A DNA stretch of 64,000 bases from Nitrospirales bacterium (GTDB lineage: Bacteria > Nitrospirota > Nitrospiria > Nitrospirales > UBA8639). Positions 1 through 64,000 of the stretch are shown piece by piece. The notes beneath the pieces were generated by a model. It saw only the letters and a list, made by a program, of their open reading frames with translations, did not search any database and had not been told where the DNA came from. The stretch spans positions 62,001 through 126,000 of the forward strand of contig BQIV01000001.1 of NCBI GenBank assembly GCA_021604005.1, written 5' to 3'. Both the position numbers and the translations under genes were made by a program. How positions within the stretch are numbered: the first letter of the stretch is position 1; each line of letters starts with the position of its first letter.

Positions 1-160
1 GGATTGTCTGGCCAGGATGAGTGTGGATCGTGATTAGCATAAGATGGGCGAGATGGATTTCCGGTGGATCTTTAGGCGCTTGCTTGTGGCGGTGAAGCAG
101 ACCGAGATCGGTAAGTCCATTGTAGATACTGGTGAGGAGATTCTCTGACTGCGTGGCCAT
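1..160 (-). CDS. Hypothetical protein, cut by left edge
   Basis: An open frame on the minus strand begins at the ATG ending at 160 and runs off the left edge after 53 codons with no stop. The sequence GAAGGGCACC just before this ATG is a plausible ribosome binding site; an in-frame ATG at 181 has none. It lies 45 bases downstream of the ParB-like gene in the same direction, so it is probably the next gene of that operon. The visible N-terminus starts MATQSENLLTSIYNGL and shows no motif I recognise. Confidence 0.4.
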   Translation of the reverse strand, partial: MATQSENLLTSIYNGLTDLGLLHRHKQAPKDPPEIHLAHLMLITIHTHPGQTI

Positions 161-205
161 GGTGCCCTTCAATTGCAACATGTTAAAGGGATCGGGAATT
201 GCTGT

Positions 206-1204
206 CTACTGGCGGCGAGCCGGCTGGGATGGTTTATGGCCGTTTAATACCCGTAGATTTTTGGTTCTTCGCGTTCTCCGGCCTTGGTCTTCCAGTAGAT
301 TGTGAAGCTGTCCGATGGCTCGGTCAATCTTTCCCTGAAATTCATCAGTCGCGTTGGGCAGCTGGGCTGTCCATTCTAGAAGTAGGCGGACGAGCTGCGT
401 CAGCGTGTTGAATCCGTCAACGATGATGCCAGGAGTAATGGTGAGAGGGTCCTGCAATTCAAAGGCATGGAGCAGCGCTTCGGCATCCGTTATCTTTCGC
501 TTCTGAGCTTCCAGTGCTTCTTCTAATCGTTCAATCTCCTTATCTCGCTTTTGCACTTCCCTCGAAAAGCCAACGGCGGTTCGCCTAAGTTCTTCCATCT
601 CTTTTTCTATATTGTTGTGTTTCTTCGTGACAGGTTGGGGCATGCGAGACCTCGTCTGATCGAACTTTTTCACGGCTTGATTGGACGCATCGGTTTTTAC
701 ATCATCTAGGACGCGTTGTAGCGACCTTGTCATTTTATCTAAGGTGTCTGATGAAGAGGCAATAAGCTGCGACCACAAACTCTTCGGCAAGATGTCCTCA
801 AGAGGGAGCTCGGCGCACAACGATCGGAGGGAGGCTGGGACCTGTTTGATGCTTTCTTCACGCCACTTGTGTTCTACGTCTTTCAAACGTTTCAATTCGG
901 ACGAGGATAGCTGGCGGCGATAGAGGTTATCGAATAAGGCCGAGATCTGCTCGTCTTGGGTTTCCACGATTTCGCATGGCACCTGCTTGAGTCCGAGTTC
1001 CTTGGCGGCCTTCAAGCGGTGATGTCCCGAGAGGACACAGTATTCGTTAGCGACGTGTTCCAGGATGAGCGGGACTAGAATGCCGACGTTTTGAATATCA
1101 TCGCGTAGGCTTCTGTACTCATCGCTGGATAATGCGGGGAAAAGTGTTTGATATTTGGTTTCGGTGACGATGCTATCGGTTGACAACCACACTGACGTTT
1201 TCAC
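206..1204 (-). CDS. ParB/Srx-fold nuclease-domain protein
   Basis: This 332-residue protein has a ParB N-terminal domain in about residues 15-110: a segment of the type VPLILE, then LSGHHRLKAAKELGLKQVP, the usual signature with GHHR, and a following helical part. A coiled-coil-rich stretch (about 195-250, many E/K/R) and a basic C-terminus follow. ParB-domain proteins act in partition, or as regulators or DNA-binding factors of mobile elements. No ParA lies next to it, so a partition role is not shown. Its start overlaps the upstream unknown gene by 32 bases, suggesting translational coupling in a sigma-like, unknown, parB operon. The family call is firm; the role is open. Confidence 0.75.
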   Translation of the reverse strand: MKTSVWLSTDSIVTETKYQTLFPALSSDEYRSLRDDIQNVGILVPLILEHVANEYCVLSGHHRLKAAKELGLKQVPCEIVETQDEQISALFDNLYRRQLSSSELKRLKDVEHKWREESIKQVPASLRSLCAELPLEDILPKSLWSQLIASSSDTLDKMTRSLQRVLDDVKTDASNQAVKKFDQTRSRMPQPVTKKHNNIEKEMEELRRTAVGFSREVQKRDKEIERLEEALEAQKRKITDAEALLHAFELQDPLTITPGIIVDGFNTLTQLVRLLLEWTAQLPNATDEFQGKIDRAIGQLHNLLEDQGRRTRRTKNLRVLNGHKPSQPARRQ

Positions 1205-1805
1205 GATCGGCCTCCTCTGGGAATGGATGAGTCGGATGAATGGTTTTGATGATTTTCCAAACGGTTTGACGAGAGTATTGTGGGAATGTCTCTCGTGCTT
1301 TTCGCATCACAGTCCTGTGATCGTCGAGCGATCGAAGTCTTTCGCGAACAAATTCTCTCAGGGCCATGCGGGCCGGAGCGGTGTAGGGCTGTGCTAAGTT
1401 CTTTTGGGTGACGATTCCGCGAACATGTGCCTGTAGAAAGTGGACAGGAATGATATATCTATGCCCGGTGTTTCCTCCACGAATGCTTGGAGAAACGATA
1501 TACCATACCTGTTCGTGAACGCAGAAAAACGGGGATAACGGATGATTCGGCGTCATCAATGGATATCGCAAGTATTCCCTGAAACGTCGTCGCGATACTC
1601 GTCTGCCGCAGTACCCAAGGAGGTTCTGAAATTGTGTGGGCGTCATATAGAGGTCGCCGGCATTGATGGACAGATGGGCGTTCTCTTTCTCGACACTCTC
1701 TAACAGGGTTTTGGTGATGTCGATAATCTGCTGCCGCACATCTTCGTGAATGTCAGTAATCGTTGTCATACGTGAAAGGCTTTCTTGTCGTTCCGTATCG
1801 TTCAA
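1173..1805 (-). CDS. Hypothetical protein of the sigma-like/parB operon
   Basis: A 210-residue protein I do not recognise. It overlaps the sigma-like gene upstream by 53 bases and the parB-like gene downstream by 32 bases, so the three are almost certainly one translation-coupled operon. It has no signal peptide or membrane segment. The middle is rich in arginine (YCGRRVSRRRFREYL) and the C-terminal part (ARETFPQYSRQTVWKIIKTI) looks like a helix-turn-helix-like helical segment, so nucleic-acid binding is possible but is only an inference. The tight overlaps favour a real gene over a chance frame. Confidence 0.6.
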   Translation of the reverse strand: MNDTERQESLSRMTTITDIHEDVRQQIIDITKTLLESVEKENAHLSINAGDLYMTPTQFQNLLGYCGRRVSRRRFREYLRYPLMTPNHPLSPFFCVHEQVWYIVSPSIRGGNTGHRYIIPVHFLQAHVRGIVTQKNLAQPYTAPARMALREFVRERLRSLDDHRTVMRKARETFPQYSRQTVWKIIKTIHPTHPFPEEADRENVSVVVNR

Positions 1806-2217
1806 GGTTCTCCGATGGCAGGGGAAGAATTCGTGTACAAATGCGATAGGAAAATCCAGGTGGAACTAAGCGTCTTCTGGATTTTCTGAATTGTGCGTAG
1901 GTGACTTCGTTTACGACATGCAGTTCCTGGTTGAGTATTTGCACAATCTTATTCTTTCCCGGTATTTTTGCTTGGAAGCGCTTTTGAATAAAGAAGTAGT
2001 AATAGTTGCTAAATTGCATATTACGTCCGCGTTGGTGCTCCCATTTCGCTAGGGCATCTGGTAGAGCGAGAAAGGCTTCTTGAAGGAGGTCATCTTCACC
2101 AATGATAGGATCGAGATCGCGATAGCGGTGGATAATACTCTTGGCGAGATGCTTATTGTCTTCCCAGAGCTTCAGGAAAGGTGACGTTTCGTTATGAGTT
2201 TCAGAGGCTCGGCTCAT
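1753..2217 (-). CDS. Sigma-70 region-2-like protein
   Basis: This 154-residue protein resembles sigma-factor region 2: IIGEDDLLQEAFLALPDAL followed by KWEHQRGRNMQFSNYYYFF and IQKRFQAKI, the acid-plus-aromatic pattern of the helix that binds core polymerase and the -10 element. There is no recognisable region 4, the -35-binding domain, in the rest of the chain. It could be a single-domain sigma-like factor, as in some phages and mobile elements, or an anti- or co-factor using the same fold. It is the first gene of a leftward operon driven by a consensus promoter at 2381-2409. Confidence 0.6.
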   Translation of the reverse strand: MSRASETHNETSPFLKLWEDNKHLAKSIIHRYRDLDPIIGEDDLLQEAFLALPDALAKWEHQRGRNMQFSNYYYFFIQKRFQAKIPGKNKIVQILNQELHVVNEVTYAQFRKSRRRLVPPGFSYRICTRILPLPSENLERYGTTRKPFTYDNDY

Positions 2218-2380
2218 CGTTCCCTCCTTGGATAGAGTCGTACGGGTTAGTGCGGATCGTGTGCGCGAAGCACTATGGTGGAGGGCGGATGAGAGTCCGT
2301 CGAAATGTTTGTCCTGAACGTGGGCACGGCCGTCTCTGAATGAACATGAGGAACGCCCCTACGTTGGTGGGGAAACATGA

Positions 2381-2409
2381 TATATAGCAACTTGATTTAA
2401 TATTGTCAA
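2381..2409 (-). promoter_or_regulatory. Consensus promoter of the sigma-like/parB operon
   Basis: On the minus strand a perfect TTGACA (2404-2409) is separated by 17 bases from TATATA (2381-2386). Both boxes and the spacing fit a strong housekeeping promoter. It would give a leader of about 155 bases before the sigma-like gene. Its -35 box lies 14 bases from the -35 box of the opposite promoter. Confidence 0.75.
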
Positions 2410-2423
2410 TTATAAAAATGTAT

Positions 2424-2451
2424 TTAACAAAAAAGATCAATATGCTATACT
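2424..2451 (+). promoter_or_regulatory. Promoter of the XRE-type regulator gene
   Basis: TTAACA (2424-2429), a 16-base spacer and TATACT (2446-2451), with a TGC just before the -10 box (extended -10), form a good promoter on the plus strand. It sits back to back with the leftward promoter. The leader before the chosen regulator start (2655) would be about 200 bases. Confidence 0.65.
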
Positions 2452-2654
2452 CCTTTTGGTGCCCAGCATGGAGGGTGGCTGATCTCCAGCACAACGTGCG
2501 CGTCATCCCGTTTCAGGGCCTAGTTATTATCGTTCAATTCATAACCATTCATACTTTATTGTATTCTCTTTCCACTCATGGGCTAAGCCAAGCTGTAGTA
2601 CGTGTTGGCATGCTTGGCTGGGAGGGAAGGGGTTGTCAGCGACTGGAGGGTAAG

Positions 2655-3368
2655 ATGACAGCCATAAACCATCACGAGTCCCAGGGCTCAGTGGTCAACC
2701 CGTTTGGGATGTTGCTTCGTGGATTGCGAGAGGAAGCCGGGGTTTCCATAGAGGCTTTTGCCAGGAAGTTAAAGATTAGTTTGGGGTATGCCTACCGATT
2801 GGAGCGTCAAGATCTAGGAAAATTCCGCGTGCCAGGTCATAAGTTGATCAATCGAATCGCGATAGTCTTGGCGAAATCAAAAACTGAGCAAGAAAACCTA
2901 GCTAAGAGACTCTTGGCGGAGCGTCTTCGGCAGATTGAGGGGCATGGCGCCTTAGGCTATTTTCTTGAACGAACCGGTCAGGCTCCCAAAGGTCATGCGT
3001 CGGAAATCCTGCCTGGAGGTTTCCGTGAGCGTTTACAGAAAGACCTCAATCGTCTGCCTGTGAAACAGCAGAAGCGTATCGCAGAGGCGGTAGGCCTTAT
3101 CGATCCACGAGGATTCGATCCTGTCATCCACGGTGAAGTCGGACTTGTGCGGCACCAAGTTCTGGCGCTCGCTCACGCACTCAACGAACCGGTTGATGAA
3201 TACCTGATGCTCGCAGGCTTGCTCCCGCGCGCGCTGTCGCGCCTCATCGAACATGAAGGGTCATCTTATTTGTTTGGATTGCTGGATAAGATGGAGCCCG
3301 ATGATGTCGAAAAATTTATTCAGGCGTTAAGTGCGCTGGCGGAAATCTATGCTAAAAAGAAAGGGTGA
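2655..3368 (+). CDS. XRE-family helix-turn-helix regulator
   Basis: The protein has 237 residues from the ATG at 2655, chosen because GGAGGG lies just before it; the frame is open upstream to 2403, but that part is not protein-like. Residues of the type FGMLLRGLREEAGVSIEAFA and then KLKISLGYAYRLER form an XRE/Cro-type helix-turn-helix. A second helical segment (VGLVRHQVLALAHALNEPVD) looks like another XRE-like helix bundle. It faces the sigma-like operon across paired promoters, a typical control switch of mobile elements, so control of both directions is likely but inferred. Confidence 0.7.
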   Translation: MTAINHHESQGSVVNPFGMLLRGLREEAGVSIEAFARKLKISLGYAYRLERQDLGKFRVPGHKLINRIAIVLAKSKTEQENLAKRLLAERLRQIEGHGALGYFLERTGQAPKGHASEILPGGFRERLQKDLNRLPVKQQKRIAEAVGLIDPRGFDPVIHGEVGLVRHQVLALAHALNEPVDEYLMLAGLLPRALSRLIEHEGSSYLFGLLDKMEPDDVEKFIQALSALAEIYAKKKG

Positions 3369-3440
3369 ATGGTTGTCTGAAGCAAAGTAGGGTAGGAGAA
3401 ACCCTAATTGTTCATCCTTCTTCGCTGGCCTACCGAGCCC

Positions 3441-4634
3441 TCAAAACTCAGGCTCGTAAGGTGTCTCTTCTTGCTGACCCATTTCTTCCATGTCTTCGAG
3501 CGGCGTTTCTTTCTTTTCTTCCTCGGTATGAAAGGCAGAATAGTTCTGTTGCTGTAGTTGCGTGATCGCGATGGAGGCTTGGCCTTTGGTCATTGTGGCT
3601 AGGCGAGCCTCGACAACTTCTGAAGGTATATTGTGATCGCCAGTCAGTCGCAAGATGTAGTTGCGTTGCTTATGCGTTGGTTTCGCATTCTTTGCTTGTG
3701 ACGGTCTCTTGGGTTTCTGACCGCTTTCTGCATTTGAGGTGTTTGAAGGATGCGGAACGGTTGCAGACTCCCGTGCAGGTGAATCAGGAATCGATCCTTG
3801 TGGCACTCGTGTTTCTTGATGTCCGACTTGGCTAGTGCTTTCTGATTCTGTGTCGGGGTTGAGTGGGGATTGGATGCAGTTCGTAGTTTTATTAGTCGCT
3901 TGCCAGTCTTCTTCCGATACGACGACGGCTTCCTCGTCTTTCGCTGGATTGATTTCTTCCGGAGGAGGAATCTGCCAGCATTGAATCCTTTGCAGGATTT
4001 CCGAGGAACTGCGCAACAGTTGCTCGACTTCTTCTTGCGTAGCTGTGAGTTCGAGCTTGAGTGGATAATGCGTCTTGAGGCCTGTGGGCCCTTGAATCTG
4101 TTTTGGTTCGCGTCGAAGCGTTAATGGCACCATCGCGAATCGTCCAATGAGGGCGGTGAGGTAATCGAAATATGAATTCAAGTCGACCATCGAATTCCAA
4201 CTCCCGCTATCGATCTGATAAACGCCGCCCATGTTAACTTTGGGGAGCATGACTTGAAGACTGGCCCGAGGCATACAGTCATCATTGAGATGCTCGCATG
4301 GACATTCACGCGGTTCCATGGTGCGTGTCTTGTCGTTCAGGCGCATGGCCGTTTCTCCATTCCCAATGCATTTTAACCCTCGGCCGCTTCCATACCATTT
4401 GAGCGCTTGCGGAAAGACACGACCTGGATCATTCACGGGAAACATAATGCCTAAGGCTGTGGGCTTGTCGCCGTAGACCTTGGCCACTTCTGGAGGGACG
4501 ACGAAGTACGGAGTTTCCGCTGGATGTTCGTTGCCCGTCTGCGGGTTTCGAACTTTGACGCCAAGACGGATCTTGCCTAAGCGGGGCAAGCGTCGCTTGT
4601 TGGAAAGGCCTCTGATTTGGACGAATGTTTGCAT
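3441..4634 (-). CDS. Gp3-like recombination directionality factor-family protein
   Basis: This 397-residue protein has an N-terminal region like the Gp3-like family of phage phiC31 type: KIRLGVKVRNPQTGNEHPAE near the start, then GLKCIGNGETAMRL, a short cysteine cluster RECPCEHLNDDC, and VNMGGVYQIDSGSWNSMVDL. The second half (about 240-340) is low-complexity, rich in S, T, E and P, and is probably a flexible linker before a short helical tail. Known Gp3-type proteins steer serine integrases toward excision, but no integrase is in the window, so such a role is only suggested. GGGAG precedes the start. It is convergent with the XRE gene and lies 60 bases after the Cas4-like nuclease gene. Confidence 0.55.
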   Translation of the reverse strand: MQTFVQIRGLSNKRRLPRLGKIRLGVKVRNPQTGNEHPAETPYFVVPPEVAKVYGDKPTALGIMFPVNDPGRVFPQALKWYGSGRGLKCIGNGETAMRLNDKTRTMEPRECPCEHLNDDCMPRASLQVMLPKVNMGGVYQIDSGSWNSMVDLNSYFDYLTALIGRFAMVPLTLRREPKQIQGPTGLKTHYPLKLELTATQEEVEQLLRSSSEILQRIQCWQIPPPEEINPAKDEEAVVVSEEDWQATNKTTNCIQSPLNPDTESESTSQVGHQETRVPQGSIPDSPARESATVPHPSNTSNAESGQKPKRPSQAKNAKPTHKQRNYILRLTGDHNIPSEVVEARLATMTKGQASIAITQLQQQNYSAFHTEEEKKETPLEDMEEMGQQEETPYEPEF

Positions 4635-4694
4635 GGTTGGACTCCCTGAGTTCGAGCGTGAGTAAGTTGTGAGGATTGTCTGTATGTGTGATGG

Positions 4695-5858
4695 CTACTG
4701 GTTGATGACGCGCAGGTATGCCGAGTGGGTTGGCTTGGCTTTGATGGTCTCCGCATGTGGCGTGACCCGCAGTTTTTCGATTGTTGTGGTCCTACGTGCA
4801 GCGGACAGAATGTCCGCTGGTATGAGGTCTTGACTGACGGTTGAGCGCTGTTCTTCTTTCAGTTTTATGGAAATCGTCGATCCTGTGGCGCGTCGCACGC
4901 CATGATTCTTTAACAAGAGACGAAAGGCGCGTTTGAGTTTGTCTTCTTCCTTTTCTAATCGCTTCCGCTCCTCTGTAAGTTCATAAAGCTGAACGGCGAG
5001 TTTCGCGCTTTCCTCACTCAATTCGAGTACCGCTTCATCGTTGAGCTGGACGGACTCCCAACAGGGGTTAAAAAACGGGCAATACTCGCATTGCCAGTCG
5101 TGCGGTTCGTATTGTCGTGGAGGTAACGTTCCGGCCTGCCGGTGTTGTTCGATGGTGGCAAATTGATCCAAGGCGTCTTGGAATAGGTTCACAAAGGTCG
5201 GGAGCGGATCACCCAGATCGATCGTGGTGCCATCGGACGAGGTGGCTTCGAGGATCGTGAGTGTCTTGGAGTCATAATCGTAGTGTAAGAGATATTCAAG
5301 ATAGCCTGACGTGTTCTTATTCTTAATGAGCAGGATCGCTATGTTGAGGTCAGGTTGTATGTCATGCAAGGCTTCGAAATAGAGGACACATTGGGTCAAA
5401 TGATCTAAGGGCCACGCGCCCTTACGGTAGCTTTCGAACGTAAAGTGATTAATCGCCTTGTGTTCAAATAAATAATCTTCGAAAAAGAGGTCGGTGAGGA
5501 TCCCGTCAATGTGGCCATGTAGCGATCCCGGCTGGACGGTCCCCTGACACATGCTGCACGTAAAGGGCTGCTCCTGTTCAATGAGCCACGGGAGGGCATT
5601 CGGGATGGTCAGCGGCATCTGCTGACTGTGGAGCTTGAACGTACTCTGTTCGATCCACTGACAGGTCAATTCTTCATGCCAGGAGGAATCATCGAGGACC
5701 ACGGCAAAACGGTCACCGGGTTTGCGTTCTGGGTACTCTAATGCTCGATAGGTCAATTTTCGTCTGCACTGCGTCGGCCCAGACGATGAGGGACGAGGTC
5801 GGTAGGGGGAGGGCTGCCAGTCGAAATTGGCGATTCCGTGGATGATTTCGGCAAGCAT
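4695..5858 (-). CDS. PD-(D/E)XK nuclease, Cas4/RecB-like, with Fe-S cysteines
   Basis: The protein has 387 residues from the ATG at 5858, preferred over the open frame up to 5984 because GAGGAG lies seven bases before it. The nuclease core is visible: GHIDGILTDLFFEDYLFEHK supplies the D and the E-x-K, and a downstream QCVLYFEAL gives the usual Q-x-x-x-Y. One cysteine near the N-terminus (TQCRRK) and three in WQCEYCPFFNPCW match the four-cysteine iron-sulfur pattern of Cas4, AddB and related nucleases. The C-terminus is a coiled coil. With the neighbouring RecD-type helicase and RusA-like resolvase it suggests a recombination or DNA-end-processing set. There is no CRISPR array nearby. Confidence 0.7.
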   Translation of the reverse strand: MLAEIIHGIANFDWQPSPYRPRPSSSGPTQCRRKLTYRALEYPERKPGDRFAVVLDDSSWHEELTCQWIEQSTFKLHSQQMPLTIPNALPWLIEQEQPFTCSMCQGTVQPGSLHGHIDGILTDLFFEDYLFEHKAINHFTFESYRKGAWPLDHLTQCVLYFEALHDIQPDLNIAILLIKNKNTSGYLEYLLHYDYDSKTLTILEATSSDGTTIDLGDPLPTFVNLFQDALDQFATIEQHRQAGTLPPRQYEPHDWQCEYCPFFNPCWESVQLNDEAVLELSEESAKLAVQLYELTEERKRLEKEEDKLKRAFRLLLKNHGVRRATGSTISIKLKEEQRSTVSQDLIPADILSAARRTTTIEKLRVTPHAETIKAKPTHSAYLRVINQ

Positions 5859-5970
5859 GAATGTTCTCCTCAGGGGGAAGATGGTAAGGATGTCTCGACT
5901 ACAAACGGATCTGTCGCGTCGGTCTCGCCACAAATCCTCGGCAATGTGTAACGGCATTTGACCGTTGGTC

Positions 5971-6040
5971 AGATCTGGTGACAAACCATCAAGAGCTATG
6001 TTGTCACCACATTCAACCAGTGGTTAGATCTGGTGACAAA
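5971..6040. repeat. Repeated TGGTGACAA boxes in the divergent control region
   Basis: AGATCTGGTGACAAA occurs twice in direct orientation (5971-5985 and 6026-6040, 55 bases apart). Between them TTGTCACCA (6001-6009) is the exact inverse of the shared TGGTGACAA, giving three copies of one 9-mer. A small palindrome, AACCAGTGGTT, spans 6015-6025. The cluster lies between the leftward nuclease gene and the rightward helicase gene, as expected for an operator or a small iteron-like protein-binding site. Confidence 0.55.
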
Positions 6041-6161
6041 AATTCCGGTCACATGTAGCAAATGTAGGTAGTGCCAATTAGAACGGACAGGAATAGAAAT
6101 CTGTATTTGCTCATTAAAGCTTTGCGAGGTCTTGACAACGCCATGACGTAATATTTTTTTA

Positions 6162-6176
6162 GTTAGAATTTCTAAC
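6162..6176. promoter_or_regulatory. Perfect palindrome before the RecD-like gene
   Basis: GTTAGAA and TTCTAAC form a perfect inverted repeat around one central T, ending ten bases before the helicase start codon. A TTGACA lies at 6132-6137, without a well-spaced -10 box. The site may be a repressor operator. Confidence 0.4.
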
Positions 6177-6186
6177 AAGTATTGCG

Positions 6187-7839
6187 ATGGCTACCATATT
6201 GGGACTCATGACCGATCAGCGCTGGTTGACAAGTCAATCAGAAACATATGTGCGTCTAAATCGATGTAAAGAGGCACGAATTGCATATCGGGTTACCGAG
6301 GATGTACGTGGTCGTTTTGCCACGCTAGAAGGACAATGGAAAGCCAGTAAAGGAAAACAGATTTTTGAAGCTTCATGCTTAAGAACCTTTTCATCGAGTA
6401 GTGAGACGGCTCAATGGTCTAAGGCTCGGTTGATCGACTGGCTCAGGCGTGCGGGGTGGGGTGCCGTTTCACATAGAATAGGCACTTGGTCCGATCAAAA
6501 AATGAACCGGGTCTGCCGCAACCCTTTTTCCCTCTATTGGATGCGTCTATTGCCGTTTGGCGCCGCCGATGCGTTGCATCGCCTGGCCGGAGGAACCAGG
6601 ACGGATGCGCGTCGAATTCAGGCGGGTGTTCAATCTGTGCTCAAGGAACAAGTTACCCAGGGCCATATCGGTGTCTCCTTGGAACGGCTTACAGTCTTAC
6701 TTGGTGATCGACTGTGCGTGGATTCTGAAGAATTACGTTCCTTGTCGTTCTATCTGCATCCGAAAGTCGCTGTCGAGCAGGATGGTCAGATTGTTCTGGC
6801 TGAAGTTGTGCGACAGTTGAGCCAGGTCGATCGCTGCTTGGCCACCAATCAAATGCAGATGACGAACTACGTTGATCCAAGACTGGCCGAGCTGTTGTCG
6901 TATACCTACACGGTCGTGACAGGACCAGCGGGAAGCGGTAAGACGGAATTGTTACGACGAGCGGTTACGGCATGTCAGGCGGACGGGTTGCGCGTGGCAG
7001 TCACCGCGACAACGGGTAAAGCCGCCAGTTTGCTTGGCCGTGTTGCTCAAACCGTTCATCGCTTGCTCAAGTATGGTCCACACGGGTTTTCGCGCCGAGT
7101 GCTGCCTCACGATGTGGTCTTCGTGGATGAGGCGTCCATGCTAACCCTTCCGGTGTTGGTGGCGTTGTTGCGCGTCGTGCGTGGCGCAGTGATTTTTTCT
7201 GGTGACCCGCGGCAGCTGCCGCCAGTCCATGGTATCTCGGTGTTTGGGTATTTGTTGAAGCACCTTCCCGTTCTCGCACTGGACAAAGTGGCGACGACAT
7301 GGGGAGAAATCGCGTCTGTTCCAGTAGATACTTTTTGTCACGATTCTACCGAGAGCGTGCTCGATCACCTCGATCGAGAAGTTCAGGCTTGTCGTGGTGG
7401 TGGCAAGTCCGTTCAAGTTCTGTCGCCTGTGAAAGAGTCGCCGCTAGGAACACAGCATCTCAATCGGTGGTTACAGACGAAGCTCAATCCTGACGGCGCA
7501 GTAGTCACGAGTCGATTGCGGATTGGTGACCCGATCATTGTCCAGCGTAACGCCTATGATCTGCCGGTCCCGGTGTTCAACGGGCAAACTGGTGTCGTCA
7601 CAGGGTTACAGGAAGGCCGTGTTGTGATGCGATTAGATGTGGGTGGTGAAGCGTTCGTGCCAGAATCCAATCTTGAATTGGCCTATTGTTTGACCGTCCA
7701 TAAAGCACAAGGGAGTCGATTTCCTGTGGTGATCTTCGTGATTCCTGAACACAGCCATCGATCATTCACACGGGATCAACGTCTTCAGTATGTCGGACGG
7801 ACGCGAGGCTTGGAGCGAACGGTGTGTCTCGTGCACTAA
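6187..7839 (+). CDS. RecD-type SF1B helicase, ATPase motifs intact
   Basis: This 550-residue protein has a complete superfamily 1 motor: Walker A GPAGSGKTEL (about 246-255), an ATTGKAA motif Ia, Walker B VVFVDEASML (about 310-319), motif III SGDPRQLPPV, a C-terminal LTVHKAQGS (UvrD_C_2 type) and a final YVGRTRGLE carrying the arginine. The N-terminal 230 residues are unlike standard RecD2 and lack its helix-hairpin-helix region; the usual FRQ sequence after motif III is not seen. No strong ribosome binding site precedes 6187. It overlaps the RusA-like gene by 16 bases and is followed by an ATPase-dead RecD2 homologue, so the three probably work together on DNA ends or junctions. Confidence 0.8.
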   Translation: MATILGLMTDQRWLTSQSETYVRLNRCKEARIAYRVTEDVRGRFATLEGQWKASKGKQIFEASCLRTFSSSSETAQWSKARLIDWLRRAGWGAVSHRIGTWSDQKMNRVCRNPFSLYWMRLLPFGAADALHRLAGGTRTDARRIQAGVQSVLKEQVTQGHIGVSLERLTVLLGDRLCVDSEELRSLSFYLHPKVAVEQDGQIVLAEVVRQLSQVDRCLATNQMQMTNYVDPRLAELLSYTYTVVTGPAGSGKTELLRRAVTACQADGLRVAVTATTGKAASLLGRVAQTVHRLLKYGPHGFSRRVLPHDVVFVDEASMLTLPVLVALLRVVRGAVIFSGDPRQLPPVHGISVFGYLLKHLPVLALDKVATTWGEIASVPVDTFCHDSTESVLDHLDREVQACRGGGKSVQVLSPVKESPLGTQHLNRWLQTKLNPDGAVVTSRLRIGDPIIVQRNAYDLPVPVFNGQTGVVTGLQEGRVVMRLDVGGEAFVPESNLELAYCLTVHKAQGSRFPVVIFVIPEHSHRSFTRDQRLQYVGRTRGLERTVCLVH

Positions 7840-8585
7840 CGGGAGAAACCTTGACGACCGTTTGTCCTTCTCGTGCTTGGCCGATCGTTCTGTATCTTGA
7901 GGGGCAGATTCCTTCTGGGAAAAATCGTATTGGCTTGCGAACCGGACTAGGGACGATGAGTGTTTCGAAGCTTAAAGTCAGCAATGCAGGAAAGAGTGCT
8001 CATCGCCTTGTGAAGAAAAGAGTAGGCTCATCACATGTTCTGCGAAAGAGGGTCATGAATAATTTGAATCTCATAGCCCAGATTAGAAAGGGTAGTGGAG
8101 GTAGTCCTAAAATCCATCGGTTTCCACAAACTCGCTTCAAGACATGGCGTGCAGAGAGTGCAAATCAATTCCATACACAGATCTCACGCTGGAGGCGGCT
8201 GCTGCCGATTCAAAGACCAGTTGTTCTCACGATTCACTATTGGCCATCGGACGGACTCGGACGAGATCTGGATGGGATGCTAAGCGCGCTCGGGCATTTG
8301 TTCGAGTGGACGGGGGTGTTAGAGCATGATGGACAGATTATGGAAACGCACTGGTATCGATATCCCATGGATCGACAGTCGCCTGGAGTCGTCATGGTCT
8401 TCGAGCCCTATTCGGATGAGGCGCGAAATTCCGTCAATCTCATTCGACAGCTAAAAGACAACACAATGGATCTCTGTTCCCTGCAGCATTGGGCTGTCGC
8501 TTCTGGATCGCGTAATACCGATCTAGAGAGCAGGTCTTGTGTGCGATCCCACCCATATCCTTCAAATTCACGCGTATTGGTCTAA
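7824..8585 (+). CDS. RusA-like Holliday junction resolvase
   Basis: A 253-residue protein overlapping the helicase gene by 16 bases. It begins with an EGQIPSGKN segment and later has SDGLGRDLDGMLSALGHLF and TGVLEHDGQIMETHWYR, matching the RusA pattern of D-x-D, a helix, then GVLxDDxQ with acidic residues that bind the metal. Known RusA enzymes resolve Holliday junctions and are common on phages and mobile elements. The chain is about twice the length of E. coli RusA (about 120 residues), with a basic insert (about 45-110) and a C-terminal tail of unknown role. The start may lie further in; no clear ribosome binding site was found. Confidence 0.6.
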   Translation: MSRALTGETLTTVCPSRAWPIVLYLEGQIPSGKNRIGLRTGLGTMSVSKLKVSNAGKSAHRLVKKRVGSSHVLRKRVMNNLNLIAQIRKGSGGSPKIHRFPQTRFKTWRAESANQFHTQISRWRRLLPIQRPVVLTIHYWPSDGLGRDLDGMLSALGHLFEWTGVLEHDGQIMETHWYRYPMDRQSPGVVMVFEPYSDEARNSVNLIRQLKDNTMDLCSLQHWAVASGSRNTDLESRSCVRSHPYPSNSRVLV

Positions 8586-8683
8586 GCGTGTCGTTTGTTC
8601 ATCGAACCCTTCATTAAATCTCTTTAGGCTTCAAGGTCAGAGACGAAAAAAAGTTTGGGGCTCCTTGGCTACGGGGTTATGAG

Positions 8684-10831
8684 ATGACCCTATCTGTACC
8701 TGTGCATATTTCTGTCTCATCTACCCCTTCGACAACTATGCTTGACGGGGTGGTGCGAAAGGTCTACCGCAAAGACTCGGGATTTACGGTGATGAGAGTG
8801 GCTGTGTGGGATAAGGATGAACGCGAACAGAGTCCGCTTATCACTGCCGTCGGTCATACACCTCAAGCACCAAGAGTGGGGCATCGCTACACCATGACAG
8901 GGCAGTGGATGACGCATCAGCAGTATGGCAAGCAGTTTCATGTGGAGTCACTCACGAAACCGTTGCCGACGACTGCTCCAGGCATTGAAGTCTATCTGGC
9001 GTCCGGAATATTTCCGGGAGTGGGGCCAGTGTTAGCAAAACGGATTGTCGAGCGATTTGGACAAAAGACACTTGAAGTTATCAAGAGTGAGCCACAACGT
9101 CTCCTGGAAGTATCCGGAGTTGGCCCAGCGGGGCTGACCAAGATGATGCGTGAAGCCCCAGGTCAACTCGGCGTCGCTCATGTCGTGAGTGATCTGTGTC
9201 GTCTTGGGCTGACGCAGCCTCAAGCCATGCGAGCCCTTGAGACTCTTGGTGATGATGCGTATGCGGTTATCCGTGACAATCCTTATCGCGCGGTCGAGGT
9301 CTGGGGGTTGGGATTTCGAAAAGCCGACGCTGTGGCGAAGAGGTTGAAGTTGCCACGAGACAATGGCAGTCGGTTTCACTGTGCCATCGATTCGATACTC
9401 AACGTTCACGCGTCACATGGGATTGTCCGCACACCTGTTGCCGTGTTGCTGACCAGGATGGCGGAACTCTGCGATATCGACATCACGGCACTTGAGCATC
9501 GTGTCGATGAATGGATGGATCGCCAGTGGCTGATCAAGAAGGATGGATACGTCTATGCGCCACTTGTGGGTGAGACCCAGAGGACAATTGAGGACATGTG
9601 TGGTCACCTTGTTCGACGCCAGGCTCGGCGTGAATCAGAGGTGAAGCTGTCTCACTCTTCCCAAAAGCTGACCATGGAACATCGACTGGCGGTAAAGCGG
9701 GCACTCGCCTATCCACTGTCGCTTGTTGTGGGCGGCGTGGGAGTGGGGCTTCCCACATGTCTTCAAGCCATTGTTCATGAAGTCAGAGAGACAGGTTTGA
9801 CGATAGGCGTGGCGAGCCCAACAACGGGCTCAACGATGTTCTTGGATGACGATCAGAAGCTCACAATTCAGTGGGACGATGTTCAAGGCAGTCAAGCCCA
9901 TCCGCAAGCCAAACAGTTGAAAGATCTTGATGTGCTGATGGTGGTGCAGGCGGAACAATTAGATCTGGTCCATGCTGCAAGGTTACTCAACGCTGTCGAT
10001 CGAGACCGAACCCGTGTGGTGATCGTGGGTGATGATGCGCAGGTCCCTTTGTCAGGTCCCGGTTGGGTGTTCCGCGCCAGTCTGCAGGTAGGGATGTTTC
10101 CGGTCACTCGGATCACACAAGTCGAGAGCAGGCAGAAAGATTCAGGACGAGTGAGCCTCATTCGGCAGATTCGTGACGGGAACATGCCGAAGTGGGTCAG
10201 TGGCTTGTTCGGCAAAGACTGTCTCCTGCGTATGGTTGAAAATCTTGAAGATGCGAAGCAAGCACTTTCGGATGTCATGGATCGTTTGTCATTTGCTCCA
10301 AAGGACATTCAAGTAATCGGCGTCGGTCCAAAAGGTCCGTTGGGTACGATGGTTCTCAATCGGTGGTTACAGGATCGCTGGAGTACGGGAGAAACATCAA
10401 CATGGATGGGTTTTCGGGTTGGCGATCGTGTTCGCACTCTCCGTTCGAATCGTGAGAAGGGTGTTTGGGCAACAGAAGAAGGCGACGTGCGGGTCGTGTC
10501 GCCTCAATCGGCCTCCATGCACGTCGTTTTTTCTGGTCGTGAGGTCGTGTATCAGGAATGGGAGTGTGACGAACTGATCTTAGCCTATGCTCTGACGATT
10601 CGCGAGGTCCAGGGCCTGCGAAAACCTTGTGCTGTTGTTGTCCTGCCTCCCCAACCGTCCGATTGGCTCACCCGAGAGCGGTTGCTCACTGCATTATGTG
10701 TCGGCACGCAGTACTTGGTCGTGCTTGGCTCTCCCAGAACGTGCAAGGGAGCGGTGCGTAATACGTTAGAAGAGGAACAAATTCTGTGGTTGATTCAACG
10801 ACAAGAGGTGCAGGATGAGTCTCCTGACTAG
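8684..10831 (+). CDS. RecD2-family protein with degenerate ATPase motifs
   Basis: This 715-residue protein matches full-length RecD2 in layout: an N-terminal OB-like domain (DGVVRKVYRKDSGFTVMRV), helix-hairpin-helix repeats (GIFPGVGPVLAKRIVERFG and LLEVSGVGPAGL), then a helicase fold. The motor looks dead. Where Walker A should read GGPGTGKTT it has GGVGVGLPT (about 348-356), losing the lysine. Walker B, normally VVDEASM, reads VVQAEQL. The motif VHKxQG is IREVQG. Motif III (VGDDAQVPLSGPG) and an arginine-glutamine segment after it (RITQVESRQK) remain. The frame is long and undamaged, so this is not a recent pseudogene. It may act as a DNA-binding or regulatory partner of the intact RecD-like helicase just upstream. 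Its end overlaps the OmpA-like gene by 17 bases. Confidence 0.75.
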   Translation: MTLSVPVHISVSSTPSTTMLDGVVRKVYRKDSGFTVMRVAVWDKDEREQSPLITAVGHTPQAPRVGHRYTMTGQWMTHQQYGKQFHVESLTKPLPTTAPGIEVYLASGIFPGVGPVLAKRIVERFGQKTLEVIKSEPQRLLEVSGVGPAGLTKMMREAPGQLGVAHVVSDLCRLGLTQPQAMRALETLGDDAYAVIRDNPYRAVEVWGLGFRKADAVAKRLKLPRDNGSRFHCAIDSILNVHASHGIVRTPVAVLLTRMAELCDIDITALEHRVDEWMDRQWLIKKDGYVYAPLVGETQRTIEDMCGHLVRRQARRESEVKLSHSSQKLTMEHRLAVKRALAYPLSLVVGGVGVGLPTCLQAIVHEVRETGLTIGVASPTTGSTMFLDDDQKLTIQWDDVQGSQAHPQAKQLKDLDVLMVVQAEQLDLVHAARLLNAVDRDRTRVVIVGDDAQVPLSGPGWVFRASLQVGMFPVTRITQVESRQKDSGRVSLIRQIRDGNMPKWVSGLFGKDCLLRMVENLEDAKQALSDVMDRLSFAPKDIQVIGVGPKGPLGTMVLNRWLQDRWSTGETSTWMGFRVGDRVRTLRSNREKGVWATEEGDVRVVSPQSASMHVVFSGREVVYQEWECDELILAYALTIREVQGLRKPCAVVVLPPQPSDWLTRERLLTALCVGTQYLVVLGSPRTCKGAVRNTLEEEQILWLIQRQEVQDESPD

Positions 10832-11501
10832 CGTCGTCTTGGCCGGGGCTGTCGGGCTGGTCTGTCAACAGCCAGCTGACTTGGATGGACATGTGGTCCG
10901 CATTCCCGGCTCGGTTCAATGGGGTTTGCATGATCCTGCCCAGTGCCACTGGAGAACAGCACCGGACTTCTCCGAAGCGCTCACGAATCACCATGATGCA
11001 ATGACGCAAGGGTCATCTAAGACACAACACGATCAATCTACTGGAGATATTCATGAAGTTTCATCTTGTTTGCCAGAAAACCAAGTCGTACGTGAGACCC
11101 TCTACTTTGACTTTGACTCCGCCTATGCCTTGCCATCGCAAGTGATGAAGTTACTACCTTTGGCTCGAGAAACGGTTCAAACGATGAGCCTTCAAGGGTA
11201 TACAGATCGGCACGGGCCACAGTCGCTTAATGATCGACTCGCCCATGATCGAGCTCGATCGGCATGGGAGGCATGGAAGGATGTAGGTGGATCAAACATC
11301 GACCGGCAGCTCACGGGCCGCGGCTTGTGCTGTTATCGCAACAAAGCCGATGACGCCGTCAACCGACGTGTGGAGCTGACCGCCGTGGTGCGGACGTCGT
11401 GTCCGCGTTCAATCGTCAATACCGTTGAGTCCTCGGCTCGATCGCGTGCAATCGACCCTCCGTGGTCGTCACATGTCGATCGTGGGAGCGGGTCGCCATG
11501 A
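10815..11501 (+). CDS. OmpA-like domain protein
   Basis: A 228-residue protein with an OmpA C-terminal (peptidoglycan-binding) domain at about residues 90-190: ETLYFDFDSAYALPSQ, LQGYTDRHGPQSLNDRLAH and a closing AVNRRVELT. The N-terminus (MSLLTSVVLAGAVGLVCQQ) is a weak, short signal-like segment. The protein would anchor something to peptidoglycan in the periplasm; OmpA-like proteins occur with conjugation machinery, and the tra operon follows. Its start overlaps the RecD2-like gene by 17 bases, and its stop lies nine bases before the conserved part of an omegaRNA, so the guide segment of that RNA overlaps the end of this gene. Confidence 0.65.
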   Translation: MSLLTSVVLAGAVGLVCQQPADLDGHVVRIPGSVQWGLHDPAQCHWRTAPDFSEALTNHHDAMTQGSSKTQHDQSTGDIHEVSSCLPENQVVRETLYFDFDSAYALPSQVMKLLPLARETVQTMSLQGYTDRHGPQSLNDRLAHDRARSAWEAWKDVGGSNIDRQLTGRGLCCYRNKADDAVNRRVELTAVVRTSCPRSIVNTVESSARSRAIDPPWSSHVDRGSGSP

Positions 11502-11510
11502 CGCCTCCTG

Positions 11511-11754
11511 ACTCAACCAGGCTCAGCCACCAGTGAGCTCAAAGGACTTTCACTGACGGGGCTACGTTCGAAGTGAATGGATAGGTACCCGGGGATGCTT
11601 CATCAGTTCCCGGCTCTACGGTCATGGATTAAATAGGACGGTATCGAGGCAACGGCCAGTGTCTATGGCAACTGAAACCACTTACGAACATTGCCGAGGT
11701 GACCATGACTCCCTTCGGGGAGCGGCCGTAAGGCCAATCGAGAAAGGAGAGAAT
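11511..11754 (+). ncRNA. omegaRNA (HEARO-type) without an iscB gene
   Basis: This segment aligns end to end with the RNAs in front of the two iscB genes here: a shared start ACTCAACCAGGCTCAGCCACC minus its last base, then ATAGGTACC, GCTCTACGGTCA, GGCAACGG and TTGCCGAGGTGACC, and the closing GGCC-GTAA-GGCC hairpin. Stems are kept by paired changes: GATG-CTT-CATC here replaces GGTG-CTT-CACC there, GGCC/GGCC replaces GGCT/AGCC, and CAGTGA/TCACTG replaces CACC/GGTG. IscB omegaRNAs carry the guide just 5' of this scaffold; here that would be about 11491-11510, overlapping the stop of the OmpA-like gene. No IscB follows. It may serve the IscBs in trans or act as an mRNA leader. Confidence 0.8.
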
Positions 11755-11898
11755 ATGAATGATCCCACGAGGGGTTTTCCAAGGTGTCCACCGCAGTGGA
11801 GCCATTACATGCCCGGCGAGGACTCTAGTTGCGCCACCTGCCTCGGTGGCTCACCACCATTCGGGTGGCTCGAAGGGGGTGTCGGAAACAGGAGATGA
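11755..11898 (+). CDS. Small cysteine-containing protein at the iscB position
   Basis: A 47-residue frame begins exactly where iscB begins in the two full units: the RNA end, the AAAGGAGAG ribosome binding site and the ATG line up, but the protein (MNDPTRGFPRCPPQWSHYMP, then a CATC motif) has nothing in common with IscB. Three cysteines (CPP and CxxC) could form a small metal-binding site. The ribosome binding site is good; the short length and lack of a known family keep confidence modest. Confidence 0.45.
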   Translation: MNDPTRGFPRCPPQWSHYMPGEDSSCATCLGGSPPFGWLEGGVGNRR

Positions 11899-11970
11899 CT
11901 AGTTGAGGAACGTATTCGGTTTGGAGTTGTCCACAATGATCAATCATGTCACAGAGAATGGAGAACACCC

Positions 11971-12273
11971 ATGACACACTTCATGGATTCCCGGCGGTTC
12001 CTTCGTGGACTGTTGGGGTCATTAATGATCGTGATGTTGGTGGTCAGTGAAGCCTGGGCCGGTGGGGATAGTACGTTTGCCCCGCTGGTGACCTTGGTGC
12101 AGGGGTGGATGCAGGGTTCCTTGGGGACACTGCTCGCGCTCGTCGGGGCACTCTTTGGCTTGGGGGCGGCAATGGCCTCCCGGTGGAGTGGACTTGCGAT
12201 CGGCTTTGGCGTTGCGGCTGGTGCATTTTATATCCCGGACATTATCCCGGTGATCACCACGGGAACAATGTAA
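11971..12273 (+). CDS. traA: TraA-like F-type pilin precursor
   Basis: A 100-residue protein with a long leader (basic MTHFMDSRRFLRG, a hydrophobic stretch, then a likely cut after EAWA) and two hydrophobic segments separated by a short turn, the build of F-pilin: ALVGALFGLGAAMA, then LAIGFGVAAGAFYIPDII. It is the first structural gene of the transfer operon and is followed by traL, E, K and B in the F order. GGAGA precedes the ATG. Pilin is stored in the inner membrane and assembled into the conjugative pilus. Sequence similarity to F TraA is low, so the call rests on size, topology and position. Confidence 0.7.
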   Translation: MTHFMDSRRFLRGLLGSLMIVMLVVSEAWAGGDSTFAPLVTLVQGWMQGSLGTLLALVGALFGLGAAMASRWSGLAIGFGVAAGAFYIPDIIPVITTGTM

Positions 12274-12280
12274 ATCTAAC

Positions 12281-12307
12281 CCGGGGGCGAGTGGGTCTTG
12301 CCCCCGG
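12281..12307 (+). terminator. GC-rich hairpin between traA and traL
   Basis: CCGGGGGC (12281-12288) and GCCCCCGG (12300-12307) form a perfect 8-base-pair stem with an 11-base loop, followed by CTACTTTT, a weak T-run. It lies just after the traA stop codon and could end part of the transcripts or protect the traA message, so that pilin is made in excess over the later genes. Confidence 0.6.
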
Positions 12308-12333
12308 CTACTTTTAAACAGGAATGTCAGAGT

Positions 12334-12612
12334 ATGCGAACACAGATTCCCCGATATCTCGATTCCTTGCCGCAGATTTTGTGGTGGGAACTCGACGAAC
12401 TTATTCTTTTTGTCGTGTGTCTCATGGTAGGCATTTTCACCCGTCATCTTTGGGAATTTACGCTTATTGGCTGTGTGTCGGTCTGGGCGATGGGGAAGGT
12501 CAAAGGAGGACAGAGTGAAGGATTTATCTTGCATATGTTTTGGTGGTATGGCGTCCCGGGGTTTGTGCTGGAGTATGGACCGAGTTCAGAAATTGGTGAA
12601 TTTCTGGAGTAG
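12334..12612 (+). CDS. traL: TraL-like pilus assembly protein
   Basis: The protein has 92 residues from the ATG at 12334; the frame is open to a TTG at 12298, but that part overlaps the hairpin. It has the TraL pattern: a short N-terminus (IPRYLDSLPQILWWELDEL), then two adjoining membrane segments (LILFVVCLMVGIF and FTLIGCVSVWAMGKVK) and a short C-terminal part. TraL is the F-type equivalent of VirB3, an inner-membrane component of the secretion channel. It lies between traA and traE as in F. Confidence 0.75.
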   Translation: MRTQIPRYLDSLPQILWWELDELILFVVCLMVGIFTRHLWEFTLIGCVSVWAMGKVKGGQSEGFILHMFWWYGVPGFVLEYGPSSEIGEFLE

Positions 12613-12621
12613 GTGTGTGTA

Positions 12622-13215
12622 ATGGAAGCGCGCTTATATCGATCATCAATCAGTGACAGTCGCAGTACCAACAGATGGCTCCTAGGACTATGCGTGATGC
12701 TCGGGATCGCGCTGGTGGCGAACGGCCTGTTTCAGCGATCGGCCATCTTGCATGTGACGCCGGTCGAAATTGAGAATCCATACTGGGCATCCGCATTTGA
12801 AGGGTCCGAAGAGTACTTACGGAAAATGGCTCTCACGCTCTTGCCGTGCGTAACGAACGTCACCCCGAAATCTGTGAAGTACATGCACGAGATGTTTTTG
12901 AACTATGTCGCGCCTGAATCCTATGGGGCTGTGAGTGATGGCTTGGCCGTGGATCGACGGTATGTCATCAAGAGCAATCTCAATCGAATGTTTTTCCCGG
13001 ATGAAGCGCAGGTCAATGGATCGACGGTCATCGTCAAGGGACACGAGAAACGCTTTATTGGACACCAACGAGTAGCGGAGGAACGACGAGCGTATGAACT
13101 CACACTTCAAGTTCGGAATTGGAAAGTGGAAATTGTGGGTCTGCGGGCTGGTGGGGTGGGCTCTGATGGCACACCCGAGTTTGATGTGGGCACAGGACAG
13201 CCCACAGCAAGTTGA
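12622..13215 (+). CDS. traE: TraE-like (VirB8-type) protein
   Basis: A 197-residue protein from the ATG at 12622 (GGAGTAGG upstream; a GTG at 12613 is the alternative). It has one N-terminal membrane helix (LLGLCVMLGIALVANGLF) and a periplasmic domain with the TraE sequence EYLRKMALTLLPCVTNVTP and a central RFIGHQRVAEERRAYELTLQ part. TraE is the VirB8 counterpart and helps assemble the inner-membrane complex. It overlaps traK by 122 bases. Confidence 0.8.
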   Translation: MEARLYRSSISDSRSTNRWLLGLCVMLGIALVANGLFQRSAILHVTPVEIENPYWASAFEGSEEYLRKMALTLLPCVTNVTPKSVKYMHEMFLNYVAPESYGAVSDGLAVDRRYVIKSNLNRMFFPDEAQVNGSTVIVKGHEKRFIGHQRVAEERRAYELTLQVRNWKVEIVGLRAGGVGSDGTPEFDVGTGQPTAS

Positions 13216-13864
13216 CATTGTCGACGATCGGACGATTACGGTCGAAGTCTCTCAATCTGGTCTCACGGTGTTTCAATTGCCAGACGTGGTGCAGAAGGCT
13301 GTATCCTCGTCTCGCGATGTCGATGTGAAATTTGAAGGTAAGTACGTCATGGTCACGATGGGAAAGGACCTGGCTGACTTGGTAACGCTCACGAAGTCAG
13401 GCCAGGCATATGTGTTTGTCCTGCACCCTACCGAGCAAGCCGCCGCCATGATCGCGGTGATCGATCATCGAAAGCCCGTGCGTCCTAAGGTTCAGAAACC
13501 CGATCCGATCGTGCGCGAAGCATCAGGCTATGTCGAACAACTGACGACGATCATACAACGGGCTGCCAAAGGCACACTGCCTGCGAGCTATGAGCAAGAG
13601 TCGATTAAGGACCAACCCAGGTATCCATGGCTGGCACTCACGATAGAAGAGGCACAAGTCTTTCGAGGACCGCGCTATCAGGTTGTCGTCTATGCCTTGA
13701 AAAACGACACGGACCACCGCCAGACCATGCAGGAGCGGGAATGGAATTCAGGAATGCAGCTTGCGATCGCGATTCAAAAAGAGGTCATTGATCCTGGTCA
13801 ACGAACGATCGTGTATTTAGTAGAGATGACAGAACGAAATCAAAAGGATGAGTCGAGCTTATGA
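13094..13864 (+). CDS. traK: TraK-like secretin-type outer-membrane core protein
   Basis: A 256-residue protein with a signal peptide (basic KFGIGKWK, hydrophobic LWVCGLVGWALM, cut near MWAQ) and the TraK pattern of beta-rich segments (DDRTITVEVSQSGLTVFQLP; YVFVLHPTEQ). TraK is the VirB9-like part that forms the outer-membrane ring with TraV and TraB. The start lies 122 bases inside traE; GGAGG at 13077-13081 and the signal peptide support this unusually long overlap. It overlaps traB by four bases. Confidence 0.8.
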   Translation: MNSHFKFGIGKWKLWVCGLVGWALMAHPSLMWAQDSPQQVDIVDDRTITVEVSQSGLTVFQLPDVVQKAVSSSRDVDVKFEGKYVMVTMGKDLADLVTLTKSGQAYVFVLHPTEQAAAMIAVIDHRKPVRPKVQKPDPIVREASGYVEQLTTIIQRAAKGTLPASYEQESIKDQPRYPWLALTIEEAQVFRGPRYQVVVYALKNDTDHRQTMQEREWNSGMQLAIAIQKEVIDPGQRTIVYLVEMTERNQKDESSL

Positions 13865-15099
13865 GCAACGAATCCGGTAGTCCGATTGTAGGCACGAGTG
13901 CGGGTGGAGGGAGCGTTCCCCGCATGGGTGTCCCGCGCTGGCTCATTTTGTTGGGTGTTGTGGTCGCGTTAGTCGCGATCTCATTTGGCGTGCAGTCGTT
14001 TCGGACCCGCGCAAACACGAATGGGAACCACGCTAATGGTGCGGCAACGCTCGCGACTGATGCGGATCAGGAGAGGTGGATGGCAACGGCAACTGGGCAA
14101 CTGCATGAAATGGAACAAACCAGCTCGACGCTTCAGACGACGGTCACCAGTTTGAAAGAGCAACTTGCCAAACTCCAGAAACGACTGGATCACGTGGGCT
14201 TGAAAGAAGTGACCCAAAAGGAGCGCTTGCGACTGCCACCTCCTCCTGAAAGTCTGCCGCCAGTGCAACTTCAGGGGACGAAGACGAAACCATTTCCAGG
14301 AAAGGCGATCCTCGCTCAAAGCTCATCTCAACCTCCTGGGCCTCCGGTCGCCCGCCCTCTAAAGAAAAAGCCAACCCCGAGCAACGTTGTGGCGGAGATC
14401 ACAGGACCAGTGAACCCGATCCGATTGTTTGCCCCTGCGCACGTCGAAGAGCAAGAACCGGAGCTCGTGACATATCGAATTCCGACGGGAATGATCATTC
14501 CCATGCGGCTGTTGTCCGGGTTGGACGCGCCCACGGGTGGTGGCGTGAACGATCCCCATCCTGTGCTGATGGAAGTCGTGGACCTGTCGATATTGCCGAA
14601 TACCTTTCAAATGAACATGGAAGCTTGTTTTCTACTCGGCGAAGGCAAAGGCGACCTTTCCACCGAACGTGCGTTCATTCGTGTGCTCACTCTCAGCTGT
14701 ATCGATGAAGCCCATGAAACCACCGATCTGGCCGTAAAAGGGACGGTCACAGGTGAAGATGGCAAAGCCGGTATGCGGGGGAGGGTTGTGTTGCGGGACG
14801 GGGCCATTCTTGCCCGGGCCCTGGCGGCGGGATTTATCGACGGGGTGGGACGCGCCTTTCAACCGTTCCGGCAAGGGTTTTTTATCTCACGTGATCCAGA
14901 CGAATCCTTTAACTTTCCGAATCCTGGACAAGTGGGTATCGCGGGGATGGCGGGCGGATTCAGCCAGGCCGCGGCCGTCCTCGCGCAACGGTACGTGGAA
15001 ATGGCGAACCAAATATTTCCGGTGATCGAAATAGACGCGGATCGCAAAGCGGATATCCTCATCACCGAGGGGATCGATATTCAGAAGCCGGTTTTATGA
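13861..15099 (+). CDS. traB: TraB-like (VirB10-type) channel protein
   Basis: A 412-residue protein with a short cytoplasmic N-terminus, one membrane helix (WLILLGVVVALVAISFG), a coiled-coil segment (TTVTSLKEQLAKLQKRLDHV), a proline-rich linker (about 120-175) and a C-terminal beta-barrel-type domain with YRIPTGMIIPMRLLSGLDAP, the usual TraB/VirB10 sequence. VirB10-type proteins span the periplasm and link ATPase activity to the outer-membrane ring. It overlaps both neighbours by four bases (ATGA), indicating coupled translation. Confidence 0.85.
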   Translation: MSNESGSPIVGTSAGGGSVPRMGVPRWLILLGVVVALVAISFGVQSFRTRANTNGNHANGAATLATDADQERWMATATGQLHEMEQTSSTLQTTVTSLKEQLAKLQKRLDHVGLKEVTQKERLRLPPPPESLPPVQLQGTKTKPFPGKAILAQSSSQPPGPPVARPLKKKPTPSNVVAEITGPVNPIRLFAPAHVEEQEPELVTYRIPTGMIIPMRLLSGLDAPTGGGVNDPHPVLMEVVDLSILPNTFQMNMEACFLLGEGKGDLSTERAFIRVLTLSCIDEAHETTDLAVKGTVTGEDGKAGMRGRVVLRDGAILARALAAGFIDGVGRAFQPFRQGFFISRDPDESFNFPNPGQVGIAGMAGGFSQAAAVLAQRYVEMANQIFPVIEIDADRKADILITEGIDIQKPVL

Positions 15100-15977
15100 A
15101 AGATCACATGATGTCAGCAAGACTCCGCCGACTAAAGAAATGGTGTCTGATCATCACACTTCTTGTCGTCTCGCCGATCGGTGTGACGTGGGCGGATCCA
15201 GCCTTGCTCGATCGGAAAGCCGCGCTTCGATCGGCATTAGAACAATCTCTCCCGGGTTTGGACGTCACGGAGATGAGCGAGGATGAGGTGATTCCGGGAT
15301 GGTGGCAACTGGACGTCAAAACGAGAAGCGGAAACAAGGTTGTCTATGTTGATACGAAAGGGCGCTATATCTTGGTCGGTAGCGTCTTTGATCTTAAGAC
15401 CGGTCATAATCTGACGCGGCAGCGTTTAGTAACACAACGAGCTCGCATCTTCGCCGAGATCGATTGGTCGATGGCGATCATGGCCAATGGCCGACCGCTT
15501 GAACACGGCGCGTCACGTCCTCAACGTCCTCTTCTCTATTTTACGGATCCTGATTGTCCCTACTGTCAGCGCTTTCAGCCTGAGATTCGAAAACTCGTGC
15601 GAGCGGGATATCGAGTCGCGGTGCTGTTGTTTCCGAGCGAGCGCCAGCATCCTGATGCGCCGAGAAAGGCGGCGAGCATTTGGTGTGCGAAGGATCGGAT
15701 GTTGGCCCTCGAATCGGCGTTACGACGGGAGAAGGTCTCTGATCCTGATGTATCGTGTTCGTTACCGCCTCTGGAAGCAATCCGTGACTTGGCCAAACAA
15801 TTTGGCATCACCGGGACACCATCACTCGTCCTCCCAGGTGGCGAAGTGATCAGAGGATTTCAGAGCGCGGAAGCCATTCTGACGTGGTTGGAACGATCAG
15901 CAGATAAACAACGACCAACGAATCTCATGAGCATCAATGACGTCGCGAATGAAGGAGGAATAAACGGTGAGAAGTAA
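15096..15977 (+). CDS. DsbC-type thiol-disulfide protein of the transfer operon
   Basis: A 293-residue exported protein: a basic start, the membrane stretch WCLIITLLVVSPIGV and a likely cut after TWA, then a DsbC-like dimerisation region and a thioredoxin fold with the active site DPDCPYCQRF (CPYC) and the cis-proline segment GITGTPSLVLPGG. Such proteins isomerise disulfides in the cysteine-rich transfer proteins TraU, TraH and TraF encoded downstream. Two further cysteines (WCAKD and VSCSLPP) resemble the second disulfide of DsbC/DsbG. It is coupled to traB and traV by short overlaps. Confidence 0.8.
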   Translation: MKDHMMSARLRRLKKWCLIITLLVVSPIGVTWADPALLDRKAALRSALEQSLPGLDVTEMSEDEVIPGWWQLDVKTRSGNKVVYVDTKGRYILVGSVFDLKTGHNLTRQRLVTQRARIFAEIDWSMAIMANGRPLEHGASRPQRPLLYFTDPDCPYCQRFQPEIRKLVRAGYRVAVLLFPSERQHPDAPRKAASIWCAKDRMLALESALRREKVSDPDVSCSLPPLEAIRDLAKQFGITGTPSLVLPGGEVIRGFQSAEAILTWLERSADKQRPTNLMSINDVANEGGINGEK

Positions 15978-16623
15978 ATCGCGGAAAACAAAATGCCCGG
16001 CGCAGCACCTGCTAGTCGTCGTGGTGTTAGTATCGCTCACCGGATGCTTGTCCTATTCATCCGAGTATGGCTGTAAGGGGTACCCGGATGGGGTCAACTG
16101 TCAGTCCGTCTCCAGTGTCTATGACATGGAGCATGAAAGTGGGACCAATGGCACACAATCGCAAAACAGTGGCTCCTCCAGAACGTCAGGTCAGCCGCAT
16201 CTGTCAAGCGAAGGTCCGATCCTGGGACGGCCCGTTGTGACTCCACCTGAAGTGCTCCGCGTGTGGATCACACCCTGGCGGGACGACGACAATCGTTTGC
16301 ATGAAGGTTCCTATGTGTATGTCCTGGTGAAAGAAGCGGACTTTGCATATGGGGTGTCAGTTGCCTCAGGTGGTCGGAAACGCAATAAGCGTGTGATCAC
16401 GCCATTGAGAGGTATGAGCAATGAACCTGGTCAACTACGCGATGAATTGCCCACGTCGTCCTCATCGCCTCTTCCAGACAACACTCCGCAATCGCCCTCC
16501 GTTCCGAATGGCACCTCGTCGCTCCTTCCCGAATTACAGAAAAAGGCGCGCGAGCAGGGTGGGCTGAGCAACATGGACAAAGCTGTGATTTTTGATCACG
16601 TGTTGAAACAACAAGGACGTTAA
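15967..16623 (+). CDS. traV: TraV-like outer-membrane lipoprotein
   Basis: A 218-residue protein from a GTG start (GGAGG upstream). It has a lipoprotein signal (LLVVVVLVSLTGC) and the TraV cysteine pattern EYGCKGYPDGVNCQSVSSVY. A later conserved part, RVWITPWRDDDNRLHEGSYV, is the typical TraV C-terminal motif. TraV is the VirB7-like lipoprotein of the outer-membrane ring with TraK and TraB. The C-terminal tail (serine/proline-rich, ending DKAVIFDHVLKQQGR) is repeated in decayed form just downstream. Confidence 0.8.
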   Translation: MRSKSRKTKCPAQHLLVVVVLVSLTGCLSYSSEYGCKGYPDGVNCQSVSSVYDMEHESGTNGTQSQNSGSSRTSGQPHLSSEGPILGRPVVTPPEVLRVWITPWRDDDNRLHEGSYVYVLVKEADFAYGVSVASGGRKRNKRVITPLRGMSNEPGQLRDELPTSSSSPLPDNTPQSPSVPNGTSSLLPELQKKAREQGGLSNMDKAVIFDHVLKQQGR

Positions 16624-16640
16624 TGGGTTCGTTGTCAGAA

Positions 16641-16717
16641 GAAGGCATTCGAGCAAGAGGGGGTTCACTGACATGGTCAAAGTGGCCATCTTTAATCACG
16701 TGCTCAAACAGCGTTGA
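16641..16717 (+). pseudogene. Decayed copy of the 3' end of traV
   Basis: The 77 bases resemble the last about 80 bases of traV (16541-16622). One reading frame gives MVKVAIFNHVLKQR and a stop, against MDKAVIFDHVLKQQGR in traV. It lacks the rest of the gene and has shifted frames upstream. It lies directly before the omegaRNA-iscB unit, suggesting recombination between diverged elements or decay of a duplicated end. Confidence 0.7.
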
Positions 16718-16798
16718 GTTCCTGATTTGGTCGGGACTTCATGATTCTTTGGAGTCTTGAATCCAGGCCGTGGAACATGATGATCATGTCATGTCCAA

Positions 16799-17041
16799 AC
16801 TCAACCAGGCTCAGTCACCGCCGACTCGTCTATGGGTTGGTGATGGGACTCCGTTCTGTGCGAATACATAGGTACCGGCGGGTGCTTCACCAGCCTACCG
16901 CTCTACGGTCAGCGATTAATCAGCACGGCTTCGGGGCAACGGGCAGTGTCGCTGACGCCAAACCGCGCAAGAACCTTGCCGAGGTGACCATCACTCCCAT
17001 CATGGGAAGTGGCTGTAAAGCCAACAAAAAAAGGAGGGTGT
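16799..17041 (+). ncRNA. omegaRNA of the first iscB unit (HEARO-type)
   Basis: The conserved scaffold runs from ACTCAACCAGGCTCAGTCACC minus its last base to the iscB ribosome binding site and is about 80% alike to the RNA at 26870. Visible hairpins are GGTG-CTT-CACC, CCCATCATGGG and GGCT-GTAA-AGCC just before iscB. By analogy with known omegaRNAs the guide is the stretch just upstream, about 16779-16798 (ending CATGTCATGTCCAA). It would be processed from the transfer-operon transcript or from a local promoter I cannot place. Confidence 0.85.
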
Positions 17042-18358
17042 ATGCAACGCGTCTTTGTCCTCAGTCACACGAGACTGCCCTTGATGCCGTGCTCACCGGC
17101 AAGGGCACGTCGATTGTTGAAAGCCAAGCGTGCGGGTGTTTTTCGTCGGCACCCATTTGCCATCATCCTTAAGGATCGAACATCGGGAGTAACGCAACCG
17201 ATTTCCTTGCAGCTCGATCCAGGAAGCCGCACGACTGGCATGGCCCTCCTGGGAGAATTCCGCGCTCAAGGCCGGGTTGTGCTGTGGGCCGGTGAGCTGC
17301 ACCATCGTGGCCAACAGGTTCAGCGCAAACTTCTGGCACGACGTACGGTCCGCCGTCACCGTCGATTCCGCAAGACCCGCTATCGGGCGCCGCGGTTTCT
17401 GAATCGCCGTATTTCAGAGGGCTGGCTCCCACCTTCTCTTAAGTCCCGCATCGACAATGTGCTGAATTGGACGCGTAAGATTCGGAATCGGCTTCCCGTC
17501 ACGTCTATTGTGATGGAACTGGTGCGGTTTGATACGCAGAAACTCTTGACCCCAGAGATTGCTGGCGTGGAGTATCAACATGGCGAACTGTTTGGCTACG
17601 AAGTGCGCGAATATCTGTTAGAAAAGTGGAACCGGACCTGTGCTTACTGCCAAAAGACAAACGTGCCGTTGGAAATCGAACATCTCATCCCGCGTAGTCG
17701 TGGTGGTAGCGACCGGGTCGGCAATCTCACCGTCGCCTGCACGAAATGTAATCAACGCAAAGGACAGCAAACCGCATCAGAATTTGCCTATCCGCAGCTC
17801 ATGAAACAAGCTAGGCAACCGTTGAAGGATGCCGCGGCGGTGAATAGTACACGCTGGGCCCTGTATCGCCAACTGCAGTCTATCGGGCTCCCAATATCAC
17901 TGGGGTCAGGCGGACGCACTGAATATAACCGCACTCTCCAAGGTTATCCAAAGGCGCATTGGATTGATGCCGCCTGTATTGGCGTTAACGGTTCTCGAGT
18001 TCATCTTGTTTCACAGACAAAGCCGTTAACGATTACGGCTAGGGGTCGGGGCTCTCGACAGGTCGTTAAAATGAATCGCTTTGGCTTTCCACGAACGAAA
18101 GCTGGTCGTGTAAAACGCTTCCGCGGATTTCAGACGGGTGATCTTGTACAACTTACGCAGCCGAATGGCAAGTATGCGGGACGATGGATTGGAGCACTCT
18201 CGAGTATCCGCTGTACTGGAAAGTTAGACTTTAGGACCACGCGGGGCATCGTCACCGCTCCCGCGTCACGCTTTACGCTGCTTCAACGATCAGAAGGTTA
18301 TACGTATTCTATTGAAGGCTCTCTTGATAGGGTCAAAGACAAAGCTAAGATTGCCTAG
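17042..18358 (+). CDS. iscB: IscB RNA-guided nuclease, first copy
   Basis: A 438-residue IscB from the ATG at 17042 (GGAGG upstream). All parts are present: the N-terminal PLMP domain (LPLMPCSPARARRLLKAKRA), RuvC-I with D59 (LQLDPGSRTTG), an arginine-rich bridge helix (about 96-125), RuvC-II with E159 (IVMELVRFD), an HNH domain with C200, C203, H214 and C233, C236 (EIEHLIPRSRGG), RuvC-III HWIDAACIG (H306, D309) and a C-terminal domain (about 330-430). IscB uses an omegaRNA to cut DNA next to a target-adjacent motif and is the ancestor group of Cas9. It sits between traV and traC, only 14 bases before traC, so it probably shares the tra transcript. Confidence 0.92.
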   Translation: MQRVFVLSHTRLPLMPCSPARARRLLKAKRAGVFRRHPFAIILKDRTSGVTQPISLQLDPGSRTTGMALLGEFRAQGRVVLWAGELHHRGQQVQRKLLARRTVRRHRRFRKTRYRAPRFLNRRISEGWLPPSLKSRIDNVLNWTRKIRNRLPVTSIVMELVRFDTQKLLTPEIAGVEYQHGELFGYEVREYLLEKWNRTCAYCQKTNVPLEIEHLIPRSRGGSDRVGNLTVACTKCNQRKGQQTASEFAYPQLMKQARQPLKDAAAVNSTRWALYRQLQSIGLPISLGSGGRTEYNRTLQGYPKAHWIDAACIGVNGSRVHLVSQTKPLTITARGRGSRQVVKMNRFGFPRTKAGRVKRFRGFQTGDLVQLTQPNGKYAGRWIGALSSIRCTGKLDFRTTRGIVTAPASRFTLLQRSEGYTYSIEGSLDRVKDKAKIA

Positions 18359-18372
18359 AAAGGAAAGAATAC

Positions 18373-20850
18373 ATGCCGATTCCCGTGTTCACCGCCAATC
18401 GTGTGATTCAGCGCTATCCTCTGTCTGAATGGCTTCCCTATCGCGCGTACGATCCGGACAAGCAGGTGTTTCTGTTAGGCGATGGCCGCGTGGGCTGTTT
18501 GTGGGTGTGCGCCCCGGTGCTCGGTCTGTCGGAAGACATGATTCAGAAGCTGGTGAACCTCATGGAATTGTCGCTGCCTCCGCAGACGACTGTGCAGGTG
18601 TCCTTTCACGCCAACGATGTCATTGAGCCGATTCTGGATCAGTATGTGCGCTTGCGACAAAAAAGTGGAACGGATTCACCGTTCTTCACGCTCGCGCAAC
18701 GGACGCGAGACTTCTATCTCGAGGCCCGAGAAACCTACTTGGTTGAGGACTCGCACGTGCGACCTCGGAATTGTCATGTGTATATCGCGGTCACGATGCC
18801 ATTGGCGGACGGACTCCCGGGTGGCATTACGTTCGAAGAAAGCTTGGAAAAATTAATCGGGATGGAACGCTCACTCGAGTCGGTGGGCTTAGCCGTCAAT
18901 CGGGTCGACGCAGATGGGCTGCTCAGGCTGTTGCACTTGGTCCTCAATCCCGGCCACACCTGGGATGACCGCCCCGTGAAATATGATCCTTCCTCATGGA
19001 TTAATGAACAGGCCATCCGCCTGGACACTGTCTGTCAACCGGAACAAAATCATATCCTGTTAGATAACTGGGTGGTGAAGTCGCTCTCCGTTCAACAGTT
19101 TCCCGAGACGTGGTCAGGGAGCCGAAATCATGAATTGATCGGCAGTCTCACGAAAATTATGGACCAGGTGACCTGCCCGTTTTGGGTGACGCTCAATCTG
19201 GTTTTCTTGGATCCCGTGAAAACCCACAATCGCTTGACGCAGAAACACGTTATGTTGACGCGTCAAGCCTCACACCGGCTTATGGGCTTGATTCCCATGC
19301 TCGCCAAGAAAAAAGGCAATTTCGACTTGATGGCCGACTTGCTCGCGAACGGTCGACAACCCATCGGCGTGTATTATCACCTCTTGCTGTACGCCCCGAC
19401 CGTGGAGGAGTGCGAGAAGCATAGTCATCATGTTCAAGCCTTGTATCGGTCGTTCGAATGGCTGCTGCAAGAAGATCATTTTGTGGGTTTGCATCTCTTG
19501 TTGCACTCGATGCCCATGGCGTTACCGGCAGAGCCCAAGTATCTCCGAGAAAAGCTCCGTCGATTGAAGACGACCCATACAGAAGCGGCTGGGCACCTGG
19601 TGCCCATCGTTGGGGATTGGAAGGGATGGGGGCAACCCGTCGTACTGTTCACGTCTCGGACCGGACAGATGATGACCTTGGATTTGTTCGCGAATCCCAG
19701 CGGGAATTTCTCCGTGGCCGTGGTTGGAAAGCCCGGGGCAGGGAAATCATTTTTCTTAAACACGCTCCTCACAAGCTACCTCGGCATCGGGGCGCGGGCC
19801 TGGGTCATCGACGCGGGCCGGAGTTACGAGAAACTCTGCGAACACCTGGGGGGTCAGTACATCGATTTTAAAAAAGAGCACAAGCACTTGGGACTTAATC
19901 CGTTTCAAGCGATCTCGTCTGAACCGGATATGGAAGAGAAGGGGCTTCTGGAGGGTGTCTTTATTCAGATGATCGCACCGCAAGGCGGGCTCTCGGATCT
20001 CCAGCGTTCCTGGTTGCAGGAAGCGCTTGATCGCGTGGTGAAGGAAGAGGGCACTGACGGGACGCCCACTTCTGTGGCGAAAATCTTATCTGACTCCACG
20101 GATTCACGAGAGCGAGATCTGGGCAAGATGCTCTATCCCTTCACCAAGGACGGTGTGTATGGGCCACTGTGTAACGGCCAGCACACGATCAAGTTCGACA
20201 ATCCGTTCGTCGTCATGGAATTGGACGGGTTCGATAACGCCCTTCCGCTTCGCTCGGTCATCCTGACGCAACTCATCTTAAAGATCCAGTCTGCGGCGTT
20301 TTCCGAAGAGGAAGTCAATCGGCGCAAAATTCTCGCGATGGATGAAAGCTGGGATCTGCTCGGGCAAGGCGGGAACGTGGCCTCGTTTTATTACAAAAGT
20401 TCTCGTCGCTTGCGTAAACGCTCTGGGGCGGTCGTCACGGTGACGCAGGGGTTAAACGACTATTACGAGTATATGGGTGCAGCTGGTCCGGCGATTCTCG
20501 AAAACTCCGACTTTCTGATGTTGCTTGAGCAGAAGCCGGAAAGCCTGGCCAGCCTGCGCAAGCACGGGCGATTGGTGTTGTCCGAGTACGAACATAAACT
20601 GGTCGGTTCGGTTCATCGCTCGGGCAGTGAGTATTCCGAAGCTTATCTGATCACGCCGGTTGGACGTGGCGTGGTGCGCGTCGTGGAAGATCCCGTGAAA
20701 CGCTATTTGCACACCACGCATGCAGATGAACTGGCGCGCATTGCCACATGGAAAGCGAAAGGCTTGACCACGTTGCAAGCGTGTGAGCGGTGCGTGGAGG
20801 AAGATCGTGCACGAAAACAAACACAGAAACGAGGACTCCGTGTCGCGTAA
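18373..20850 (+). CDS. traC: TraC-like (VirB4-type) ATPase
   Basis: An 825-residue ATPase. Walker A is VVGKPGAGKSFFLNTLL (about 450-466), and Walker B is KILAMDESWDLLG, both standard for TraC/VirB4. The N-terminal half shows the TraC opening SEWLPYRAYDPDKQVFLLGD. It powers pilus assembly at the inner membrane. AAGGAAAG precedes the ATG, and the iscB stop lies 14 bases upstream, so the traC ribosome binding site is fused to the end of the inserted iscB gene. Confidence 0.9.
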   Translation: MPIPVFTANRVIQRYPLSEWLPYRAYDPDKQVFLLGDGRVGCLWVCAPVLGLSEDMIQKLVNLMELSLPPQTTVQVSFHANDVIEPILDQYVRLRQKSGTDSPFFTLAQRTRDFYLEARETYLVEDSHVRPRNCHVYIAVTMPLADGLPGGITFEESLEKLIGMERSLESVGLAVNRVDADGLLRLLHLVLNPGHTWDDRPVKYDPSSWINEQAIRLDTVCQPEQNHILLDNWVVKSLSVQQFPETWSGSRNHELIGSLTKIMDQVTCPFWVTLNLVFLDPVKTHNRLTQKHVMLTRQASHRLMGLIPMLAKKKGNFDLMADLLANGRQPIGVYYHLLLYAPTVEECEKHSHHVQALYRSFEWLLQEDHFVGLHLLLHSMPMALPAEPKYLREKLRRLKTTHTEAAGHLVPIVGDWKGWGQPVVLFTSRTGQMMTLDLFANPSGNFSVAVVGKPGAGKSFFLNTLLTSYLGIGARAWVIDAGRSYEKLCEHLGGQYIDFKKEHKHLGLNPFQAISSEPDMEEKGLLEGVFIQMIAPQGGLSDLQRSWLQEALDRVVKEEGTDGTPTSVAKILSDSTDSRERDLGKMLYPFTKDGVYGPLCNGQHTIKFDNPFVVMELDGFDNALPLRSVILTQLILKIQSAAFSEEEVNRRKILAMDESWDLLGQGGNVASFYYKSSRRLRKRSGAVVTVTQGLNDYYEYMGAAGPAILENSDFLMLLEQKPESLASLRKHGRLVLSEYEHKLVGSVHRSGSEYSEAYLITPVGRGVVRVVEDPVKRYLHTTHADELARIATWKAKGLTTLQACERCVEEDRARKQTQKRGLRVA

Positions 20851-21361
20851 GTCTCATGCACGTGTGTGGATTGGAGGCTGTATCGTGGCGAGTGTTGTGA
20901 TTCTCGTGTTGCAGATTCTCGATCCCTGGTATCAGTTCCTGATTCGAGATGATGAGAGTTGGCCTCATCATCGCTTCTTTCTCCTGCGCAAAAACATTCC
21001 TCCGGTACGCGGCTCACTTGTGGCGTTCACGATGACTGAGGCCTATACCACACGCGTGAAGCCAGCTGGTGTGACACGACCGTATACCCGCGTGGGCCTG
21101 CTATGGCTCAAGCGTGTCGTCGGAATGCCTGGGGATCGAGTCGATGTTCAGGAAGACGCGGTGCGTGTGAATGGGCAGATAGTCGCAAGAGGCCTCAGGC
21201 GCGATCGAGCCGGTCATTCACTTCAAGTGGCACACCTGAAATCCCCGATTCCCAATAACTCAGTGTTCGTCTCCTTGCCTCATCCTCGTTCCTTCGACAG
21301 TCGGTATTTTGGATACGTGGACATGAACGACATTCTCGGGGAGGTCATACCGATATGGTAA
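20807..21361 (+). CDS. S26 signal peptidase, TraF/TrhF type
   Basis: The protein has 184 residues from a GTG at 20807, chosen because GGAGG lies six bases upstream; the frame is open to 20783. It has one N-terminal membrane helix (IGGCIVASVVILVLQIL), a serine box (DDESWPHHRFFLLRK) where S26 peptidases have the nucleophile, and a lysine box LLWLKRVVGMPGDRV with the general base. Plasmid S26 peptidases of this type process the pilin or other transfer proteins. It overlaps traC by 44 bases and the trbC-traW gene by seven. Confidence 0.75.
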   Translation: MHENKHRNEDSVSRKSHARVWIGGCIVASVVILVLQILDPWYQFLIRDDESWPHHRFFLLRKNIPPVRGSLVAFTMTEAYTTRVKPAGVTRPYTRVGLLWLKRVVGMPGDRVDVQEDAVRVNGQIVARGLRRDRAGHSLQVAHLKSPIPNNSVFVSLPHPRSFDSRYFGYVDMNDILGEVIPIW

Positions 21362-22542
21362 AGAAATGGGAAACGTTTGCATTATCCATAGCTGTAATCG
21401 GCGTGTGTGGTGGGCTCGTGGCGCTCGCGCAAGATCGGCGACCAACGCCACACGAATTAGCCGAGCAAATCACGCGCGAAGCCGAACAGGCCGTCAAACC
21501 CCTCTTTGAAAAGAATATTCCCAAGGAAGAACGGCGTGACGGACTCTTTCTTCTCCTGTCCTTTGCTCTTCCTGAAGCGACCCTTCGTGAGTATTTCGGT
21601 CAAGCCCGGGCGGCCAACGCCCGCGTGGTCTTTCGAGGCGTGGCCGATGACACGCTACCAAAGATGGTCAAACGGGTGAAGCGTGTGATGGGGGTGAACG
21701 AGCAGGCGCCGGAACAAACCGATCCACGATGGACGCCAGCCGTCATTATCGATCCCATTATCTTTCGTGACGTCAATGCGTTGGAGGTGCCCGTGCTCGT
21801 CATCCGGCAAGGCGAACACTCCATCGCCGTGACTGGCATCGCGTCGCTCACGGACGGACTGAATCATGTTGCGCGACATGATTTGCGATTCGGCGTGATA
21901 CGAGACTGGTACGACCGACAGCGAACCAGTTGGCACCGAGGGGATTCAAGACCAGACCCGCCTCCGTCGTTACCCATCTTATCACGCTCGGTGACGTTGT
22001 CAGCTGGGAGTCGTATGGTCAAGATCATCGAGCCTGATCTGCTCGAGCTTATTCAATCGCGGATTAAATCCGTGGATTGGACTGAGGTAGGTAAGAAGGC
22101 AAAGCATAAGATCGAGACGCGTTTTCGGCAGGGTCCGAAGATCGCGCTTCCCGTCGCGACAAAGAATCGTGTGCGGTATACCGACCCGACCGTGGAAGTG
22201 CCGAGCGATGTGACCGAGCCGCAAAGCGGATTGGTCTTGGCCACTGCAGGAACGCGGATTAATCCGTTAGCGCATGTGCAGTTAGATGAAACGTATGTGA
22301 TCCTGGATGCGACTGACCCCAAGCAGGTCGAAGTCATGGATCGAACCATATCGGGCACTGCACAGCACAAAGTGATCGTCATGGTGACCGCCGGTGATGT
22401 GTTTCCGCTCGTCAAGCGTTGGCAACGTCCCGTGTACTGGGCCAATGCCGCGATCATGGAACGCTTTGGTGTCGAAGCCGTACCGAGCATTGTGACACAG
22501 GAAGGCCCACGATTTCGCATCGAGGAAGTGACCACAAAATGA
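21355..22542 (+). CDS. TrbC-TraW fusion protein
   Basis: A 395-residue exported protein (signal VKKWETFALSIAVIGVCGG to VALAQ). Residues about 60-170 match TrbC of F-type systems (LFLLLSFALPEATLREYFGQ, RVVFRGVADD), while about 275-395 match TraW (GTRINPLAHV, YVILDATDPKQVEVMD and a final VYWANAAIMERFGVEAVPSI). In F these are two interacting periplasmic proteins needed for pilus assembly; here they are one chain joined by a basic linker. It ends with an ATGA overlap to traU. Confidence 0.8.
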   Translation: MVKKWETFALSIAVIGVCGGLVALAQDRRPTPHELAEQITREAEQAVKPLFEKNIPKEERRDGLFLLLSFALPEATLREYFGQARAANARVVFRGVADDTLPKMVKRVKRVMGVNEQAPEQTDPRWTPAVIIDPIIFRDVNALEVPVLVIRQGEHSIAVTGIASLTDGLNHVARHDLRFGVIRDWYDRQRTSWHRGDSRPDPPPSLPILSRSVTLSAGSRMVKIIEPDLLELIQSRIKSVDWTEVGKKAKHKIETRFRQGPKIALPVATKNRVRYTDPTVEVPSDVTEPQSGLVLATAGTRINPLAHVQLDETYVILDATDPKQVEVMDRTISGTAQHKVIVMVTAGDVFPLVKRWQRPVYWANAAIMERFGVEAVPSIVTQEGPRFRIEEVTTK

Positions 22543-23624
22543 CCAGTCGGCTCGTCACATCGATGTGTCTGAAAGTTGTGCTGATTCTTGTACTGACGGT
22601 GATCGGCACCCTCGCCATCGCGCCCTCGGCGGACGCGTTCTGTCCGAAGACGACCATCCTGGGAGAAATTTTGGCCCGCACCTGTTGGGAATGCTTGTTC
22701 CCCATTAGTCTTGCGGGCATTACGTTGTTTTCGGGAACCGAAGATTTTACGACACCGGCTGTCGGTCCAGGACGAGCTCCGTTTCCCCCATTCTTATGTG
22801 GATGTGTGTGCTTTGGTCCGATCTGCATCCCCGGGCTTCCCTTAGGATTGTGGGAACCGAAGAACCTCGTGGAGGTCGTCCGAACACCGTTTTGCATTCC
22901 CTCGCTCGGTGGGATCACCTTAGGGCCAGAGGTGACGTTCTATCATCGCGGCCTCGCGACCACGCAGCAAGATGAGGACAGCACCCACCACAACTACGTC
23001 TTCTACCATACGCATTTTTTCAATTTTCCGCTGTGGGCCATTCTTGGCCTCGCTCTGGATATTGCCTGTCTCAATCCCGGCGGTATTCAAGATGAGATCG
23101 ATGCGATCTATATGTCAGAGCTCGACCCGACGTGGAAGAACGATCCGCTCACCTTGGTCCTCTTCCCAGAAGTCCTGCTGATCAATAATCCGGCGGCGAC
23201 CGCCGCATGTGCCGCTGATGCAATCGCGGCCTCGGCGGGCTTTCCAATTGATCCGATGTTTTGGTGTGCCGGGTCATGGGGCATTAACTATCCGCCAACG
23301 GGCAATGTGTCGGGCACCCATGGGGGACAGCTGAAACCGGCCGCCCTGGTGATGTCACGCCTGTTGCTCCGGCTTTCACGTGTGGGCACAGAATTTTGGA
23401 CCTCGGCTCATGGCCCACTGATTTGTGATGACTTCCCCACGTTTCAGATTGTCAAGAGTCAGTACAAATTTCAGATGCTCTATCCGATTCCCAATTTTTC
23501 GCCGAAATGTTGCTCGCCCATCGGGCGGACCGTCTTTATGTGGGGGTTGGGCCATGTCGTGCCGGCGATCGGCGACGATTTTGTCTTTCTGTTATGGAAG
23601 CTTCAACGATGTTGTCTCCTTTAG
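22539..23624 (+). CDS. traU: TraU-like mating protein
   Basis: A 361-residue protein from the ATG at 22539, which overlaps the preceding stop (ATGA). It has a signal peptide (VVLILVLTVIGTLAIA, cut near ADAFC) and the cysteine-rich TraU sequence: CPKTTILGEILARTCWECLF, then CGCVCF and a C-terminal SPKCCSPIGRTVFMWG. TraU is periplasmic and needs disulfide bonds for DNA transfer, fitting the two thioredoxin-type genes in the operon. Confidence 0.88.
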   Translation: MTSRLVTSMCLKVVLILVLTVIGTLAIAPSADAFCPKTTILGEILARTCWECLFPISLAGITLFSGTEDFTTPAVGPGRAPFPPFLCGCVCFGPICIPGLPLGLWEPKNLVEVVRTPFCIPSLGGITLGPEVTFYHRGLATTQQDEDSTHHNYVFYHTHFFNFPLWAILGLALDIACLNPGGIQDEIDAIYMSELDPTWKNDPLTLVLFPEVLLINNPAATAACAADAIAASAGFPIDPMFWCAGSWGINYPPTGNVSGTHGGQLKPAALVMSRLLLRLSRVGTEFWTSAHGPLICDDFPTFQIVKSQYKFQMLYPIPNFSPKCCSPIGRTVFMWGLGHVVPAIGDDFVFLLWKLQRCCLL

Positions 23625-24478
23625 GTTTGCGAACGACCCTCATCGCCTGCGTGATCGCGTGCATGACTCAATTGAGTTGGGCCGAATCGTGGGAATCCTC
23701 CTCGATAAAAATGCCATTCTTGGACGGCCGGAAAGAAGGCTGGTTCTGGTATGAGGATCCTCCTCGCCGAGCGCCCCTCCGTCCCTCTGCCTTGCCGGAA
23801 TTGTCATGGGATGTGACCAAGGTTCGGGACTGGCTGCGGCACGTGCCGGTGGCCGAGTTGGATTTGGATCATGTGCCGTCTCGTATTCTCAAACTCCTGA
23901 TCGAAGAAAAGCGGCTCGTGTCCTTAGATGATCCGACCGTTGATACGGTTCGTGAATATTTTCTTGTCCAGAAAGCGGCATTCGCACGCGCCCAACGCTT
24001 TACCAACATGTGGCAGCTGGCGCTTTATACCGAACCTGAACTCGATTACCACACCGCCCATCCCGTTTCCGCCCTCGGACATACGCTGACTGCCCAAGCC
24101 GAACGACGAGCCGAGGATCAACTATTAAATGACGTCAATCAACAGGCGGGTTTGTACTTCTTCTTTACTTCCACCTGCTCGTACTGCCAGGCGCAAGCCA
24201 AGGCGCTGAAACTCTTCGCGGATACGTATGGATGGAAAGTCTTTGCGGTTACGCAGGATGGATTCGGGTTACCGGAATATCCTCATCCAAAGCTGGACAA
24301 TGGAATGGGCGAGAATGTCGGAGTGCGACAGGTGCCGACCATTTTACTGGCGATCCCGTCTGAGCATTTCCTCGTACCCATTGGGGCAGGCTTGATGCCA
24401 GTGGAAGACTTACGCACACGCGTGCTGACCGTGCTGAAGAACCGCAAGGATCTTCTGGCAGGGAGCAGCCCGTCGTAG
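23594..24478 (+). CDS. traF: TraF-like thioredoxin-fold pilus assembly protein
   Basis: A 294-residue protein from the ATG at 23594 (23609 is equally possible), overlapping the end of traU. A signal peptide (LRTTLIACVIACMTQLSWA) is followed by a helical N-terminal region and a thioredoxin fold with the CSYC active site (FFTSTCSYCQAQAKALKLFA) and a cis-proline segment RQVPTILLAIP. F TraF itself lacks the CxxC, while TrbB has one, so this may combine both roles. It acts in the periplasm on TraU, TraH and others. Confidence 0.82.
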   Translation: MEASTMLSPLGLRTTLIACVIACMTQLSWAESWESSSIKMPFLDGRKEGWFWYEDPPRRAPLRPSALPELSWDVTKVRDWLRHVPVAELDLDHVPSRILKLLIEEKRLVSLDDPTVDTVREYFLVQKAAFARAQRFTNMWQLALYTEPELDYHTAHPVSALGHTLTAQAERRAEDQLLNDVNQQAGLYFFFTSTCSYCQAQAKALKLFADTYGWKVFAVTQDGFGLPEYPHPKLDNGMGENVGVRQVPTILLAIPSEHFLVPIGAGLMPVEDLRTRVLTVLKNRKDLLAGSSPS

Positions 24479-24631
24479 TTGATTGGATAGTGATTCAGAG
24501 TGCGCCATTGTGGTTGGCAGGTCGGGAACAACACGTGTCTGGATCGATCGACGATTTCGACATCCATTGAGAGAACTTATGTCAATCGTTGTTTCAAAGA
24601 AGGTGGCATCATCTGAACTTGACACCCGCTG

Positions 24632-25165
24632 ATGCTGGAGGACACTCTCCGCCTCATGCCCAAGACACGCGGACATCTTGTCATTCCGGTAGAGCATATC
24701 GCCCGTTGTATTTATTTGATCCGCGGGGAAAAGGTGATGCTGGACTATGATTTAGCTGATTTATATAGCGTAGAAACCAAAGTGCTCAATCAACAAGTGA
24801 AGCGAAACATCTCACGGTTTCCAAAAGATTTTATGTTTCAGCTGACGAGAAGAGAACTGGAAGAATGGAGGTCACAAATTGTGACTTCCAATCCATCGGC
24901 CAAAATGGGGTTACGACGGCAACCCTATGCCTTTACAGAACCGGGGGTAGCAATGCTATCCAGTGTCTTACGAAGCGAGAAGGCTATAGCCGTTAATATC
25001 GGCATTATTCGCACATTTATCCGCATGCGAGAAGTGTTGGCGACGCACAAGGACCTGGCTCGAAAAGTGGAAAAGCATGATAAGGAAATTGCAGTGCTGT
25101 ATGAGTACCTCCAGAAACTCCTCGAACCGCCACCATCGTCCAAACGGAAGATCGGCTACCTTTGA
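24632..25165 (+). CDS. ORF6N-domain protein inserted in the transfer operon
   Basis: A 177-residue protein (or 169 from the ATG at 24656, with GGAGG 14 bases before it). Residues 20-135 match the ORF6N family: IYLIRGEKVMLDYDLADLY, NQQVKRNISRFPKDFMFQLT, then YAFTEPGVAMLSSVL and IGIIRTFIRMREVL. A coiled-coil tail follows. ORF6N domains occur in phage and mobile-element proteins, are thought to bind DNA, and have no known conjugation role. It interrupts the usual traF-traH order with 150-185 bases of extra DNA on each side. Confidence 0.85.
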   Translation: MLEDTLRLMPKTRGHLVIPVEHIARCIYLIRGEKVMLDYDLADLYSVETKVLNQQVKRNISRFPKDFMFQLTRRELEEWRSQIVTSNPSAKMGLRRQPYAFTEPGVAMLSSVLRSEKAIAVNIGIIRTFIRMREVLATHKDLARKVEKHDKEIAVLYEYLQKLLEPPPSSKRKIGYL

Positions 25166-25349
25166 TCATAGCTGACTTCCCATTCGTTCTTCGTGGCGAT
25201 TGGAACTTGTCACTGATCGCGTCTCCTCACCTCCCTAACCGTTTTCGTCTCTAAGTGAATGAACAGTTTCACGCGAGTTAGGGCAAGACGAGACCGAAGC
25301 TGATCCGTAAGCATCCTTTCACGAGTCGTGCGTTCGTAATATCTCTTTA

Positions 25350-26717
25350 ATGAGGCTGAACAACGTTCACGTACCACTTCTTCCTCTTATCACCGCAGTC
25401 CTTTTCCTCGCGTTGCCTTCACCCGCTCGTGCTGATCTTGATGATTCCCTCCAAGAGCTGTTCGATAGCTGGGGCTTAACTACCACGTCGGATCCTGGGG
25501 CCTATGAAAGTCAAAGCCGTGGCTATTTAAGCGGTGGATCCGCAACCATACGCCTGTACAATCAGCCCTTTCGCGCCTTCTCAATCGCGCCCCCACGCTT
25601 CAACGTCGGCTGTAGCGGCATCGATTTATATTTGGGGAGTTTCAGTTACGGGAAACTCGATCGCTATGTCGATCTCTTGCAGCAGTTGGGCACCGGCGCC
25701 GTGCTCGGCTTTGCATTTCAGCTGGCCATTAAAGAACTCTGCGAGCCCTGCGCCGATGTGCTCAATAAATTGGAGTCAGCGGCCAGACTGATCAATTCCA
25801 TGGGCCGGCTCCAACCATGCGAAGCGGGAAAAGCCATCGGAGCCGCGCTCGCCGGAGATGAGAACGCGCAGCACAAGGTGAGTGGGACGATTGAAAACGC
25901 CTGGCAACGGTTTAAAGAAGCAGGCGGCGAGATCGGTGATATCTGGGAAGACCGCGATTCGATGAAGGAGCAAACTCCAGAACAAGCCATTGCTGCGATG
26001 GCCGATAGCGATGCGGATCCGCGCGGGAACCTGGTCTGGATGGTGTTAGCTGAAGCCGGAGTAGATCAAGACACGGCTCGGATGGTGATGTCAGCGTTGG
26101 GGACGGTCATCGTCACGTCAGATGGGACGGTCGATGTCTGGATGCCCGTGATCTCGGTCGACGATCTCCTCACGGTGGAATCGGGGATTCCGCTTCGCGT
26201 GTATGAGTGCGCAGATGGGACGGGCGGATCGCAATGTCTTGAGCTCAATCTCGTCACGGTGACTGACGTGGACGGATTCAATCGCCGGGTGTTTGATTCG
26301 ATGACCACGATTCTTGAGAAACTCCATGACGGGACGGCTTTGACTGCGGAGGACCAAGCGTTTGTGGGTCTTATCCCATCACCGGTCTACCGGATCTTGG
26401 CGGATACGACCCAGCCCATCCAAGTGGGACAGGCGGTGATCGCTCGAAACAGCGATATCTTCGCGGCAGATATGGCGTTGCAATGGTTGAAATGGGCCCG
26501 CAATCAAGGGATGCAACAAATCAATAAAGTTTATGAGATTCGCCGCAACTACGCGGGCGATGTCGCGCTGTGGAAATCGCTAGCCAATCGGGTCATTGAA
26601 GAAGCGCGACAAGAACTGATCAAGCGCACGGAAGGGCAAGAAGCCGTGGGCGATGTCGTGCGCGACGTGCTACTGACTGTTGGTAATCAGGTGCAGATGA
26701 CGCTGCCCACGAAATAG
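25350..26717 (+). CDS. traH: TraH-like pilus assembly protein
   Basis: A 455-residue protein with a signal peptide (VPLLPLITAVLFLALPSPARA) and the TraH pattern: ESQSRGYLSGGSATIRLYNQ, then a CSGIDLYLGSFSYG motif and the cysteine pair CEPCADVLNKLE. TraH is a periplasmic/outer-membrane protein needed for pilus extension with TraF, U and W. The original downstream neighbour was probably traG: a decayed traG start lies 14 bases after its stop codon. Confidence 0.88.
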   Translation: MRLNNVHVPLLPLITAVLFLALPSPARADLDDSLQELFDSWGLTTTSDPGAYESQSRGYLSGGSATIRLYNQPFRAFSIAPPRFNVGCSGIDLYLGSFSYGKLDRYVDLLQQLGTGAVLGFAFQLAIKELCEPCADVLNKLESAARLINSMGRLQPCEAGKAIGAALAGDENAQHKVSGTIENAWQRFKEAGGEIGDIWEDRDSMKEQTPEQAIAAMADSDADPRGNLVWMVLAEAGVDQDTARMVMSALGTVIVTSDGTVDVWMPVISVDDLLTVESGIPLRVYECADGTGGSQCLELNLVTVTDVDGFNRRVFDSMTTILEKLHDGTALTAEDQAFVGLIPSPVYRILADTTQPIQVGQAVIARNSDIFAADMALQWLKWARNQGMQQINKVYEIRRNYAGDVALWKSLANRVIEEARQELIKRTEGQEAVGDVVRDVLLTVGNQVQMTLPTK

Positions 26718-26730
26718 GAAAGACTTCCAG

Positions 26731-26793
26731 TGCTCTGGACAATATTCACATACTGAAACGGCGATGTCATCGCCTCTATATTTGGTTGAGTCC
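26731..26793 (+). pseudogene. Decayed copy of the 5' end of traG
   Basis: From GTGCTCTGGACA onward this stretch matches the first about 60 bases of traG (28558-28618). Translated, it reads VLWTIFTY, stop, NGDVIASIFG, stop, against MLWTIYSYGNGDVIASIF in traG. GGAAAG lies before it, directly after traH, where traG would be expected. Similarity stops before the omegaRNA. Confidence 0.75.
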
Positions 26794-26869
26794 CCGAATC
26801 GGCTCGGATTTAATGACTCTATGTGGCTATGACTCGGGCCGCGTGAGAATGCCATGAGGTTCTTTTTTG

Positions 26870-27113
26870 ACTCAACCAGACTCAGCCACCATCAATTCAA
26901 CCATGAGTTGGTGATGGGGCTCCGTTCTGCGCGAATACATAGGTACCGGTGGGTGCTTCACCAGCCTGCCGCTCTACGGTCAGCGATTAAACAGCACGGC
27001 GTCGGGACAACGGGCAGTGTCGCTGGCACACAAACCCCGTAAGAACATTGCCGAGGTGACCGTAACTCCCATCATGGGACGTGGCTGTAAAGCCAACAAA
27101 GAAAGGAAGGCAG
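26870..27113 (+). ncRNA. omegaRNA of the second iscB unit (HEARO-type)
   Basis: The scaffold begins ACTCAACCAGACTCAGCCACC minus its last base and ends at the iscB ribosome binding site. It aligns nearly base by base with the RNA at 16799, including GCGAATACATAGGTACCGG, GCTCTACGGTCAGCGATTAA and the GGCT-GTAA-AGCC hairpin. The guide is expected just upstream, about 26850-26869 (ending GAGGTTCTTTTTTG), and differs from the other two guides. Confidence 0.85.
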
Positions 27114-28412
27114 ATGAATCTTGCTTTTGTGCTTAGTTCGACGAAAAAGCCGCTCATGCCGTGTTCACCGGCACGAGCCAGGCGATTGCTTAAAGCGAAA
27201 CGCGCCAGTGTGTTTTGTCGACAACCCTTTACGATCATTCTAAAAGACCGTGCTTCGGGTAAGACGCAATCGATTGCTTGGCAGCTGGACCCAGGAAGCC
27301 GTACGACCGGCATGGCACTTGTCGGCGAGTTTCCGGAGCAAGGACGAATGATGCAGTGGGCTAGTGAACTGCATCATCGCGGGCACCGCATTCGTGAGAA
27401 AATTCTTGCCCGTCGTGTCGCGCGCCGTAAGCGTCGATTCCGCAAGACCCGCTATCGAGCGCCACGATTTCTGAATCGCCGGCGTCCTGAGGGGTGGCTT
27501 CCACCATCCCTTCAATCGCGGGTGGATAATGTGATGAGTTGGACACTTAAAATCCAACGTCGCGTGCCGATTACCTCGATCGCGATGGAACTTGTGCGAT
27601 TTGCTACGCAACATCTCATGAACCCTGAAGTCACGGGCATTGAGTATCAACGAGGGGAACTGTTCGGTTATGAAGTACGGGAGTATCTGTTAGAAAAGTG
27701 GAACCGCATCTGTGCGTACTGTCGAACGACCGATGTGCCACTGGAAATCGAGCATCTGATTCCTCGTAGTCGCGGTGGAAGCAACCGCGTGAGCAATCTC
27801 ACGTTGGCGTGCACGCCTTGCAATCAGCGAAAGGGTAATCAGACGGCTCAGGAGTTTGGCTATCCGCAGCTTATGAAACAAGCCAGTCAACCGTTAAGAG
27901 ATGCGGCGGCTGTGAACAGTACTCGGCTAGCGCTCTATGACAATCTGAAGAAACTCGGGGTTGATCTGTCAGTTTGCTCAGGTGGGCGCACTAAATACAA
28001 CCGCATCCAACAAGGCTACCCCAAAACACATTGGATTGATGCTGCATGTGTCGGTGTTAACGGCATCCAGGTTCATCTTGATCCAAAGACACAGCCGTTG
28101 AACATCACGGCAACGGGTCGCGGCACTCGGCAGGTGGTCAAGACCGATGCCTTTGGATTTCCGCGAACGCAAGCTGGTCGCGTGAAGCGTGTTAGAGGTT
28201 TTCAAACTGGTGATCTCGTGCAACTTACCCAGCCGCATGGAAAATATGCGGGCCGATGGATTGGAGCACTCTCGAGTGTCCGTCGTACGGGGAAATTTGA
28301 TCTTAAGACTACGCGGGGAATAGTCACCGCTCCCGCGTCACGCTTTACGCTGTTTCAACGTGCGGGAGGTTATATCTATGCTGCGCAATTCATTAGGAAC
28401 GGTAAGCGATGA
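27114..28412 (+). CDS. iscB: IscB RNA-guided nuclease, second copy
   Basis: A 432-residue IscB from the ATG at 27114 (GAAAGGAAGG upstream), closely related to the copy at 17042 (most residues identical). PLMP domain (KPLMPCSPARARRLLKAKRA), RuvC-I (WQLDPGSRTTG), bridge helix (ARRKRRFRKTRYRAPRFLNR), RuvC-II (IAMELVRFATQ), HNH (CAYC, EIEHLIPRSRGG, CTPCNQRKG) and RuvC-III (HWIDAACVG) are all intact, so both nickase/cleavage sites look functional. It sits between traH and traG in operon orientation. The divergence between the copies argues against a very recent local duplication. Confidence 0.92.
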   Translation: MNLAFVLSSTKKPLMPCSPARARRLLKAKRASVFCRQPFTIILKDRASGKTQSIAWQLDPGSRTTGMALVGEFPEQGRMMQWASELHHRGHRIREKILARRVARRKRRFRKTRYRAPRFLNRRRPEGWLPPSLQSRVDNVMSWTLKIQRRVPITSIAMELVRFATQHLMNPEVTGIEYQRGELFGYEVREYLLEKWNRICAYCRTTDVPLEIEHLIPRSRGGSNRVSNLTLACTPCNQRKGNQTAQEFGYPQLMKQASQPLRDAAAVNSTRLALYDNLKKLGVDLSVCSGGRTKYNRIQQGYPKTHWIDAACVGVNGIQVHLDPKTQPLNITATGRGTRQVVKTDAFGFPRTQAGRVKRVRGFQTGDLVQLTQPHGKYAGRWIGALSSVRRTGKFDLKTTRGIVTAPASRFTLFQRAGGYIYAAQFIRNGKR

Positions 28413-28511
28413 CAAGGCTGATCACTATTACGCCGCAGGCAGTCACTTTGGGGGCTTGCGACTCTGCACGGTGAAGCAGATGTTCACCTTCTCTCCTTCA
28501 ATGATGCGCTC

Positions 28512-28537
28512 AGCAATTGGAAGGAAGCTCAATTGCT
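28512..28537 (+). repeat. Hairpin between iscB and traG
   Basis: AGCAATTG (28512-28519) and CAATTGCT (28530-28537) form a perfect 8-base-pair stem with a ten-base loop, ending 20 bases before the traG start. It could mark the right end of the inserted unit or control traG translation; no T-run follows. Confidence 0.5.
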
Positions 28538-28557
28538 AGAAATAATAGGGACTTTAC

Positions 28558-31500
28558 ATGCTCTGGACGATTTATTCTTACGGTAACGGCGATGTCATTG
28601 CTTCCATATTTGAAGGATTGAAACTCGTCTTTGGGAGTGGGGCGTACGAGAGCCTCTTGCAACTGGCACTCTTGCTTCTAGTGCTCGGCCTGCTACTGAC
28701 GACAGTTTTTCGCGGCCGGTTTCTGTGGCCGGTGTTGATGGGCGGGATCGCCATCTTGCTCATCGCAGTGACCCTGACCGTTGATGTGGCGGTGGAAGAG
28801 CAGGTCGATCCATTAATTCCAGATGTGGTGGTCACAGATGTGCCGTTGATCGTGGCGTTTCCCGCTTACGTAACGGGCACGGTGGGGTTTGAATTGTCAG
28901 TCTTGATGGAGACCGTGTTCCCGGTTCCTGATACGTATGTCATGTCCACGTCACCATTCAATCGTTCGTGGTTCGACTTTCAAAAGACTCTGGAAGTCTA
29001 TCTGCCGGATGGTGATCTGCGGCGCAATACGCAATCGTACTTGGTCTATTGTGTCTTTCGGGCGATCGCTTTCGATCAATTGCAGCGTGGCGACTTATTG
29101 CAAGCCACGGATTTATTGTCCGCGATTGCTGTCGCCAATGCTGCCTTGACCGCACCACAGTATGTCAATGGGAATCCCATTGGCGCACTTCAATGTCCCG
29201 AATTTTATAGCACCATCATTCAACCCGGATATACGCTGGCGCACGCCGACTACCAAGAAGCGATGCGACGGCTGCGCGTGGGGTTTCAGGCGGACCCGGA
29301 TTTGCCAGACGCTGAATTGGATCATGTGGATCCGTTGATCACGGCCCTCTTGATTGGCGGCCAGGACTCCCGGTCATTGATCAATACGATGTTGATTCGC
29401 GAAGTCTGGAGAGAGGCGGAGCGACAGGATCGGCAACGGTTTGGCGATGTCGCGGGAACGCTCGTTATGACGCAGCAAGCCTTGTTGCAAGATCTCAAGT
29501 ATCAGGCCTATACGCGCTCCTACATCGCACAAAAACTTGTGCCACTCATGCGGACGGTCGGGGAGGGCATCGTGTATCTCTTGGCGCCCTTTCTGCTCGT
29601 GTTGGCCTTTCAACCAGGGATGGGCCGATGGTTAGGTTTGTATCTCCGCGCGTTTGCCTGGGTGGCACTATGGGGTCCGATCTTTGTCGTGATGAACTTT
29701 TTAATGTTTACCGAAGGAAGCCGTCGACTCACGCCCTTGACGGGCACGATCGACGGGATCGCCATGGTCAACTTCGATAGTGTGCGGGAATTCACGACGC
29801 TGCTGAACACCGTGGCGTCTGATCTGACACTGGCTGTCCCCTTGCTGGCCTGGGGGTTAGTCTGGGGCGGGTCGCACTTGATTGGTGGCTTGATGGGCGG
29901 ACTGTTTCATGCGGCAGGGCAGGGCGACACGGTCGCGACGCAATTCGCTCGCGGACGCGGTAGTGTACGACAGGAGGGCCTGGGGTCGGTCACGCAACAA
30001 GCGACGGTGGGCGATGAGGAATTCGGTGTCATCACGGGACCCGCAGGATTGCGCGTCGATCAGCAAACGGGTGCCTCAGACATTCTGGATCACGAAGGCG
30101 GCGTGGCGCGCGCAGGTGCGAACGGAACGCTCATGTATCGCGGGCCACGCGGGGAATTTGTGGAGAATCAGGAAGGTCGATTGATTCAGGGATTTCGGGT
30201 GCACTCGAACACCGGGAGTGACGGGGTCCGACGGGATGTACGGGAGGAAGTGTTGGCGGGGAGTCAATTGCGCACCACGACGGTGGAAGAGAATCCGGAT
30301 GGCACGCTGCGCACGCTTGAATCGGTCTCGGATATCGCGAGTAGGCGAATGTTGCATGAACTTGAGACGACCAAGTCGGATCGTACAGTCACGAGCGTGG
30401 AACGGTATCAAGACGGGAGTAGTGTAGAGCGGGGGGTGTACCAAGGAAGTGTGGAAGTAAATCAAGGTGGAGAAACAGACATAAGGTACGGAGCGCTAAC
30501 TTCTGTTCAGGCATTTGATTCCCATGGGGAACCTGTTGGCCCGCGTGTCTCGCAATTTGAGGGAAACGACGGGTATCAAACTTATCGGCTCTACGGTGTA
30601 GGCCTTGAGGATTCACAGACGGAGAGCCTCCTTCCAGGTCTTCGGGTAACTAGCGGAGACATTTCCAATAAAACTCGTCGGGAACTACAAGAATCCTATT
30701 CAAGTCTCTCAGAATCGCTCTCACCTCGCGGCGATGGTTTTCGAACCTTTGAACATCGTGGGCTGTTTCCATTGGAGTGGGATCATGGGTTCCGCGCTTT
30801 GGAAGAAGGCATCCTCACGGTCGAAGGGACGGTGCGGGACGGGCATTTTGAACCGACGGCCGCGCGGTTTCGGAGCACGGAAGATCCGGCGGGTGCGTTG
30901 TCAGCCGAGGGACAAGTGGTGTTTCCGTCTGGCGAGCCTGCGCCACTGGGACCCGATGGTATGCCACTTTTCACGGAGGAACATGCGTTCTTTCGCGTGT
31001 CTCGTGCGGATCGAGAGGGATTGGAAACGCAACGAACCGAAGGCCCGCACGGGCTTCCGACTGAGCTGCGTCGTAACGCGGATGGGAGCTATTCCTATAC
31101 CGCTCAGGGTGATCAGACTTTGCAGATTGCGCTTGGTGACGGACTCACCACGTCGGAAACGGTGCGGTTAAGAGAAAGTGGTCGTGCGACCAAAAGTCCC
31201 AGCGGTTTTGAATTCTCACCGAGCATTGCCGAAGCGACATTTACTGGCCCTCCGCTGGCAGGCGAGAGACCGGGTATTTTTTCGGTGCAAGGCTCAATCG
31301 AAGATGGTGTCTTTCATCCGGCGGCAGGGCAAGTCCGTAGCCTCGTCGACTTTCTTGGCGTGGAAGGTGGAGAAGGAGCACCGCTTCGCTCAGTGCAAGA
31401 ACAAGTGGCACCCGAAAGCATCCTATCAGGTCCGCCAGCCTTTAGCCGAAGCCAACGTGGCCATGTTGATGAGTACTTTAATGTTGACCGGTTTGAAGGC

Positions 31501-32370
31501 GCGGCGACGTTTGACGAAATGGTGAAGGGTGGCCCATCGATCTTGAAGGATTTGCCGGTGTATGCGCGGGCACAATATCACGGTGATCAGATCATTGCCG
31601 GGGACTTTCAAGGCGGCATCGAAGGAGAATTTGTCCATGGGGATACCCTGACTTCGTTGCATTTTCAGGACGGCGGTGAACCTGTGTTCCGAGAAACCAA
31701 ATCAGGGACCCGCAGTACGACCTTCAATCGCGAAAGCCATGAAGGGGTGATGATCCTGCCAGGGCAAGAGCCGGGACAGTATTTTCGAGTCGCCGGCACA
31801 TTCGATTTTGATCCCACATCGCATGAAATGGTATCGGCCAGAGCTTCCTCCGTCTCGCAACTGACTGTAGAAAATGACGGTGGTTTGCAAACCGTATTTC
31901 GGAATATGCAGGGCGACACGCTCTTTTCAGAAACGAAACGGGGAGACCTTGAGAGTGGGATCGTATTTCTTCCCGATGAACATGGCAAACTTCAACCCAT
32001 GGCTGGTGTAACGTACTCGCATGGTGGCGACTTAGTATCAGGCGAAGGCAATGCGATAATCTCCACTCAGTTTGCGAATGATCAACAAGAATTCGAAAAA
32101 ATCTTCCGAACGTCCGAAGGGGAACAACTCTATGAGCAAATTCTGAGCGGTGTAGAGCATCAAAAAAAGAACGTCTACGCAGAGCAAAATGTGCGTGACA
32201 TCTCCTACGACTCAGGGTATGCTTTGCTTAGGCTCCTTGGTGAGGATCGCGATCCAAGTGAGCTAACGGAAAACGAACTCACAGCGTTGGAAGCTTTGGC
32301 CATGGCGAAGTTTTCTAAAGACCAGCTCATCGATTTTAAACGATTCCTTGGATCACTGCCGGGGCGTTAA
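28558..32370 (+). CDS. traG: TraG-like mating-pair protein with a long C-terminus
   Basis: A 1270-residue protein. The first about 460 residues match the TraG N-terminal membrane domain: MLWTIYSYGNGDVIASIFEG, several membrane helices (for example LLLLVLGLLLTTVF) and a later cluster IVYLLAPFLLVLAF and WVALWGPIFVVMNFLMF. F TraG is 938 residues and works in pilus assembly, mating-pair stabilisation and entry exclusion. The C-terminal 800 residues here are hydrophilic, glycine-rich and probably beta-rich, with a repeated motif near residues 751, 906 and 1074 (TVEGTVRDGHFEP, SVQGSIEDGVFHP, RVAGTFDFDP). This tail is not like F TraG. Confidence 0.85.
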   Translation: MLWTIYSYGNGDVIASIFEGLKLVFGSGAYESLLQLALLLLVLGLLLTTVFRGRFLWPVLMGGIAILLIAVTLTVDVAVEEQVDPLIPDVVVTDVPLIVAFPAYVTGTVGFELSVLMETVFPVPDTYVMSTSPFNRSWFDFQKTLEVYLPDGDLRRNTQSYLVYCVFRAIAFDQLQRGDLLQATDLLSAIAVANAALTAPQYVNGNPIGALQCPEFYSTIIQPGYTLAHADYQEAMRRLRVGFQADPDLPDAELDHVDPLITALLIGGQDSRSLINTMLIREVWREAERQDRQRFGDVAGTLVMTQQALLQDLKYQAYTRSYIAQKLVPLMRTVGEGIVYLLAPFLLVLAFQPGMGRWLGLYLRAFAWVALWGPIFVVMNFLMFTEGSRRLTPLTGTIDGIAMVNFDSVREFTTLLNTVASDLTLAVPLLAWGLVWGGSHLIGGLMGGLFHAAGQGDTVATQFARGRGSVRQEGLGSVTQQATVGDEEFGVITGPAGLRVDQQTGASDILDHEGGVARAGANGTLMYRGPRGEFVENQEGRLIQGFRVHSNTGSDGVRRDVREEVLAGSQLRTTTVEENPDGTLRTLESVSDIASRRMLHELETTKSDRTVTSVERYQDGSSVERGVYQGSVEVNQGGETDIRYGALTSVQAFDSHGEPVGPRVSQFEGNDGYQTYRLYGVGLEDSQTESLLPGLRVTSGDISNKTRRELQESYSSLSESLSPRGDGFRTFEHRGLFPLEWDHGFRALEEGILTVEGTVRDGHFEPTAARFRSTEDPAGALSAEGQVVFPSGEPAPLGPDGMPLFTEEHAFFRVSRADREGLETQRTEGPHGLPTELRRNADGSYSYTAQGDQTLQIALGDGLTTSETVRLRESGRATKSPSGFEFSPSIAEATFTGPPLAGERPGIFSVQGSIEDGVFHPAAGQVRSLVDFLGVEGGEGAPLRSVQEQVAPESILSGPPAFSRSQRGHVDEYFNVDRFEGAATFDEMVKGGPSILKDLPVYARAQYHGDQIIAGDFQGGIEGEFVHGDTLTSLHFQDGGEPVFRETKSGTRSTTFNRESHEGVMILPGQEPGQYFRVAGTFDFDPTSHEMVSARASSVSQLTVENDGGLQTVFRNMQGDTLFSETKRGDLESGIVFLPDEHGKLQPMAGVTYSHGGDLVSGEGNAIISTQFANDQQEFEKIFRTSEGEQLYEQILSGVEHQKKNVYAEQNVRDISYDSGYALLRLLGEDRDPSELTENELTALEALAMAKFSKDQLIDFKRFLGSLPGR

Positions 32371-32407
32371 TTTTTTCCTCCTTATTATATGCACATGTTT
32401 GCCTAGT

Positions 32408-33184
32408 ATGATGCGTTTCAGCATTTTCCTCATTAGCTTTCTTCTTCCACTCATTCTTCCTGAACTTTCTTTCGCAGAAAAACAGACTGATAGCAGGTCC
32501 GTAGCTAAGTCTCTACCACAAGGGATGGTTCTCATTCCGGCGGGGAAGGGCGTGGGAATGTGGCTAGGGCAGATGTCGATTAAGTGGAGCATCGAAAAAC
32601 CTTTCTTTATCGATCAATTCGAGAGTACTGTTGGAGAGTATAAGAAGTATCTAGACTCCCTTGGTAGGGTACCTAAACGGGATCTTACGCCTGCGTATTT
32701 GGAGCAGGCTGAATTACCAAGACATGCGGATTTTCCGGTAGTCGGTGTCACCTGGCGTCAAGCATCGCTGTATTGCAAGGCTATGGGAAAGCGGCTGCCG
32801 ACTGGTGCTGAATGGAAGATGGCGGCTGTGCGGAAAGGAAATGAAAAGGCTGGTCCAGGTGACTTGCCTTTGCTTGATTTGGACCAACTGGGGAAAAGCC
32901 AAAGTTCAACGAAGATCGAACTTCCCGCACCTTTTTTTGTGTATGAGCAAGGCCTTCGCAAGGTAGGAAGTAATCCCGAAGATGTTAGTGCATATGGCGT
33001 GAATGATATGGCTAGCAGCGTATCCGAATGGTTGGCCTGGACCAATAAGGAATCTAACGCACGTGATTTAATTGGTCGCTTACCAAAGATATTGGGACCA
33101 GCTTCTTTTAGTAATACCCTTGTTGAAGACCACGGCGGCCGGTTTTGGTTGGGATTCCGGTGTGCCAAGGATATCGCACAGTGA
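32408..33184 (+). CDS. Exported SUMF1/FGE-domain protein
   Basis: A 258-residue protein from the ATG at 32408, with a signal peptide (MRFSIFLISFLLPLILPELSFA). It has the formylglycine-generating-enzyme fold: GMVLIPAGKG, PFFIDQFESTVGEYKKYL, FPVVGVTWRQASLYCKAMGK and RLPTGAEW, then YGVNDMASSVSEWLAW and a final FWLGFRC. The RGGSW-type segment of active enzymes is missing, so it is probably a binding or structural relative. It closes the transfer operon, where it may act at the cell surface. Confidence 0.75.
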   Translation: MMRFSIFLISFLLPLILPELSFAEKQTDSRSVAKSLPQGMVLIPAGKGVGMWLGQMSIKWSIEKPFFIDQFESTVGEYKKYLDSLGRVPKRDLTPAYLEQAELPRHADFPVVGVTWRQASLYCKAMGKRLPTGAEWKMAAVRKGNEKAGPGDLPLLDLDQLGKSQSSTKIELPAPFFVYEQGLRKVGSNPEDVSAYGVNDMASSVSEWLAWTNKESNARDLIGRLPKILGPASFSNTLVEDHGGRFWLGFRCAKDIAQ

Positions 33185-33221
33185 TGTTTATATGTAAATT
33201 CGTGGTTTTTACTCGATCTGC

Positions 33222-33545
33222 TCACACAGTCATGTCAGGATCGTCCGTAACAAAGCGGCGTCGCCGCTGCTGAAAAACAAGCGTGAACCGGTGAAGCTCC
33301 ATCCGTATAAAATTCTGCACGCGAATTTTCAAGTAGAATGGATATTCATCTTCTGAAAACTGATAATCCTTCAAAGCTTGGTAGAGGCTTTCCGGGAATA
33401 CGTCGTGGTCTTGGTGCATGTGAAAATTCGGTAAAAGAGTCAGCACTTCATGGAGTTCCTTTGCCATCGCCCGCCAAGCTGGAATATCGTGCACGCCTTT
33501 CTCCATCTTGCCTACTAAGCCTTTCTTGTTGATCTTAGTGCTCAC
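33222..33545 (-). CDS. Hypothetical protein
   Basis: An open frame of 107 residues if it starts at the GTG at 33545, which overlaps the end of the next frame upstream; the frame is open to an ATG at 33629. The sequence (IPAWRAMAKELHEVLTLLPN, then YPFYLKIRVQNFIRMELHR) looks like a soluble helical protein. No family recognised. It lies between the transfer operon and the mercury genes. Confidence 0.4.
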   Translation of the reverse strand: MSTKINKKGLVGKMEKGVHDIPAWRAMAKELHEVLTLLPNFHMHQDHDVFPESLYQALKDYQFSEDEYPFYLKIRVQNFIRMELHRFTLVFQQRRRRFVTDDPDMTV

Positions 33546-33786
33546 ACCTGCGTGGGGCTTGACGAAAAAGGTGTTCCAAGTCGATGTTCGTCTGTTTTCC
33601 GAGCGATGACCATTCTGTCGACGGCCCACACGCCGTCACGGTTCCCAATATTTCACCACCCTCTATATCAGTAACTCGCAAGAAAAGACGGAGACTATGC
33701 GAATCCTGCTCAAGTGTGGCTTCCATCAGAGTTTGGTTAGACCGTGTTTGTGCAATTTCATTAAGGCGCTTCTGATTCACTATCAT
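33535..33786 (-). CDS. Hypothetical protein, possibly truncated
   Basis: An 83-residue frame (MIVNQKRLNEIAQTRSNQTL at the start) just upstream of, and slightly overlapping, the preceding hypothetical frame. The frame stays open for about 18 more codons upstream, to a TAA, without a good start, so it may be the remnant of a longer gene. From 33787 to 34043 I see no further gene, only AT-rich DNA. Confidence 0.35.
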   Translation of the reverse strand: MIVNQKRLNEIAQTRSNQTLMEATLEQDSHSLRLFLRVTDIEGGEILGTVTACGPSTEWSSLGKQTNIDLEHLFRQAPRRCEH

Positions 33787-34043
33787 GCCGGTACTGGCAC
33801 CCGTATTCGCCAGCCGCTTTGAGACGTCATTTTTATCCGTCCGAAGAATTTAAAATGGATACGCTGCCCGCGCGCAGATTGTTCCTTAGTCGTTTTCCAA
33901 AATTCAACTGCTTATTTACCCTATAGTTTGGGTCGAACCAGCGCGAGATCGTCGCTTATAAAGGAAATGTGTGCGTTGCTTTTCGAGGGGTTTTACTTAA
34001 AAACGGTGTTATAACAGTTATTGGGAAAATTCATTCTCAAAAA

Positions 34044-34457
34044 TCAGGATACATCATTACCGCCTATTCTTTTCGAAAAAAACCATGCCAGAAATGCAAT
34101 TCCTGTCACCCACAAAAAAATTATGATGACTGCCGCCACCCAATTCTTTGGCAGACCCCCATGTTTTTCCGCTGTGGCCCGATGTTCATCCATCAAACCA
34201 GGGGGAACCAGACGAATGACCAATAAAATACCAAGCGGTAAAATTATCAGATCATCAAGATAGCCAATCACAGGAATAAAATCAGGAATTAGGTCAATAG
34301 GGCTTAGGGCATAGGCGGCAACCAGTACAGCCACACATTTTGCATACCAAGGTATGCGGGGATCACGCGAAGCCAGATACACGGCATGAACATCCCGCCT
34401 CACCAAACCTGCCCATTGCCTCAGCCTGTTACCCCATCTAACAAATGAATTCTGCAT
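34044..34457 (-). CDS. YkvA/DUF1232 membrane protein
   Basis: A 137-residue protein with the DUF1232 signature: DPRIPWYAKCVAVLVAAYAL, then SPIDLIPDFIPVIGYLDDLI and a hydrophobic ILPLGILLVIRLVP. A C-terminal membrane helix (WVAAVIIIFLWVTGIAFLAW) follows. The family is widespread and of unknown function. It is divergent from merR, about 65 bases between starts. Confidence 0.8.
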   Translation of the reverse strand: MQNSFVRWGNRLRQWAGLVRRDVHAVYLASRDPRIPWYAKCVAVLVAAYALSPIDLIPDFIPVIGYLDDLIILPLGILLVIRLVPPGLMDEHRATAEKHGGLPKNWVAAVIIIFLWVTGIAFLAWFFSKRIGGNDVS

Positions 34458-34485
34458 ACCCCTTTTTTTTAAAAGCTATTCCCTC

Positions 34486-34517
34486 TTGACTCCGTACCAT
34501 AGTACGGGGTTTATCCT
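34486..34517 (+). promoter_or_regulatory. mer promoter with MerR operator
   Basis: TTGACT (34486-34491) and TATCCT (34512-34517) are 20 bases apart, the stretched spacing of MerR-controlled promoters. The spacer holds the dyad CCGTAC-CATA-GTACGG, the canonical mer operator core. The merR ATG lies only six bases after the -10 box. Confidence 0.85.
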
Positions 34518-34523
34518 ATTCGT

Positions 34524-34931
34524 ATGAGAATCGGTCAAGTTGCAAAACGGGCAGGAGTCAATGTTGAAACCATCCGCTTTTATGAGCGAAAAGGGTTAAT
34601 CACGCAGCCCCCAACCAACACAGGAGGATACCGTCAGTATCCCAAGGAAGCCATAGCCCGAATTCGTTTTATCAAGCGGGCCAAAGAGCTTGGTTTTTCC
34701 TTAACGGAAGTATTAGAGCTTCTCACTCTACAAACCAATCCCCAGGCAACCTGCGCTGATGTGAAAAGCCGCGCGGAAGATAAAATTTCCACAATTCATG
34801 GGCGCATTAAGGACTTGCAGAAAATGAGACGCTCTCTTGAAAGGTTAGCGGCTGCCTGCAAGGGCAGTGGCCCTCTTGATGAATGCCCCATAATTGATTG
34901 TTTTGAAACCAACAAAAAAAAGGAGGAGTAA
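34524..34931 (+). CDS. merR: MerR mercury(II)-responsive regulator
   Basis: A 135-residue MerR. The N-terminal winged helix reads RIGQVAKRAGVNVETIRFYE and RKGLITQPPTNTGGYRQYP. Cysteines 77, 112 and 121 keep exactly the spacing (35 and 9) of the mercury-binding cysteines 82, 117 and 126 of Tn501 MerR, so Hg(II) sensing is well supported. The gene is in the same direction as the structural genes and lies directly at its own predicted transcription start, so a self-regulated leaderless message is likely. Confidence 0.9.
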   Translation: MRIGQVAKRAGVNVETIRFYERKGLITQPPTNTGGYRQYPKEAIARIRFIKRAKELGFSLTEVLELLTLQTNPQATCADVKSRAEDKISTIHGRIKDLQKMRRSLERLAAACKGSGPLDECPIIDCFETNKKKEE

Positions 34932-34933
34932 CA

Positions 34934-35203
34934 ATGAGTTCCACACGTCAAATAGAAATCTTCAGTGCCGGGTGTCCGGTCTGTGAAGACACGATTGCTC
35001 TTGTAAACCGCATGGCCTGTCCCTCATGTAACGTAACGGTTCTTGACATGAAAGATCAGACAATCGCTAGCCGTGCTAAGAAGCTTGGTATACACCGGCT
35101 GCCTGCGGTGGTTATTGATGGTGCCCTAGCTTCTTGCTGTGGGGATAAAGGGCCGACTGAAGAAGAGCTGCGCCAAGCAGGGGTAGGGCAGGCCTTATCC
35201 TAA
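34934..35203 (+). CDS. Thioredoxin-like protein of the mer operon
   Basis: An 89-residue protein two bases after merR. A short thioredoxin/glutaredoxin fold is suggested by EIFSAGCPVCEDTIALV (CPVC active site), a second pair ACPSC, the cis-proline LPAVVIDG and a C-terminal CC. With six cysteines it could carry Hg(II) to or from the transporter, taking the place of MerP, which is not present. This role is inferred from position and cysteines. Confidence 0.7.
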   Translation: MSSTRQIEIFSAGCPVCEDTIALVNRMACPSCNVTVLDMKDQTIASRAKKLGIHRLPAVVIDGALASCCGDKGPTEEELRQAGVGQALS

Positions 35204-35221
35204 AGCAAGACTGATTTTTTT

Positions 35222-35619
35222 ATGGAGACAAAGAAACAAAAAAACATTCCTGCGCCTAAGCCTGGTTTCTTTGCAGGGATCAGTGTGTTTTCAGGGCTTG
35301 GCGCTTTGGTCGCCAAGTCCTGTTGCATCCTGCCTTTTCTACTCGCTTCATCAGGAATCGGAGGCGCATGGCTTAGCCAGGAACTCACGGCTCTTAAACC
35401 GTATTTTCTAACAGCCGCTATAGTGAGTCTTCTCATAGGGTGGTTTTTGGTTATTCGAAGAAACAGGAAGGCGTGTAAACGAATTCCCTCTGTGCTACAT
35501 CCAGGGCAGGATGGCCGACCTTTACGATGCTTGGTCTGGCTACCATGCTTGTGGGTCTATCTGCCATCTGGGATTTTTTCCAACCCGTTATTTTAGCCTA
35601 TCTAAAAGCTTTAGCATGA
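35222..35619 (+). pseudogene. merT: merT mercury transporter with a one-base frameshift
   Basis: The frame from 35222 encodes a MerT-like start: GALVAKSCCILPFLLASSG with the Hg-binding CC pair in the first membrane helix, then FLTAAIVSLLIGWFLVI. After the CKR codons at 35474-35482 the frame turns into non-membrane sequence and would end at 35596. Adding one A near 35481-35485 restores NSLCATSRAGW and a third membrane helix (TFTMLGLATMLVGLSAIWDF) up to a stop at 35617-35619, which overlaps the next start as ATGA. So merT carries a one-base deletion, real or a sequencing error. Confidence 0.8.
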
Positions 35620-35807
35620 TCTTTTTATACTCGACCATCACCTGTCCGCATTGCGGATATCAAAAGACTGAAATTATGCCTACAAATTCCTGCCGCGTCC
35701 TTTACGAATGCCATAACTGCCGAGCTATCTTGAAACCAGAAACAGGGCATTGTTGTGTTTTCTGCTCATACGCCGATTTTCCCTGTCCTCCCATCCAAAA
35801 GCGGTAA
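35616..35807 (+). CDS. GDCCVxC-type mer operon protein
   Basis: A 63-residue protein from the ATG at 35616, overlapping the corrected merT stop. It has CPHCGYQK near the start, a central CRVLYECHNCRAILKPE, and GHCCVFCSYADFPCPPIQ, the hallmark of the GDCCVxC family found in mercury operons (the family D is H here). Ten cysteines suggest metal binding. The family includes selenoproteins, but no in-frame TGA is seen here. Confidence 0.8.
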   Translation: MIFLYSTITCPHCGYQKTEIMPTNSCRVLYECHNCRAILKPETGHCCVFCSYADFPCPPIQKR

Positions 35808-35825
35808 GAGCTCATCCTGTTGCCT

Positions 35826-35858
35826 TTGCACCATTCTTCTATTACACTATATTGTGTA
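35826..35858 (+). promoter_or_regulatory. Promoter and operator of the ArsR-MtrA-like operon
   Basis: TTGCAC (35826-35831), a 16-base spacer and TATATT (35848-35853) form a plausible promoter. The palindrome TACAC-TATATT-GTGTA (35843-35858) covers the -10 box, as expected for an ArsR-type repressor site. GGGAGGAG follows before the start at 35886. Confidence 0.5.
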
Positions 35859-35885
35859 TTTATGGATATTGGGAGGAGATAGGTC

Positions 35886-36230
35886 ATGCTTCAACAGACT
35901 TCTCGGAAACCATCTCTTCGCCAGCGGTCTTTGCTCAGTTTGAAACAAGCTGCCGACCTGAAAGACCTCTTTGCAATCTTCGCTAATGACACCCGGCTTC
36001 GCCTTCTGCACGCCCTGGTACAGGCCGGGGAGCTCTGTGTGACCGATCTAGCCGAGCGGCTTGGTATGAACCCTCAAGCAATTTCCAACCAGCTCCAGCG
36101 CCTGGCAGATCGCAAAATTCTGGCGACCCGCCGCGAGGGGAACCATATCCATTACCGCGTCGTGGACCCCTGTGTGCCCACACTCATCCACCGTGGAATC
36201 TGTCTTCTTGAGGATACCCGTGAATTCTGA
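35886..36230 (+). CDS. ArsR/SmtB-family metal-sensing repressor
   Basis: A 114-residue ArsR-type winged-helix protein: LFAIFANDTRLRLLHALVQ, GELCVTDLAERLGMNPQAIS and NQLQRLADRKILATRREGN. Cysteines in ELCVTDL and near the C-terminus (DPCVPTLIHRGICLLED) could form a metal site on the dimer face, with Cys replacing His of the classic alpha-5 site. Position after the mer genes suggests mercury or a similar thiol-binding metal as inducer, but this is inferred. Its stop overlaps the next gene. Confidence 0.8.
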   Translation: MLQQTSRKPSLRQRSLLSLKQAADLKDLFAIFANDTRLRLLHALVQAGELCVTDLAERLGMNPQAISNQLQRLADRKILATRREGNHIHYRVVDPCVPTLIHRGICLLEDTREF

Positions 36231-37356
36231 TGCTCGAGAGACGCAAGAGAAAGTGTTGGGCGAGATTACAGCCCAACTCCATGAGGCCACGCAGGCGGAA
36301 AAGTGCTGGCCTTGCGGCTGCCTCCACCAATCGCTTCAGACCATTGAACAAGCGGTTCCGTCCGACCAACGTTCGCCTGAATTGATCTCGGCCCTCACAG
36401 CCGCAGCAGCATCACTCCTTCCAGTCAAATACGAATGTCTGGGCTGTCAGGTCTGCTATCCGGCGCTCGCAGTCAACGCTCTCTCACAAATGAGCGGAGA
36501 CAAATCTCTTGACGTTTGCCCGACGGATGCGGTGGAAGTTCGTGCCGGGTGGCCGCCACTCCCAGGGAACTATACTGTCCTCCGGTATCACGCGCCGGTG
36601 GCCGTCTGCACCCTGACCGATGATGCCCTTAGCAGCACTCTCTCCAGTCAGGCGGGGCCAGCCATGGCGATTATAGGCACCCTCCATACAGAGAATCTTG
36701 GTATTGAACGCCTAATCCAGAATGTGCTGGCTAATCCGTATATTCGGTTTCTCGTCGTCTGTGGCGACGACTCGCGGCAAGCCATCGGCCACCTTCCAGG
36801 CCAGTCCCTTGTTGCACTGGCTCGTCACGGCCTCGATGACCGATCCCGCATTCAAGAGGCTCGCGGCAAGCGCCCAGTGATCCGAAATGTGGATCGGGCC
36901 GCTGTGGAACACTTTCGCCAGACAATTGAAGTAATCGACTTGATCGGGACGAATGATCTAGGAACCATTCACGCTATGGGGCAAGAATGTGCTGATCTGA
37001 ATCCTGGCCCCAGTGACCCTTTCGTCTTCGCAGAAGTAGTTTCCCCCATTCCTGGTTATATTCCGTCTCGGATGATTCCTGACCCGGCTGGGTACTTTGT
37101 GGTGTATGTGGATCATCACGGCGGATGCTTGTTCCTTGAACATTACAAAAATACGGGATTCCTAGATGGGGTTATCCAAGGCCATTCAGCCCCTGAGCTT
37201 TATACGCCTGCCATTGAACGTGGGTGGCTCTCCCGGTTGGATCATGCGGCCTACCTTGGCTCTGAACTCACTCGGGCTGAGCGCGCACTTTTTACAGGGA
37301 CACCCTTCGTTCAAGATGCCGCACCAGAGCGAGCCAATGACTCCATTCCGACATAG
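36220..37356 (+). CDS. MtrA-like corrinoid-type domain plus DUF4346 protein
   Basis: A 378-residue protein from the GTG at 36220 (GAGGA five bases before it). Three parts are visible. Residues 20-110 are cysteine-rich (CWPCGC; CLGCQVC). Residues about 125-260 resemble MtrA of the methanogen methyltransferase: GWPPLPGNY, IGTLHTENLGIERLIQNVLA, FLVVCGDDSRQAIGHLPGQS. His191 in GHLPGQS aligns with the MtrA histidine 84 that binds the corrinoid cobalt. The C-terminus (about 300-370: YFVVYVDHHGGCLFLEHY, HAAYLGSELTRAE) looks like DUF4346. The gene is coupled to the ArsR repressor and followed by a DJ-1 gene. A methyl-transfer role on metals or metalloids is a guess. Confidence 0.7.
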   Translation: MNSDARETQEKVLGEITAQLHEATQAEKCWPCGCLHQSLQTIEQAVPSDQRSPELISALTAAAASLLPVKYECLGCQVCYPALAVNALSQMSGDKSLDVCPTDAVEVRAGWPPLPGNYTVLRYHAPVAVCTLTDDALSSTLSSQAGPAMAIIGTLHTENLGIERLIQNVLANPYIRFLVVCGDDSRQAIGHLPGQSLVALARHGLDDRSRIQEARGKRPVIRNVDRAAVEHFRQTIEVIDLIGTNDLGTIHAMGQECADLNPGPSDPFVFAEVVSPIPGYIPSRMIPDPAGYFVVYVDHHGGCLFLEHYKNTGFLDGVIQGHSAPELYTPAIERGWLSRLDHAAYLGSELTRAERALFTGTPFVQDAAPERANDSIPT

Positions 37357-37373
37357 GGGAAAAGCGCAGCACC

Positions 37374-38078
37374 ATGTCACAACTGCCCGACGTAAGTCAG
37401 GCTTCTGCTAAAGCGAAGGGGACCCCTGATTCATTCAAGTATCGGTTCCTCGCGCTCGTTGGGCAAGGCTTCGAGGACGTGGAATTGACGCCCTATACCA
37501 GTCTTGCAGGGTGGACGCGCCTCTTACCCAATCTCCCTGAGATTCAACTCGTGATCAGCGGGTTTCACGAAATCATTCGTTCCCGGCATGGTCTTCGTGT
37601 CTTGCGGGACGTGGATCTTGAGGTTGCGGCGCAGCAGGAATGGGATGCGGTCATCATTCCAGGTGGATGGCCAGATGGAGGCTATGAAGAACTGTACCAA
37701 GAGTCGGTTTTGTCGATCATCCGCCGAACGCATGCCCAAGGTGGTGTGATTGCCACTAGCTGCACGGGCATCTTTGCCGTCGGGGAAGCAGGATTGCTCA
37801 CAGGTCGGCGAGCGACAACATACGTGTCCACTCATGGTTTTTGTTCCCTGTGTGCCAAGAACGCGGAACGGCTAGCAGAGTATGGGGCACTGGTGTGTCA
37901 AGAGCCGTTCATCGCTGATGAACGCATTCTCTCAGATATAGGGCCAGCCATTGGACTTCGTGGCGCACTCGCCTTGTTGGAAGTTTTCATTGGCAAGACC
38001 GGTGTCGCCCGTCTCCGCGCGGAACTGCTTCTTGATCTAGTTTCTCATAAGGCCAAAGGGTTCGGGGAAATAGACTGA
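37374..38078 (+). CDS. DJ-1/PfpI-family protein
   Basis: A 234-residue protein with the DJ-1 fold: LVGQGFEDVELTPYTSLAGW with the conserved glutamate, DAVIIPGGWPDGGYEEL, and the nucleophile elbow IATSCTGIFAVGEAGLLTGR with Cys130. The family includes glyoxalase-type enzymes, chaperones and transcription regulators. It is 17 bases after the MtrA-like gene. Two later cysteines (FCSLCAKN) are unusual. Confidence 0.8.
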   Translation: MSQLPDVSQASAKAKGTPDSFKYRFLALVGQGFEDVELTPYTSLAGWTRLLPNLPEIQLVISGFHEIIRSRHGLRVLRDVDLEVAAQQEWDAVIIPGGWPDGGYEELYQESVLSIIRRTHAQGGVIATSCTGIFAVGEAGLLTGRRATTYVSTHGFCSLCAKNAERLAEYGALVCQEPFIADERILSDIGPAIGLRGALALLEVFIGKTGVARLRAELLLDLVSHKAKGFGEID

Positions 38079-38364
38079 TGAATTCGATGAGCACCAATCC
38101 ATATTTTCTTGAACTGAGGACGGCTATTGAAAAGGCCGAATGGGTGATCCACGGATCAGCCTGATTCATACGAGAGGCCCCATGAAACAAAAGCTCGTGG
38201 AGACTGCCGGGCTGGAAGTGCAACGTACTTTGTGTGACGAGTCTTCGTGGAGAAGATTGGTCCCGACTTCGGCCTTCGCAGGTGGTCTCCTCATGGCTAA
38301 ATCATCCAACAAAACGGTGAGTAACTTGGAGTCCTTGTCTGCTATGTAGCATAGCTCCAGGGGC
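38079..38364. other. Region with only small uncertain frames
   Basis: Between the DJ-1 gene and the arsR promoter I see only short frames. One starts at 38078 overlapping the DJ-1 stop and gives 28 residues (MNSMSTNPYFLELRTAIEKA and on), which looks protein-like and may be the remnant of a coupled gene. Another at 38140-38349 gives 69 residues without a clear family. Neither is supported enough to call. Confidence 0.3.
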
Positions 38365-38401
38365 TTGACTTTAAATTATATGTCCATTATTCTAGACATA
38401 T
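38365..38401 (+). promoter_or_regulatory. ars promoter and operator
   Basis: TTGACT (38365-38370), a 17-base spacer and TATTCT (38388-38393) form a promoter. ATATGTC (38378-38384) and GACATAT (38395-38401) are a perfect inverted repeat bracketing the -10 box, a natural ArsR operator. The start codon of arsR is within the right arm, so the message is probably leaderless. Confidence 0.75.
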
Positions 38402-38777
38402 GGATATACAAGAAGCCCTGATCGCCTTCGATGCCCTCTCCCAGGAAACTCGCTTGCGAGTATTTCGCCTTCTTGTCGAACAGGGCCCGGAGGGAGCACC
38501 AGCTGGAACCTTAAGCGAGGCTCTGAATATTCCCCATAACACGCTTTCCTTTCATTTATCTCATATGAGCAACGCGCACCTGGTCACATCACGCCGTCAA
38601 AGCCGTTCGATTATTTACAGCGCCAATTTTGAGTTTTTCACCAACCTGATCCAATTCATGGTGGAAGATTGCTGCCGGAGGGAGTTCGCCAGCATCCGCC
38701 ATGACAAAAAAAAGCAATGCAACATTATTGAGCTCGCGCAATGTTGTCCCCCCAAAGGAAAGGAAAAGGCCTCATGA
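38400..38777 (+). CDS. arsR: ArsR arsenic-responsive repressor
   Basis: A 125-residue ArsR: ALSQETRLRVFRLLVEQGPE, LSEALNIPHNTLSFHLSHMS, then the wing VTSRRQSRSIIYSANF. The C-terminus has two CC pairs (VEDCCRRE; LAQCCPPK) and one Cys between, like the group of ArsR proteins that bind As(III) near the C-terminus. No ribosome binding site precedes the ATG, and the predicted transcription start is at or next to it. It overlaps arsI by four bases. Confidence 0.88.
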   Translation: MDIQEALIAFDALSQETRLRVFRLLVEQGPEGAPAGTLSEALNIPHNTLSFHLSHMSNAHLVTSRRQSRSIIYSANFEFFTNLIQFMVEDCCRREFASIRHDKKKQCNIIELAQCCPPKGKEKAS

Positions 38778-39250
38778 AACGTCTGCATATCCATCTCGGC
38801 ACTGACAACCTGGCGGAATCGATCCGCTTTTATACCGCCCTGTTTGGCACAGAGCCTGTGAAAACCAAGCCCGACTATGCCAAGTGGCTTCTCGATGATC
38901 CCCATGTAAATTTCGCGGTGTCCACCCGTGCGTCCAAGCGGGGAGTAGACCATTTGGGAATTCAGGTCGACGACGCTTCGGAATTAGCGGATATGCGGGA
39001 CCGGCTGAACCAAGCCGCGTTGAGCGTCTTCGATGAAGGGGAAACGGTCTGTTGTTATGCCCGGTCAGAGAAAAGCTGGGTTCAGGACCCCGCAGGCCTT
39101 CCGTGGGAAGCCTACCGAACGATGGAGGCGGCGGAAGTGTTCTCCGGGCATCCCACGCAGGATAAGGATGCGTGCTGTACACCAGATACCATGCGAACGC
39201 CTGATTGTTGTGAGCCAAACCCTCTCACCAAGGACTGTTGCGTGTCATGA
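38774..39250 (+). CDS. arsI: ArsI-type C-As lyase (VOC family)
   Basis: A 158-residue protein from the ATG overlapping the arsR stop. It has the vicinal oxygen chelate fold: KRLHIHLGTDNLAESIRFYT at the start, GVDHLGIQVDD with a metal histidine, the paired thiols ETVCCYARSEKSW (C93, C94) that bind the arsenical, and QDPAGLPWEAY with the metal glutamate. ArsI removes the methyl or aryl group from trivalent organoarsenicals. The C-terminus is rich in CC pairs (DACC, DCCE, DCCVS). CadI, a cadmium-induced relative, is the alternative, but the ars operon favours ArsI. Confidence 0.88.
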   Translation: MKRLHIHLGTDNLAESIRFYTALFGTEPVKTKPDYAKWLLDDPHVNFAVSTRASKRGVDHLGIQVDDASELADMRDRLNQAALSVFDEGETVCCYARSEKSWVQDPAGLPWEAYRTMEAAEVFSGHPTQDKDACCTPDTMRTPDCCEPNPLTKDCCVS

Positions 39251-39774
39251 GTTCCGATCCGCTTAACGTGCTGTTCCTTTGCACCGGCAATTCGGCACGC
39301 AGCATCCTGGCCGAATCCATCATCAATCATTGGGGCAAAGGGAAATTCCACGGCTTTAGCGCGGGCAGTCATCCGAAAGGTGAAGTTCACCCTATGGCAC
39401 TGGATTTACTCCGGCGGCTGGATTTTCCCACGGAAGGGCTACGCAGCAAGAGCTGGGATGAATTTGCCAAGCGGGATGCTCCGAACATGGATTTTGTATT
39501 TACCGTGTGCGACTCCGCCGGAGCAGAAGCCTGTCCGGTCTGCCCAGGGCATCCCGTCACCGCGCATTGGGGTGTAGCCGATCCGGCGGCGGTGAAGGGA
39601 GATGACATTCAAACCATGGAGGCCTTCCGCCAAGCCTTTCGTGAACTGGAAAACCGCATCAAGGTTTTTGTGAGTTTGCCCATTGCCTCCCTGGATTCCA
39701 TGAAGCTCCAACACAAACTTCAAGAAATTGGCCAGGCATCCCTGGAAGAGGAGCATCCCACACCGACGCAATAA
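39247..39774 (+). CDS. arsC: Arsenate reductase, thioredoxin-coupled type
   Basis: A 175-residue protein from the ATG at 39247, overlapping the arsI stop. The phosphatase-like loop is VLFLCTGNSARSILAES, with a catalytic cysteine; a later FTVCDSAGAEACPVCPGHP supplies the resolving cysteines and HWGVADPAAVKG closes the site, as in thioredoxin-linked ArsC. It reduces arsenate to arsenite in the cytoplasm for export by the next gene. Confidence 0.9.
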   Translation: MSSDPLNVLFLCTGNSARSILAESIINHWGKGKFHGFSAGSHPKGEVHPMALDLLRRLDFPTEGLRSKSWDEFAKRDAPNMDFVFTVCDSAGAEACPVCPGHPVTAHWGVADPAAVKGDDIQTMEAFRQAFRELENRIKVFVSLPIASLDSMKLQHKLQEIGQASLEEEHPTPTQ

Positions 39775-39809
39775 GGCCACTGACAGGAGATGAAGAGGAA
39801 TACACCCCC

Positions 39810-40928
39810 ATGAGCGCAGCCGGAGAACATACCTCCCTAAAAACTGATTCAGCCCCGTTAGGATCATTTGAGCGATTTCTCACCCTGTGGGTTGCCCTAT
39901 GTATTGTGACCGGCATTGGGCTGGGACATTTCTTTCCTGCGATCTTTCAAAATCTTGGCCAATGGGAACTCGCGCACGTCAACATCCCGGTCGCCATTCT
40001 GATCTGGCTCATGATTGTGCCGATGCTACTGAAAATCGACTTTGCCGCGCTCCACCACGTAGCCCGTCATTGGAAAGGCATTGGCGTCACTCTGTTTATC
40101 AACTGGGCCGTTAAGCCGTTTTCCATGGCCGTCCTGGGCTGGATTTTTATTCGGATGGTGTTCGCGCCGTATCTGCCAAGAGAACAGCAGGATGCCTATA
40201 TCGCCGGACTTATTTTGTTAGCTGCCGCGCCTTGTACCGCGATGGTCTTTGTCTGGAGCCATCTTTCCAAAGGGGAGCCACATTTCACATTGACGCAAGT
40301 GGCCTTGAATGACCTGATCATGATTGTGGCCTTTGCCCCAATTGTTGGATTGCTTCTTGGTTTATCCGCGATAACCGTTCCCTGGGAGACGTTGTTTCTG
40401 TCCGTGATTTTATACATCGTGATTCCCGTGGGCTTTGCCCAGTGGTGGCGTCGTAATCTTTTACGCAATGGATGCATAAAAAAACTGGAGCACGTGTTGT
40501 CTCTTATCCATCCCATTTCTTTGTTAGCGTTGTTAGCCACCCTGGTATTGTTATTTGGATTTCAAGGAGAACAAATTCTTACTCAGCCGTTGATCATTGC
40601 CATGCTGGCCGTGCCTATCCTGATACAAGTCTATTTTAATTCCGGCCTTTCTTACATCCTGAACCGGACATTCGGCGTGGCGCACTGCGTGGCAGCCCCA
40701 TCGGCCCTCATCGGAGCCAGTAATTTCTTTGAATTGGCTGTCGCCACGGCGATTGTTCTATTCGGGTTCAATTCCGGGGCAGCACTTGCTACTGTGGTTG
40801 GTGTCCTAGTGGAAGTGCCGGTGATGTTGTCAGTGGTAGGAATCGTCAATCGAACAAAGGTGTGGTATGAGCAAGGCTCGCGCGTTTCAATTTCCTCTCC
40901 CAACACTCCAAAAACCTTAACTCCCTGA
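39810..40928 (+). CDS. acr3: Acr3-type arsenite efflux permease
   Basis: A 372-residue membrane protein with ten hydrophobic helices. Typical Acr3 segments are visible: VAILIWLMIVPMLLKIDFAA, the conserved cysteine motif ILLAAAPCTAMVFVWSHLSK and FTLTQVALNDLIMI, then a later SALIGASNFFELAVATAI. It exports As(III) from the cytoplasm. It is the last gene of the arsR-arsI-arsC-acr3 operon. Confidence 0.92.
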   Translation: MSAAGEHTSLKTDSAPLGSFERFLTLWVALCIVTGIGLGHFFPAIFQNLGQWELAHVNIPVAILIWLMIVPMLLKIDFAALHHVARHWKGIGVTLFINWAVKPFSMAVLGWIFIRMVFAPYLPREQQDAYIAGLILLAAAPCTAMVFVWSHLSKGEPHFTLTQVALNDLIMIVAFAPIVGLLLGLSAITVPWETLFLSVILYIVIPVGFAQWWRRNLLRNGCIKKLEHVLSLIHPISLLALLATLVLLFGFQGEQILTQPLIIAMLAVPILIQVYFNSGLSYILNRTFGVAHCVAAPSALIGASNFFELAVATAIVLFGFNSGAALATVVGVLVEVPVMLSVVGIVNRTKVWYEQGSRVSISSPNTPKTLTP

Positions 40929-41174
40929 AATTCGTTCGTCTTCCTTTATCAGTTCTCTTTGTTGGAATGGTGAAATTATTTGCGTTTAATACCTCACCCG
41001 AAACGTCGGACTATCTTCCGTCCTGGAAATTCGCCGGTCATATAATCGTGTTGTTGAAATATTGGCGTATTCTGTTCGTACGGAATCGTGCCCTGTCCGC
41101 CCATTCAGCAATCGCACCAAATCGGGTAGGGGATTTTTTATTCGCCGCCCTCCTTCCTGAGGAGTACTGCCGAG

Positions 41175-41591
41175 ATGCGTTTTGCATCAGCTATGGTAGT
41201 TTTTTGTGGGGTACTCGTTATTCGAACGGTCCTGCCCACGGAGGGAGTGGGAATTTATCACATTACGATGGAAGAGCTATCACCCTATTACACACCTAAG
41301 GATGCAACTATCCCAGCAGGTTACCGTATTCAGTGGAATAATAAGACCGCCACAGCCCATACCGTGACACACGATGGGTGTTTAACCGGAGAAGCGTGTG
41401 TCTTTGATTCAGGATCGGTACCTCCTGACCACAGTTTTAGTCTGTCTCTTCTTCAACCTGGAACCTATTCCTATTACTGTCGCTTGCACCCGATCATGCG
41501 AGGAATCGTCACCGTGATCGGGCGAAGAGTTAAAGGAAGTAATTTTACCCATACAAGCATAAAATTTGAGTCTGGGCGCGCACGTTCATGA
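41175..41591 (+). CDS. Cupredoxin (plastocyanin/azurin-like) protein
   Basis: A 138-residue exported protein (signal MRFASAMVVFCGVLVIRTVL; GAGGAG before the start). The blue-copper ligands are visible: His in TATAHTVTHDGC, then Cys-x-x-x-His in YSYYCRLHPIMRG with a downstream Met. Likely a periplasmic copper-binding electron carrier or copper-detoxification protein. It stands alone between the arsenic and divalent-metal genes. Confidence 0.75.
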   Translation: MRFASAMVVFCGVLVIRTVLPTEGVGIYHITMEELSPYYTPKDATIPAGYRIQWNNKTATAHTVTHDGCLTGEACVFDSGSVPPDHSFSLSLLQPGTYSYYCRLHPIMRGIVTVIGRRVKGSNFTHTSIKFESGRARS

Positions 41592-41626
41592 AAGAAAAGG
41601 ATCAAAATTCAACGCATTTATATCAG

Positions 41627-42061
41627 TTAATGACTGTGGCCGCCGTGTGCGTCCGTCTCTAGTTCGGTTTCGGAAGGTACCTCTTCATATCGACGAAAAG
41701 GTGGAGCATTTCGAAACACCGGGTTTGTAGGTTCTAATTTTACGGCTCTCATAAAATGGGAGTGTGACTCTTTATACTTACCTTGTTTAGAGAGAGCCAA
41801 ACCAAGATTATAATGAGCTTCAGCCAAGGATGGCATCGACGTGATCGCATTTCGATATTGTTTCTCAGCATCCCTCCACCACTGTTTGTTGAAAAAGCGG
41901 TTTCCTTCCTTAAGGGCTTGTTTGGTTTGAGAATCAGCATACCCAGGTGCGGGTAAAACCTCATCGTGATGCTGGTGATCATGTCCCGCGCAACCCATTA
42001 GCAAAGAAAGCCAAGCCAACAGGATGGCCAAAGAAAAATCCTGTTTTTTTCTCATACTCAT
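41627..42061 (-). CDS. TPR lipoprotein with histidine-rich ends
   Basis: A 144-residue protein with a lipoprotein signal (LAILLAWLSLLMGC). A histidine run follows the lipid site (AGHDHQHHDEV) and another closes the chain (DAHGGHSH). Between them are TPR repeats (WWRDAEKQYRNAITSMPSLA, EAHYNLGLALSKQGKYKES). The His-rich ends suggest binding of zinc, copper or nickel at the outer membrane. It lies downstream of the APC-type ATPase gene in the same direction. Confidence 0.7.
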   Translation of the reverse strand: MSMRKKQDFSLAILLAWLSLLMGCAGHDHQHHDEVLPAPGYADSQTKQALKEGNRFFNKQWWRDAEKQYRNAITSMPSLAEAHYNLGLALSKQGKYKESHSHFMRAVKLEPTNPVFRNAPPFRRYEEVPSETELETDAHGGHSH

Positions 42062-42165
42062 TGCATCTTCCCTTTCGCCGTTTGATTAAAAAATCAGTCA
42101 CAAAATCAAGGCAATAAAAGGATAAAGCTCTTCCTCTTAACGGTTCGACAATTGCCTCGTTTCTC

Positions 42166-44223
42166 CTATGAGGCCGACAAGTGCAGTGGCTTCCGCACCC
42201 TTAACCCGTTTGCCACAGCCAAAAGTTCACTGACCTCATGGATGAAGACTGCCGCCGCGACACTCAATGCCCCAAAAAGGGCCGAGGGAATGAGGACGGC
42301 GAGGAGAAGGAGAGAAAATACGATGTTCTGTTGGCTGATCCTGCGAACTCGACGGCCCAGCCGCAATGCGTGAGCGACCTTTCTTAGATCCTCAGACATG
42401 AGGGCAACGTCCGCCGCCTCAATTGCCGCATCACTGCCCATCGCGCCCATCGCCATACCACAGGTTGCCGCCGCTAGCGCCGGCGCATCATTGATCCCAT
42501 CACCCACCATCAACACAGCTCCAAATCGCTGTTCGAGGTCCTGCACAGCCCGCACTTTATCCTCGGGACTCAGGTTTGCCCGAACCTCGTCAATGCCAAG
42601 GGCGCGGGCGACGGCCTCGGCCGCGAGCGCATGATCACCCGTCAGCATCGCAACTCGGACACCCATCGTGTGAAGTTCGCGGATCACATCCTGCATGCCG
42701 GGACGGATCCGATCTTGGAGGGCTAACAAGCCACAGATTGCGTCACCATTGCCAACCAACACCACCGTCTTCCCCTGGGCTTGAAACTGTTGAACCGTGC
42801 TTTCAATTTGCTCCAATTTGGCACCTAAGTTTTGAAAGAGATCCAACTTCCCAACATACCAATCTGTTTGACCAACAATCGCTTTGGCACCCGTCCCGGT
42901 GAGGGATTCGAAATCTCGGACTTTGGCAGGAGTGACCCCCTGAGATCTCGCTCGATCGACAATGGCCCGGGCCAACGGGTGCGCGGAAGCGTATTCCACC
43001 CCTGCTGCCAGCCTCAACAATTCCTCTGAGGAACCGTTAAAAGGGACGACGTCCGTCACCATGGGGACGCCCCGAGTAAGGGTTCCGGTTTTGTCAAAGG
43101 CAATCATCCGAATGGAACCGAGATGCTCTAAGTGCGCACCGCCTTTAATCAAGATGCCTTGTCGGCCGGCCGTACCAATGCCGGCGGCCATAGCCACGGG
43201 CATGGACATCACCAGTGCGCAGGGAGCCGCAGCAACAAGTAGCACGACAGCTCGAACGGCCCATTCGTCGTAGGGGAGTCCCACAAGCCAAGGGACAACG
43301 AGAAACAGAAGGGATGCGCCGAGAACCACGGGGCTGTAACGGCGTCCAAACCGTTCGATCCACTGCTGAGTTTTTCCTTTCCGTTCTTGAGCCTCCTCCA
43401 CGAGATTAATGATTTTGGCTAAGGTATTATCTTGGAACGCAGCCGTCGCCTCCACCTCAAGAGCCCCTTGGAGGTTCAGCGTCCCAGCAAACACCAGCAT
43501 GCCGGGTTCTTTGTCCACGGGAATAGATTCCCCGGTCACGGCGGATTCATCGAGACTTGACGTTCCAGAATTCACGGTGCCATCAGTTGGAATGGATTCG
43601 CCAGGTCGTACCAGAAATCGGTCGCCAGGCCGCAACGCCTCAGCCGCAATGGTGACCTCCTGACCCTCTCGGAGAAGGTGCGCCTCCTTCGGAGCCAAAT
43701 CCAGAAGAGCCTGGATCGCCGAGCGGGTGCGGGCGTAGGTGTACTCCTCCAATCCCTCAGCCGCTCCATACAGAAAAACGAGGAAGGCTGCTTCATCCCA
43801 GAGCCCAAGGAGCCCGGACCCTACCGTCGCAGCCAGCATTAAGAGATCGATTCCAATCTCATGCTCCATAAAGAGGTCTTCCACGGCTTCCCGAGCCCAG
43901 TGGTAGCCACCCAGGGGAATCGCCACAACATAAAAAGCGAGCTCTACTTGCTCGGTGATGAACCCCGCGTGGGCGAGGACAAATCCCACCCCCGCCAACA
44001 CGCCAGCCATGAGGGCATTTCGCAGGATAGGGTATTCCCACCACTGGCCTTCAAACCCATCTTGGTGATTCTCTTCTTTTGGCATGACCGAAGTGCCCAT
44101 CAGTTGGTTAGAGATTTGCTCGTATGAAGTTCTTAAAAAATTTTCTCTTTTTAGTGTTGTATAGATTTTTCGTGAAATGGCAATATGAGGGTTTCTTGAT
44201 CCAATTTGCTCCTCTGCTACCAT
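42166..44223 (-). CDS. P1B-type metal ATPase with APC motif
   Basis: A 685-residue heavy-metal ATPase (the start may be the ATG at residue 47, MPKEENHQ). The core is complete: SAVTGESIPVDK, phosphorylation site AFDKTGTLTRG, the HP motif SAHPLARA, GVRVAMLTGDH and MVGDGINDAPAL. The membrane metal motif is APC (residues 333-335, LVAAAPCALVMSMP) instead of CPC or SPC, and helix 8 has HEVSELLAVANG instead of HEGSTLLV. There is no N-terminal metal-binding domain. The substrate is probably zinc, cadmium or cobalt; the motif makes this unsure. Confidence 0.85.
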   Translation of the reverse strand: MVAEEQIGSRNPHIAISRKIYTTLKRENFLRTSYEQISNQLMGTSVMPKEENHQDGFEGQWWEYPILRNALMAGVLAGVGFVLAHAGFITEQVELAFYVVAIPLGGYHWAREAVEDLFMEHEIGIDLLMLAATVGSGLLGLWDEAAFLVFLYGAAEGLEEYTYARTRSAIQALLDLAPKEAHLLREGQEVTIAAEALRPGDRFLVRPGESIPTDGTVNSGTSSLDESAVTGESIPVDKEPGMLVFAGTLNLQGALEVEATAAFQDNTLAKIINLVEEAQERKGKTQQWIERFGRRYSPVVLGASLLFLVVPWLVGLPYDEWAVRAVVLLVAAAPCALVMSMPVAMAAGIGTAGRQGILIKGGAHLEHLGSIRMIAFDKTGTLTRGVPMVTDVVPFNGSSEELLRLAAGVEYASAHPLARAIVDRARSQGVTPAKVRDFESLTGTGAKAIVGQTDWYVGKLDLFQNLGAKLEQIESTVQQFQAQGKTVVLVGNGDAICGLLALQDRIRPGMQDVIRELHTMGVRVAMLTGDHALAAEAVARALGIDEVRANLSPEDKVRAVQDLEQRFGAVLMVGDGINDAPALAAATCGMAMGAMGSDAAIEAADVALMSEDLRKVAHALRLGRRVRRISQQNIVFSLLLLAVLIPSALFGALSVAAAVFIHEVSELLAVANGLRVRKPLHLSAS

Positions 44224-44271
44224 AGCAATGGTCCCAGGACAAGCAGGCTTCGATTTTTTGTTGCAAACTCA

Positions 44272-44460
44272 TCATTCAAGATCTTTCCGTTTTTCCTCGA
44301 ACTCTTCCTTATTAATCGCTCCACGGGCATACCGTTTTTTTAACAATTCCAAAGCCGTCTCCTTTTCTTGAGAAGCTGCCCCTTCACGCCCACGACTCAT
44401 CAGCGCCATGACTAAAATGCCAATTCCCAAGATAACCAGAATCCAAAATGCGAGTTTCAA
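44272..44460 (-). CDS. Small membrane protein with SHOCT domain
   Basis: A 62-residue protein: one N-terminal membrane helix (LAFWILVILGIGILVMALM), a short polar linker, and a C-terminal SHOCT segment (ALELLKKRYARGAINKEEFE). SHOCT domains are short oligomerisation motifs of unknown role. It lies just before the APC-type ATPase, same direction. Confidence 0.8.
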   Translation of the reverse strand: MKLAFWILVILGIGILVMALMSRGREGAASQEKETALELLKKRYARGAINKEEFEEKRKDLE

Positions 44461-44585
44461 TTACCACTGAGGAAATACAACAGTGTACGTTAGGGTTAAT
44501 AACCAGCTGCCCAATCAGCCATCAAAAAGGCGGTTAGCGCACCAAGGAATTCCTCGGTTCGGCTAAGGTCCGACGTGGGAGTATC

Positions 44586-45809
44586 CTAATCCGAATCGGC
44601 CCCTATGGTCTCCGCCAGCAGGATGGATTTGAGGTAAAACGACCCCTCCGTGACGACTCGTTCCCTTTCCTTTAAGCCTTTGCGAATTTCGATATTAGGC
44701 GGCACCGTCGTTCCGAGAATCACTTCCCGCACTGCGTAGGTTCCCGCTCGTTCCTCGACGAAAGCCACCGACTTGTTTGCGACTTTTTGAATGGCCGTTT
44801 GTGGAGCCACAAGGCTATCTTGCTGGTCCGAGGAGGGAAGCCTGATAGCCGCTATGGCAAACATGCCAGGTCGGAGGCGACCGTCTTGGTTATCGACCTC
44901 TACATGAGCATGAAGGGTTCGCGTGTCAGGATCCAGCAAATTACTAAGGTGGGTCAGGATGCCTTCAAACCATTCGTTGGGGAAAGCATCCACCCTGATC
45001 CGGACATTCAACCCTTCCGATATATGGGCCAGATCTTTCTCGAAAATATCCAACGACACCCATACCGTGCTAAGATCGGCTAGGGTAAAAGGGACGTCAG
45101 TCGGTCCAATCATCTCTCCTATCGTGATTTTCCGAGCCACAATGGTTCCGGCAAAAGGAGCAGTAAGATGGAAATATGAGAGGGGATAGTCCTTGCCTTC
45201 CCAGTGCATATCCTTGATACCCTCTTCAGGAAGACCAATCATCCGTAAAGCTTCGTGGGTAGCCCGATAGGCAGCTACACTCCTTTCAAATTCGCCTTTA
45301 GCGTCTAGAAACTCTTTTTCCGATGAAATGCGTTGTTTGAAAAGCCGTTGCTCCCGTTCAAAATTTCGTCGTGCAATTTTGAGATTGGTCCGTGCTTGAA
45401 GAAACTCCGCTTTTTTTTGTCCAAGCTCAATGCTATCGAGAATTGCCAGCGTTTGTCCTTCTTGAACCAAGTCGCCAAGTTCGGGAAAAACCTGGATGGC
45501 TTTCCCTCCGATTCGAGGACTGATTTGGGCAAGCTTGTATTGGTTTGGCCGGATTGTGGACGTCACTTTAATTTCAGGTAGAACCGTCTGCCTTGTAACA
45601 AGCGCTGTTTGAAAGATCTGTCCTCTTAAAGCCTCTGGTGGAAGTGAGATCTGAGTCGGGTCGGCCTCTTCATGATGGGGATTTTCCAGAGTGGTCCCCT
45701 CCCCAGCAACTTCTAAAGTTTGTGAAGAATTTTCCACAGGGTTTTCTTGGCATGCTCCGCCAAATAACAATGGGATGATGAGTAGGAACAGCCAAAGTCT
45801 CTTTCTCAT
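44586..45809 (-). CDS. Lone CzcB/CusB-type RND adaptor
   Basis: A 407-residue lipoprotein (LFLLIIPLLFGGAC), about 250 bases after the czc operon end and with no pump or channel gene of its own next to it. It is a paralogue of the adaptor at 49652: both share the hairpin parts (VFPELGDLVQEGQTLAILDS), the coiled coil (NFEREQRLFKQRISSEKEFL) and the end SFYLKSILLAE. Adaptors link the inner-membrane pump to the TolC-type channel. It may replace the first adaptor under certain metals. Confidence 0.85.
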   Translation of the reverse strand: MRKRLWLFLLIIPLLFGGACQENPVENSSQTLEVAGEGTTLENPHHEEADPTQISLPPEALRGQIFQTALVTRQTVLPEIKVTSTIRPNQYKLAQISPRIGGKAIQVFPELGDLVQEGQTLAILDSIELGQKKAEFLQARTNLKIARRNFEREQRLFKQRISSEKEFLDAKGEFERSVAAYRATHEALRMIGLPEEGIKDMHWEGKDYPLSYFHLTAPFAGTIVARKITIGEMIGPTDVPFTLADLSTVWVSLDIFEKDLAHISEGLNVRIRVDAFPNEWFEGILTHLSNLLDPDTRTLHAHVEVDNQDGRLRPGMFAIAAIRLPSSDQQDSLVAPQTAIQKVANKSVAFVEERAGTYAVREVILGTTVPPNIEIRKGLKERERVVTEGSFYLKSILLAETIGADSD

Positions 45810-46038
45810 TGCACGTTTTCTCTTTAAAAAAGCCTCACCGACGACTTACAGCAAAATTCGCATTAGGTGTCGACGAACAACCGCCACACGCGACTATCTC
45901 TCCTAATTACGACAAATGCCACCTTCATTCTAGACACAAAAAATTCCAATAATGGGTGTTGCCCCCGAAAAGCAGTCTGTTTTCCCCGCCATCAAGAGAG
46001 TTGGCGTTAAGGATTTGTGATTGGGGGATTAGTGGATA

Positions 46039-46059
46039 ACCACGTCGAGGGGACGTGGT
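46039..46059 (-). terminator. Hairpin after the exported-protein gene
   Basis: ACCACGTC and GACGTGGT form a perfect 8-base-pair stem with a five-base loop, directly beyond the stop codon of the gene ending at 46061. No T-run follows, so it may be a message-stabilising hairpin or a factor-dependent end. Confidence 0.5.
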
Positions 46060-46060
46060 A

Positions 46061-46420
46061 TCAAATGCGAAGGACTGAGATCAGGAGAAGAATGTTGGGG
46101 AAAGGGGCGTAAGAGTCAATAGCAGTGGTACGTTGATATACACTCGCGACTTTGAGGACCCACAGAAGAGAGGCGTCACCACAAGCTCCCAGAATATTAC
46201 TTGCAGTGGTTGGGTTTATTTCCGGAGTTTTGTGGACAACGACAATCTTGAAAGTATCACAAAACGGCTGCGCGGGATCTTCGCTGGGTCTTGGGCAGTC
46301 CATTCCTAAAGCGGAAGATACATCGCCATTAAGGGGTACCAGGCAAGCATAAGCACTCAAGCTAGTAAGGAAGAGTAAAACTGCAATCAGGGTTGCCAGA
46401 ATTGCGCGACTAGAGTTCAT
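46061..46420 (-). CDS. 119-residue exported protein, family A copy 1
   Basis: The protein has 119 residues from the ATG at 46420; the frame is open further. A signal peptide (AILATLIAVLLFLTSLSAYA) is followed by CLVPLNG, further cysteines in MDCPRPSEDPAQPFCDTFK, and a hydrophobic end ILLLISVLRI. It is a clear paralogue of the gene at 57588: equal length, AYACLVP, DC-P-E-P-FC-FK and the LISV-RI end. The family is unknown to me; each copy sits beside an RND efflux operon, which suggests a metal-related periplasmic role. Confidence 0.75.
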   Translation of the reverse strand: MNSSRAILATLIAVLLFLTSLSAYACLVPLNGDVSSALGMDCPRPSEDPAQPFCDTFKIVVVHKTPEINPTTASNILGACGDASLLWVLKVASVYQRTTAIDSYAPFPNILLLISVLRI

Positions 46421-46471
46421 TGGATAAGGGGATCCTTTAAGAAATGATTCTACATGCCAAATCCCCATACA

Positions 46472-49400
46472 TCAATTGGGAAATACCCCTTCTTTGTTCC
46501 GTCGCCGCCTCCATTTCTCCCGAAATCGTTCCTCCCACACATACAGGGTAGGCAAGACAAGAAGAGTCAAGGCAGTGGACGTGACGAGACCGCCGATCAC
46601 CACCGTCGCCAGTGGTTGTTGCACTTCAGCCCCGGCGGAGGTGGAAAGCGCCATTGGGACAAACCCCAAACTAGCGACAAGGGCAGTCATCAGAACCGGA
46701 CGTACTCGGATCAGGGCCCCCTGATAGGCTGCATCTTCAGCCGACAGGCCTTTCTTTCGTAGGTCCAAGACATAAGACATCAATACCACGCCGTTCAGGA
46801 CGGCCACGCCGAACAAGGCGATAAAGCCAATGCCGGCGGAAATAGAGAACGGCATACCGCGAAGCGCGAGAGCTAAGATTCCGCCTGTTGCCGCCAAAGG
46901 AATATTCAGGTAAATCAGCACCGCCGGTCTGACGGAATTAAACGTCGTATACAGCAAGACAAAGATCAAAAAGAGCGCTAAGGGCACGACGATCGCTAGC
47001 CGCATTGAAGCCCGTTGAAGTTGCTCAAATTGACCGCCCCATTCGATCGAATATCCTTCCGGAAGCTTCACCTGTTGTTCGACGGTTTGTTGGGCGTCGG
47101 CCACAAAACCCGCTAGATCTCGGCCTCTCACGTTAGTTTCGACCGCCAGCCTCCGTTGAATATTTTCCCGGCTGATTTGCGCCAGGCCTGTCTCCACGCG
47201 AATGTCGGCGAGTTGGGTAATCGGAATCAGACGTCCTCGTGGATCCGCAACCCGAATATCCCGAATCCGGTCGAAATTTTTCCGATCCTCTGGACTAAAA
47301 CGTACTTGAATGAAGAATCGGCGATTGCCTTTCACGACTCGCCCAACGGGTCGGCCACCCATGGCTCTGACCGTATCGAGAACCCGTGAGGCATTAATCC
47401 CATACCGAGCGATGGCCTTCCGATCGATGATGACGCGAAGATAGGGAAGGCCTGCTACCTGTTCCGCCTTTGTGTCCGCGGCCCCTGGCACCTTTGAAAC
47501 CACTTGCACGACCTGATCGCCTAGTGTCTTGAGTTGATTCATGTCCTCACCAAAAATGTTGATGGCAATTTCGGACCGAACGCCGGCGATGAGTTCCTGG
47601 ACCCGGAGCTCAATGGGTTGCGAATAACTGAACTTGGTTCCCGGAACCGCTTTCCTCAAGGCGGCGTCGAAGGCTTGAATAAGGCCCTCCTTGGTCCCAG
47701 CTGTGGCCCATTCACTTTTGGGTTTTAACAAGACATAAATATCGCTGATTTCCACGCCCATCGGATCCGTGGCAATTTCTGGGCGCCCTGTCCGAGAAAT
47801 GACCGTTGTCACCTCCGGGAACGTTTTTAAGACCTGTTCAATCCTCGTGGTGTTCCTCACGGACTCCTCCAGTGACACGCTGGGCAAACGCCAGGCTTGA
47901 AGCGCAATAGAGCCTTCATCCAGTTTGGGGATGAATTCAGCGCCCATGAACGAAGCCACCCCTAGACTTCCAGCAAACAGTGCGGCGGCTATCCCTCCGG
48001 TGATGACAGGATGGTGCATCGTCCGCGTTAATAACGGGCGATAGATTTGTTTAACGCGTCTGATCACCCACGTCTCTTCTTCTTTCATGCCTTTTCGGAG
48101 AAAGAGACTGGCCAGGACCGGCGTCAGCGTGAACGCCAACACGAGTGAGGCCACCAGCGCAAAAATGACCGTCGCGGCCATAGGAATAAACATTTTTCCC
48201 TCAATGCCTTGCAGTGTCAGAATAGGTAAGTAGACGATGATAATAATACCTACAGCAAAAAAGATCGGGCGGAGGACTTCGCGACCTGATTCCTGGATGA
48301 CCTCGTGTATCTCCTCGGTGGTCATGCGGCCAGCGCGCTGGTTTTTCTCTCGGCGCTCCGCAATGTGTCGTACGATGTTTTCGATCATGACGACCGAGCC
48401 ATCCACAATCAGGCCAAAATCAATGGCCCCCAGGCTCATCAGGTTTCCTGAGATTCCTGCCGTCACCATTCCCGTGAACGCCACCAACATGGAAAGCGGA
48501 ATGACGGCCGCCACAATCAGACCTCCTCGAAGGTTTCCGAGAAGCAACAACAACACCGCAATCACGAGAATGGCGCCCTCGGTCAGGTTCGTGGCGACGG
48601 TTTTAATGGTCTTTTTCACCAAATCGATGCGGTCGTAATACGGGTCGATAGAGACTCCATCGGGCAAGGTTTTTTTAATTTCTTCGAGTTTCTCTTTCAC
48701 TCGGTTGACGACCACCCGCCCGTTTTCTCCAATCAGCAACATGACAATGCCCGTGACCGCTTCCCCTTTTCCATCCCGGGTCACGGCCCCTTGGCGAACC
48801 ATAGGTGCAAATTGGGCTTTGCCGAGATTGCGGAGATAAATCGGAGTCCCATCATTGCGAGTGGCGACGACGATGTTTTCAATGTCCTGGAGTGTTTGAA
48901 CGAGACCTTCTCCGCGGATTAAATACTGTTCCTGCGCGTGTTCAATATAGGCGCCACCGGCATTCGCATTGTTTTCCTCAAGGGCTTCGAAGATTTTCCC
49001 AAGAGCCAGATCGTATGACACTAGTTTCGAGGCATCGAGTTGTACTTCATATGTGCGCAATTCACCGCCATAAGAATTCACTTCGATGACACCTGGAACC
49101 GAGCGAAGCTTGAACGCGATGTCCCAATCCAAGATCGTTCGCAGTTCCATGAGCGAGTAATCCGCTCCCTTGACCTCGAACTGGTAAATTTCTCCTAAGC
49201 CAGTAGAAATCGGTCCCATTTCGGGTGTGCCCAACCCAGCAGGAATTGCCTCGCGTGCCTGTGGCAGGCGCTCCATTACTAAACGCCGGCAGAAGTAGAT
49301 ATCCATGTCTTCTTCGAAATACACCGTGACGGCAGAGAGGCCAAAACGCGAGACTGAGCGGATCAGCTCGATCCCAGGCAAGCCGGACATGGAGGTTTCA

Positions 49401-49606
49401 ACCGGGAATGTAATGAATTTTTCGACTTCAACGGGTCCTAACCCCGGTGCGTTCGTGAGAATTTGGACCTGATTGGGCGTCACATCGGGGACCGCATCGA
49501 TGGGCAGAATGGTCATCGAGTATACCCCTGACGCGATGATCAGCCCGACAAAGACCAGAATGAGGAACCGATTGTTTAAAGAAAACTCAAAAATTCGATT
49601 TAACAT
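46472..49606 (-). CDS. czcA: CzcA-type RND metal efflux pump
   Basis: A 1044-residue pump from the ATG at 49606. It starts LNRIFEFSLNNRFLILVFVG, has 12 membrane helices, and two periplasmic loops. The helix-4 motif AIDFGLIVDGSVVMIEN fits the DFGxxxDGxxxxEN form seen in zinc/cobalt/cadmium pumps, rather than the copper form. It takes metal from the periplasm or cytoplasm to the TolC-type channel through the CzcB adaptor. It follows czcC and czcB in one leftward operon. Confidence 0.9.
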   Translation of the reverse strand: MLNRIFEFSLNNRFLILVFVGLIIASGVYSMTILPIDAVPDVTPNQVQILTNAPGLGPVEVEKFITFPVETSMSGLPGIELIRSVSRFGLSAVTVYFEEDMDIYFCRRLVMERLPQAREAIPAGLGTPEMGPISTGLGEIYQFEVKGADYSLMELRTILDWDIAFKLRSVPGVIEVNSYGGELRTYEVQLDASKLVSYDLALGKIFEALEENNANAGGAYIEHAQEQYLIRGEGLVQTLQDIENIVVATRNDGTPIYLRNLGKAQFAPMVRQGAVTRDGKGEAVTGIVMLLIGENGRVVVNRVKEKLEEIKKTLPDGVSIDPYYDRIDLVKKTIKTVATNLTEGAILVIAVLLLLLGNLRGGLIVAAVIPLSMLVAFTGMVTAGISGNLMSLGAIDFGLIVDGSVVMIENIVRHIAERREKNQRAGRMTTEEIHEVIQESGREVLRPIFFAVGIIIIVYLPILTLQGIEGKMFIPMAATVIFALVASLVLAFTLTPVLASLFLRKGMKEEETWVIRRVKQIYRPLLTRTMHHPVITGGIAAALFAGSLGVASFMGAEFIPKLDEGSIALQAWRLPSVSLEESVRNTTRIEQVLKTFPEVTTVISRTGRPEIATDPMGVEISDIYVLLKPKSEWATAGTKEGLIQAFDAALRKAVPGTKFSYSQPIELRVQELIAGVRSEIAINIFGEDMNQLKTLGDQVVQVVSKVPGAADTKAEQVAGLPYLRVIIDRKAIARYGINASRVLDTVRAMGGRPVGRVVKGNRRFFIQVRFSPEDRKNFDRIRDIRVADPRGRLIPITQLADIRVETGLAQISRENIQRRLAVETNVRGRDLAGFVADAQQTVEQQVKLPEGYSIEWGGQFEQLQRASMRLAIVVPLALFLIFVLLYTTFNSVRPAVLIYLNIPLAATGGILALALRGMPFSISAGIGFIALFGVAVLNGVVLMSYVLDLRKKGLSAEDAAYQGALIRVRPVLMTALVASLGFVPMALSTSAGAEVQQPLATVVIGGLVTSTALTLLVLPTLYVWEERFREKWRRRRNKEGVFPN

Positions 49607-49651
49607 CGTCTCGTTTCTTCTTTGCGCCAAAACGTTTTTCGGAGACTTCCG

Positions 49652-50893
49652 TTAATGCGAATGCCCTCCAAGTTTCTCTCCTAGTAGGACAGACTTGAGA
49701 TAGAACGACCCTTTGGTGACCACTCGTTCGCCCTCCTTCAAGCCGGTGAGAATTTCCACGTAGCGATCCTCTTCTGAGCCAAGGGTCAGTACTCTTTTTG
49801 TATAGGTCCCTGCTTTTTCCTCTACGAACGCGACAGGATTGTCTTCGATGCGTTGGACGGCATTTTGTGGAACAACAAGAGCCTGTTTTCCTTGGGAGGC
49901 TGAGCTCGCGATTGAGGCTCTGGCAAACATCCCTGGACGCAGGCGACCGTCACGGTTAGGAATTTCCACACGGGCTTCAACGGTGCGGGTATCCGGATTC
50001 ACAAGATTCCCCAAATACACAACAGCTCCATGAAAGGTCTCACCGGGATAGGCATCCACAGTGATACGGACGTCGGCTCCCACGCGAACCCCGGCCAGGT
50101 CTTTTTCATAGATATCGAGAAGAATCCACACCGTTGTCAGGTTGGCGATAGTAAAGGGTTTATCTCGGGGGCTAACCATTTCCCCCGGGCTAATATGCCG
50201 CGCAAGGATCGTTCCCCCCTGGGGTGCCTTAAGAGAGAAGGAGGAAAGGGGATGATGCCCTTTTTTCTGAATGATCCCCTCAATTTCCTCGTGAGAGAGT
50301 CCTACCATTTCTAGTGCTTCAAACGCGGCTTGATAAGCCGCAAGGCTCTGCTGGTACGCCCCTTGGGCATCAAGAAAATCTTTTTCCGATGAGATCTTTT
50401 GCTCAAACAGTCGTTTTTCCCGTTCGTAATTTGTTTTGTTGATTAAGAGGGTGGTTCGAGCTTGCCGGAAGGTGGACTTTTTGGAGCCCAGCTCAATACT
50501 GTCCAGGACCGCTAAAATTTGGCCTGGCTTCACGAGGTCCCCGAGTTCAGCGATAACCTTGACCGCTTTTCCTTCGATTCGTGGACTCACGTGAGTGAGT
50601 TTATACTCGTTTGGTTTAATATTAGCCGTGGACTGAATCGCTTCTCTGATCACTCGTCGTTCAACCATGACTGTCTGGAACGTTTGTCCTTCAAGCGCTT
50701 CGGGAGAGAGGGTGATTTCCTTGGAATGATCATCGCCGTCATGCGGGTCTTCCTCGCCATGTTCGTCAGATTCATGACCCCGTTCATGTTTTGCTTCTGT
50801 CCCTTCGGAGGAAGGCGGTGACGGGCTCTCCTGGCAAGCCGCACTAAAGAGCACGAATAAGAGAAACACATATTTCCATACTGAGCTTTTCAT
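49652..50893 (-). CDS. czcB: CzcB-type RND adaptor lipoprotein
   Basis: A 413-residue protein from the ATG at 50893 (AAGGAAAAG upstream), with a lipoprotein signal (YVFLLFVLFSAAC). A histidine- and acid-rich stretch follows (HERGHESDEHGEEDPHDG), which may bind metal. The adaptor core has a lipoyl part (VIAELGDLVKPGQILAVLDS), a coiled coil and beta-barrel parts (DVRITVDAYPGETF), and ends GGHSH. It lies between czcC and czcA. Confidence 0.9.
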   Translation of the reverse strand: MKSSVWKYVFLLFVLFSAACQESPSPPSSEGTEAKHERGHESDEHGEEDPHDGDDHSKEITLSPEALEGQTFQTVMVERRVIREAIQSTANIKPNEYKLTHVSPRIEGKAVKVIAELGDLVKPGQILAVLDSIELGSKKSTFRQARTTLLINKTNYEREKRLFEQKISSEKDFLDAQGAYQQSLAAYQAAFEALEMVGLSHEEIEGIIQKKGHHPLSSFSLKAPQGGTILARHISPGEMVSPRDKPFTIANLTTVWILLDIYEKDLAGVRVGADVRITVDAYPGETFHGAVVYLGNLVNPDTRTVEARVEIPNRDGRLRPGMFARASIASSASQGKQALVVPQNAVQRIEDNPVAFVEEKAGTYTKRVLTLGSEEDRYVEILTGLKEGERVVTKGSFYLKSVLLGEKLGGHSH

Positions 50894-50909
50894 AAAATCT
50901 TTCTTTTCC

Positions 50910-52175
50910 TTAAAGTTTCCCACCCACTGCTTGCTCAAGGTTTGCTTCAGCGGTGCGGAACTGGCCGAGAGAATCGACATACGAGAGTTGAGCCGTGATC
51001 AGGCCATCTTGCACCACGATCAATTGCAATAAACCGATTTTCCCCTCACGATACGCAATCTCAATAAACCGGAAATTTTCTTCAATTCGATCGAGCACCT
51101 CTGCTTCAAACACCTCCACAGATTGACGTGCTGCTTCGTAAGCTTGAAAGGCTGTTTCTATTTCTCGCTCGATATTCCGAGTGACGGCGACAACCTGGTG
51201 TCGGCCTCGATTGAGCTCTCCGCCCTGTGTCACCAATTCGCCTTGTTTCCGATCGAACAAGGGGAGGGGAATGCTAATGCCTCCGCCCACCATCTTGCTT
51301 GCCCCCGCCGGCCCCTCGGTTTCCGTTTGATAAAATCCTTGAAAGGTGGGATTCGGCACGATGAGCCGACGGGTCAAATCCATAGCGGTTTCCACGCGGG
51401 CCACTTCCCTTTTCGCCGCCAAGAGGTCAGGCCGCTGGACCTGCGCGCGTTGGAGCAGCTCCGGCATAGGAACCGTTGTGGGTGAATTCCGGAGTTGGCC
51501 GTCCAGTTTAATTGCCTGATCAGGCTCCCATCCCAGCAACCGGCGGAGGTTGACCAAACCATTTTTGAATGAGGCTTCGGTGACGAACGTCTGCTTCCGA
51601 GATTGCCCATAACGGATTTCCGCTAAATTGGATTCCATGATTGGGGCTACCCCAGCTTTAAACCGTGCTTGGGAGGCATCGCGGATTCGCCGATTTAATT
51701 TCTCGATTTGCTTCCTCAATTCAAGGCGTTTCTTTAAGGCAAGGGCTTGGAAGAAAGCGCGCTTCACTTGTCCGGTGATGAGTCGTTCGCGATCTTTGAC
51801 TTGGGCTTCGACTCGGGTCACATTTCGCGTGGCGGCCTCTCTCCGGAGGCCACGTTGCCCGGCAACCTCCACTTGTTGGGACAGGAGGACTTGCGAGTCC
51901 GTCACATTGCCTGAGCCTGGATTATTTCGATTCCAAACCTGGCCATTGATGGTCGGATTAAACTGATTAAAGAGATAGGCTTTTACTTTCCGCCCACGGG
52001 CGACTTCTAGTTCTTGTCTAGCGGCCAAGAGATCAGGATTGTCCTTTAAAGCAATTTGTACAGCCTGGTTTACGGTCAACAACTCTTCGGCATTGACGGG
52101 ATGATTCACGAAACAAAACAACACGAGTAGAAGGAACAGGCCTGCCAATGTTTGTCGCTGCATCATGTCTGTCAC
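50910..52175 (-). CDS. czcC: CzcC-type outer-membrane channel (TolC family)
   Basis: A 421-residue protein with a signal peptide (LAGLFLLLVLFCFVNHPVNA) and the two repeated helical halves of TolC-type channels (LTVNQAVQIALKDNPDLLAA; PELLQRAQVQRPDLLAAKRE). It forms the outer-membrane exit of the CzcCBA pump. It is 16 bases before czcB. Confidence 0.9.
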   Translation of the reverse strand: MTDMMQRQTLAGLFLLLVLFCFVNHPVNAEELLTVNQAVQIALKDNPDLLAARQELEVARGRKVKAYLFNQFNPTINGQVWNRNNPGSGNVTDSQVLLSQQVEVAGQRGLRREAATRNVTRVEAQVKDRERLITGQVKRAFFQALALKKRLELRKQIEKLNRRIRDASQARFKAGVAPIMESNLAEIRYGQSRKQTFVTEASFKNGLVNLRRLLGWEPDQAIKLDGQLRNSPTTVPMPELLQRAQVQRPDLLAAKREVARVETAMDLTRRLIVPNPTFQGFYQTETEGPAGASKMVGGGISIPLPLFDRKQGELVTQGGELNRGRHQVVAVTRNIEREIETAFQAYEAARQSVEVFEAEVLDRIEENFRFIEIAYREGKIGLLQLIVVQDGLITAQLSYVDSLGQFRTAEANLEQAVGGKL

Positions 52176-52387
52176 CTAAAATAAGGAAGTTTCCCCAATT
52201 CCTTTGAAAACAATGGAACGAGTGTTCTCAACGCACGACCGTTTTTCTGGCTCGTCCCCTCGGAGTTTAGGGAGTCTTTTCCGAATAAATTCCAGACAGA
52301 GCCAAAAAAGTAGGGAGAATTAATGTTCTCCACTAGAAAACTTTTAACGTGTTGAGGTTTTGGCCGAGTCAGAGACTCGAAATGAAT

Positions 52388-52861
52388 TTAAACGAGGAGA
52401 ATTGGAGGAGCCCGAGGGGAACGTGTTGGGGGTAAACTCGAAAGTGGCGTTTTAGCGGGAGACCTATCAATTCGGGAAACAAGAGAGAAGAACGGTGTCT
52501 CAGCTTCACAAGTAACAATACCAGCACTCGTGGAATCCGACACACAACTTTCAAGAATCGGATCGATCGACGCATTGAGAACAGAAAAGCTGTAAGTCGA
52601 GTGCTCAAGTCCATGCGGAAGGTGGGTTGAGGAGTCAGGAGTTCCAAAGGGTTCCCCTGGGGAGAAAGAATCATGATGATGTTGATGATCCTCGTAGGCA
52701 CAAATGGGTGCGCTGGATAACAGGGTGTGGTAGGTTCCACCATGAACGTGACCCACCATCCCATGAGCGTGATCGGCTTCTGGATGGATGTGAACTAAGG
52801 GTAAGGAGGCAACCCAAAGTACCAACCATGCTCGGAGAAATATGTTAGGCATTTCTTTCAC
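52388..52861 (-). CDS. Histidine-rich exported protein before czcC
   Basis: A 157-residue protein (start 52861 or 52852) with a short hydrophobic leader (FLRAWLVLWVASLPLVHI). The mature part begins HIHPEADHAHGMVGHVHGG and has a second cluster YEDHQHHHD. The C-terminal half is serine/proline-rich. Similar His-rich proteins are known next to RND metal pumps; a periplasmic zinc or cobalt buffer is likely but not shown. About 210 bases separate it from czcC. Confidence 0.65.
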   Translation of the reverse strand: MKEMPNIFLRAWLVLWVASLPLVHIHPEADHAHGMVGHVHGGTYHTLLSSAPICAYEDHQHHHDSFSPGEPFGTPDSSTHLPHGLEHSTYSFSVLNASIDPILESCVSDSTSAGIVTCEAETPFFSLVSRIDRSPAKTPLSSLPPTRSPRAPPILLV

Positions 52862-52985
52862 CCAATATTCCCTACTTCTATCTCATCGGTTTCACCGACT
52901 CAGTAATTTAGACTACCACAAATCGTTGAAAAACACACACACAAAAATCAACAAGAATGGTTGAATGTTTGTGGGATCTACCCAA

Positions 52986-53165
52986 TCATAACTTGCCCAA
53001 CTCTCCTGTAAGAATTTTTCCTACTAATGTGTCCCAGGCTGCTTTATTTAACGTCGTAAGATTACCTTCTTCCCCGATTAAAACTTCCTCTGAACTTTGG
53101 TTGAGAACAACCTCAGGACATGCTCCACATGCTGGACATAATGAAACTCGCTTTGATTCACTCAT
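52986..53165 (-). CDS. 59-residue CPACGACP protein coupled to MerR
   Basis: A short frame of 59 residues. Its ATG overlaps the stop of the MerR gene (ATGA), and GGAGGG lies eight bases upstream, so translation is well supported. The N-terminus MSESKRVSLCPACGACPEVV holds three cysteines in a CxxCxxC pattern that could bind a metal; the rest (LNKAAWDTLVGKILTGELGK) is helical and soluble. No family recognised. Position suggests a metal chaperone or an accessory of the regulator. Confidence 0.7.
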   Translation of the reverse strand: MSESKRVSLCPACGACPEVVLNQSSEEVLIGEEGNLTTLNKAAWDTLVGKILTGELGKL

Positions 53166-53590
53166 CTTTCGACCCTCCGTTTTTTAGGTTGACGCTGAAT
53201 TTTTGGACAGATAGCTGACCCGCTGGGTTTGAAATCTGGCGGACACTTCTGACTCATGGCTTCCACAAGCTTTTTTTCGATCCCTCTCAAGTCAGCAATT
53301 TTTTGACGAAGTTCCTGAAGTCTTTGTTTGAGTGTGCGTTGAACATGGCCGCAGGGACAACTCCCTCGGTCGGCCAGATCTAAGATTGATTTAATTTCAT
53401 TAAGGCTGAGACCGAACATTTGGGCTTTCTTAATAAACGCAAGCCGGTCAATGACGGAACCTCCATAAGTCCGATACCCTGCGGACGTGCGTATTGCCCG
53501 AGAAAGCAATCCCAGCTCCTCATAGTACCGGATGGTTTTAACCGGCACCTCCGCCTGTTTGGCAATGGTTCCTATGAACAGCATCTTCAT
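53162..53590 (-). CDS. MerR-family metal regulator, copy 2
   Basis: A 142-residue MerR protein from the ATG at 53590. The DNA-binding part is IGTIAKQAEVPVKTIRYYEE and LGLLSRAIRTSAGYRTYG. The metal part has ADRGSCPCGHVQRTLKQRL and, nearer the end, SQKCPPDF and SAICPKIQ cysteines, a pattern of lead/cadmium/zinc-type sensors. Its start lies eight bases after the -10 box, so a leaderless message is likely. The paralogue at 56971 is about 70% identical. Confidence 0.85.
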   Translation of the reverse strand: MKMLFIGTIAKQAEVPVKTIRYYEELGLLSRAIRTSAGYRTYGGSVIDRLAFIKKAQMFGLSLNEIKSILDLADRGSCPCGHVQRTLKQRLQELRQKIADLRGIEKKLVEAMSQKCPPDFKPSGSAICPKIQRQPKKRRVER

Positions 53591-53597
53591 GATACCT

Positions 53598-53629
53598 AGT
53601 ATAAACTCTCCAGTTAAGGGGAGAGTCAA
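53598..53629 (-). promoter_or_regulatory. MerR-type promoter, copy 2
   Basis: On the minus strand TTGACT (53624-53629) and TATACT (53598-53603) are 20 bases apart. ACTCTCC and GGAGAGT form a 7-base-pair dyad across the spacer, the stretched promoter/operator of the MerR family. Confidence 0.85.
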
Positions 53630-53866
53630 GGGTGATTTTCTGTGGATGGGTTTCTTCCAGTTGCTTCTGTCACGACATCAGACGAAAGGATCAGCGGCGC
53701 AGATGCGCAAGTCTAGAATAACCAAGCGAAACCGAAGGAAGTAAGAGATCCGATCAGTCGAAACTTACGTGTGAAGGCGATTCCGCGAAGGAGCATCGTA
53801 CCGACAAGAGTCCTCTCGTGCTTCCCGGAATCGATGCCGTTCATCGCGATAGTTCCGCCTCATCTT

Positions 53867-56272
53867 CTATGCTTCCAAGGCCGTAAACCCTATTTGACTA
53901 ATCACGTCTTTGAGGCGTTCGGCTGGAACTATCGCAGGCTCATAGGTCACTTGAACGTGTTTTTGAGCCATCTTGGGTTTCACCTCGCGGACCCCGGGGA
54001 TCGCTTGCAGGCTCTGCTGAATCTTTGTCGCGCACCCCTCGCAAACCATGTTCGGAATTAGGAATTCCCGTTCTGCCAGGGGGGCATGGTCCGATACGGT
54101 CTCGCGCTCCAGCTTCATCCATCGGAGTCTGAGCGTATTCAGCAGAATGGCAAAAATGCTTACGACCATAAACAGGATTGCAAACAGAGGGGTCACATAT
54201 CCCAGCGCCGCGAAAAGCATTCCTATAATGTTGAAGAGGACTGCGACGACGACGTTCCCAGTGAGCGTCTGGTAACTGGCTTTGCCCAACGTGAAGGCGT
54301 TCAGGACGTCATCTGGTCGGTCGCCGACCAGAATGACGCCGGCCGATTCAATCGCGACATCCGTTCCGGCCCCGATCGCGATGCCGACATCCGCTTGCGC
54401 CAAAGCAGGGGCATCGTTAATCCCGTCGCCGACCATCGCGACCTTCCGGCCCTCGCGTTGCAGGGCTTCAATGGCCGCAACTTTCTGTGGTGGGAGTAAT
54501 TCTCCTCGGACTTCATGGACGCCAAGTGTCTTGCCAATGGCTTCCGCCACACGGTTGGCATCACCCGTCAGCATGATGGTTCTGAACCCCTGCTCGCCGA
54601 GCTTCTCGATCAGCCGTGCGGTGCCTGGCCGAGGCGTATCTTGCAGGGCCATCAGTCCCAGCAGCATGCCTTCGCGAACTATCACGACCACTGTTTTTCC
54701 TTCACCATGGAGCCTGTCAATCTGGACGCGGACTTCTTGCGCGAGTTTCACGCCGAACTGCTCAATAAATGAGGGCTTACCGGCGAGCACCTCCGTGCCT
54801 TGGACCGTCCCTGATACGCCTTTGCCTGGCCACGCGCGAAACTGCTCGACCACAGCGGTGTTGACCCCTTCCCGCTCCACAAAGAAGCGGATGGCCTGAC
54901 CCAGTGGATGTTCGGAGGATGCCTCCACCGTCCCCGCCACCTTCAACAGTTCCGTGCGATCCGTACCAATCGGGACCAGATCCGTCACGGTCGGCCGCCC
55001 ATAGGTGAGCGTCCCCGTCTTGTCGAAGACCACCGTATTCACGATCGACAATCCATGGAACACCTCGCTGGCTTTGACCAACAGACCAATGGCAATGCCT
55101 TTGCCGCTGGCAATCGCAGCCAACATAGGCGTCGTGATTCCCAGTGCGCAGGGATAGCCCATAATGACTGTCGTCAGCAGGACCAGGGTAGCCTTGGTAT
55201 AGTCCCCGGTTCCAAAAGCCCAAATGGCGAATGCCAACCCGGCGACGAGAAAGACCACCGGCCCGTAGTAGTTCATGAGCCGATCGGCAAGGAGTTCGAT
55301 CGGTGGCTTGCGCTCGGCGATTTGGGTCATCAGCCGGACGATTTGGTTGAGGAAGGTTTCGGCGCCGACTTTGGTCACCCGCACGCTGAGCCGCCCATCC
55401 AAATTCAGGGTCCCGCCGATGACCTTGGCCCCGACCTCTTTCGTTGAGGGGATAGACTCGCCTGTGAAGCTGGATTCATCGACGCTGGCCATCCCCTCGA
55501 TGACCTCGCCATCCAGCGGAATCTGTTCCCCCGGCCGGATCTCCACGATCTCGCCAACACCCACGTCACTGGTCAGCGCCTCGATAAGCTGCTCACCTCG
55601 GCGCACCCGGGCCTTCGGAGGTTGCAGTGAGAGCAGGCGCCGGACCGCCTCGGAGGCCTTCTTGCGCACATCAAGCTTGAAGAACCCAAAGAACAGATGC
55701 AGCGCCATTAACCACCCCGCCACGGGCAGGAAGTTCGGCCAGTGCGGATCGACTAGTGACACGCTACCGACGATGAACGAGCCCCAGGCTGCGGCAGAAA
55801 GGAGTACGTTCGCGTTAATCACACGCTGGCGGATAGCGAGCAGCGTCTTCCGCAGGATGGGGAAGCCCACCCACAACAGCATAATGGCCGCCACCCCAAA
55901 GCTGAACAAAGCCCGTGGGAACGCCGGTAAGCTGAAGAGATTGAATGGATCCACGATCAGATCGAGTAGGGCGAGGGCCATGCCGATCCGGCCCCGCTGC
56001 TTGATCACTGAGAAGATCCCTTCATCCGTGGCGTATTGCTGCGCCGTGGTCGACGACACGTTGTAGCCGAGTTTTTCGACTGCAGTCGTCAATTCCGCTC
56101 GGTTGATCTTCGTGGTATCCGCTTCCACCAACACAATCCCGTGGACCAAATTGACGAGCACACTCTTAACGCCGGGATAGCGCTTGAGCGCTCGCTCAAT
56201 GCTCATCGTACAGAACGAGCACATCATCCCGGAGACTTTCATCTGAATGGTAGCGAGGGTATCCTGTGCCAT
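53867..56272 (-). CDS. P1B-type metal ATPase with YPC motif and two HMA domains
   Basis: An 801-residue ATPase from the ATG at 56272 (GGAGG five bases before; an ATG at 56284 also exists). It has an N-terminal HMA domain (VSGMMCSFCTMSIERAL), eight membrane helices, ESSFTGESIPSTKE, FDKTGTLTYGRP, SSEHPLGQ and MVGDGINDAPALAQ, and unusually a second HMA domain at the C-terminus (IPNMVCEGCATKIQQSLQAI). The membrane metal motif is YPC (VIMGYPCALGITTP, about residues 373-375) where copper and zinc pumps have CPC. It is in an operon with a MerR regulator and a CcdA-like protein. Copper or a related soft metal is likely, but the motif leaves the substrate open. Confidence 0.88.
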   Translation of the reverse strand: MAQDTLATIQMKVSGMMCSFCTMSIERALKRYPGVKSVLVNLVHGIVLVEADTTKINRAELTTAVEKLGYNVSSTTAQQYATDEGIFSVIKQRGRIGMALALLDLIVDPFNLFSLPAFPRALFSFGVAAIMLLWVGFPILRKTLLAIRQRVINANVLLSAAAWGSFIVGSVSLVDPHWPNFLPVAGWLMALHLFFGFFKLDVRKKASEAVRRLLSLQPPKARVRRGEQLIEALTSDVGVGEIVEIRPGEQIPLDGEVIEGMASVDESSFTGESIPSTKEVGAKVIGGTLNLDGRLSVRVTKVGAETFLNQIVRLMTQIAERKPPIELLADRLMNYYGPVVFLVAGLAFAIWAFGTGDYTKATLVLLTTVIMGYPCALGITTPMLAAIASGKGIAIGLLVKASEVFHGLSIVNTVVFDKTGTLTYGRPTVTDLVPIGTDRTELLKVAGTVEASSEHPLGQAIRFFVEREGVNTAVVEQFRAWPGKGVSGTVQGTEVLAGKPSFIEQFGVKLAQEVRVQIDRLHGEGKTVVVIVREGMLLGLMALQDTPRPGTARLIEKLGEQGFRTIMLTGDANRVAEAIGKTLGVHEVRGELLPPQKVAAIEALQREGRKVAMVGDGINDAPALAQADVGIAIGAGTDVAIESAGVILVGDRPDDVLNAFTLGKASYQTLTGNVVVAVLFNIIGMLFAALGYVTPLFAILFMVVSIFAILLNTLRLRWMKLERETVSDHAPLAEREFLIPNMVCEGCATKIQQSLQAIPGVREVKPKMAQKHVQVTYEPAIVPAERLKDVISQIGFTALEA

Positions 56273-56284
56273 GCGAGCCTCCAT

Positions 56285-56974
56285 TTAGTAGTTGAGTTGC
56301 ATAAAAATCCAAACGTAATAACCCGTGAGCACCAGGAGAAGACCGCTCGTGGTGACTCGAATCGCGCGGGACCACGACGGCTGACAGCGCCATCGCATCG
56401 CCGCGCCCGAACACAACCCCAACAGCAGGAACGGGAGACCCCGACCCAAGCCATACCCCAATGCTAACAGTGCGCCATAGGCCGGCCGGTGTTCGGCGGC
56501 AGCAATGGTAAGGACAAGGAGCAAGGAAACGGCCGGTGTCCCCAGACTGAAGACGAGTCCATAGACGAAAGCACCTAGAAGCCCGGGCTGCCGCAACACT
56601 GTCAGCTCGGGCAGCGTCAGGGACGGCCCCACGAGCACCATGAGGGCGGCCACGAACGCCAGCGCCGCCATGATAAGCATCCACCACTGGCCAACGGCCT
56701 GGGTGGCAATGAGTCCCAAGAGACCTGCGACTGTCCCGAGCGCGGTCAGGCTAAGGACGAGGCCAGCAAAGAAGGCCATGGCAATCGGGAGGCCGCGGCC
56801 ACGGATTCGACTTTCTGCAGTACCGACCACCCCAGCGACCCCGAGCCCGACCGGCAGCGTGAAGGGACAAATGGCACTGCTGAGCAGGCCAGCCACTAAG
56901 GCGATGCCGATGACCAGCCAAGATCCATGAAGGAGCATGTCTGCATAGCTAGTGAGAAATTCTTCGACGATCAT
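56285..56974 (-). CDS. CcdA/DsbD-like membrane protein
   Basis: A 229-residue membrane protein from the ATG overlapping the MerR stop (ATGA); the frame is open upstream inside merR. Six helices, with the CcdA pattern GIALVAGLLSSAICPFTLPV and a second half with GLVFSLGTPAVSLLLVLTI. CcdA-type proteins carry electrons across the membrane through a cysteine pair; only one such cysteine (ICP) is obvious in the first half, so metal transport or support of the ATPase is an alternative. It is followed after 12 bases by the YPC-type ATPase. Confidence 0.75.
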   Translation of the reverse strand: MIVEEFLTSYADMLLHGSWLVIGIALVAGLLSSAICPFTLPVGLGVAGVVGTAESRIRGRGLPIAMAFFAGLVLSLTALGTVAGLLGLIATQAVGQWWMLIMAALAFVAALMVLVGPSLTLPELTVLRQPGLLGAFVYGLVFSLGTPAVSLLLVLTIAAAEHRPAYGALLALGYGLGRGLPFLLLGLCSGAAMRWRCQPSWSRAIRVTTSGLLLVLTGYYVWIFMQLNY

Positions 56975-57387
56975 CTTTTTCTGGGTTTCCGTTGGATTTT
57001 TGGGCAAACGGCTGAACAGCTGGGCCTGAAATCCGTTGGGCATTTCTGACGCATCGCACCCACAAGCTTTTTTTCGAGCTCTTGTAAATCGGCAATCTTT
57101 TGACGTAGTCCTTGAAGACTTTGCTTGAGTGTGCGTTGAACATGGCCGCAGGGACAACTCCCCCGGTCGGCCAGATTCAAGATAGATTGAATGTCCTTAA
57201 GTGTGAGACCAAGGGTTTGGGCTTTCTTAATGAATTGCAGACGATCAATGACAGATAACGCATAAGTCCGATACCCTGCAGACGTTCGTATTGGCTTAGG
57301 AAGCAGTCCCACCTCCTCATAATACCGAATGGTTTTTATGGGCACCCCAGCTTGTTTGGCGATGTTTCCGATTAACAAAGGTTTCAT
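56971..57387 (-). CDS. MerR-family metal regulator, copy 3
   Basis: A 138-residue MerR from the ATG at 57387: IGNIAKQAGVPIKTIRYYEE, VGLLPKPIRTSAGYRTYA, then ADRGSCPCGHVQRTLKQSL and the C-terminal cysteines RQKCPTDF, RPSCSAVCPK. It is close to the copy at 53162. First gene of the merR-ccdA-ATPase operon, it lies eight bases after its own -10 box. Confidence 0.85.
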   Translation of the reverse strand: MKPLLIGNIAKQAGVPIKTIRYYEEVGLLPKPIRTSAGYRTYALSVIDRLQFIKKAQTLGLTLKDIQSILNLADRGSCPCGHVQRTLKQSLQGLRQKIADLQELEKKLVGAMRQKCPTDFRPSCSAVCPKIQRKPRKR

Positions 57388-57394
57388 ACTCACC

Positions 57395-57426
57395 ACTATA
57401 AACCCTCCATCTAAGTGGAGAGTCAA
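57395..57426 (-). promoter_or_regulatory. MerR-type promoter, copy 3
   Basis: Minus strand TTGACT (57421-57426), a 20-base spacer and TATAGT (57395-57400). The dyad ACTCTCC/GGAGGGT in the spacer resembles that at 53598-53629, so the two regulators may bind each other's sites. Confidence 0.85.
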
Positions 57427-57587
57427 GAGGTGTGATAAAAATTGAGAGGAACAAACAAGAACAAATTAGTGAAGCCGTTTTTTATTCTTACCTGTGGACA
57501 CGTCGCCGTAAACACGAAAATGGAGCCGGCGATTGTCTTCGGGTCTTACTTGCCGAAAAAAGTATGCAGGAATATAATGAAGTCGAT

Positions 57588-57947
57588 ATGGCAAGCTCTC
57601 GTAAAATATTAGTGGTCTTTCTTATTGGACTCTTTCTCTCGTTCAGCTTCAATGCCTATGCCTGTTTGGTTCCGATATATAGCGGCATGAAGGTCAGCGA
57701 GGGGAGTGATTGTTCCAAGCCGGGAGAAGAGCCGGCGTCTCAATTCTGTAAAGGGTTTAAATCCCTGGCGGTCCAGTCCGGACCGGATGTTTCCTCTTTA
57801 GGCCTTTCTCATTTCGTGCATTCCGGAAGCACCGCATCCAACCTTGCCGCGCCAGTGACAACCAGTCAGTTTCTCACGATACCTGCAGGGGGACATCTTG
57901 TGCCCTCGAGGGATATCCTTGTCCTGATTTCTGTTTTTCGTATTTGA
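57588..57947 (+). CDS. 119-residue exported protein, family A copy 2
   Basis: The protein has 119 residues from the ATG at 57588; the frame is open upstream to 57432. Signal peptide ILVVFLIGLFLSFSFNAYA, then CLVPIYSG, SDCSKPGEEPASQFCKGFKS and the C-terminal ILVLISVFRI. It is the paralogue of the gene at 46061, with the same length and the same cysteine positions at both ends. It precedes the copper-type tolC-cusB-cusA operon and is divergent from the MerR gene. Confidence 0.75.
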   Translation: MASSRKILVVFLIGLFLSFSFNAYACLVPIYSGMKVSEGSDCSKPGEEPASQFCKGFKSLAVQSGPDVSSLGLSHFVHSGSTASNLAAPVTTSQFLTIPAGGHLVPSRDILVLISVFRI

Positions 57948-58003
57948 TACCTGCCCTGCCTTTTCTTTTTCCACGTTATTTTCTGATTGACAACATCACG
58001 AGC

Positions 58004-58032
58004 CAATCTTTCTGTTGTGACAGAAAAGATTG
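58004..58032 (+). terminator. Hairpin before the copper efflux operon
   Basis: CAATCTTTCTG (58004-58014) pairs with CAGAAAAGATTG (58021-58032), with one bulged base and a six-base loop. It lies 57 bases after the exported-protein gene and may end its transcript, or be part of the leader of the next operon. Confidence 0.45.
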
Positions 58033-58101
58033 TCGAACCTGGGTTCCCTCCTTCCCCTATGACTAAGGGGCCAGGGCATTCGGTTCGGTCTGGAGAATAC
58101 T

Positions 58102-59376
58102 ATGAAACCAGTACCAAGACTAGGTCGGACAACGGTTGTCCTTAGCTTTGTTTGGGTTGGAGCAATTGGGTTTGCGATGGCCGAAGGACCTGGACGACAA
58201 AAAACGATTTTAGAATTGCAACCACTGATTCAAGAAGCGCTTCAGAACAATCCCGAGGTGGCCGCCGCTCGAGAGCAGGTTCAGGGCATGAAAGAACGGG
58301 TACCTCAAGCCGGGGTATTAGAGGATCCAGAAGTGTATATCCGGCTGTGGAATACACCCGAATCTTTGAATGTTACCAAAACAGACACCACCATTTACGG
58401 ATTAGCCCAGCGTTTTCCGGTTCCCGGCTTGTTGTCCCAACAAGAAGCCGTGGCCATCCATGAAGCGAAGCAAGCGGAACAACGATTGGCTGCCAAAATC
58501 CTGGAGATCACCTCATCCGTCACGGTGACCTACTATGAATTGTTTTATGCTCATTCGGCGCTTGCGGTCCATCATGAACAAGTCACGTTGCTGAAGCAGT
58601 TTTTTGAAATCGCCAATGCCAAATTTAAAGTCGGGAAAGGCACCCAGGTGGACGTCTTAAGGGCGCAGGTCGAGCTGTCAAAACTCTTTCAGCACCTTCC
58701 AATTCTCGAGCAGCGCCAAGAGACAGCCCAGGCTCACTTGAATACGCTTCTCGATCGCGCACCCCTTACTCCACTCGGCATTCCACGTAAGCCGGATAAT
58801 CCACCCTTGACCTATTCGCTCGATGCCCTCCAGGAAGAAGCGCTGCAGGTGCGGCCTGAACTGCAAGAGGCGGGTTTGGCCGTGGCCCAGTATCAATCAG
58901 CCACCAAACTGGCCCGGTTGCGCTTCTTTCCCCATCTTCGGGTCGAACTGCAGCGCTGGCAGAATTATCAGGCAGACGATGGATTCGGGGGCAATGTCAC
59001 GCTCAACATTCCATTTTCGTTCTGGACCAAATCCAAGTACGACGCGGGGGTTCGTGAAGCTGCCGCACAGGTGGCCGGAGCCCGGGCCAGAAAAAGAACC
59101 CTCGAAAATTTGACGCGGTTTCAGATTAAGGATTTAGTGGCGCAAATTCAGGCGACAGAGCAAGTCATCTATCTCTTTTCCACGACGGTGCTTCCGCAAG
59201 CGAAGCAAACGCTTCAGGCGGCGAATGCCGGTTATCGCACGGATCGATCGGATTTTTTGGACTTAATTGATGCCGAGCGGGCCTTGCTGAGCTATCAACT
59301 TGATTACTTTCGTGCACTCGCGGATCGGGAACAACAAATAGCCCAACTCGAACAGGTGGTCGGCAAAGACCTTTAA
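58102..59376 (+). CDS. cusC: TolC-family outer-membrane channel of the Cus-type pump
   Basis: A 424-residue channel with a signal peptide (GRTTVVLSFVWVGAIGFAMA), LQPLIQEALQNNPEVAAARE as first repeat and LDALQEEALQVRPELQEAGL as second. A central VTYYELFYAHSALAVHHEQV coiled coil and the AKFKVGKGTQVDVLRAQVEL motif are typical. It works with the cusB and cusA products that follow after 13 and 10 bases. Confidence 0.85.
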   Translation: MKPVPRLGRTTVVLSFVWVGAIGFAMAEGPGRQKTILELQPLIQEALQNNPEVAAAREQVQGMKERVPQAGVLEDPEVYIRLWNTPESLNVTKTDTTIYGLAQRFPVPGLLSQQEAVAIHEAKQAEQRLAAKILEITSSVTVTYYELFYAHSALAVHHEQVTLLKQFFEIANAKFKVGKGTQVDVLRAQVELSKLFQHLPILEQRQETAQAHLNTLLDRAPLTPLGIPRKPDNPPLTYSLDALQEEALQVRPELQEAGLAVAQYQSATKLARLRFFPHLRVELQRWQNYQADDGFGGNVTLNIPFSFWTKSKYDAGVREAAAQVAGARARKRTLENLTRFQIKDLVAQIQATEQVIYLFSTTVLPQAKQTLQAANAGYRTDRSDFLDLIDAERALLSYQLDYFRALADREQQIAQLEQVVGKDL

Positions 59377-59389
59377 CGGGAGGCAGGAA

Positions 59390-61060
59390 ATGCGAAATAT
59401 CACTTCACGACAATACCGCTGGATGATAGTGGGAACGGTTATCGGAATTTTAGTCATTGTCATTTTTGTGTTTCAAGAAACCATGTGGAACACCGTCCAA
59501 CCATTGATCGCGAAATTTACAGACAAAGACGGTCACACAGAATCATCCATGGATAACAAAGGAAACATGAACAAGTCTTCTTCCCCGGAAATAGGAACGG
59601 GTCAAGCCTATGCCATGGTGACACCGGCGCGCCAACAACTCATTGGCGTCAAAACGGCCATCGTTGAGAAGCAGCCACTCCAAACCGTTATCCGAGCGGT
59701 TGGACGGGTGGCGTATGACGAGCAACGCATCACCCATGTCAATCTCCGCATGGCGGGATGGGTGGAGGATCTCTTTGTCGACTACACCGGCGAACTCGTC
59801 CGAAAAGACCAGCCATTGTTCACGCTCTACAGTCAGGAACTCGTAGCCACTCAAGAGGAATATCTCCTGGCATTACGCGCGAGTGAAGGTATTCAGGATA
59901 CCCCCTTGGTGGAAGTGCGGGAGCAAGCGAAACAACTGGTCGAGGCAGCTCGCGACCGGCTTCGCCTTTGGACGATTACGGACAAGCAAATCCAAGAATT
60001 GGCTCGGCGGGGGACACCGCAAACGTATGTGACGATCTACTCGCCGGCAACCGGATTTGTGGTGGACAAGAAAGTGTTTAAGGGCATGTATGTCAAACCT
60101 GAAATGACCATCTACTCCATTGCCGATCTTTCGACGGTCTGGGTGCTGGCGGACGTTTTTGAATATGAAATGCCGTTTATTGAAATCGGCCAATCGGGAA
60201 CGCTGACGCTTGATGCCTATCCCGACGAAACGTTTCACGGAAAGATTACCTACATCTATCCTTACTTGAGCCCGCAAACCCGTACCGTCAGGGTACGTCT
60301 GGTGTTTCAGAATCCCAGTCTGCGACTGAAGCCTGACATGTATGGAACGGTGCGCATTCAGGTGAATCGCGGAAAGACTCTGACCGTCGCGGAGGAAGCC
60401 GTCCTCGATTCCGGAACACGGAAAGTGGTGTTTGTGGCGCGGGGCGAAGGCATGTTTGAACCGCGCGAGGTGACGTTGGGTCCCAAGGTCGGAGCCTTTT
60501 ATGAAGTGGTCGAGGGTCTTCAACCAGGCGAGCGAATTGTGACATCAGGTACTTTCCTTCTCGATTCGGAAAGCAAGTTGATGGCCAGCACGAATATGAT
60601 GGGGTCCCTCGGCATGGGCGGTGTCAAAATGGAGCAAGCGCAAATGGGCCAGATGGATATGGGGGGCATGGATATGGGTGCAATGGGGCAGGATAAGAAT
60701 ATGTCACAAATGGAGACAGATGCCACAAAGAAAAAGACAGCCGGTGGACTCACGCTGGTCTTGTCCACGGATCCAACGCCCGCACGCATGGGAGATAACC
60801 GAGTTCATGTGACGATAACTGACGACAACAAGCCGGTCTCCGACGCCAACGTCCTATTAACCTATACCATGCCAATGCCGGGCATGATTCCCTCCATGGT
60901 TCCTATGGTGCCTGGGAAGCCGGGAGTCTATGACGCCAATGTCAATCTCGGCATGGCCGGACAATGGGATCTCACGATTGCCATTCAACGTCCGGGACAA
61001 CCGGAAGTGAAAGAAACTGTCTCAGTTATAGCCGGCGCGGGCAAGATGTCCGGGATGTGA
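59390..61060 (+). CDS. cusB: CusB-type RND adaptor with methionine-rich region and C-terminal FixH-like domain
   Basis: A 556-residue adaptor with an N-terminal membrane anchor (WMIVGTVIGILVIVIFVF), the CusB-type VNLRMAGWVEDLFVDYTGEL, RKDQPLFTLYSQELVATQEE and PATGFVVDKKVFKGMYVKPE. From about residue 400 a methionine-rich linker (GMGGVKMEQAQMGQMDMGGM) is followed by a YtkA/FixH-like beta domain (about 460-550: VHVTITDDNKPVSDANVLLT). Methionine clusters bind Cu(I)/Ag(I), supporting copper or silver export. The extra C-terminal domain is not in E. coli CusB. Confidence 0.88.
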   Translation: MRNITSRQYRWMIVGTVIGILVIVIFVFQETMWNTVQPLIAKFTDKDGHTESSMDNKGNMNKSSSPEIGTGQAYAMVTPARQQLIGVKTAIVEKQPLQTVIRAVGRVAYDEQRITHVNLRMAGWVEDLFVDYTGELVRKDQPLFTLYSQELVATQEEYLLALRASEGIQDTPLVEVREQAKQLVEAARDRLRLWTITDKQIQELARRGTPQTYVTIYSPATGFVVDKKVFKGMYVKPEMTIYSIADLSTVWVLADVFEYEMPFIEIGQSGTLTLDAYPDETFHGKITYIYPYLSPQTRTVRVRLVFQNPSLRLKPDMYGTVRIQVNRGKTLTVAEEAVLDSGTRKVVFVARGEGMFEPREVTLGPKVGAFYEVVEGLQPGERIVTSGTFLLDSESKLMASTNMMGSLGMGGVKMEQAQMGQMDMGGMDMGAMGQDKNMSQMETDATKKKTAGGLTLVLSTDPTPARMGDNRVHVTITDDNKPVSDANVLLTYTMPMPGMIPSMVPMVPGKPGVYDANVNLGMAGQWDLTIAIQRPGQPEVKETVSVIAGAGKMSGM

Positions 61061-61070
61061 GTGTTTCACT

Positions 61071-64000
61071 ATGATCGAACGCATTATCGACTGGAGCGCC
61101 CGCAACGGGTTTTTAGTGGGCATCCTCACTTTGTTTCTGATGGGCTGGGGAATCTGGGCGGTTTTTCATACACCATTGGATGCGCTCCCCGATCTTTCCG
61201 ACGTCCAAGTGATCGTCTTCACGGAATGGCCGGGCCGGAGCCCCGACCTGGTTGAAGATCAAATTACCTATCCCATCGTGACCTCCATGTTGGGCGCGCC
61301 ACGCATCAAGTATGTCCGGGGACAATCCTTTCTGGGGTTGTCCTTTGTCTACATTGTCTTTCAAGACGGTACCGACATGTATTGGGCCAGAAGCCGGGTG
61401 GTGGAATACATGCAAGGACTTGAGGGAAAGCTTCCGGAAGGCATCTCTCCGTCTCTTGGTCCGGATGCCACTGGAGTAGGCTGGGTCTATCAATATGCCC
61501 TGGTGGATGAAAAGGGCAATCATAGTTTAGCCGATCTTCGATCCTTTCAAGATTGGTACCTCAGGTATTGGCTCCAGAGCGTTCCCGGCGTGGCCGAGGT
61601 GGCGTCCATCGGCGGATTCGTCAAACAATATCAAGTGCAAGTGGATCCCGTGAAGTTGCAAGGATACGGAATCGGTCTGTCGGAAGTCATTCGGGCGGTC
61701 CGTCGCAGCAACAATGAAGTAGGCGGGCGGGTGATCGAAGCCAGCGAGCGGGAATATATGGTACGGGGTCGAGGATATATTCAATCGCTTGACGATCTTC
61801 GAAGCGTTTCACTTGGAACCGACGGAAAAGGGACGCCCATTATTATCAACGACGTGGCGACAGTCTCGCGTGGTCCTGACCTCCGGCGCGGGATTGCGGA
61901 ACTCAATGGCAAAGGGGAAACCGTGGGGGGTATCGTGGTCATGCGGTATGGCGAAAATGCCCTGGAAGTCATCCAACGCGTCAAAGAAAAACTGAAAGAA
62001 ATCAGCCCTTCTGTTCCCGAAGGTATTCGCATTATTCCGGTCTATGATCGATCCAGCCTGATCCTCCGCGCGATTGCCACGCTGGAAGAAAAATTGCTTG
62101 AAATCAGCATCGTCGTGAGTGTCATCAGCCTTCTGTTCTTGTTTCATGTGCGCTCCGCTCTGGTTCCAATTCTGTTACTGCCCGTAGCGATTTTACTGTC
62201 GTTTATTGCCATGTATTACATGGGCATCACGTCGAACGTCATGTCCTTGGCCGGCATCGCCATCGCCATCGGAGCCATGGTGGACGCGGTGATTGTGATG
62301 GTGGAAAATGCCCACCGTCGACTGGAGGAATGGGAGAAGCACGGAGGTACAGGTTCGCGGGATGACGTTATTATCCAAGCCGCACAGGAAGTCGGAAAGC
62401 CCCTCTTCTTCTCGTTGCTCGTCATCACCGTCTCTTTTCTGCCCATTTTCACGCTGGAAGCGCAGGAAGGCCGGTTGTTCAAGCCGCTCGCCTATACCAA
62501 AACATTTGCCATGTTTTTTGCGGCGTTGGTGTCTATCGGCTTGGCTCCCTTGTTCATGAAGTGGTTTGTTCGTGGAAAGATCAGACCCGAAAGTCGCAAC
62601 CCGCTCAATCGGTTCCTCATCTGGGCGTATACGCCATTGTTGAAGGGGGTGGTGCGCGCCCGATGGCTAGTGGTCGGCATAATGATTCTGGGAATGGTCG
62701 CCATCGTCCCTATCTACAATCGCTTGGGCTCCGAATTCATGCCACCGCTCAATGAAGGCACCATTCTCTACATGCCGACGAGCATTCCAGGCATGTCGAT
62801 CAAACAAGCTTCCAAGATCCTCCAAACGCAGGATCGATTGCTGAAAGAATTTCCGGAAGTCGAGCAGGTCATGGGCAAAATGGGACGGGCACGGACGGCC
62901 ACGGATCCGGCTCCGCTGAATATGGCTGAAACCATGGTCACCCTAAAACCCGAAGAAGATTGGCGGCCCGGCATGACCTGGGACAAGCTCATCGCAGAAA
63001 TGGATCGGAAAGTGAAGTTTCCGGGCATGCCCAATATTTGGTGGATGCCGATTCAAACCCGAACCGAAATGCTCGCGACCGGCATTCGAACCAGTCTGGG
63101 TATTCGAATTTTAGGGCCTGAATTGGAAGAACTGGAGAAAATCGGCTTGCACATTGAAAATCTGCTTCAAAGTCTGCAAGGCACTCGCAGTGCCTACGCC
63201 GAACGGGTGACGGGGGGATACTATTTGGATATCGATGTCGATCGGATCGCTGCTTCCCGTTACGGGCTGACCGTGGGTGATGTGCAAGATGTCATCGAAT
63301 CCGCCATAGGAGGAAAAAATATTGCGTGGACCGTAGAAGGCCGAGAACGCTATCCCATCAATGTGCGATACCCTCGTGATCTGCGACAAGACGTGGAGGC
63401 ACTGAAGCGCATCCTGGTGACCACGCCAAATGGCGAACATATCCCTTTGGCTCAACTCTCTACCATTTCCACCATCATGGGACCGCCCTCAGTGCGGGAT
63501 GAGAACGGTTCCTTGGCCAGCATCGTCTTTGTCGACATTGCGGGAGTGGACCTCGGCACGTATGTGCAGAAAGCTAAGGATTTGGTTCAGCAGAAGGTGA
63601 AACTTCCTCCCGGCTACTCGCTACAATGGGCCGGTCAATATGCTTATCTGAAACGGGCACAAGAAAAACTTCAGGTCGTGATCCCACTGACGCTCTTTCT
63701 CATATTTTTTTTGTTGTATCTCAATTTTCATTCGGTCCCCCGCTGCCTTCTCGTCTTACTGACCATTCCCTTCTCCTTGGTCGGGGCAGTCTGGTATTTG
63801 GATTTTCTAAATTATGATCTTAGCATTGCCGTCTGGATTGGCATGATCGCCTTAGCCGGAGTCGCCGCGGAAACAGGTGTCATCATGGTGATGTTTCTGG
63901 ACGAGGCGTGCGCCCGCCGGCAACGGGAAAACCAGCTCCAGTCCCTTCAGGATCTTCGTGAAGCGATACTCGAAGGCGCTGTTTTACGGGTCCGCCCAAA
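61071..64000 (+). CDS. cusA: CusA-type copper/silver RND pump, cut by right edge
   Basis: An open frame starts at the ATG at 61071 and runs off the window after 976 codons without a stop; the full protein should be about 1040-1060 residues. It begins IERIIDWSARNGFLVGILTL and has the copper-type helix-4 motif IAIAIGAMVDAVIVMVENAH, different from the DFG form of the CzcA here. A later methionine-containing segment (WWMPIQTRTEMLATGIRTSL) is typical of CusA. It pumps Cu(I)/Ag(I) with the adaptor and channel upstream. Confidence 0.92.
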   Translation, partial: MIERIIDWSARNGFLVGILTLFLMGWGIWAVFHTPLDALPDLSDVQVIVFTEWPGRSPDLVEDQITYPIVTSMLGAPRIKYVRGQSFLGLSFVYIVFQDGTDMYWARSRVVEYMQGLEGKLPEGISPSLGPDATGVGWVYQYALVDEKGNHSLADLRSFQDWYLRYWLQSVPGVAEVASIGGFVKQYQVQVDPVKLQGYGIGLSEVIRAVRRSNNEVGGRVIEASEREYMVRGRGYIQSLDDLRSVSLGTDGKGTPIIINDVATVSRGPDLRRGIAELNGKGETVGGIVVMRYGENALEVIQRVKEKLKEISPSVPEGIRIIPVYDRSSLILRAIATLEEKLLEISIVVSVISLLFLFHVRSALVPILLLPVAILLSFIAMYYMGITSNVMSLAGIAIAIGAMVDAVIVMVENAHRRLEEWEKHGGTGSRDDVIIQAAQEVGKPLFFSLLVITVSFLPIFTLEAQEGRLFKPLAYTKTFAMFFAALVSIGLAPLFMKWFVRGKIRPESRNPLNRFLIWAYTPLLKGVVRARWLVVGIMILGMVAIVPIYNRLGSEFMPPLNEGTILYMPTSIPGMSIKQASKILQTQDRLLKEFPEVEQVMGKMGRARTATDPAPLNMAETMVTLKPEEDWRPGMTWDKLIAEMDRKVKFPGMPNIWWMPIQTRTEMLATGIRTSLGIRILGPELEELEKIGLHIENLLQSLQGTRSAYAERVTGGYYLDIDVDRIAASRYGLTVGDVQDVIESAIGGKNIAWTVEGRERYPINVRYPRDLRQDVEALKRILVTTPNGEHIPLAQLSTISTIMGPPSVRDENGSLASIVFVDIAGVDLGTYVQKAKDLVQQKVKLPPGYSLQWAGQYAYLKRAQEKLQVVIPLTLFLIFFLLYLNFHSVPRCLLVLLTIPFSLVGAVWYLDFLNYDLSIAVWIGMIALAGVAAETGVIMVMFLDEACARRQRENQLQSLQDLREAILEGAVLRVRP

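Follow-up and report, generated by a model that had tools for sequence, protein, structure and literature searches.

IscB is the ancestor family of Cas9, and the locus described here raises the question of what an omegaRNA with no iscB gene behind it is doing inside a conjugation operon. The DNA analysed (the window) is a 64,000-nucleotide stretch of a Nitrospirales genome of 4.7 Mb, where it lies on a contig of 272 kb. The original prediction, made from the sequence alone, placed an iscB-less omegaRNA at 11511-11754, held that its stems had been preserved by selection after IscB loss, and proposed that it may serve either as a trans-acting guide or as an mRNA leader controlling pilin genes.

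The conjugation operon and its IscB elements

The region is an F-type conjugation operon with the following features:

8684, RecD2-like helicase
10815-11501, + strand, OmpA-like gene, with element sequence in place of its last codons
11971, pilin-like gene
12613, TraE
13861, TraB
15096, DsbC-like
15967-16623, + strand, TraV, complete; diverged site for the guide of element 2 at 16593-16612, then AAGGA
16713-18358, + strand, element 2, omegaRNA and intact iscB (ATG at 17042)
18373, TraC
25350, TraH
26785-28412, + strand, element 3, omegaRNA and intact iscB (ATG at 27114)
28558-32370, + strand, TraG, complete; diverged site for the guide of element 3 at 28593-28612 (AAGGA)

The expectation of two working-looking IscBs nearby fits these genes as far as their sequences can indicate: both are full length and match NF040563, at 427 bits (17042) and 418 bits (27114), and the residues taken as catalytic (D70, E170, H225, H317 and D320 of the first IscB) are invariant in a three-way alignment.

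Related operons were compared in three other genomes, G002, G003 and G046 (Nitrospiraceae UBA8639). All three carry a gene of about 100 residues between traH and traG that is missing from the window at 26718-26784, as seen against the reverse strand of L146 at about 11800-12140. Further afield, IscB turns up in tra operons again: an iscB with a HEARO RNA lies just after traU in the F-type tra operon of a conjugative plasmid of Pseudomonas veronii (NZ_CP142043.1; L232 7751-9374).

Identity of the orphan omegaRNA

The covariance search with the Rfam HEARO/omegaRNA model (RF02033) that had been suggested as a check returned a match at 11465-11709 of 89.9 bits (E 6.7e-17; gathering cut-off 83 bits). 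This is level with the iscB-linked RNAs of elements 2 (16730-16994, 84.6 bits) and 3 (26785-27066, 90.9 bits); all three lie on the + strand above the cut-off, and they are the only good HEARO matches in the genome. The features of the orphan element are:

11404-11423, + strand, predicted guide, the 16-20 nt that precede the left end, within the 3' end of the OmpA-like gene
11424-11872, + strand, whole iscB-less element, 449 bp; left end common to relatives, right border inferred
11424-11431, + strand, 5' arm of P1, GTTGAGTC, the left end of the element
11510-11517, + strand, 3' arm of P1, GACTCAAC
11510-11709, + strand, omegaRNA core (HEARO, RF02033), 89% identical to the iscB-linked omegaRNA of G046
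11724-11735, + strand, hairpin GGCC-GTAA-GGCC, carrying an orphan-specific double change
11755-11898, + strand, 47-codon frame in place of iscB, with ribosome site and start codon kept
11758-11872, + strand, segment replacing iscB, without iscB similarity
11873-11902, + strand, right flank: TAM-like AAGGG and what is left of the OmpA-like C-terminus, up to TAG

No iscB similarity was found downstream of the RNA in 11757-11872, and the frame that follows it is, as stated originally, not iscB: the 47-residue peptide has no Pfam match and no relatives beyond noise in 396 genomes of the phylum, and the last codons of the frame are OmpA remnant. The locus resembles other members of the HEARO family in score, stem order, a P1 stem at the left end and a guide upstream, and differs from them in its diverged P1 loop and in lacking the downstream iscB of an autonomous IscB-omegaRNA locus. 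The claim of an omegaRNA without IscB is therefore upheld. Searches of plasmid and phage DNA with the orphan element gave no matches.

Borders, guide and insertion site

The left end, GTTGAGT, is common to four elements (11424, 16713 in element 2, 26785 in element 3, and 871 in L015 of G046), and the two P1 arms of the orphan pair perfectly. The 5' stem that the Rfam model itself draws from 11465 is a misfit, and this boundary was rejected because the left end shared by related elements is 11424.

The position of the guide follows from a second insertion into the same gene. In G003 (L014, G003:C372), the OmpA-like gene also carries an insertion at its end, there an IscB element from a different clade, whose border is fixed by comparison with G002 (L016, G002:C195), which has the exact empty site and thus the same OmpA-pilin junction without omegaRNA. 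The insertion is base-exact (g2 3065/3066) with no duplicated target, and the left end of the element is position 1 of the HEARO model. The guide is therefore what precedes the left end, and that of the G003 element matches the G002 empty site at 19 of 20 positions. By the same reasoning, the guide of the orphan would be about 11404-11423. This lies, as predicted, within the end of the OmpA-like gene, although not near 11491-11510, a stretch that falls in the variable P1 loop. As judged from these alleles, the OmpA-like gene end is a repeated landing site.

Read backwards from the TAG stop codon at 11900-11902, the frame ends in ..KGVSETGDD*, which lines up in register with the ..EVASPGND* end in G002, so the right border probably lies at about 11872, directly ahead of AAGGGGGTG..., which is what is left of the OmpA C-terminus. 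The original segment thus captured the omegaRNA, but the element is larger, from 11424 to about 11872. The right flank AAGGG fits an NWRG-type TAM, its position depending on this border, and the predicted target of the orphan is TTCAATCGTCAATACC followed by AAGGG. No empty allele matching the guide was found among the loci compared.

Stem conservation

By its omegaRNA, the nearest relative of the orphan is the iscB-linked element of G046, to which it is 56% identical in the P1 loop, 89% in the core and 78% in the 3' tail. Core differences from G046 affect 6 of 117 paired sites versus 16 of 83 unpaired sites (Fisher p = 0.0024). Of the canonical pairs inferred for the ancestor, 63 were scored and every one is kept in the orphan, where 10-16 random substitutions would be expected to break 2.5-5.3; the probability of none broken is 0.001-0.056, a range set by the number and kind of changes assumed, and the test is biased in favour of the orphan because some of the pairs were picked on its own sequence. 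Orphan-specific changes number 10 against 7 specific to G046, and the orphan core does not appear clearly faster-evolving than that of G046. Whole-RNA folding energy was uninformative (z = -0.03). The distribution of substitutions shows constraint to have acted on the lineage of the orphan.

The three stems cited as compensatory hold up unevenly. The change from GGCT/AGCC to GGCC/GGCC is a true double change specific to the orphan (11727/11732), but the other two are mostly not orphan-specific: CAGTGA/TCACTG is largely common to G046 (CAGTGA/TTGCTG, all paired), the orphan adding only two wobble to Watson-Crick changes, and GATG/CATC, which the Rfam model assigns to the P5 hairpin loop, shares GATG with G046 and contains a single orphan-specific C-to-T. 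Since G046 is iscB-linked, much of this covariation predates the loss of iscB. Of the proposed selection on the RNA after IscB loss, constraint on the lineage stands, but this constraint need not have acted after the loss: G046 has the greater part of the covariation, and the conservation of the stems may largely be older than the loss.

Precedents for stand-alone omegaRNAs

That stand-alone omegaRNAs are known, as originally stated, agrees with a statement in PMC9581776, citing its reference 4, that they can function with IscB. The cases mentioned there resemble the orphan as iscB-less omegaRNAs in IscB-encoding genomes, and intact IscBs are encoded in the present genome at 17042 and 27114; relative to those cases, the orphan is distinguished by its place inside a conjugation operon with two IscB elements of the same clade and different guides.

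Two further omegaRNAs without a whole iscB were found on iscB-bearing replicons. Plasmid pAt1 of Allochromatium tepidum (L233 11251-11855) carries an intact, almost identical omegaRNA with a truncated iscB, residues 1-48 being fused to 383-446 (49-382 deleted), about 3.5 kb from a full IscB element; like the orphan, this intact omegaRNA shares its replicon with a full element close by, whereas the orphan retains no iscB residues. The other is a 153-bit HEARO without iscB on a 185 kb viral-collection contig (IMGVR_UViG_3300034684_000299, L229 533-757) that also has an iscB with its own HEARO (L156). A third HEARO lacking iscB, L035, comes from the phylum; no iscB was found within 1.5 kb of it.

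Guides taken from conjugation genes

The clade of the window elements and the G046 element is sampled here by four elements in two genomes. In each of its iscB-bearing elements (3/3), the guide comes from a traV or traG fragment, with a complete, diverged copy of the gene alongside:

16636-16712, + strand, duplicated traV 3'-end fragment, 77 bp, ending in the guide of element 2 (16693-16712)
26731-26784, + strand, traG 5'-end remnant, 54 bp, with stop codon, ending in the guide of element 3 (26765-26784)
L015 702-870 (G046), internal traG fragment, 166 bp; complete traG follows at L015 2652-6443

Complete traV lies just upstream of the traV fragment and complete traG downstream of element 3. 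The 20-nt guides match the complete copies at 16/20 (element 2), 17/20 (element 3) and 17/20 (G046), and these sites are followed by AAGGA, AAGGA and ATGGA, respectively; among random 20-mers of the region, 3 of 60 matched at 16 or more positions, and none of these carried such a motif. The optimum for engineered OgeuIscB is NWRGNA (PMC13180657), and AAGG and ATGG agree with its first four positions. Guide mismatches within the last 16 nt are synonymous.

Better matches occur in other conjugative elements. The G046 guide matches at 20/20 the traG of the window (29608-29627, then TAM-like ATGGT), that of G002 (TTGGA) and that of a second conjugative contig of the G046 assembly (GTGGA), but only at 17/20 its own linked traG (three synonymous mismatches) and the traG of G003. 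The guide of element 2 matches G003 traV at 18/20, followed by AAGGG, and the traV-traC junction of G003 is empty. General divergence between these operons (about 77% identity) predicts roughly the mismatches seen in the own copies, so no directed recoding need be assumed. No convincing near match to a guide was found beside 20 Nitrospirota HEARO elements outside the clade; the best (16/20, beside ATGAAG in G195) is within the random range.

Explanations of the orphan

The orphan omegaRNA is intact, lacks iscB, and is inserted beside two intact iscB genes. The reading we prefer, to which we give about an even chance, is that it is an iscB-less derivative of the IscB family whose guide steers the IscB of its neighbours in trans. 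A member of the family would have lost iscB from the start codon onwards, leaving a non-autonomous element (11424-11872) inserted where the OmpA-like gene of the F-type operon has its last codons. It retains its left end, the P1 stem next to the guide, and an omegaRNA that is paired throughout its stems. The RNA would be transcribed with the operon and load the IscB from 17042 or 27114, and the guide at 11404-11423 would direct cleavage of insert-free OmpA-like alleles, and either the occupied allele would then be copied across or the rival element would be lost. The trans-acting guide first proposed is made plausible by the two intact IscBs nearby; against trans use, the iscB-linked omegaRNA nearest to the orphan is that of G046, and the IscB there has only about 72-75% identity with these two.

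A serious rival, somewhat less probable in our estimate, is a recent remnant that lost iscB not long ago and whose RNA, now functionless, is intact through shortness of time. That the closest relative is iscB-linked and has most of the covariation speaks for such silence, as do the origin of stand-alone copies by simple internal deletion, exemplified by pAt1, and the lack of identifiable content in the 3' part (11758-11872); the absence of broken pairs, a rate of change not clearly above that of G046 and the compensated double change on the orphan branch (11727/11732) argue the other way. It is improbable that the orphan is instead a non-autonomous IS200/IS605-type transposable element, moved in trans by TnpA, with the RNA as part of its end sequence. 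The common left end, right-flank motifs like those of relatives (AAGGG, AAGGA, ATGG, ATGA) and the exact insertion of the G003 element without target duplication would suit such an element, but the genome has only one iscB-less copy, and the inverted repeats of the right end (11758-11872) fold no better than shuffles (z = -0.21). Least probable is the proposed cis-acting leader of the pilin-like gene at 11971. The RNA does lie upstream of that gene in the same orientation, with an iscB-type ribosome site kept before 11755; nevertheless, it belongs to an insertion in the OmpA-like gene and is not conserved at this position in related operons, G003 having an IscB element of another clade there, and no promoter-like site occurs nearby and no terminator-like site within the element. 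The empty junction in G002 led us to reject this role.

Gene-drive reading and significance

The surrounding IscB elements have the appearance of natural gene drives directed against rival conjugation genes. On this reading, an essential target would survive beside the element as a complete, diverged copy unmatched by the guide, while matching alleles in rival conjugative elements would be cut. The simplest account is homing, in which insertion of an IscB element into a conjugation gene is followed by guide-directed cutting of element-free alleles, and selection then restores the gene with a diverged copy. Since its insertion falls in the final codons of the OmpA-like gene, the orphan may have required no rescue copy; its IscB may be supplied by the neighbouring elements. 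It is possible, if doubtful, that the operon as a whole is a natural multi-guide cleave-and-rescue drive, in which the elements target traV, traG and the OmpA-like gene, rescue copies are carried, the orphan supplies a third guide in trans, and rival alleles are cut. A TnpB gene drive of IS605 in plasmids (PMC11870625) is alike in that the guide keeps a record of where the element inserted and plasmids without the insert are cut by the nuclease, and differs in using TnpB rather than IscB and in lacking a rescue copy of the target gene.

Taken alone, the orphan is another stand-alone omegaRNA. Its setting, however, gives clean, testable natural IscB guide-target pairs, with guides, TAM-like flanks, empty sites and mismatched alleles all visible across related conjugative elements. 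If the rescue-copy reading is true, these elements would be the equivalent in nature of engineered cleave-and-rescue gene drives, built on the family from which Cas9 descends.

Follow-up and report, generated by a model that had tools for sequence, protein, structure and literature searches.

What would a relative of MtrA, the corrinoid subunit of the methanogen methyltransferase, be doing among the metal resistance genes of a Nitrospirales bacterium? The question is raised by a gene in the stretch of DNA analysed here (the window, 64,000 nt; GCA_021604005.1, contig BQIV01000001.1, positions 62,001-126,000), the relevant features of which are listed in Table 1. The initial annotation placed this gene in a mercury/arsenic island and considered a corrinoid-based transfer of methyl groups to or from metals or metalloids possible. 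The observation is far beyond chance, as full-length relatives with the same three-part architecture occur in many bacterial phyla (GTDB genome scan).

Table 1. The MtrA-like gene, its operon and neighbouring units (positions within the window)
Feature	Position	Strand	Remarks
MtrA-like corrinoid-type protein, Cys-rich domain + MtrA domain + DUF4346	36220..37356	+	378 aa, GTG start, open ORF
N-terminal Cys-rich domain, residues 1-106	36220..36537	+	C29 C32 C34 C73 C76 C79 C100
MtrA corrinoid-binding domain (predicted), residues 107-264	36538..37011	+	PF04208; model fit to 5laa
His191 codon, predicted axial cobalt ligand	36790..36792	+	aligned with MtrA His84
DUF4346 domain, residues 288-366	37081..37317	+	PF14251; model pLDDT 95
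AntR-type ArsR/SmtB repressor	35886..36230	+	best PDB match 6uvu, E 8e-39
DJ-1/PfpI-family protein, operon gene 3	37374..38078	+	PF01965, E 2e-15
Putative sigma-70-like promoter TTTGCA-17-TATATT of the arsR - mtrA-like - pfpI operon	35825..35853	+	consensus scan alone
Operator ATTACA-N8-TGTAWT, overlapping the putative -10 hexamer	35841..35860	+	motif common to AntR-type loci
merR-type regulator, thioredoxin-like (ArsE-like) and merT-like genes; same island, separate unit	34524..35596	+	
arsR-arsI-arsC-acr3 operon, separate unit with its own regulator	38400..40928	+	arsI at 38741-39250

The operon and its island

The end of the ArsR-family gene overlaps the GTG start of the mtrA-like gene by 11 nt, and a GAGG lies about 7 bases upstream of this GTG; both point to translational coupling, in agreement with the coupling to an ArsR-type repressor claimed at the outset. 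The pfpI gene that follows adjoins the mtrA-like gene in close Nitrospirota relatives only (neighbourhood comparison). The promoter hexamers proposed for this operon agree with the consensus at 9/12 positions, and two such matches were found in the region against 1.7 expected; by itself the match is weak evidence. The arsI gene is indeed nearby, as initially noted, but belongs to a separate operon, and only one of 65 relatives has arsI in its vicinity. The argument from mercury/arsenic genes and arsI reflects incidental features of this particular island.

Some other features of the region are worth recording. A small zinc-ribbon ORF (35511-35807, with CCVFCSY at its end) follows the merT-like gene and overlaps the end of that gene. 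A heavy-metal P-type ATPase encoded on the minus strand (42166-44223) has APC in place of CPC in its transmembrane metal motif (AAAPCALV), as does its counterpart in a relative (L002). On the same contig, outside the window (G000:C1:157611-159006), a MerA-like gene is split over two overlapping frames, probably by a frameshift in the assembly or in the organism.

An MtrA-type cobalamin site

The middle domain matches the MtrA profile strongly (E 8.5e-39; 133.4 bits, gathering cut-off 25) and every PDB match of the protein is an MtrA, so this part of the initial annotation stands. Alignment with the Methanothermus fervidus MtrA homologue, in which MtrA numbering is preserved exactly, equates His191, the histidine of the HLPG motif, with His84, Glu158 with Glu54, Asn159 with Asn55, Thr157 with Thr53, Gly161 with Gly57 and Asn168 with Asn64. 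In MtrA, His84 is the cobalt ligand and Glu54 its hydrogen-bond partner, the other residues being cobalamin contacts (Wagner et al., PMC4915002). All six positions are identical in the 66 aligned members of the family, which span 31-85% identity to the window protein, and the conservation claimed for the cobalt-ligand-type histidine is therefore confirmed. Tyr118, equivalent to the MtrA Tyr18 that stacks on the base, is retained in 62 of these members. Within the region corresponding to the MtrA meander (consensus GAIPF-x-x-EN), G216, P219 and N223 are retained, while MtrA Ile111, a contact of the Glu54-His84 pair, is replaced by an invariant arginine (Arg218) in all members of the MtrA-like family.

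An AlphaFold2 model of the window protein has a mean pLDDT of 87 and a pTM of 0.62, so that the mutual placing of its domains is unsure. The model fits the cobalamin-bound MtrA homologue 5laa with a Z of 24.9 and an rmsd of 1.8 over 155 residues. The sequence shows that the protein carries an MtrA-type cobalamin site with a predicted histidine ligand. The presence of an MtrA domain in bacteria is not new: homologues keeping the histidine had already been noted in some of them (Wagner et al., PMC4915002).

Flanking domains

The Cys-rich N-terminus and DUF4346 C-terminus initially described are both real features of the family. The N-terminal cysteines (C29-x2-C32-x-C34, C73-x2-C76-x2-C79 and C100) are all seven identical in 31/31 diverse members, with identity as low as 19%. 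This domain has no Pfam match in a profile search. An Fe-S cluster or some other metal site may be present here. A CFeSP-type [4Fe-4S] domain, which has a similar-looking motif, was considered and found little support, hhalign against about 20 PF04060 domains giving a probability of 3.4% and the cysteine spacing being different. The version carried by a Planococcus plasmid (L099, 7326-8729) carries, ahead of its MtrA domain, inserted repeats of a CGC-containing, metal-binding-like unit, and its gene adjoins one for a heavy-metal P-type ATPase with CSC replacing CPC.

The C-terminal match to DUF4346 is clear (E 1.1e-19), and the domain, modelled alone, yields a confident fold. No Foldseek hit in the PDB reaches E 0.001 for this model (the best VIA Z was 5.8), and no function is therefore deduced from the fold; pterin binding is suggested by the Pfam name only. 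A comparison with viral structures gave no match. Our literature search returned nothing on DUF4346, and nothing on MtrA in connection with arsenic or mercury resistance.

Two kinds of metal sensors

The regulators of MtrA-like loci fall into two mutually exclusive kinds, AntR-type (26 loci) and CadC-type (27 loci), never found together. Those of the second kind have CadC as their PDB match and retain its four cysteines in 25/25 cases; CadC-type regulators are Cd/Pb/Bi sensors. The window regulator belongs to the first kind, its best match (6uvu) being what we take to be AntR of Comamonas testosteroni. AntR reportedly responds to Sb(III) and methylantimonite. The window regulator is also 57% identical to an Enterobacter hormaechei plasmid protein annotated as "antimonite-responsive transcriptional repressor AntR", which is nearly identical to 6uvu and whose gene precedes that of a 62-aa Cys protein, itself followed by a P-type ATPase gene. 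C96 and C106 of the window regulator align with the AntR cysteines and are invariant in 19/19 members of its clade. Gram-positive AntR-type regulators, about 51% identical to that of the window, sit with metallothionein or CadD, and the inducer in the window could consequently be Cd(II) rather than Sb(III).

The motif ATTACA-N8-TGTAAT is found upstream of 24/26 AntR-type genes when two mismatches are allowed and of 20/26 when only one is, as against none of 28 CadC-type and other regulators and 43/1980 random windows (2.2%, up to one mismatch). A perfect copy precedes the annotated antR of E. hormaechei. The comparisons show that the gene heading the operon encodes a predicted metal(loid) sensor and that its operator is conserved. 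A wider regulon was looked for in the organism's own genome and rejected, since the seven sites found at one mismatch against six for the reversed control amount to chance; the regulon of the window repressor is therefore probably the mtrA-like operon alone. As for the mercury/arsenic framing of the initial annotation, it holds in part: the conserved element is an upstream metal sensor, and the type of sensor indicates Sb(III) (AntR-type) or Cd/Pb/Bi (CadC-type).

Distribution and genomic context of the family

The GTDB scan yielded at least 65 bacterial relatives; the search favours close relatives, and the locus and host counts given here refer to those listed. Members include proteins of Methylomonas methanica NCIMB 11130, Dechloromonas hortensis MA-1 and Anaeromyxobacter oryzae Red232. 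The tree of the family has Nitrospirota at its deep branches, besides two large clades. On it, 16 changes of phylum label are needed (minimum 11), and plasmids carry copies in Planococcus and Paraburkholderia, which makes horizontal transfer of the gene likely.

Far from lying mostly away from metal genes, the homologues are preceded at 50/64 loci by an ArsR-family gene of the same orientation at most 1.7 kb away, which is true of 19/311 of the remaining genes there (p 2e-33), and metal-resistance genes lie near 37/65 loci, compared with 1/31 control neighbourhoods drawn from the same genomes, mostly around MetH-type B12 domains. Several architectures recur. A CadC-type regulator can be followed by MerC or two SMR proteins, the MtrA-like protein, a thioredoxin-like protein and CcdA. 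An AntR-type regulator can be followed by the MtrA-like protein, a small periplasmic protein and either a Cys-rich membrane protein or a LolCDE/MacB-like ABC transporter, or else by a V4R protein, the MtrA-like protein, a thioredoxin-like protein and CcdA. Thioredoxin-like neighbours occur at 23 of the listed loci and CcdA-type ones at 25. The Planococcus plasmids have the order ArsR - HMA - P-type ATPase - MtrA-like. The V4R-domain protein, encoded between the regulator and the MtrA-like gene (L062, 7436-7975, also L019, L029, L030 and L033), has several cysteines. V4R proteins are linked to tetrapyrroles in other settings, and by analogy a part in corrinoid handling is conceivable.

The deepest Nitrospirota members (L086-L090) have parAB or Wood-Ljungdahl genes rather than metal genes as neighbours, so the original role of the family may possibly have been in ordinary C1 metabolism. 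In one of them (L090), the MtrA-like gene is divergent from genes for an apparent pterin methyltransferase and an apparent CO dehydrogenase/acetyl-CoA synthase subunit.

MetH-type B12 domains are present in 28/35 hosts, including the window host, which indicates that cobalamin is used there. MtrH was over its cut-off in none of 36 host genomes and the RACo reactivator is found in only six, so the MtrA-like protein appears to work mostly without both. MerA passes its cut-off in 12/36 hosts and MerB in 5/36, so the system is not just one more component of mer, and a tie to mercury alone is not supported. An arsenic link was likewise rejected, with ArsI, ArsC and Acr3 near 1, 3 and 2 of 65 relatives, respectively.

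A possible link to antimony and metal methylation

AntR-type regulators are found in 5/198 Nitrospirota genomes, and three of these five carry the MtrA-like gene, compared with 9/193 of the others (p 0.002). At a Verrucomicrobia locus (L008), genes are arranged in the order arsR-type, arsC-like, acr3, AntC-like, MtrA-like, CcdA and P-type ATPase; this AntA-like ATPase is 59% identical to the AntR-linked one, the only time that such a pump was seen as a partner.

Another Nitrospirota genome (G190, contig C57, locus L172, 1468-5015) has an AntR-type gene followed by genes for a small periplasmic protein and a Cys-rich membrane protein, both of them accessory genes also found in MtrA-like operons. 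Next come CpaM (NF043040, 265 bits, cut-off 180), an HgcAB-like fusion (NF043039, 376 bits, cut-off 285) and a MerC that shares 67% identity with its counterpart in gammaproteobacterial MtrA-like operons. No MtrA-like gene was found in this genome in the survey of Nitrospirota genomes. The order AntR-type - CpaM - HgcAB-like is also seen in G307, and in a third genome over the cut-off (G291) CpaM occurs with the fusion, the stretch read there containing no AntR-type gene. The context in G190 and G307 suggests a metal(loid) role for the fusion. HgcA transfers a methyl group onto Hg(II), and HgcAB is, to our knowledge, the sole established corrinoid system methylating a toxic metal. Methyl transfer involving a metal(loid) becomes more plausible for the MtrA-like protein in view of the AntR-type regulator and operator that its loci share and of the equivalent operon with an HgcAB-like protein. 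That two unrelated corrinoid proteins have a common type of regulator and common partners, albeit at few loci, is the strongest pointer to a methyl-transfer role.

Possible functions

We tentatively propose that the protein would be a cytoplasmic corrinoid methyl carrier made under metal(loid) stress, moving methyl groups onto or off a soft metal(loid) such as Sb(III). By analogy it would function like HgcAB, with antimony or a similar soft metal(loid) as the most likely substrate in the window. Once inside the cell, Sb(III) or a soft metal(loid) like it would release the AntR-type repressor and induce the MtrA-like protein, and the Cys-rich domain would serve to keep the cobalamin on His191 in a reducible state. 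Methyl transfer by the methyl-cobalt/Co(I) centre would follow, more likely to the metal(loid) than from it, in the manner of HgcA with Hg(II), with export or loss of the product at the end. DUF4346 may have a part on the donor/acceptor side of the transfer (pterin), a suggestion that comes from the Pfam name only. In other lineages, the sensors in charge of the same protein are CadC-type (Cd/Pb/Bi), and its partners are MerC, a thioredoxin-like protein and CcdA.

Other explanations have to be weighed against such a carrier. It is unlikely that no methyl transfer takes place and that the Cys-rich protein instead binds or reduces the metal(loid), with electrons from cob(I)alamin or thiols supplied via the thioredoxin-like and CcdA partners; the seven invariant cysteines, the extra Cys repeats of the Planococcus plasmid version and the frequency of these partners would fit, but a complete MtrA cobalamin site, His-Glu pair included, is conserved in all members and would be superfluous in a pure metal buffer, and the partners are predicted from their families to face the membrane/periplasm, not the cytoplasm. 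A stress back-up, in which the induced corrinoid protein stands in for thiol or zinc enzymes poisoned by metals (methionine synthase, for example) and carries methyl groups from methyl-tetrahydrofolate to an ordinary acceptor, seems rather improbable. MtrA is normally a methyl carrier, proposed as a donor to core methionine synthases (PMC7857596), the name of DUF4346 hints at a pterin and deep members adjoin Wood-Ljungdahl genes; yet no gene for methionine synthase or another acceptor was seen in the operons, MetH-type B12-binding domains are already there in the 28 hosts counted above, and importers such as MerC would serve no purpose in the operon.

We give little credence to a demethylase acting on methylmercury, methylarsenic or methylantimony, with tetrahydrofolate receiving the methyl groups. 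A corrinoid and a possible pterin domain could suffice for this, MerC/MerT-type importers are nearby and MerB is rare among the hosts, but the clade B sensors are of the inorganic-cation CadC type and the operons have no universal gene to deal with the metal once freed. That the corrinoid domain does no transfer chemistry at all, being a relic or a sensor (a store of B12 or a regulator), is very improbable, the ligand and contacts being invariant across the whole identity range of the family.

The methyl carrier acting on a soft metal(loid) is accordingly the reading that we retain, as a tentative one. A broader version, somewhat doubtful in our judgement, is that of a second, independently evolved MtrA-based corrinoid methylation system beside HgcAB, spread horizontally through many phyla, with antimony as the substrate in the AntR branch and Cd/Pb/Bi/Hg-type metals in the CadC branch. 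Methylcobalamin has been implicated in antimony methylation, the enzymes and genes of which a 2021 review (PMC8453088) gave as unknown; if the broader version were true, the MtrA-based system could supply the missing gene for antimony biomethylation. A metal-sensor-controlled MtrA-type protein, widespread in bacteria without methanogenesis, is a concrete candidate for corrinoid-based metal(loid) transformation.

Comparison with known systems

The closest named family is NF002128 (PRK00964.1-6), a bacterial 390-aa "tetrahydromethanopterin S-methyltransferase subunit A", which matches the window protein over nearly its full length (residues 6-372, E 1.5e-134) with 449 bits, below the curated cut-off of 568. 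Its name is that of the methanogen enzyme, and no functional work on the family was found; our finding corrects this automatic annotation (methanogen methyltransferase subunit A), which such bacterial proteins are likely to bear. MtrA itself (PF04208; 5laa, 5l8x, 8q3v) is alike in the fold of the middle domain, in His84/Glu54/Asn55 and in the tail-pocket residues, whereas the window protein has flanking Cys-rich and DUF4346 domains where MtrA has a membrane anchor, lies in a metal-sensor operon in hosts without MtrH and has an invariant Arg in place of Ile111.

The ant operon (AntR, small Cys protein, P-type ATPase) has the AntR-type repressor and the same operator in common with the window operon, but in its annotated form consists, beyond the repressor, of the small Cys protein and the P-type ATPase, without a corrinoid protein. 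Compared with CadC (1u2w, 9t6r), the clade B regulators retain the CxxxCF and ELCVCD cysteines and differ in heading corrinoid-protein operons. The corrinoid domain of HgcA is unrelated (PF03599, with the Cys ligand motif NVWCA), while the MtrA-like protein is predicted to use a histidine: a profile search of the window protein with PF03599 gave no match, and the N(V/I)WCA motif is in none of the MtrA-like loci fetched, being present only at the G190 locus with its HgcAB-like fusion. What the MtrA-like protein has in common with HgcAB and the HgcAB-like fusion (NF040863, NF043039) is the combination of a corrinoid protein with a Cys/Fe-S-type module.
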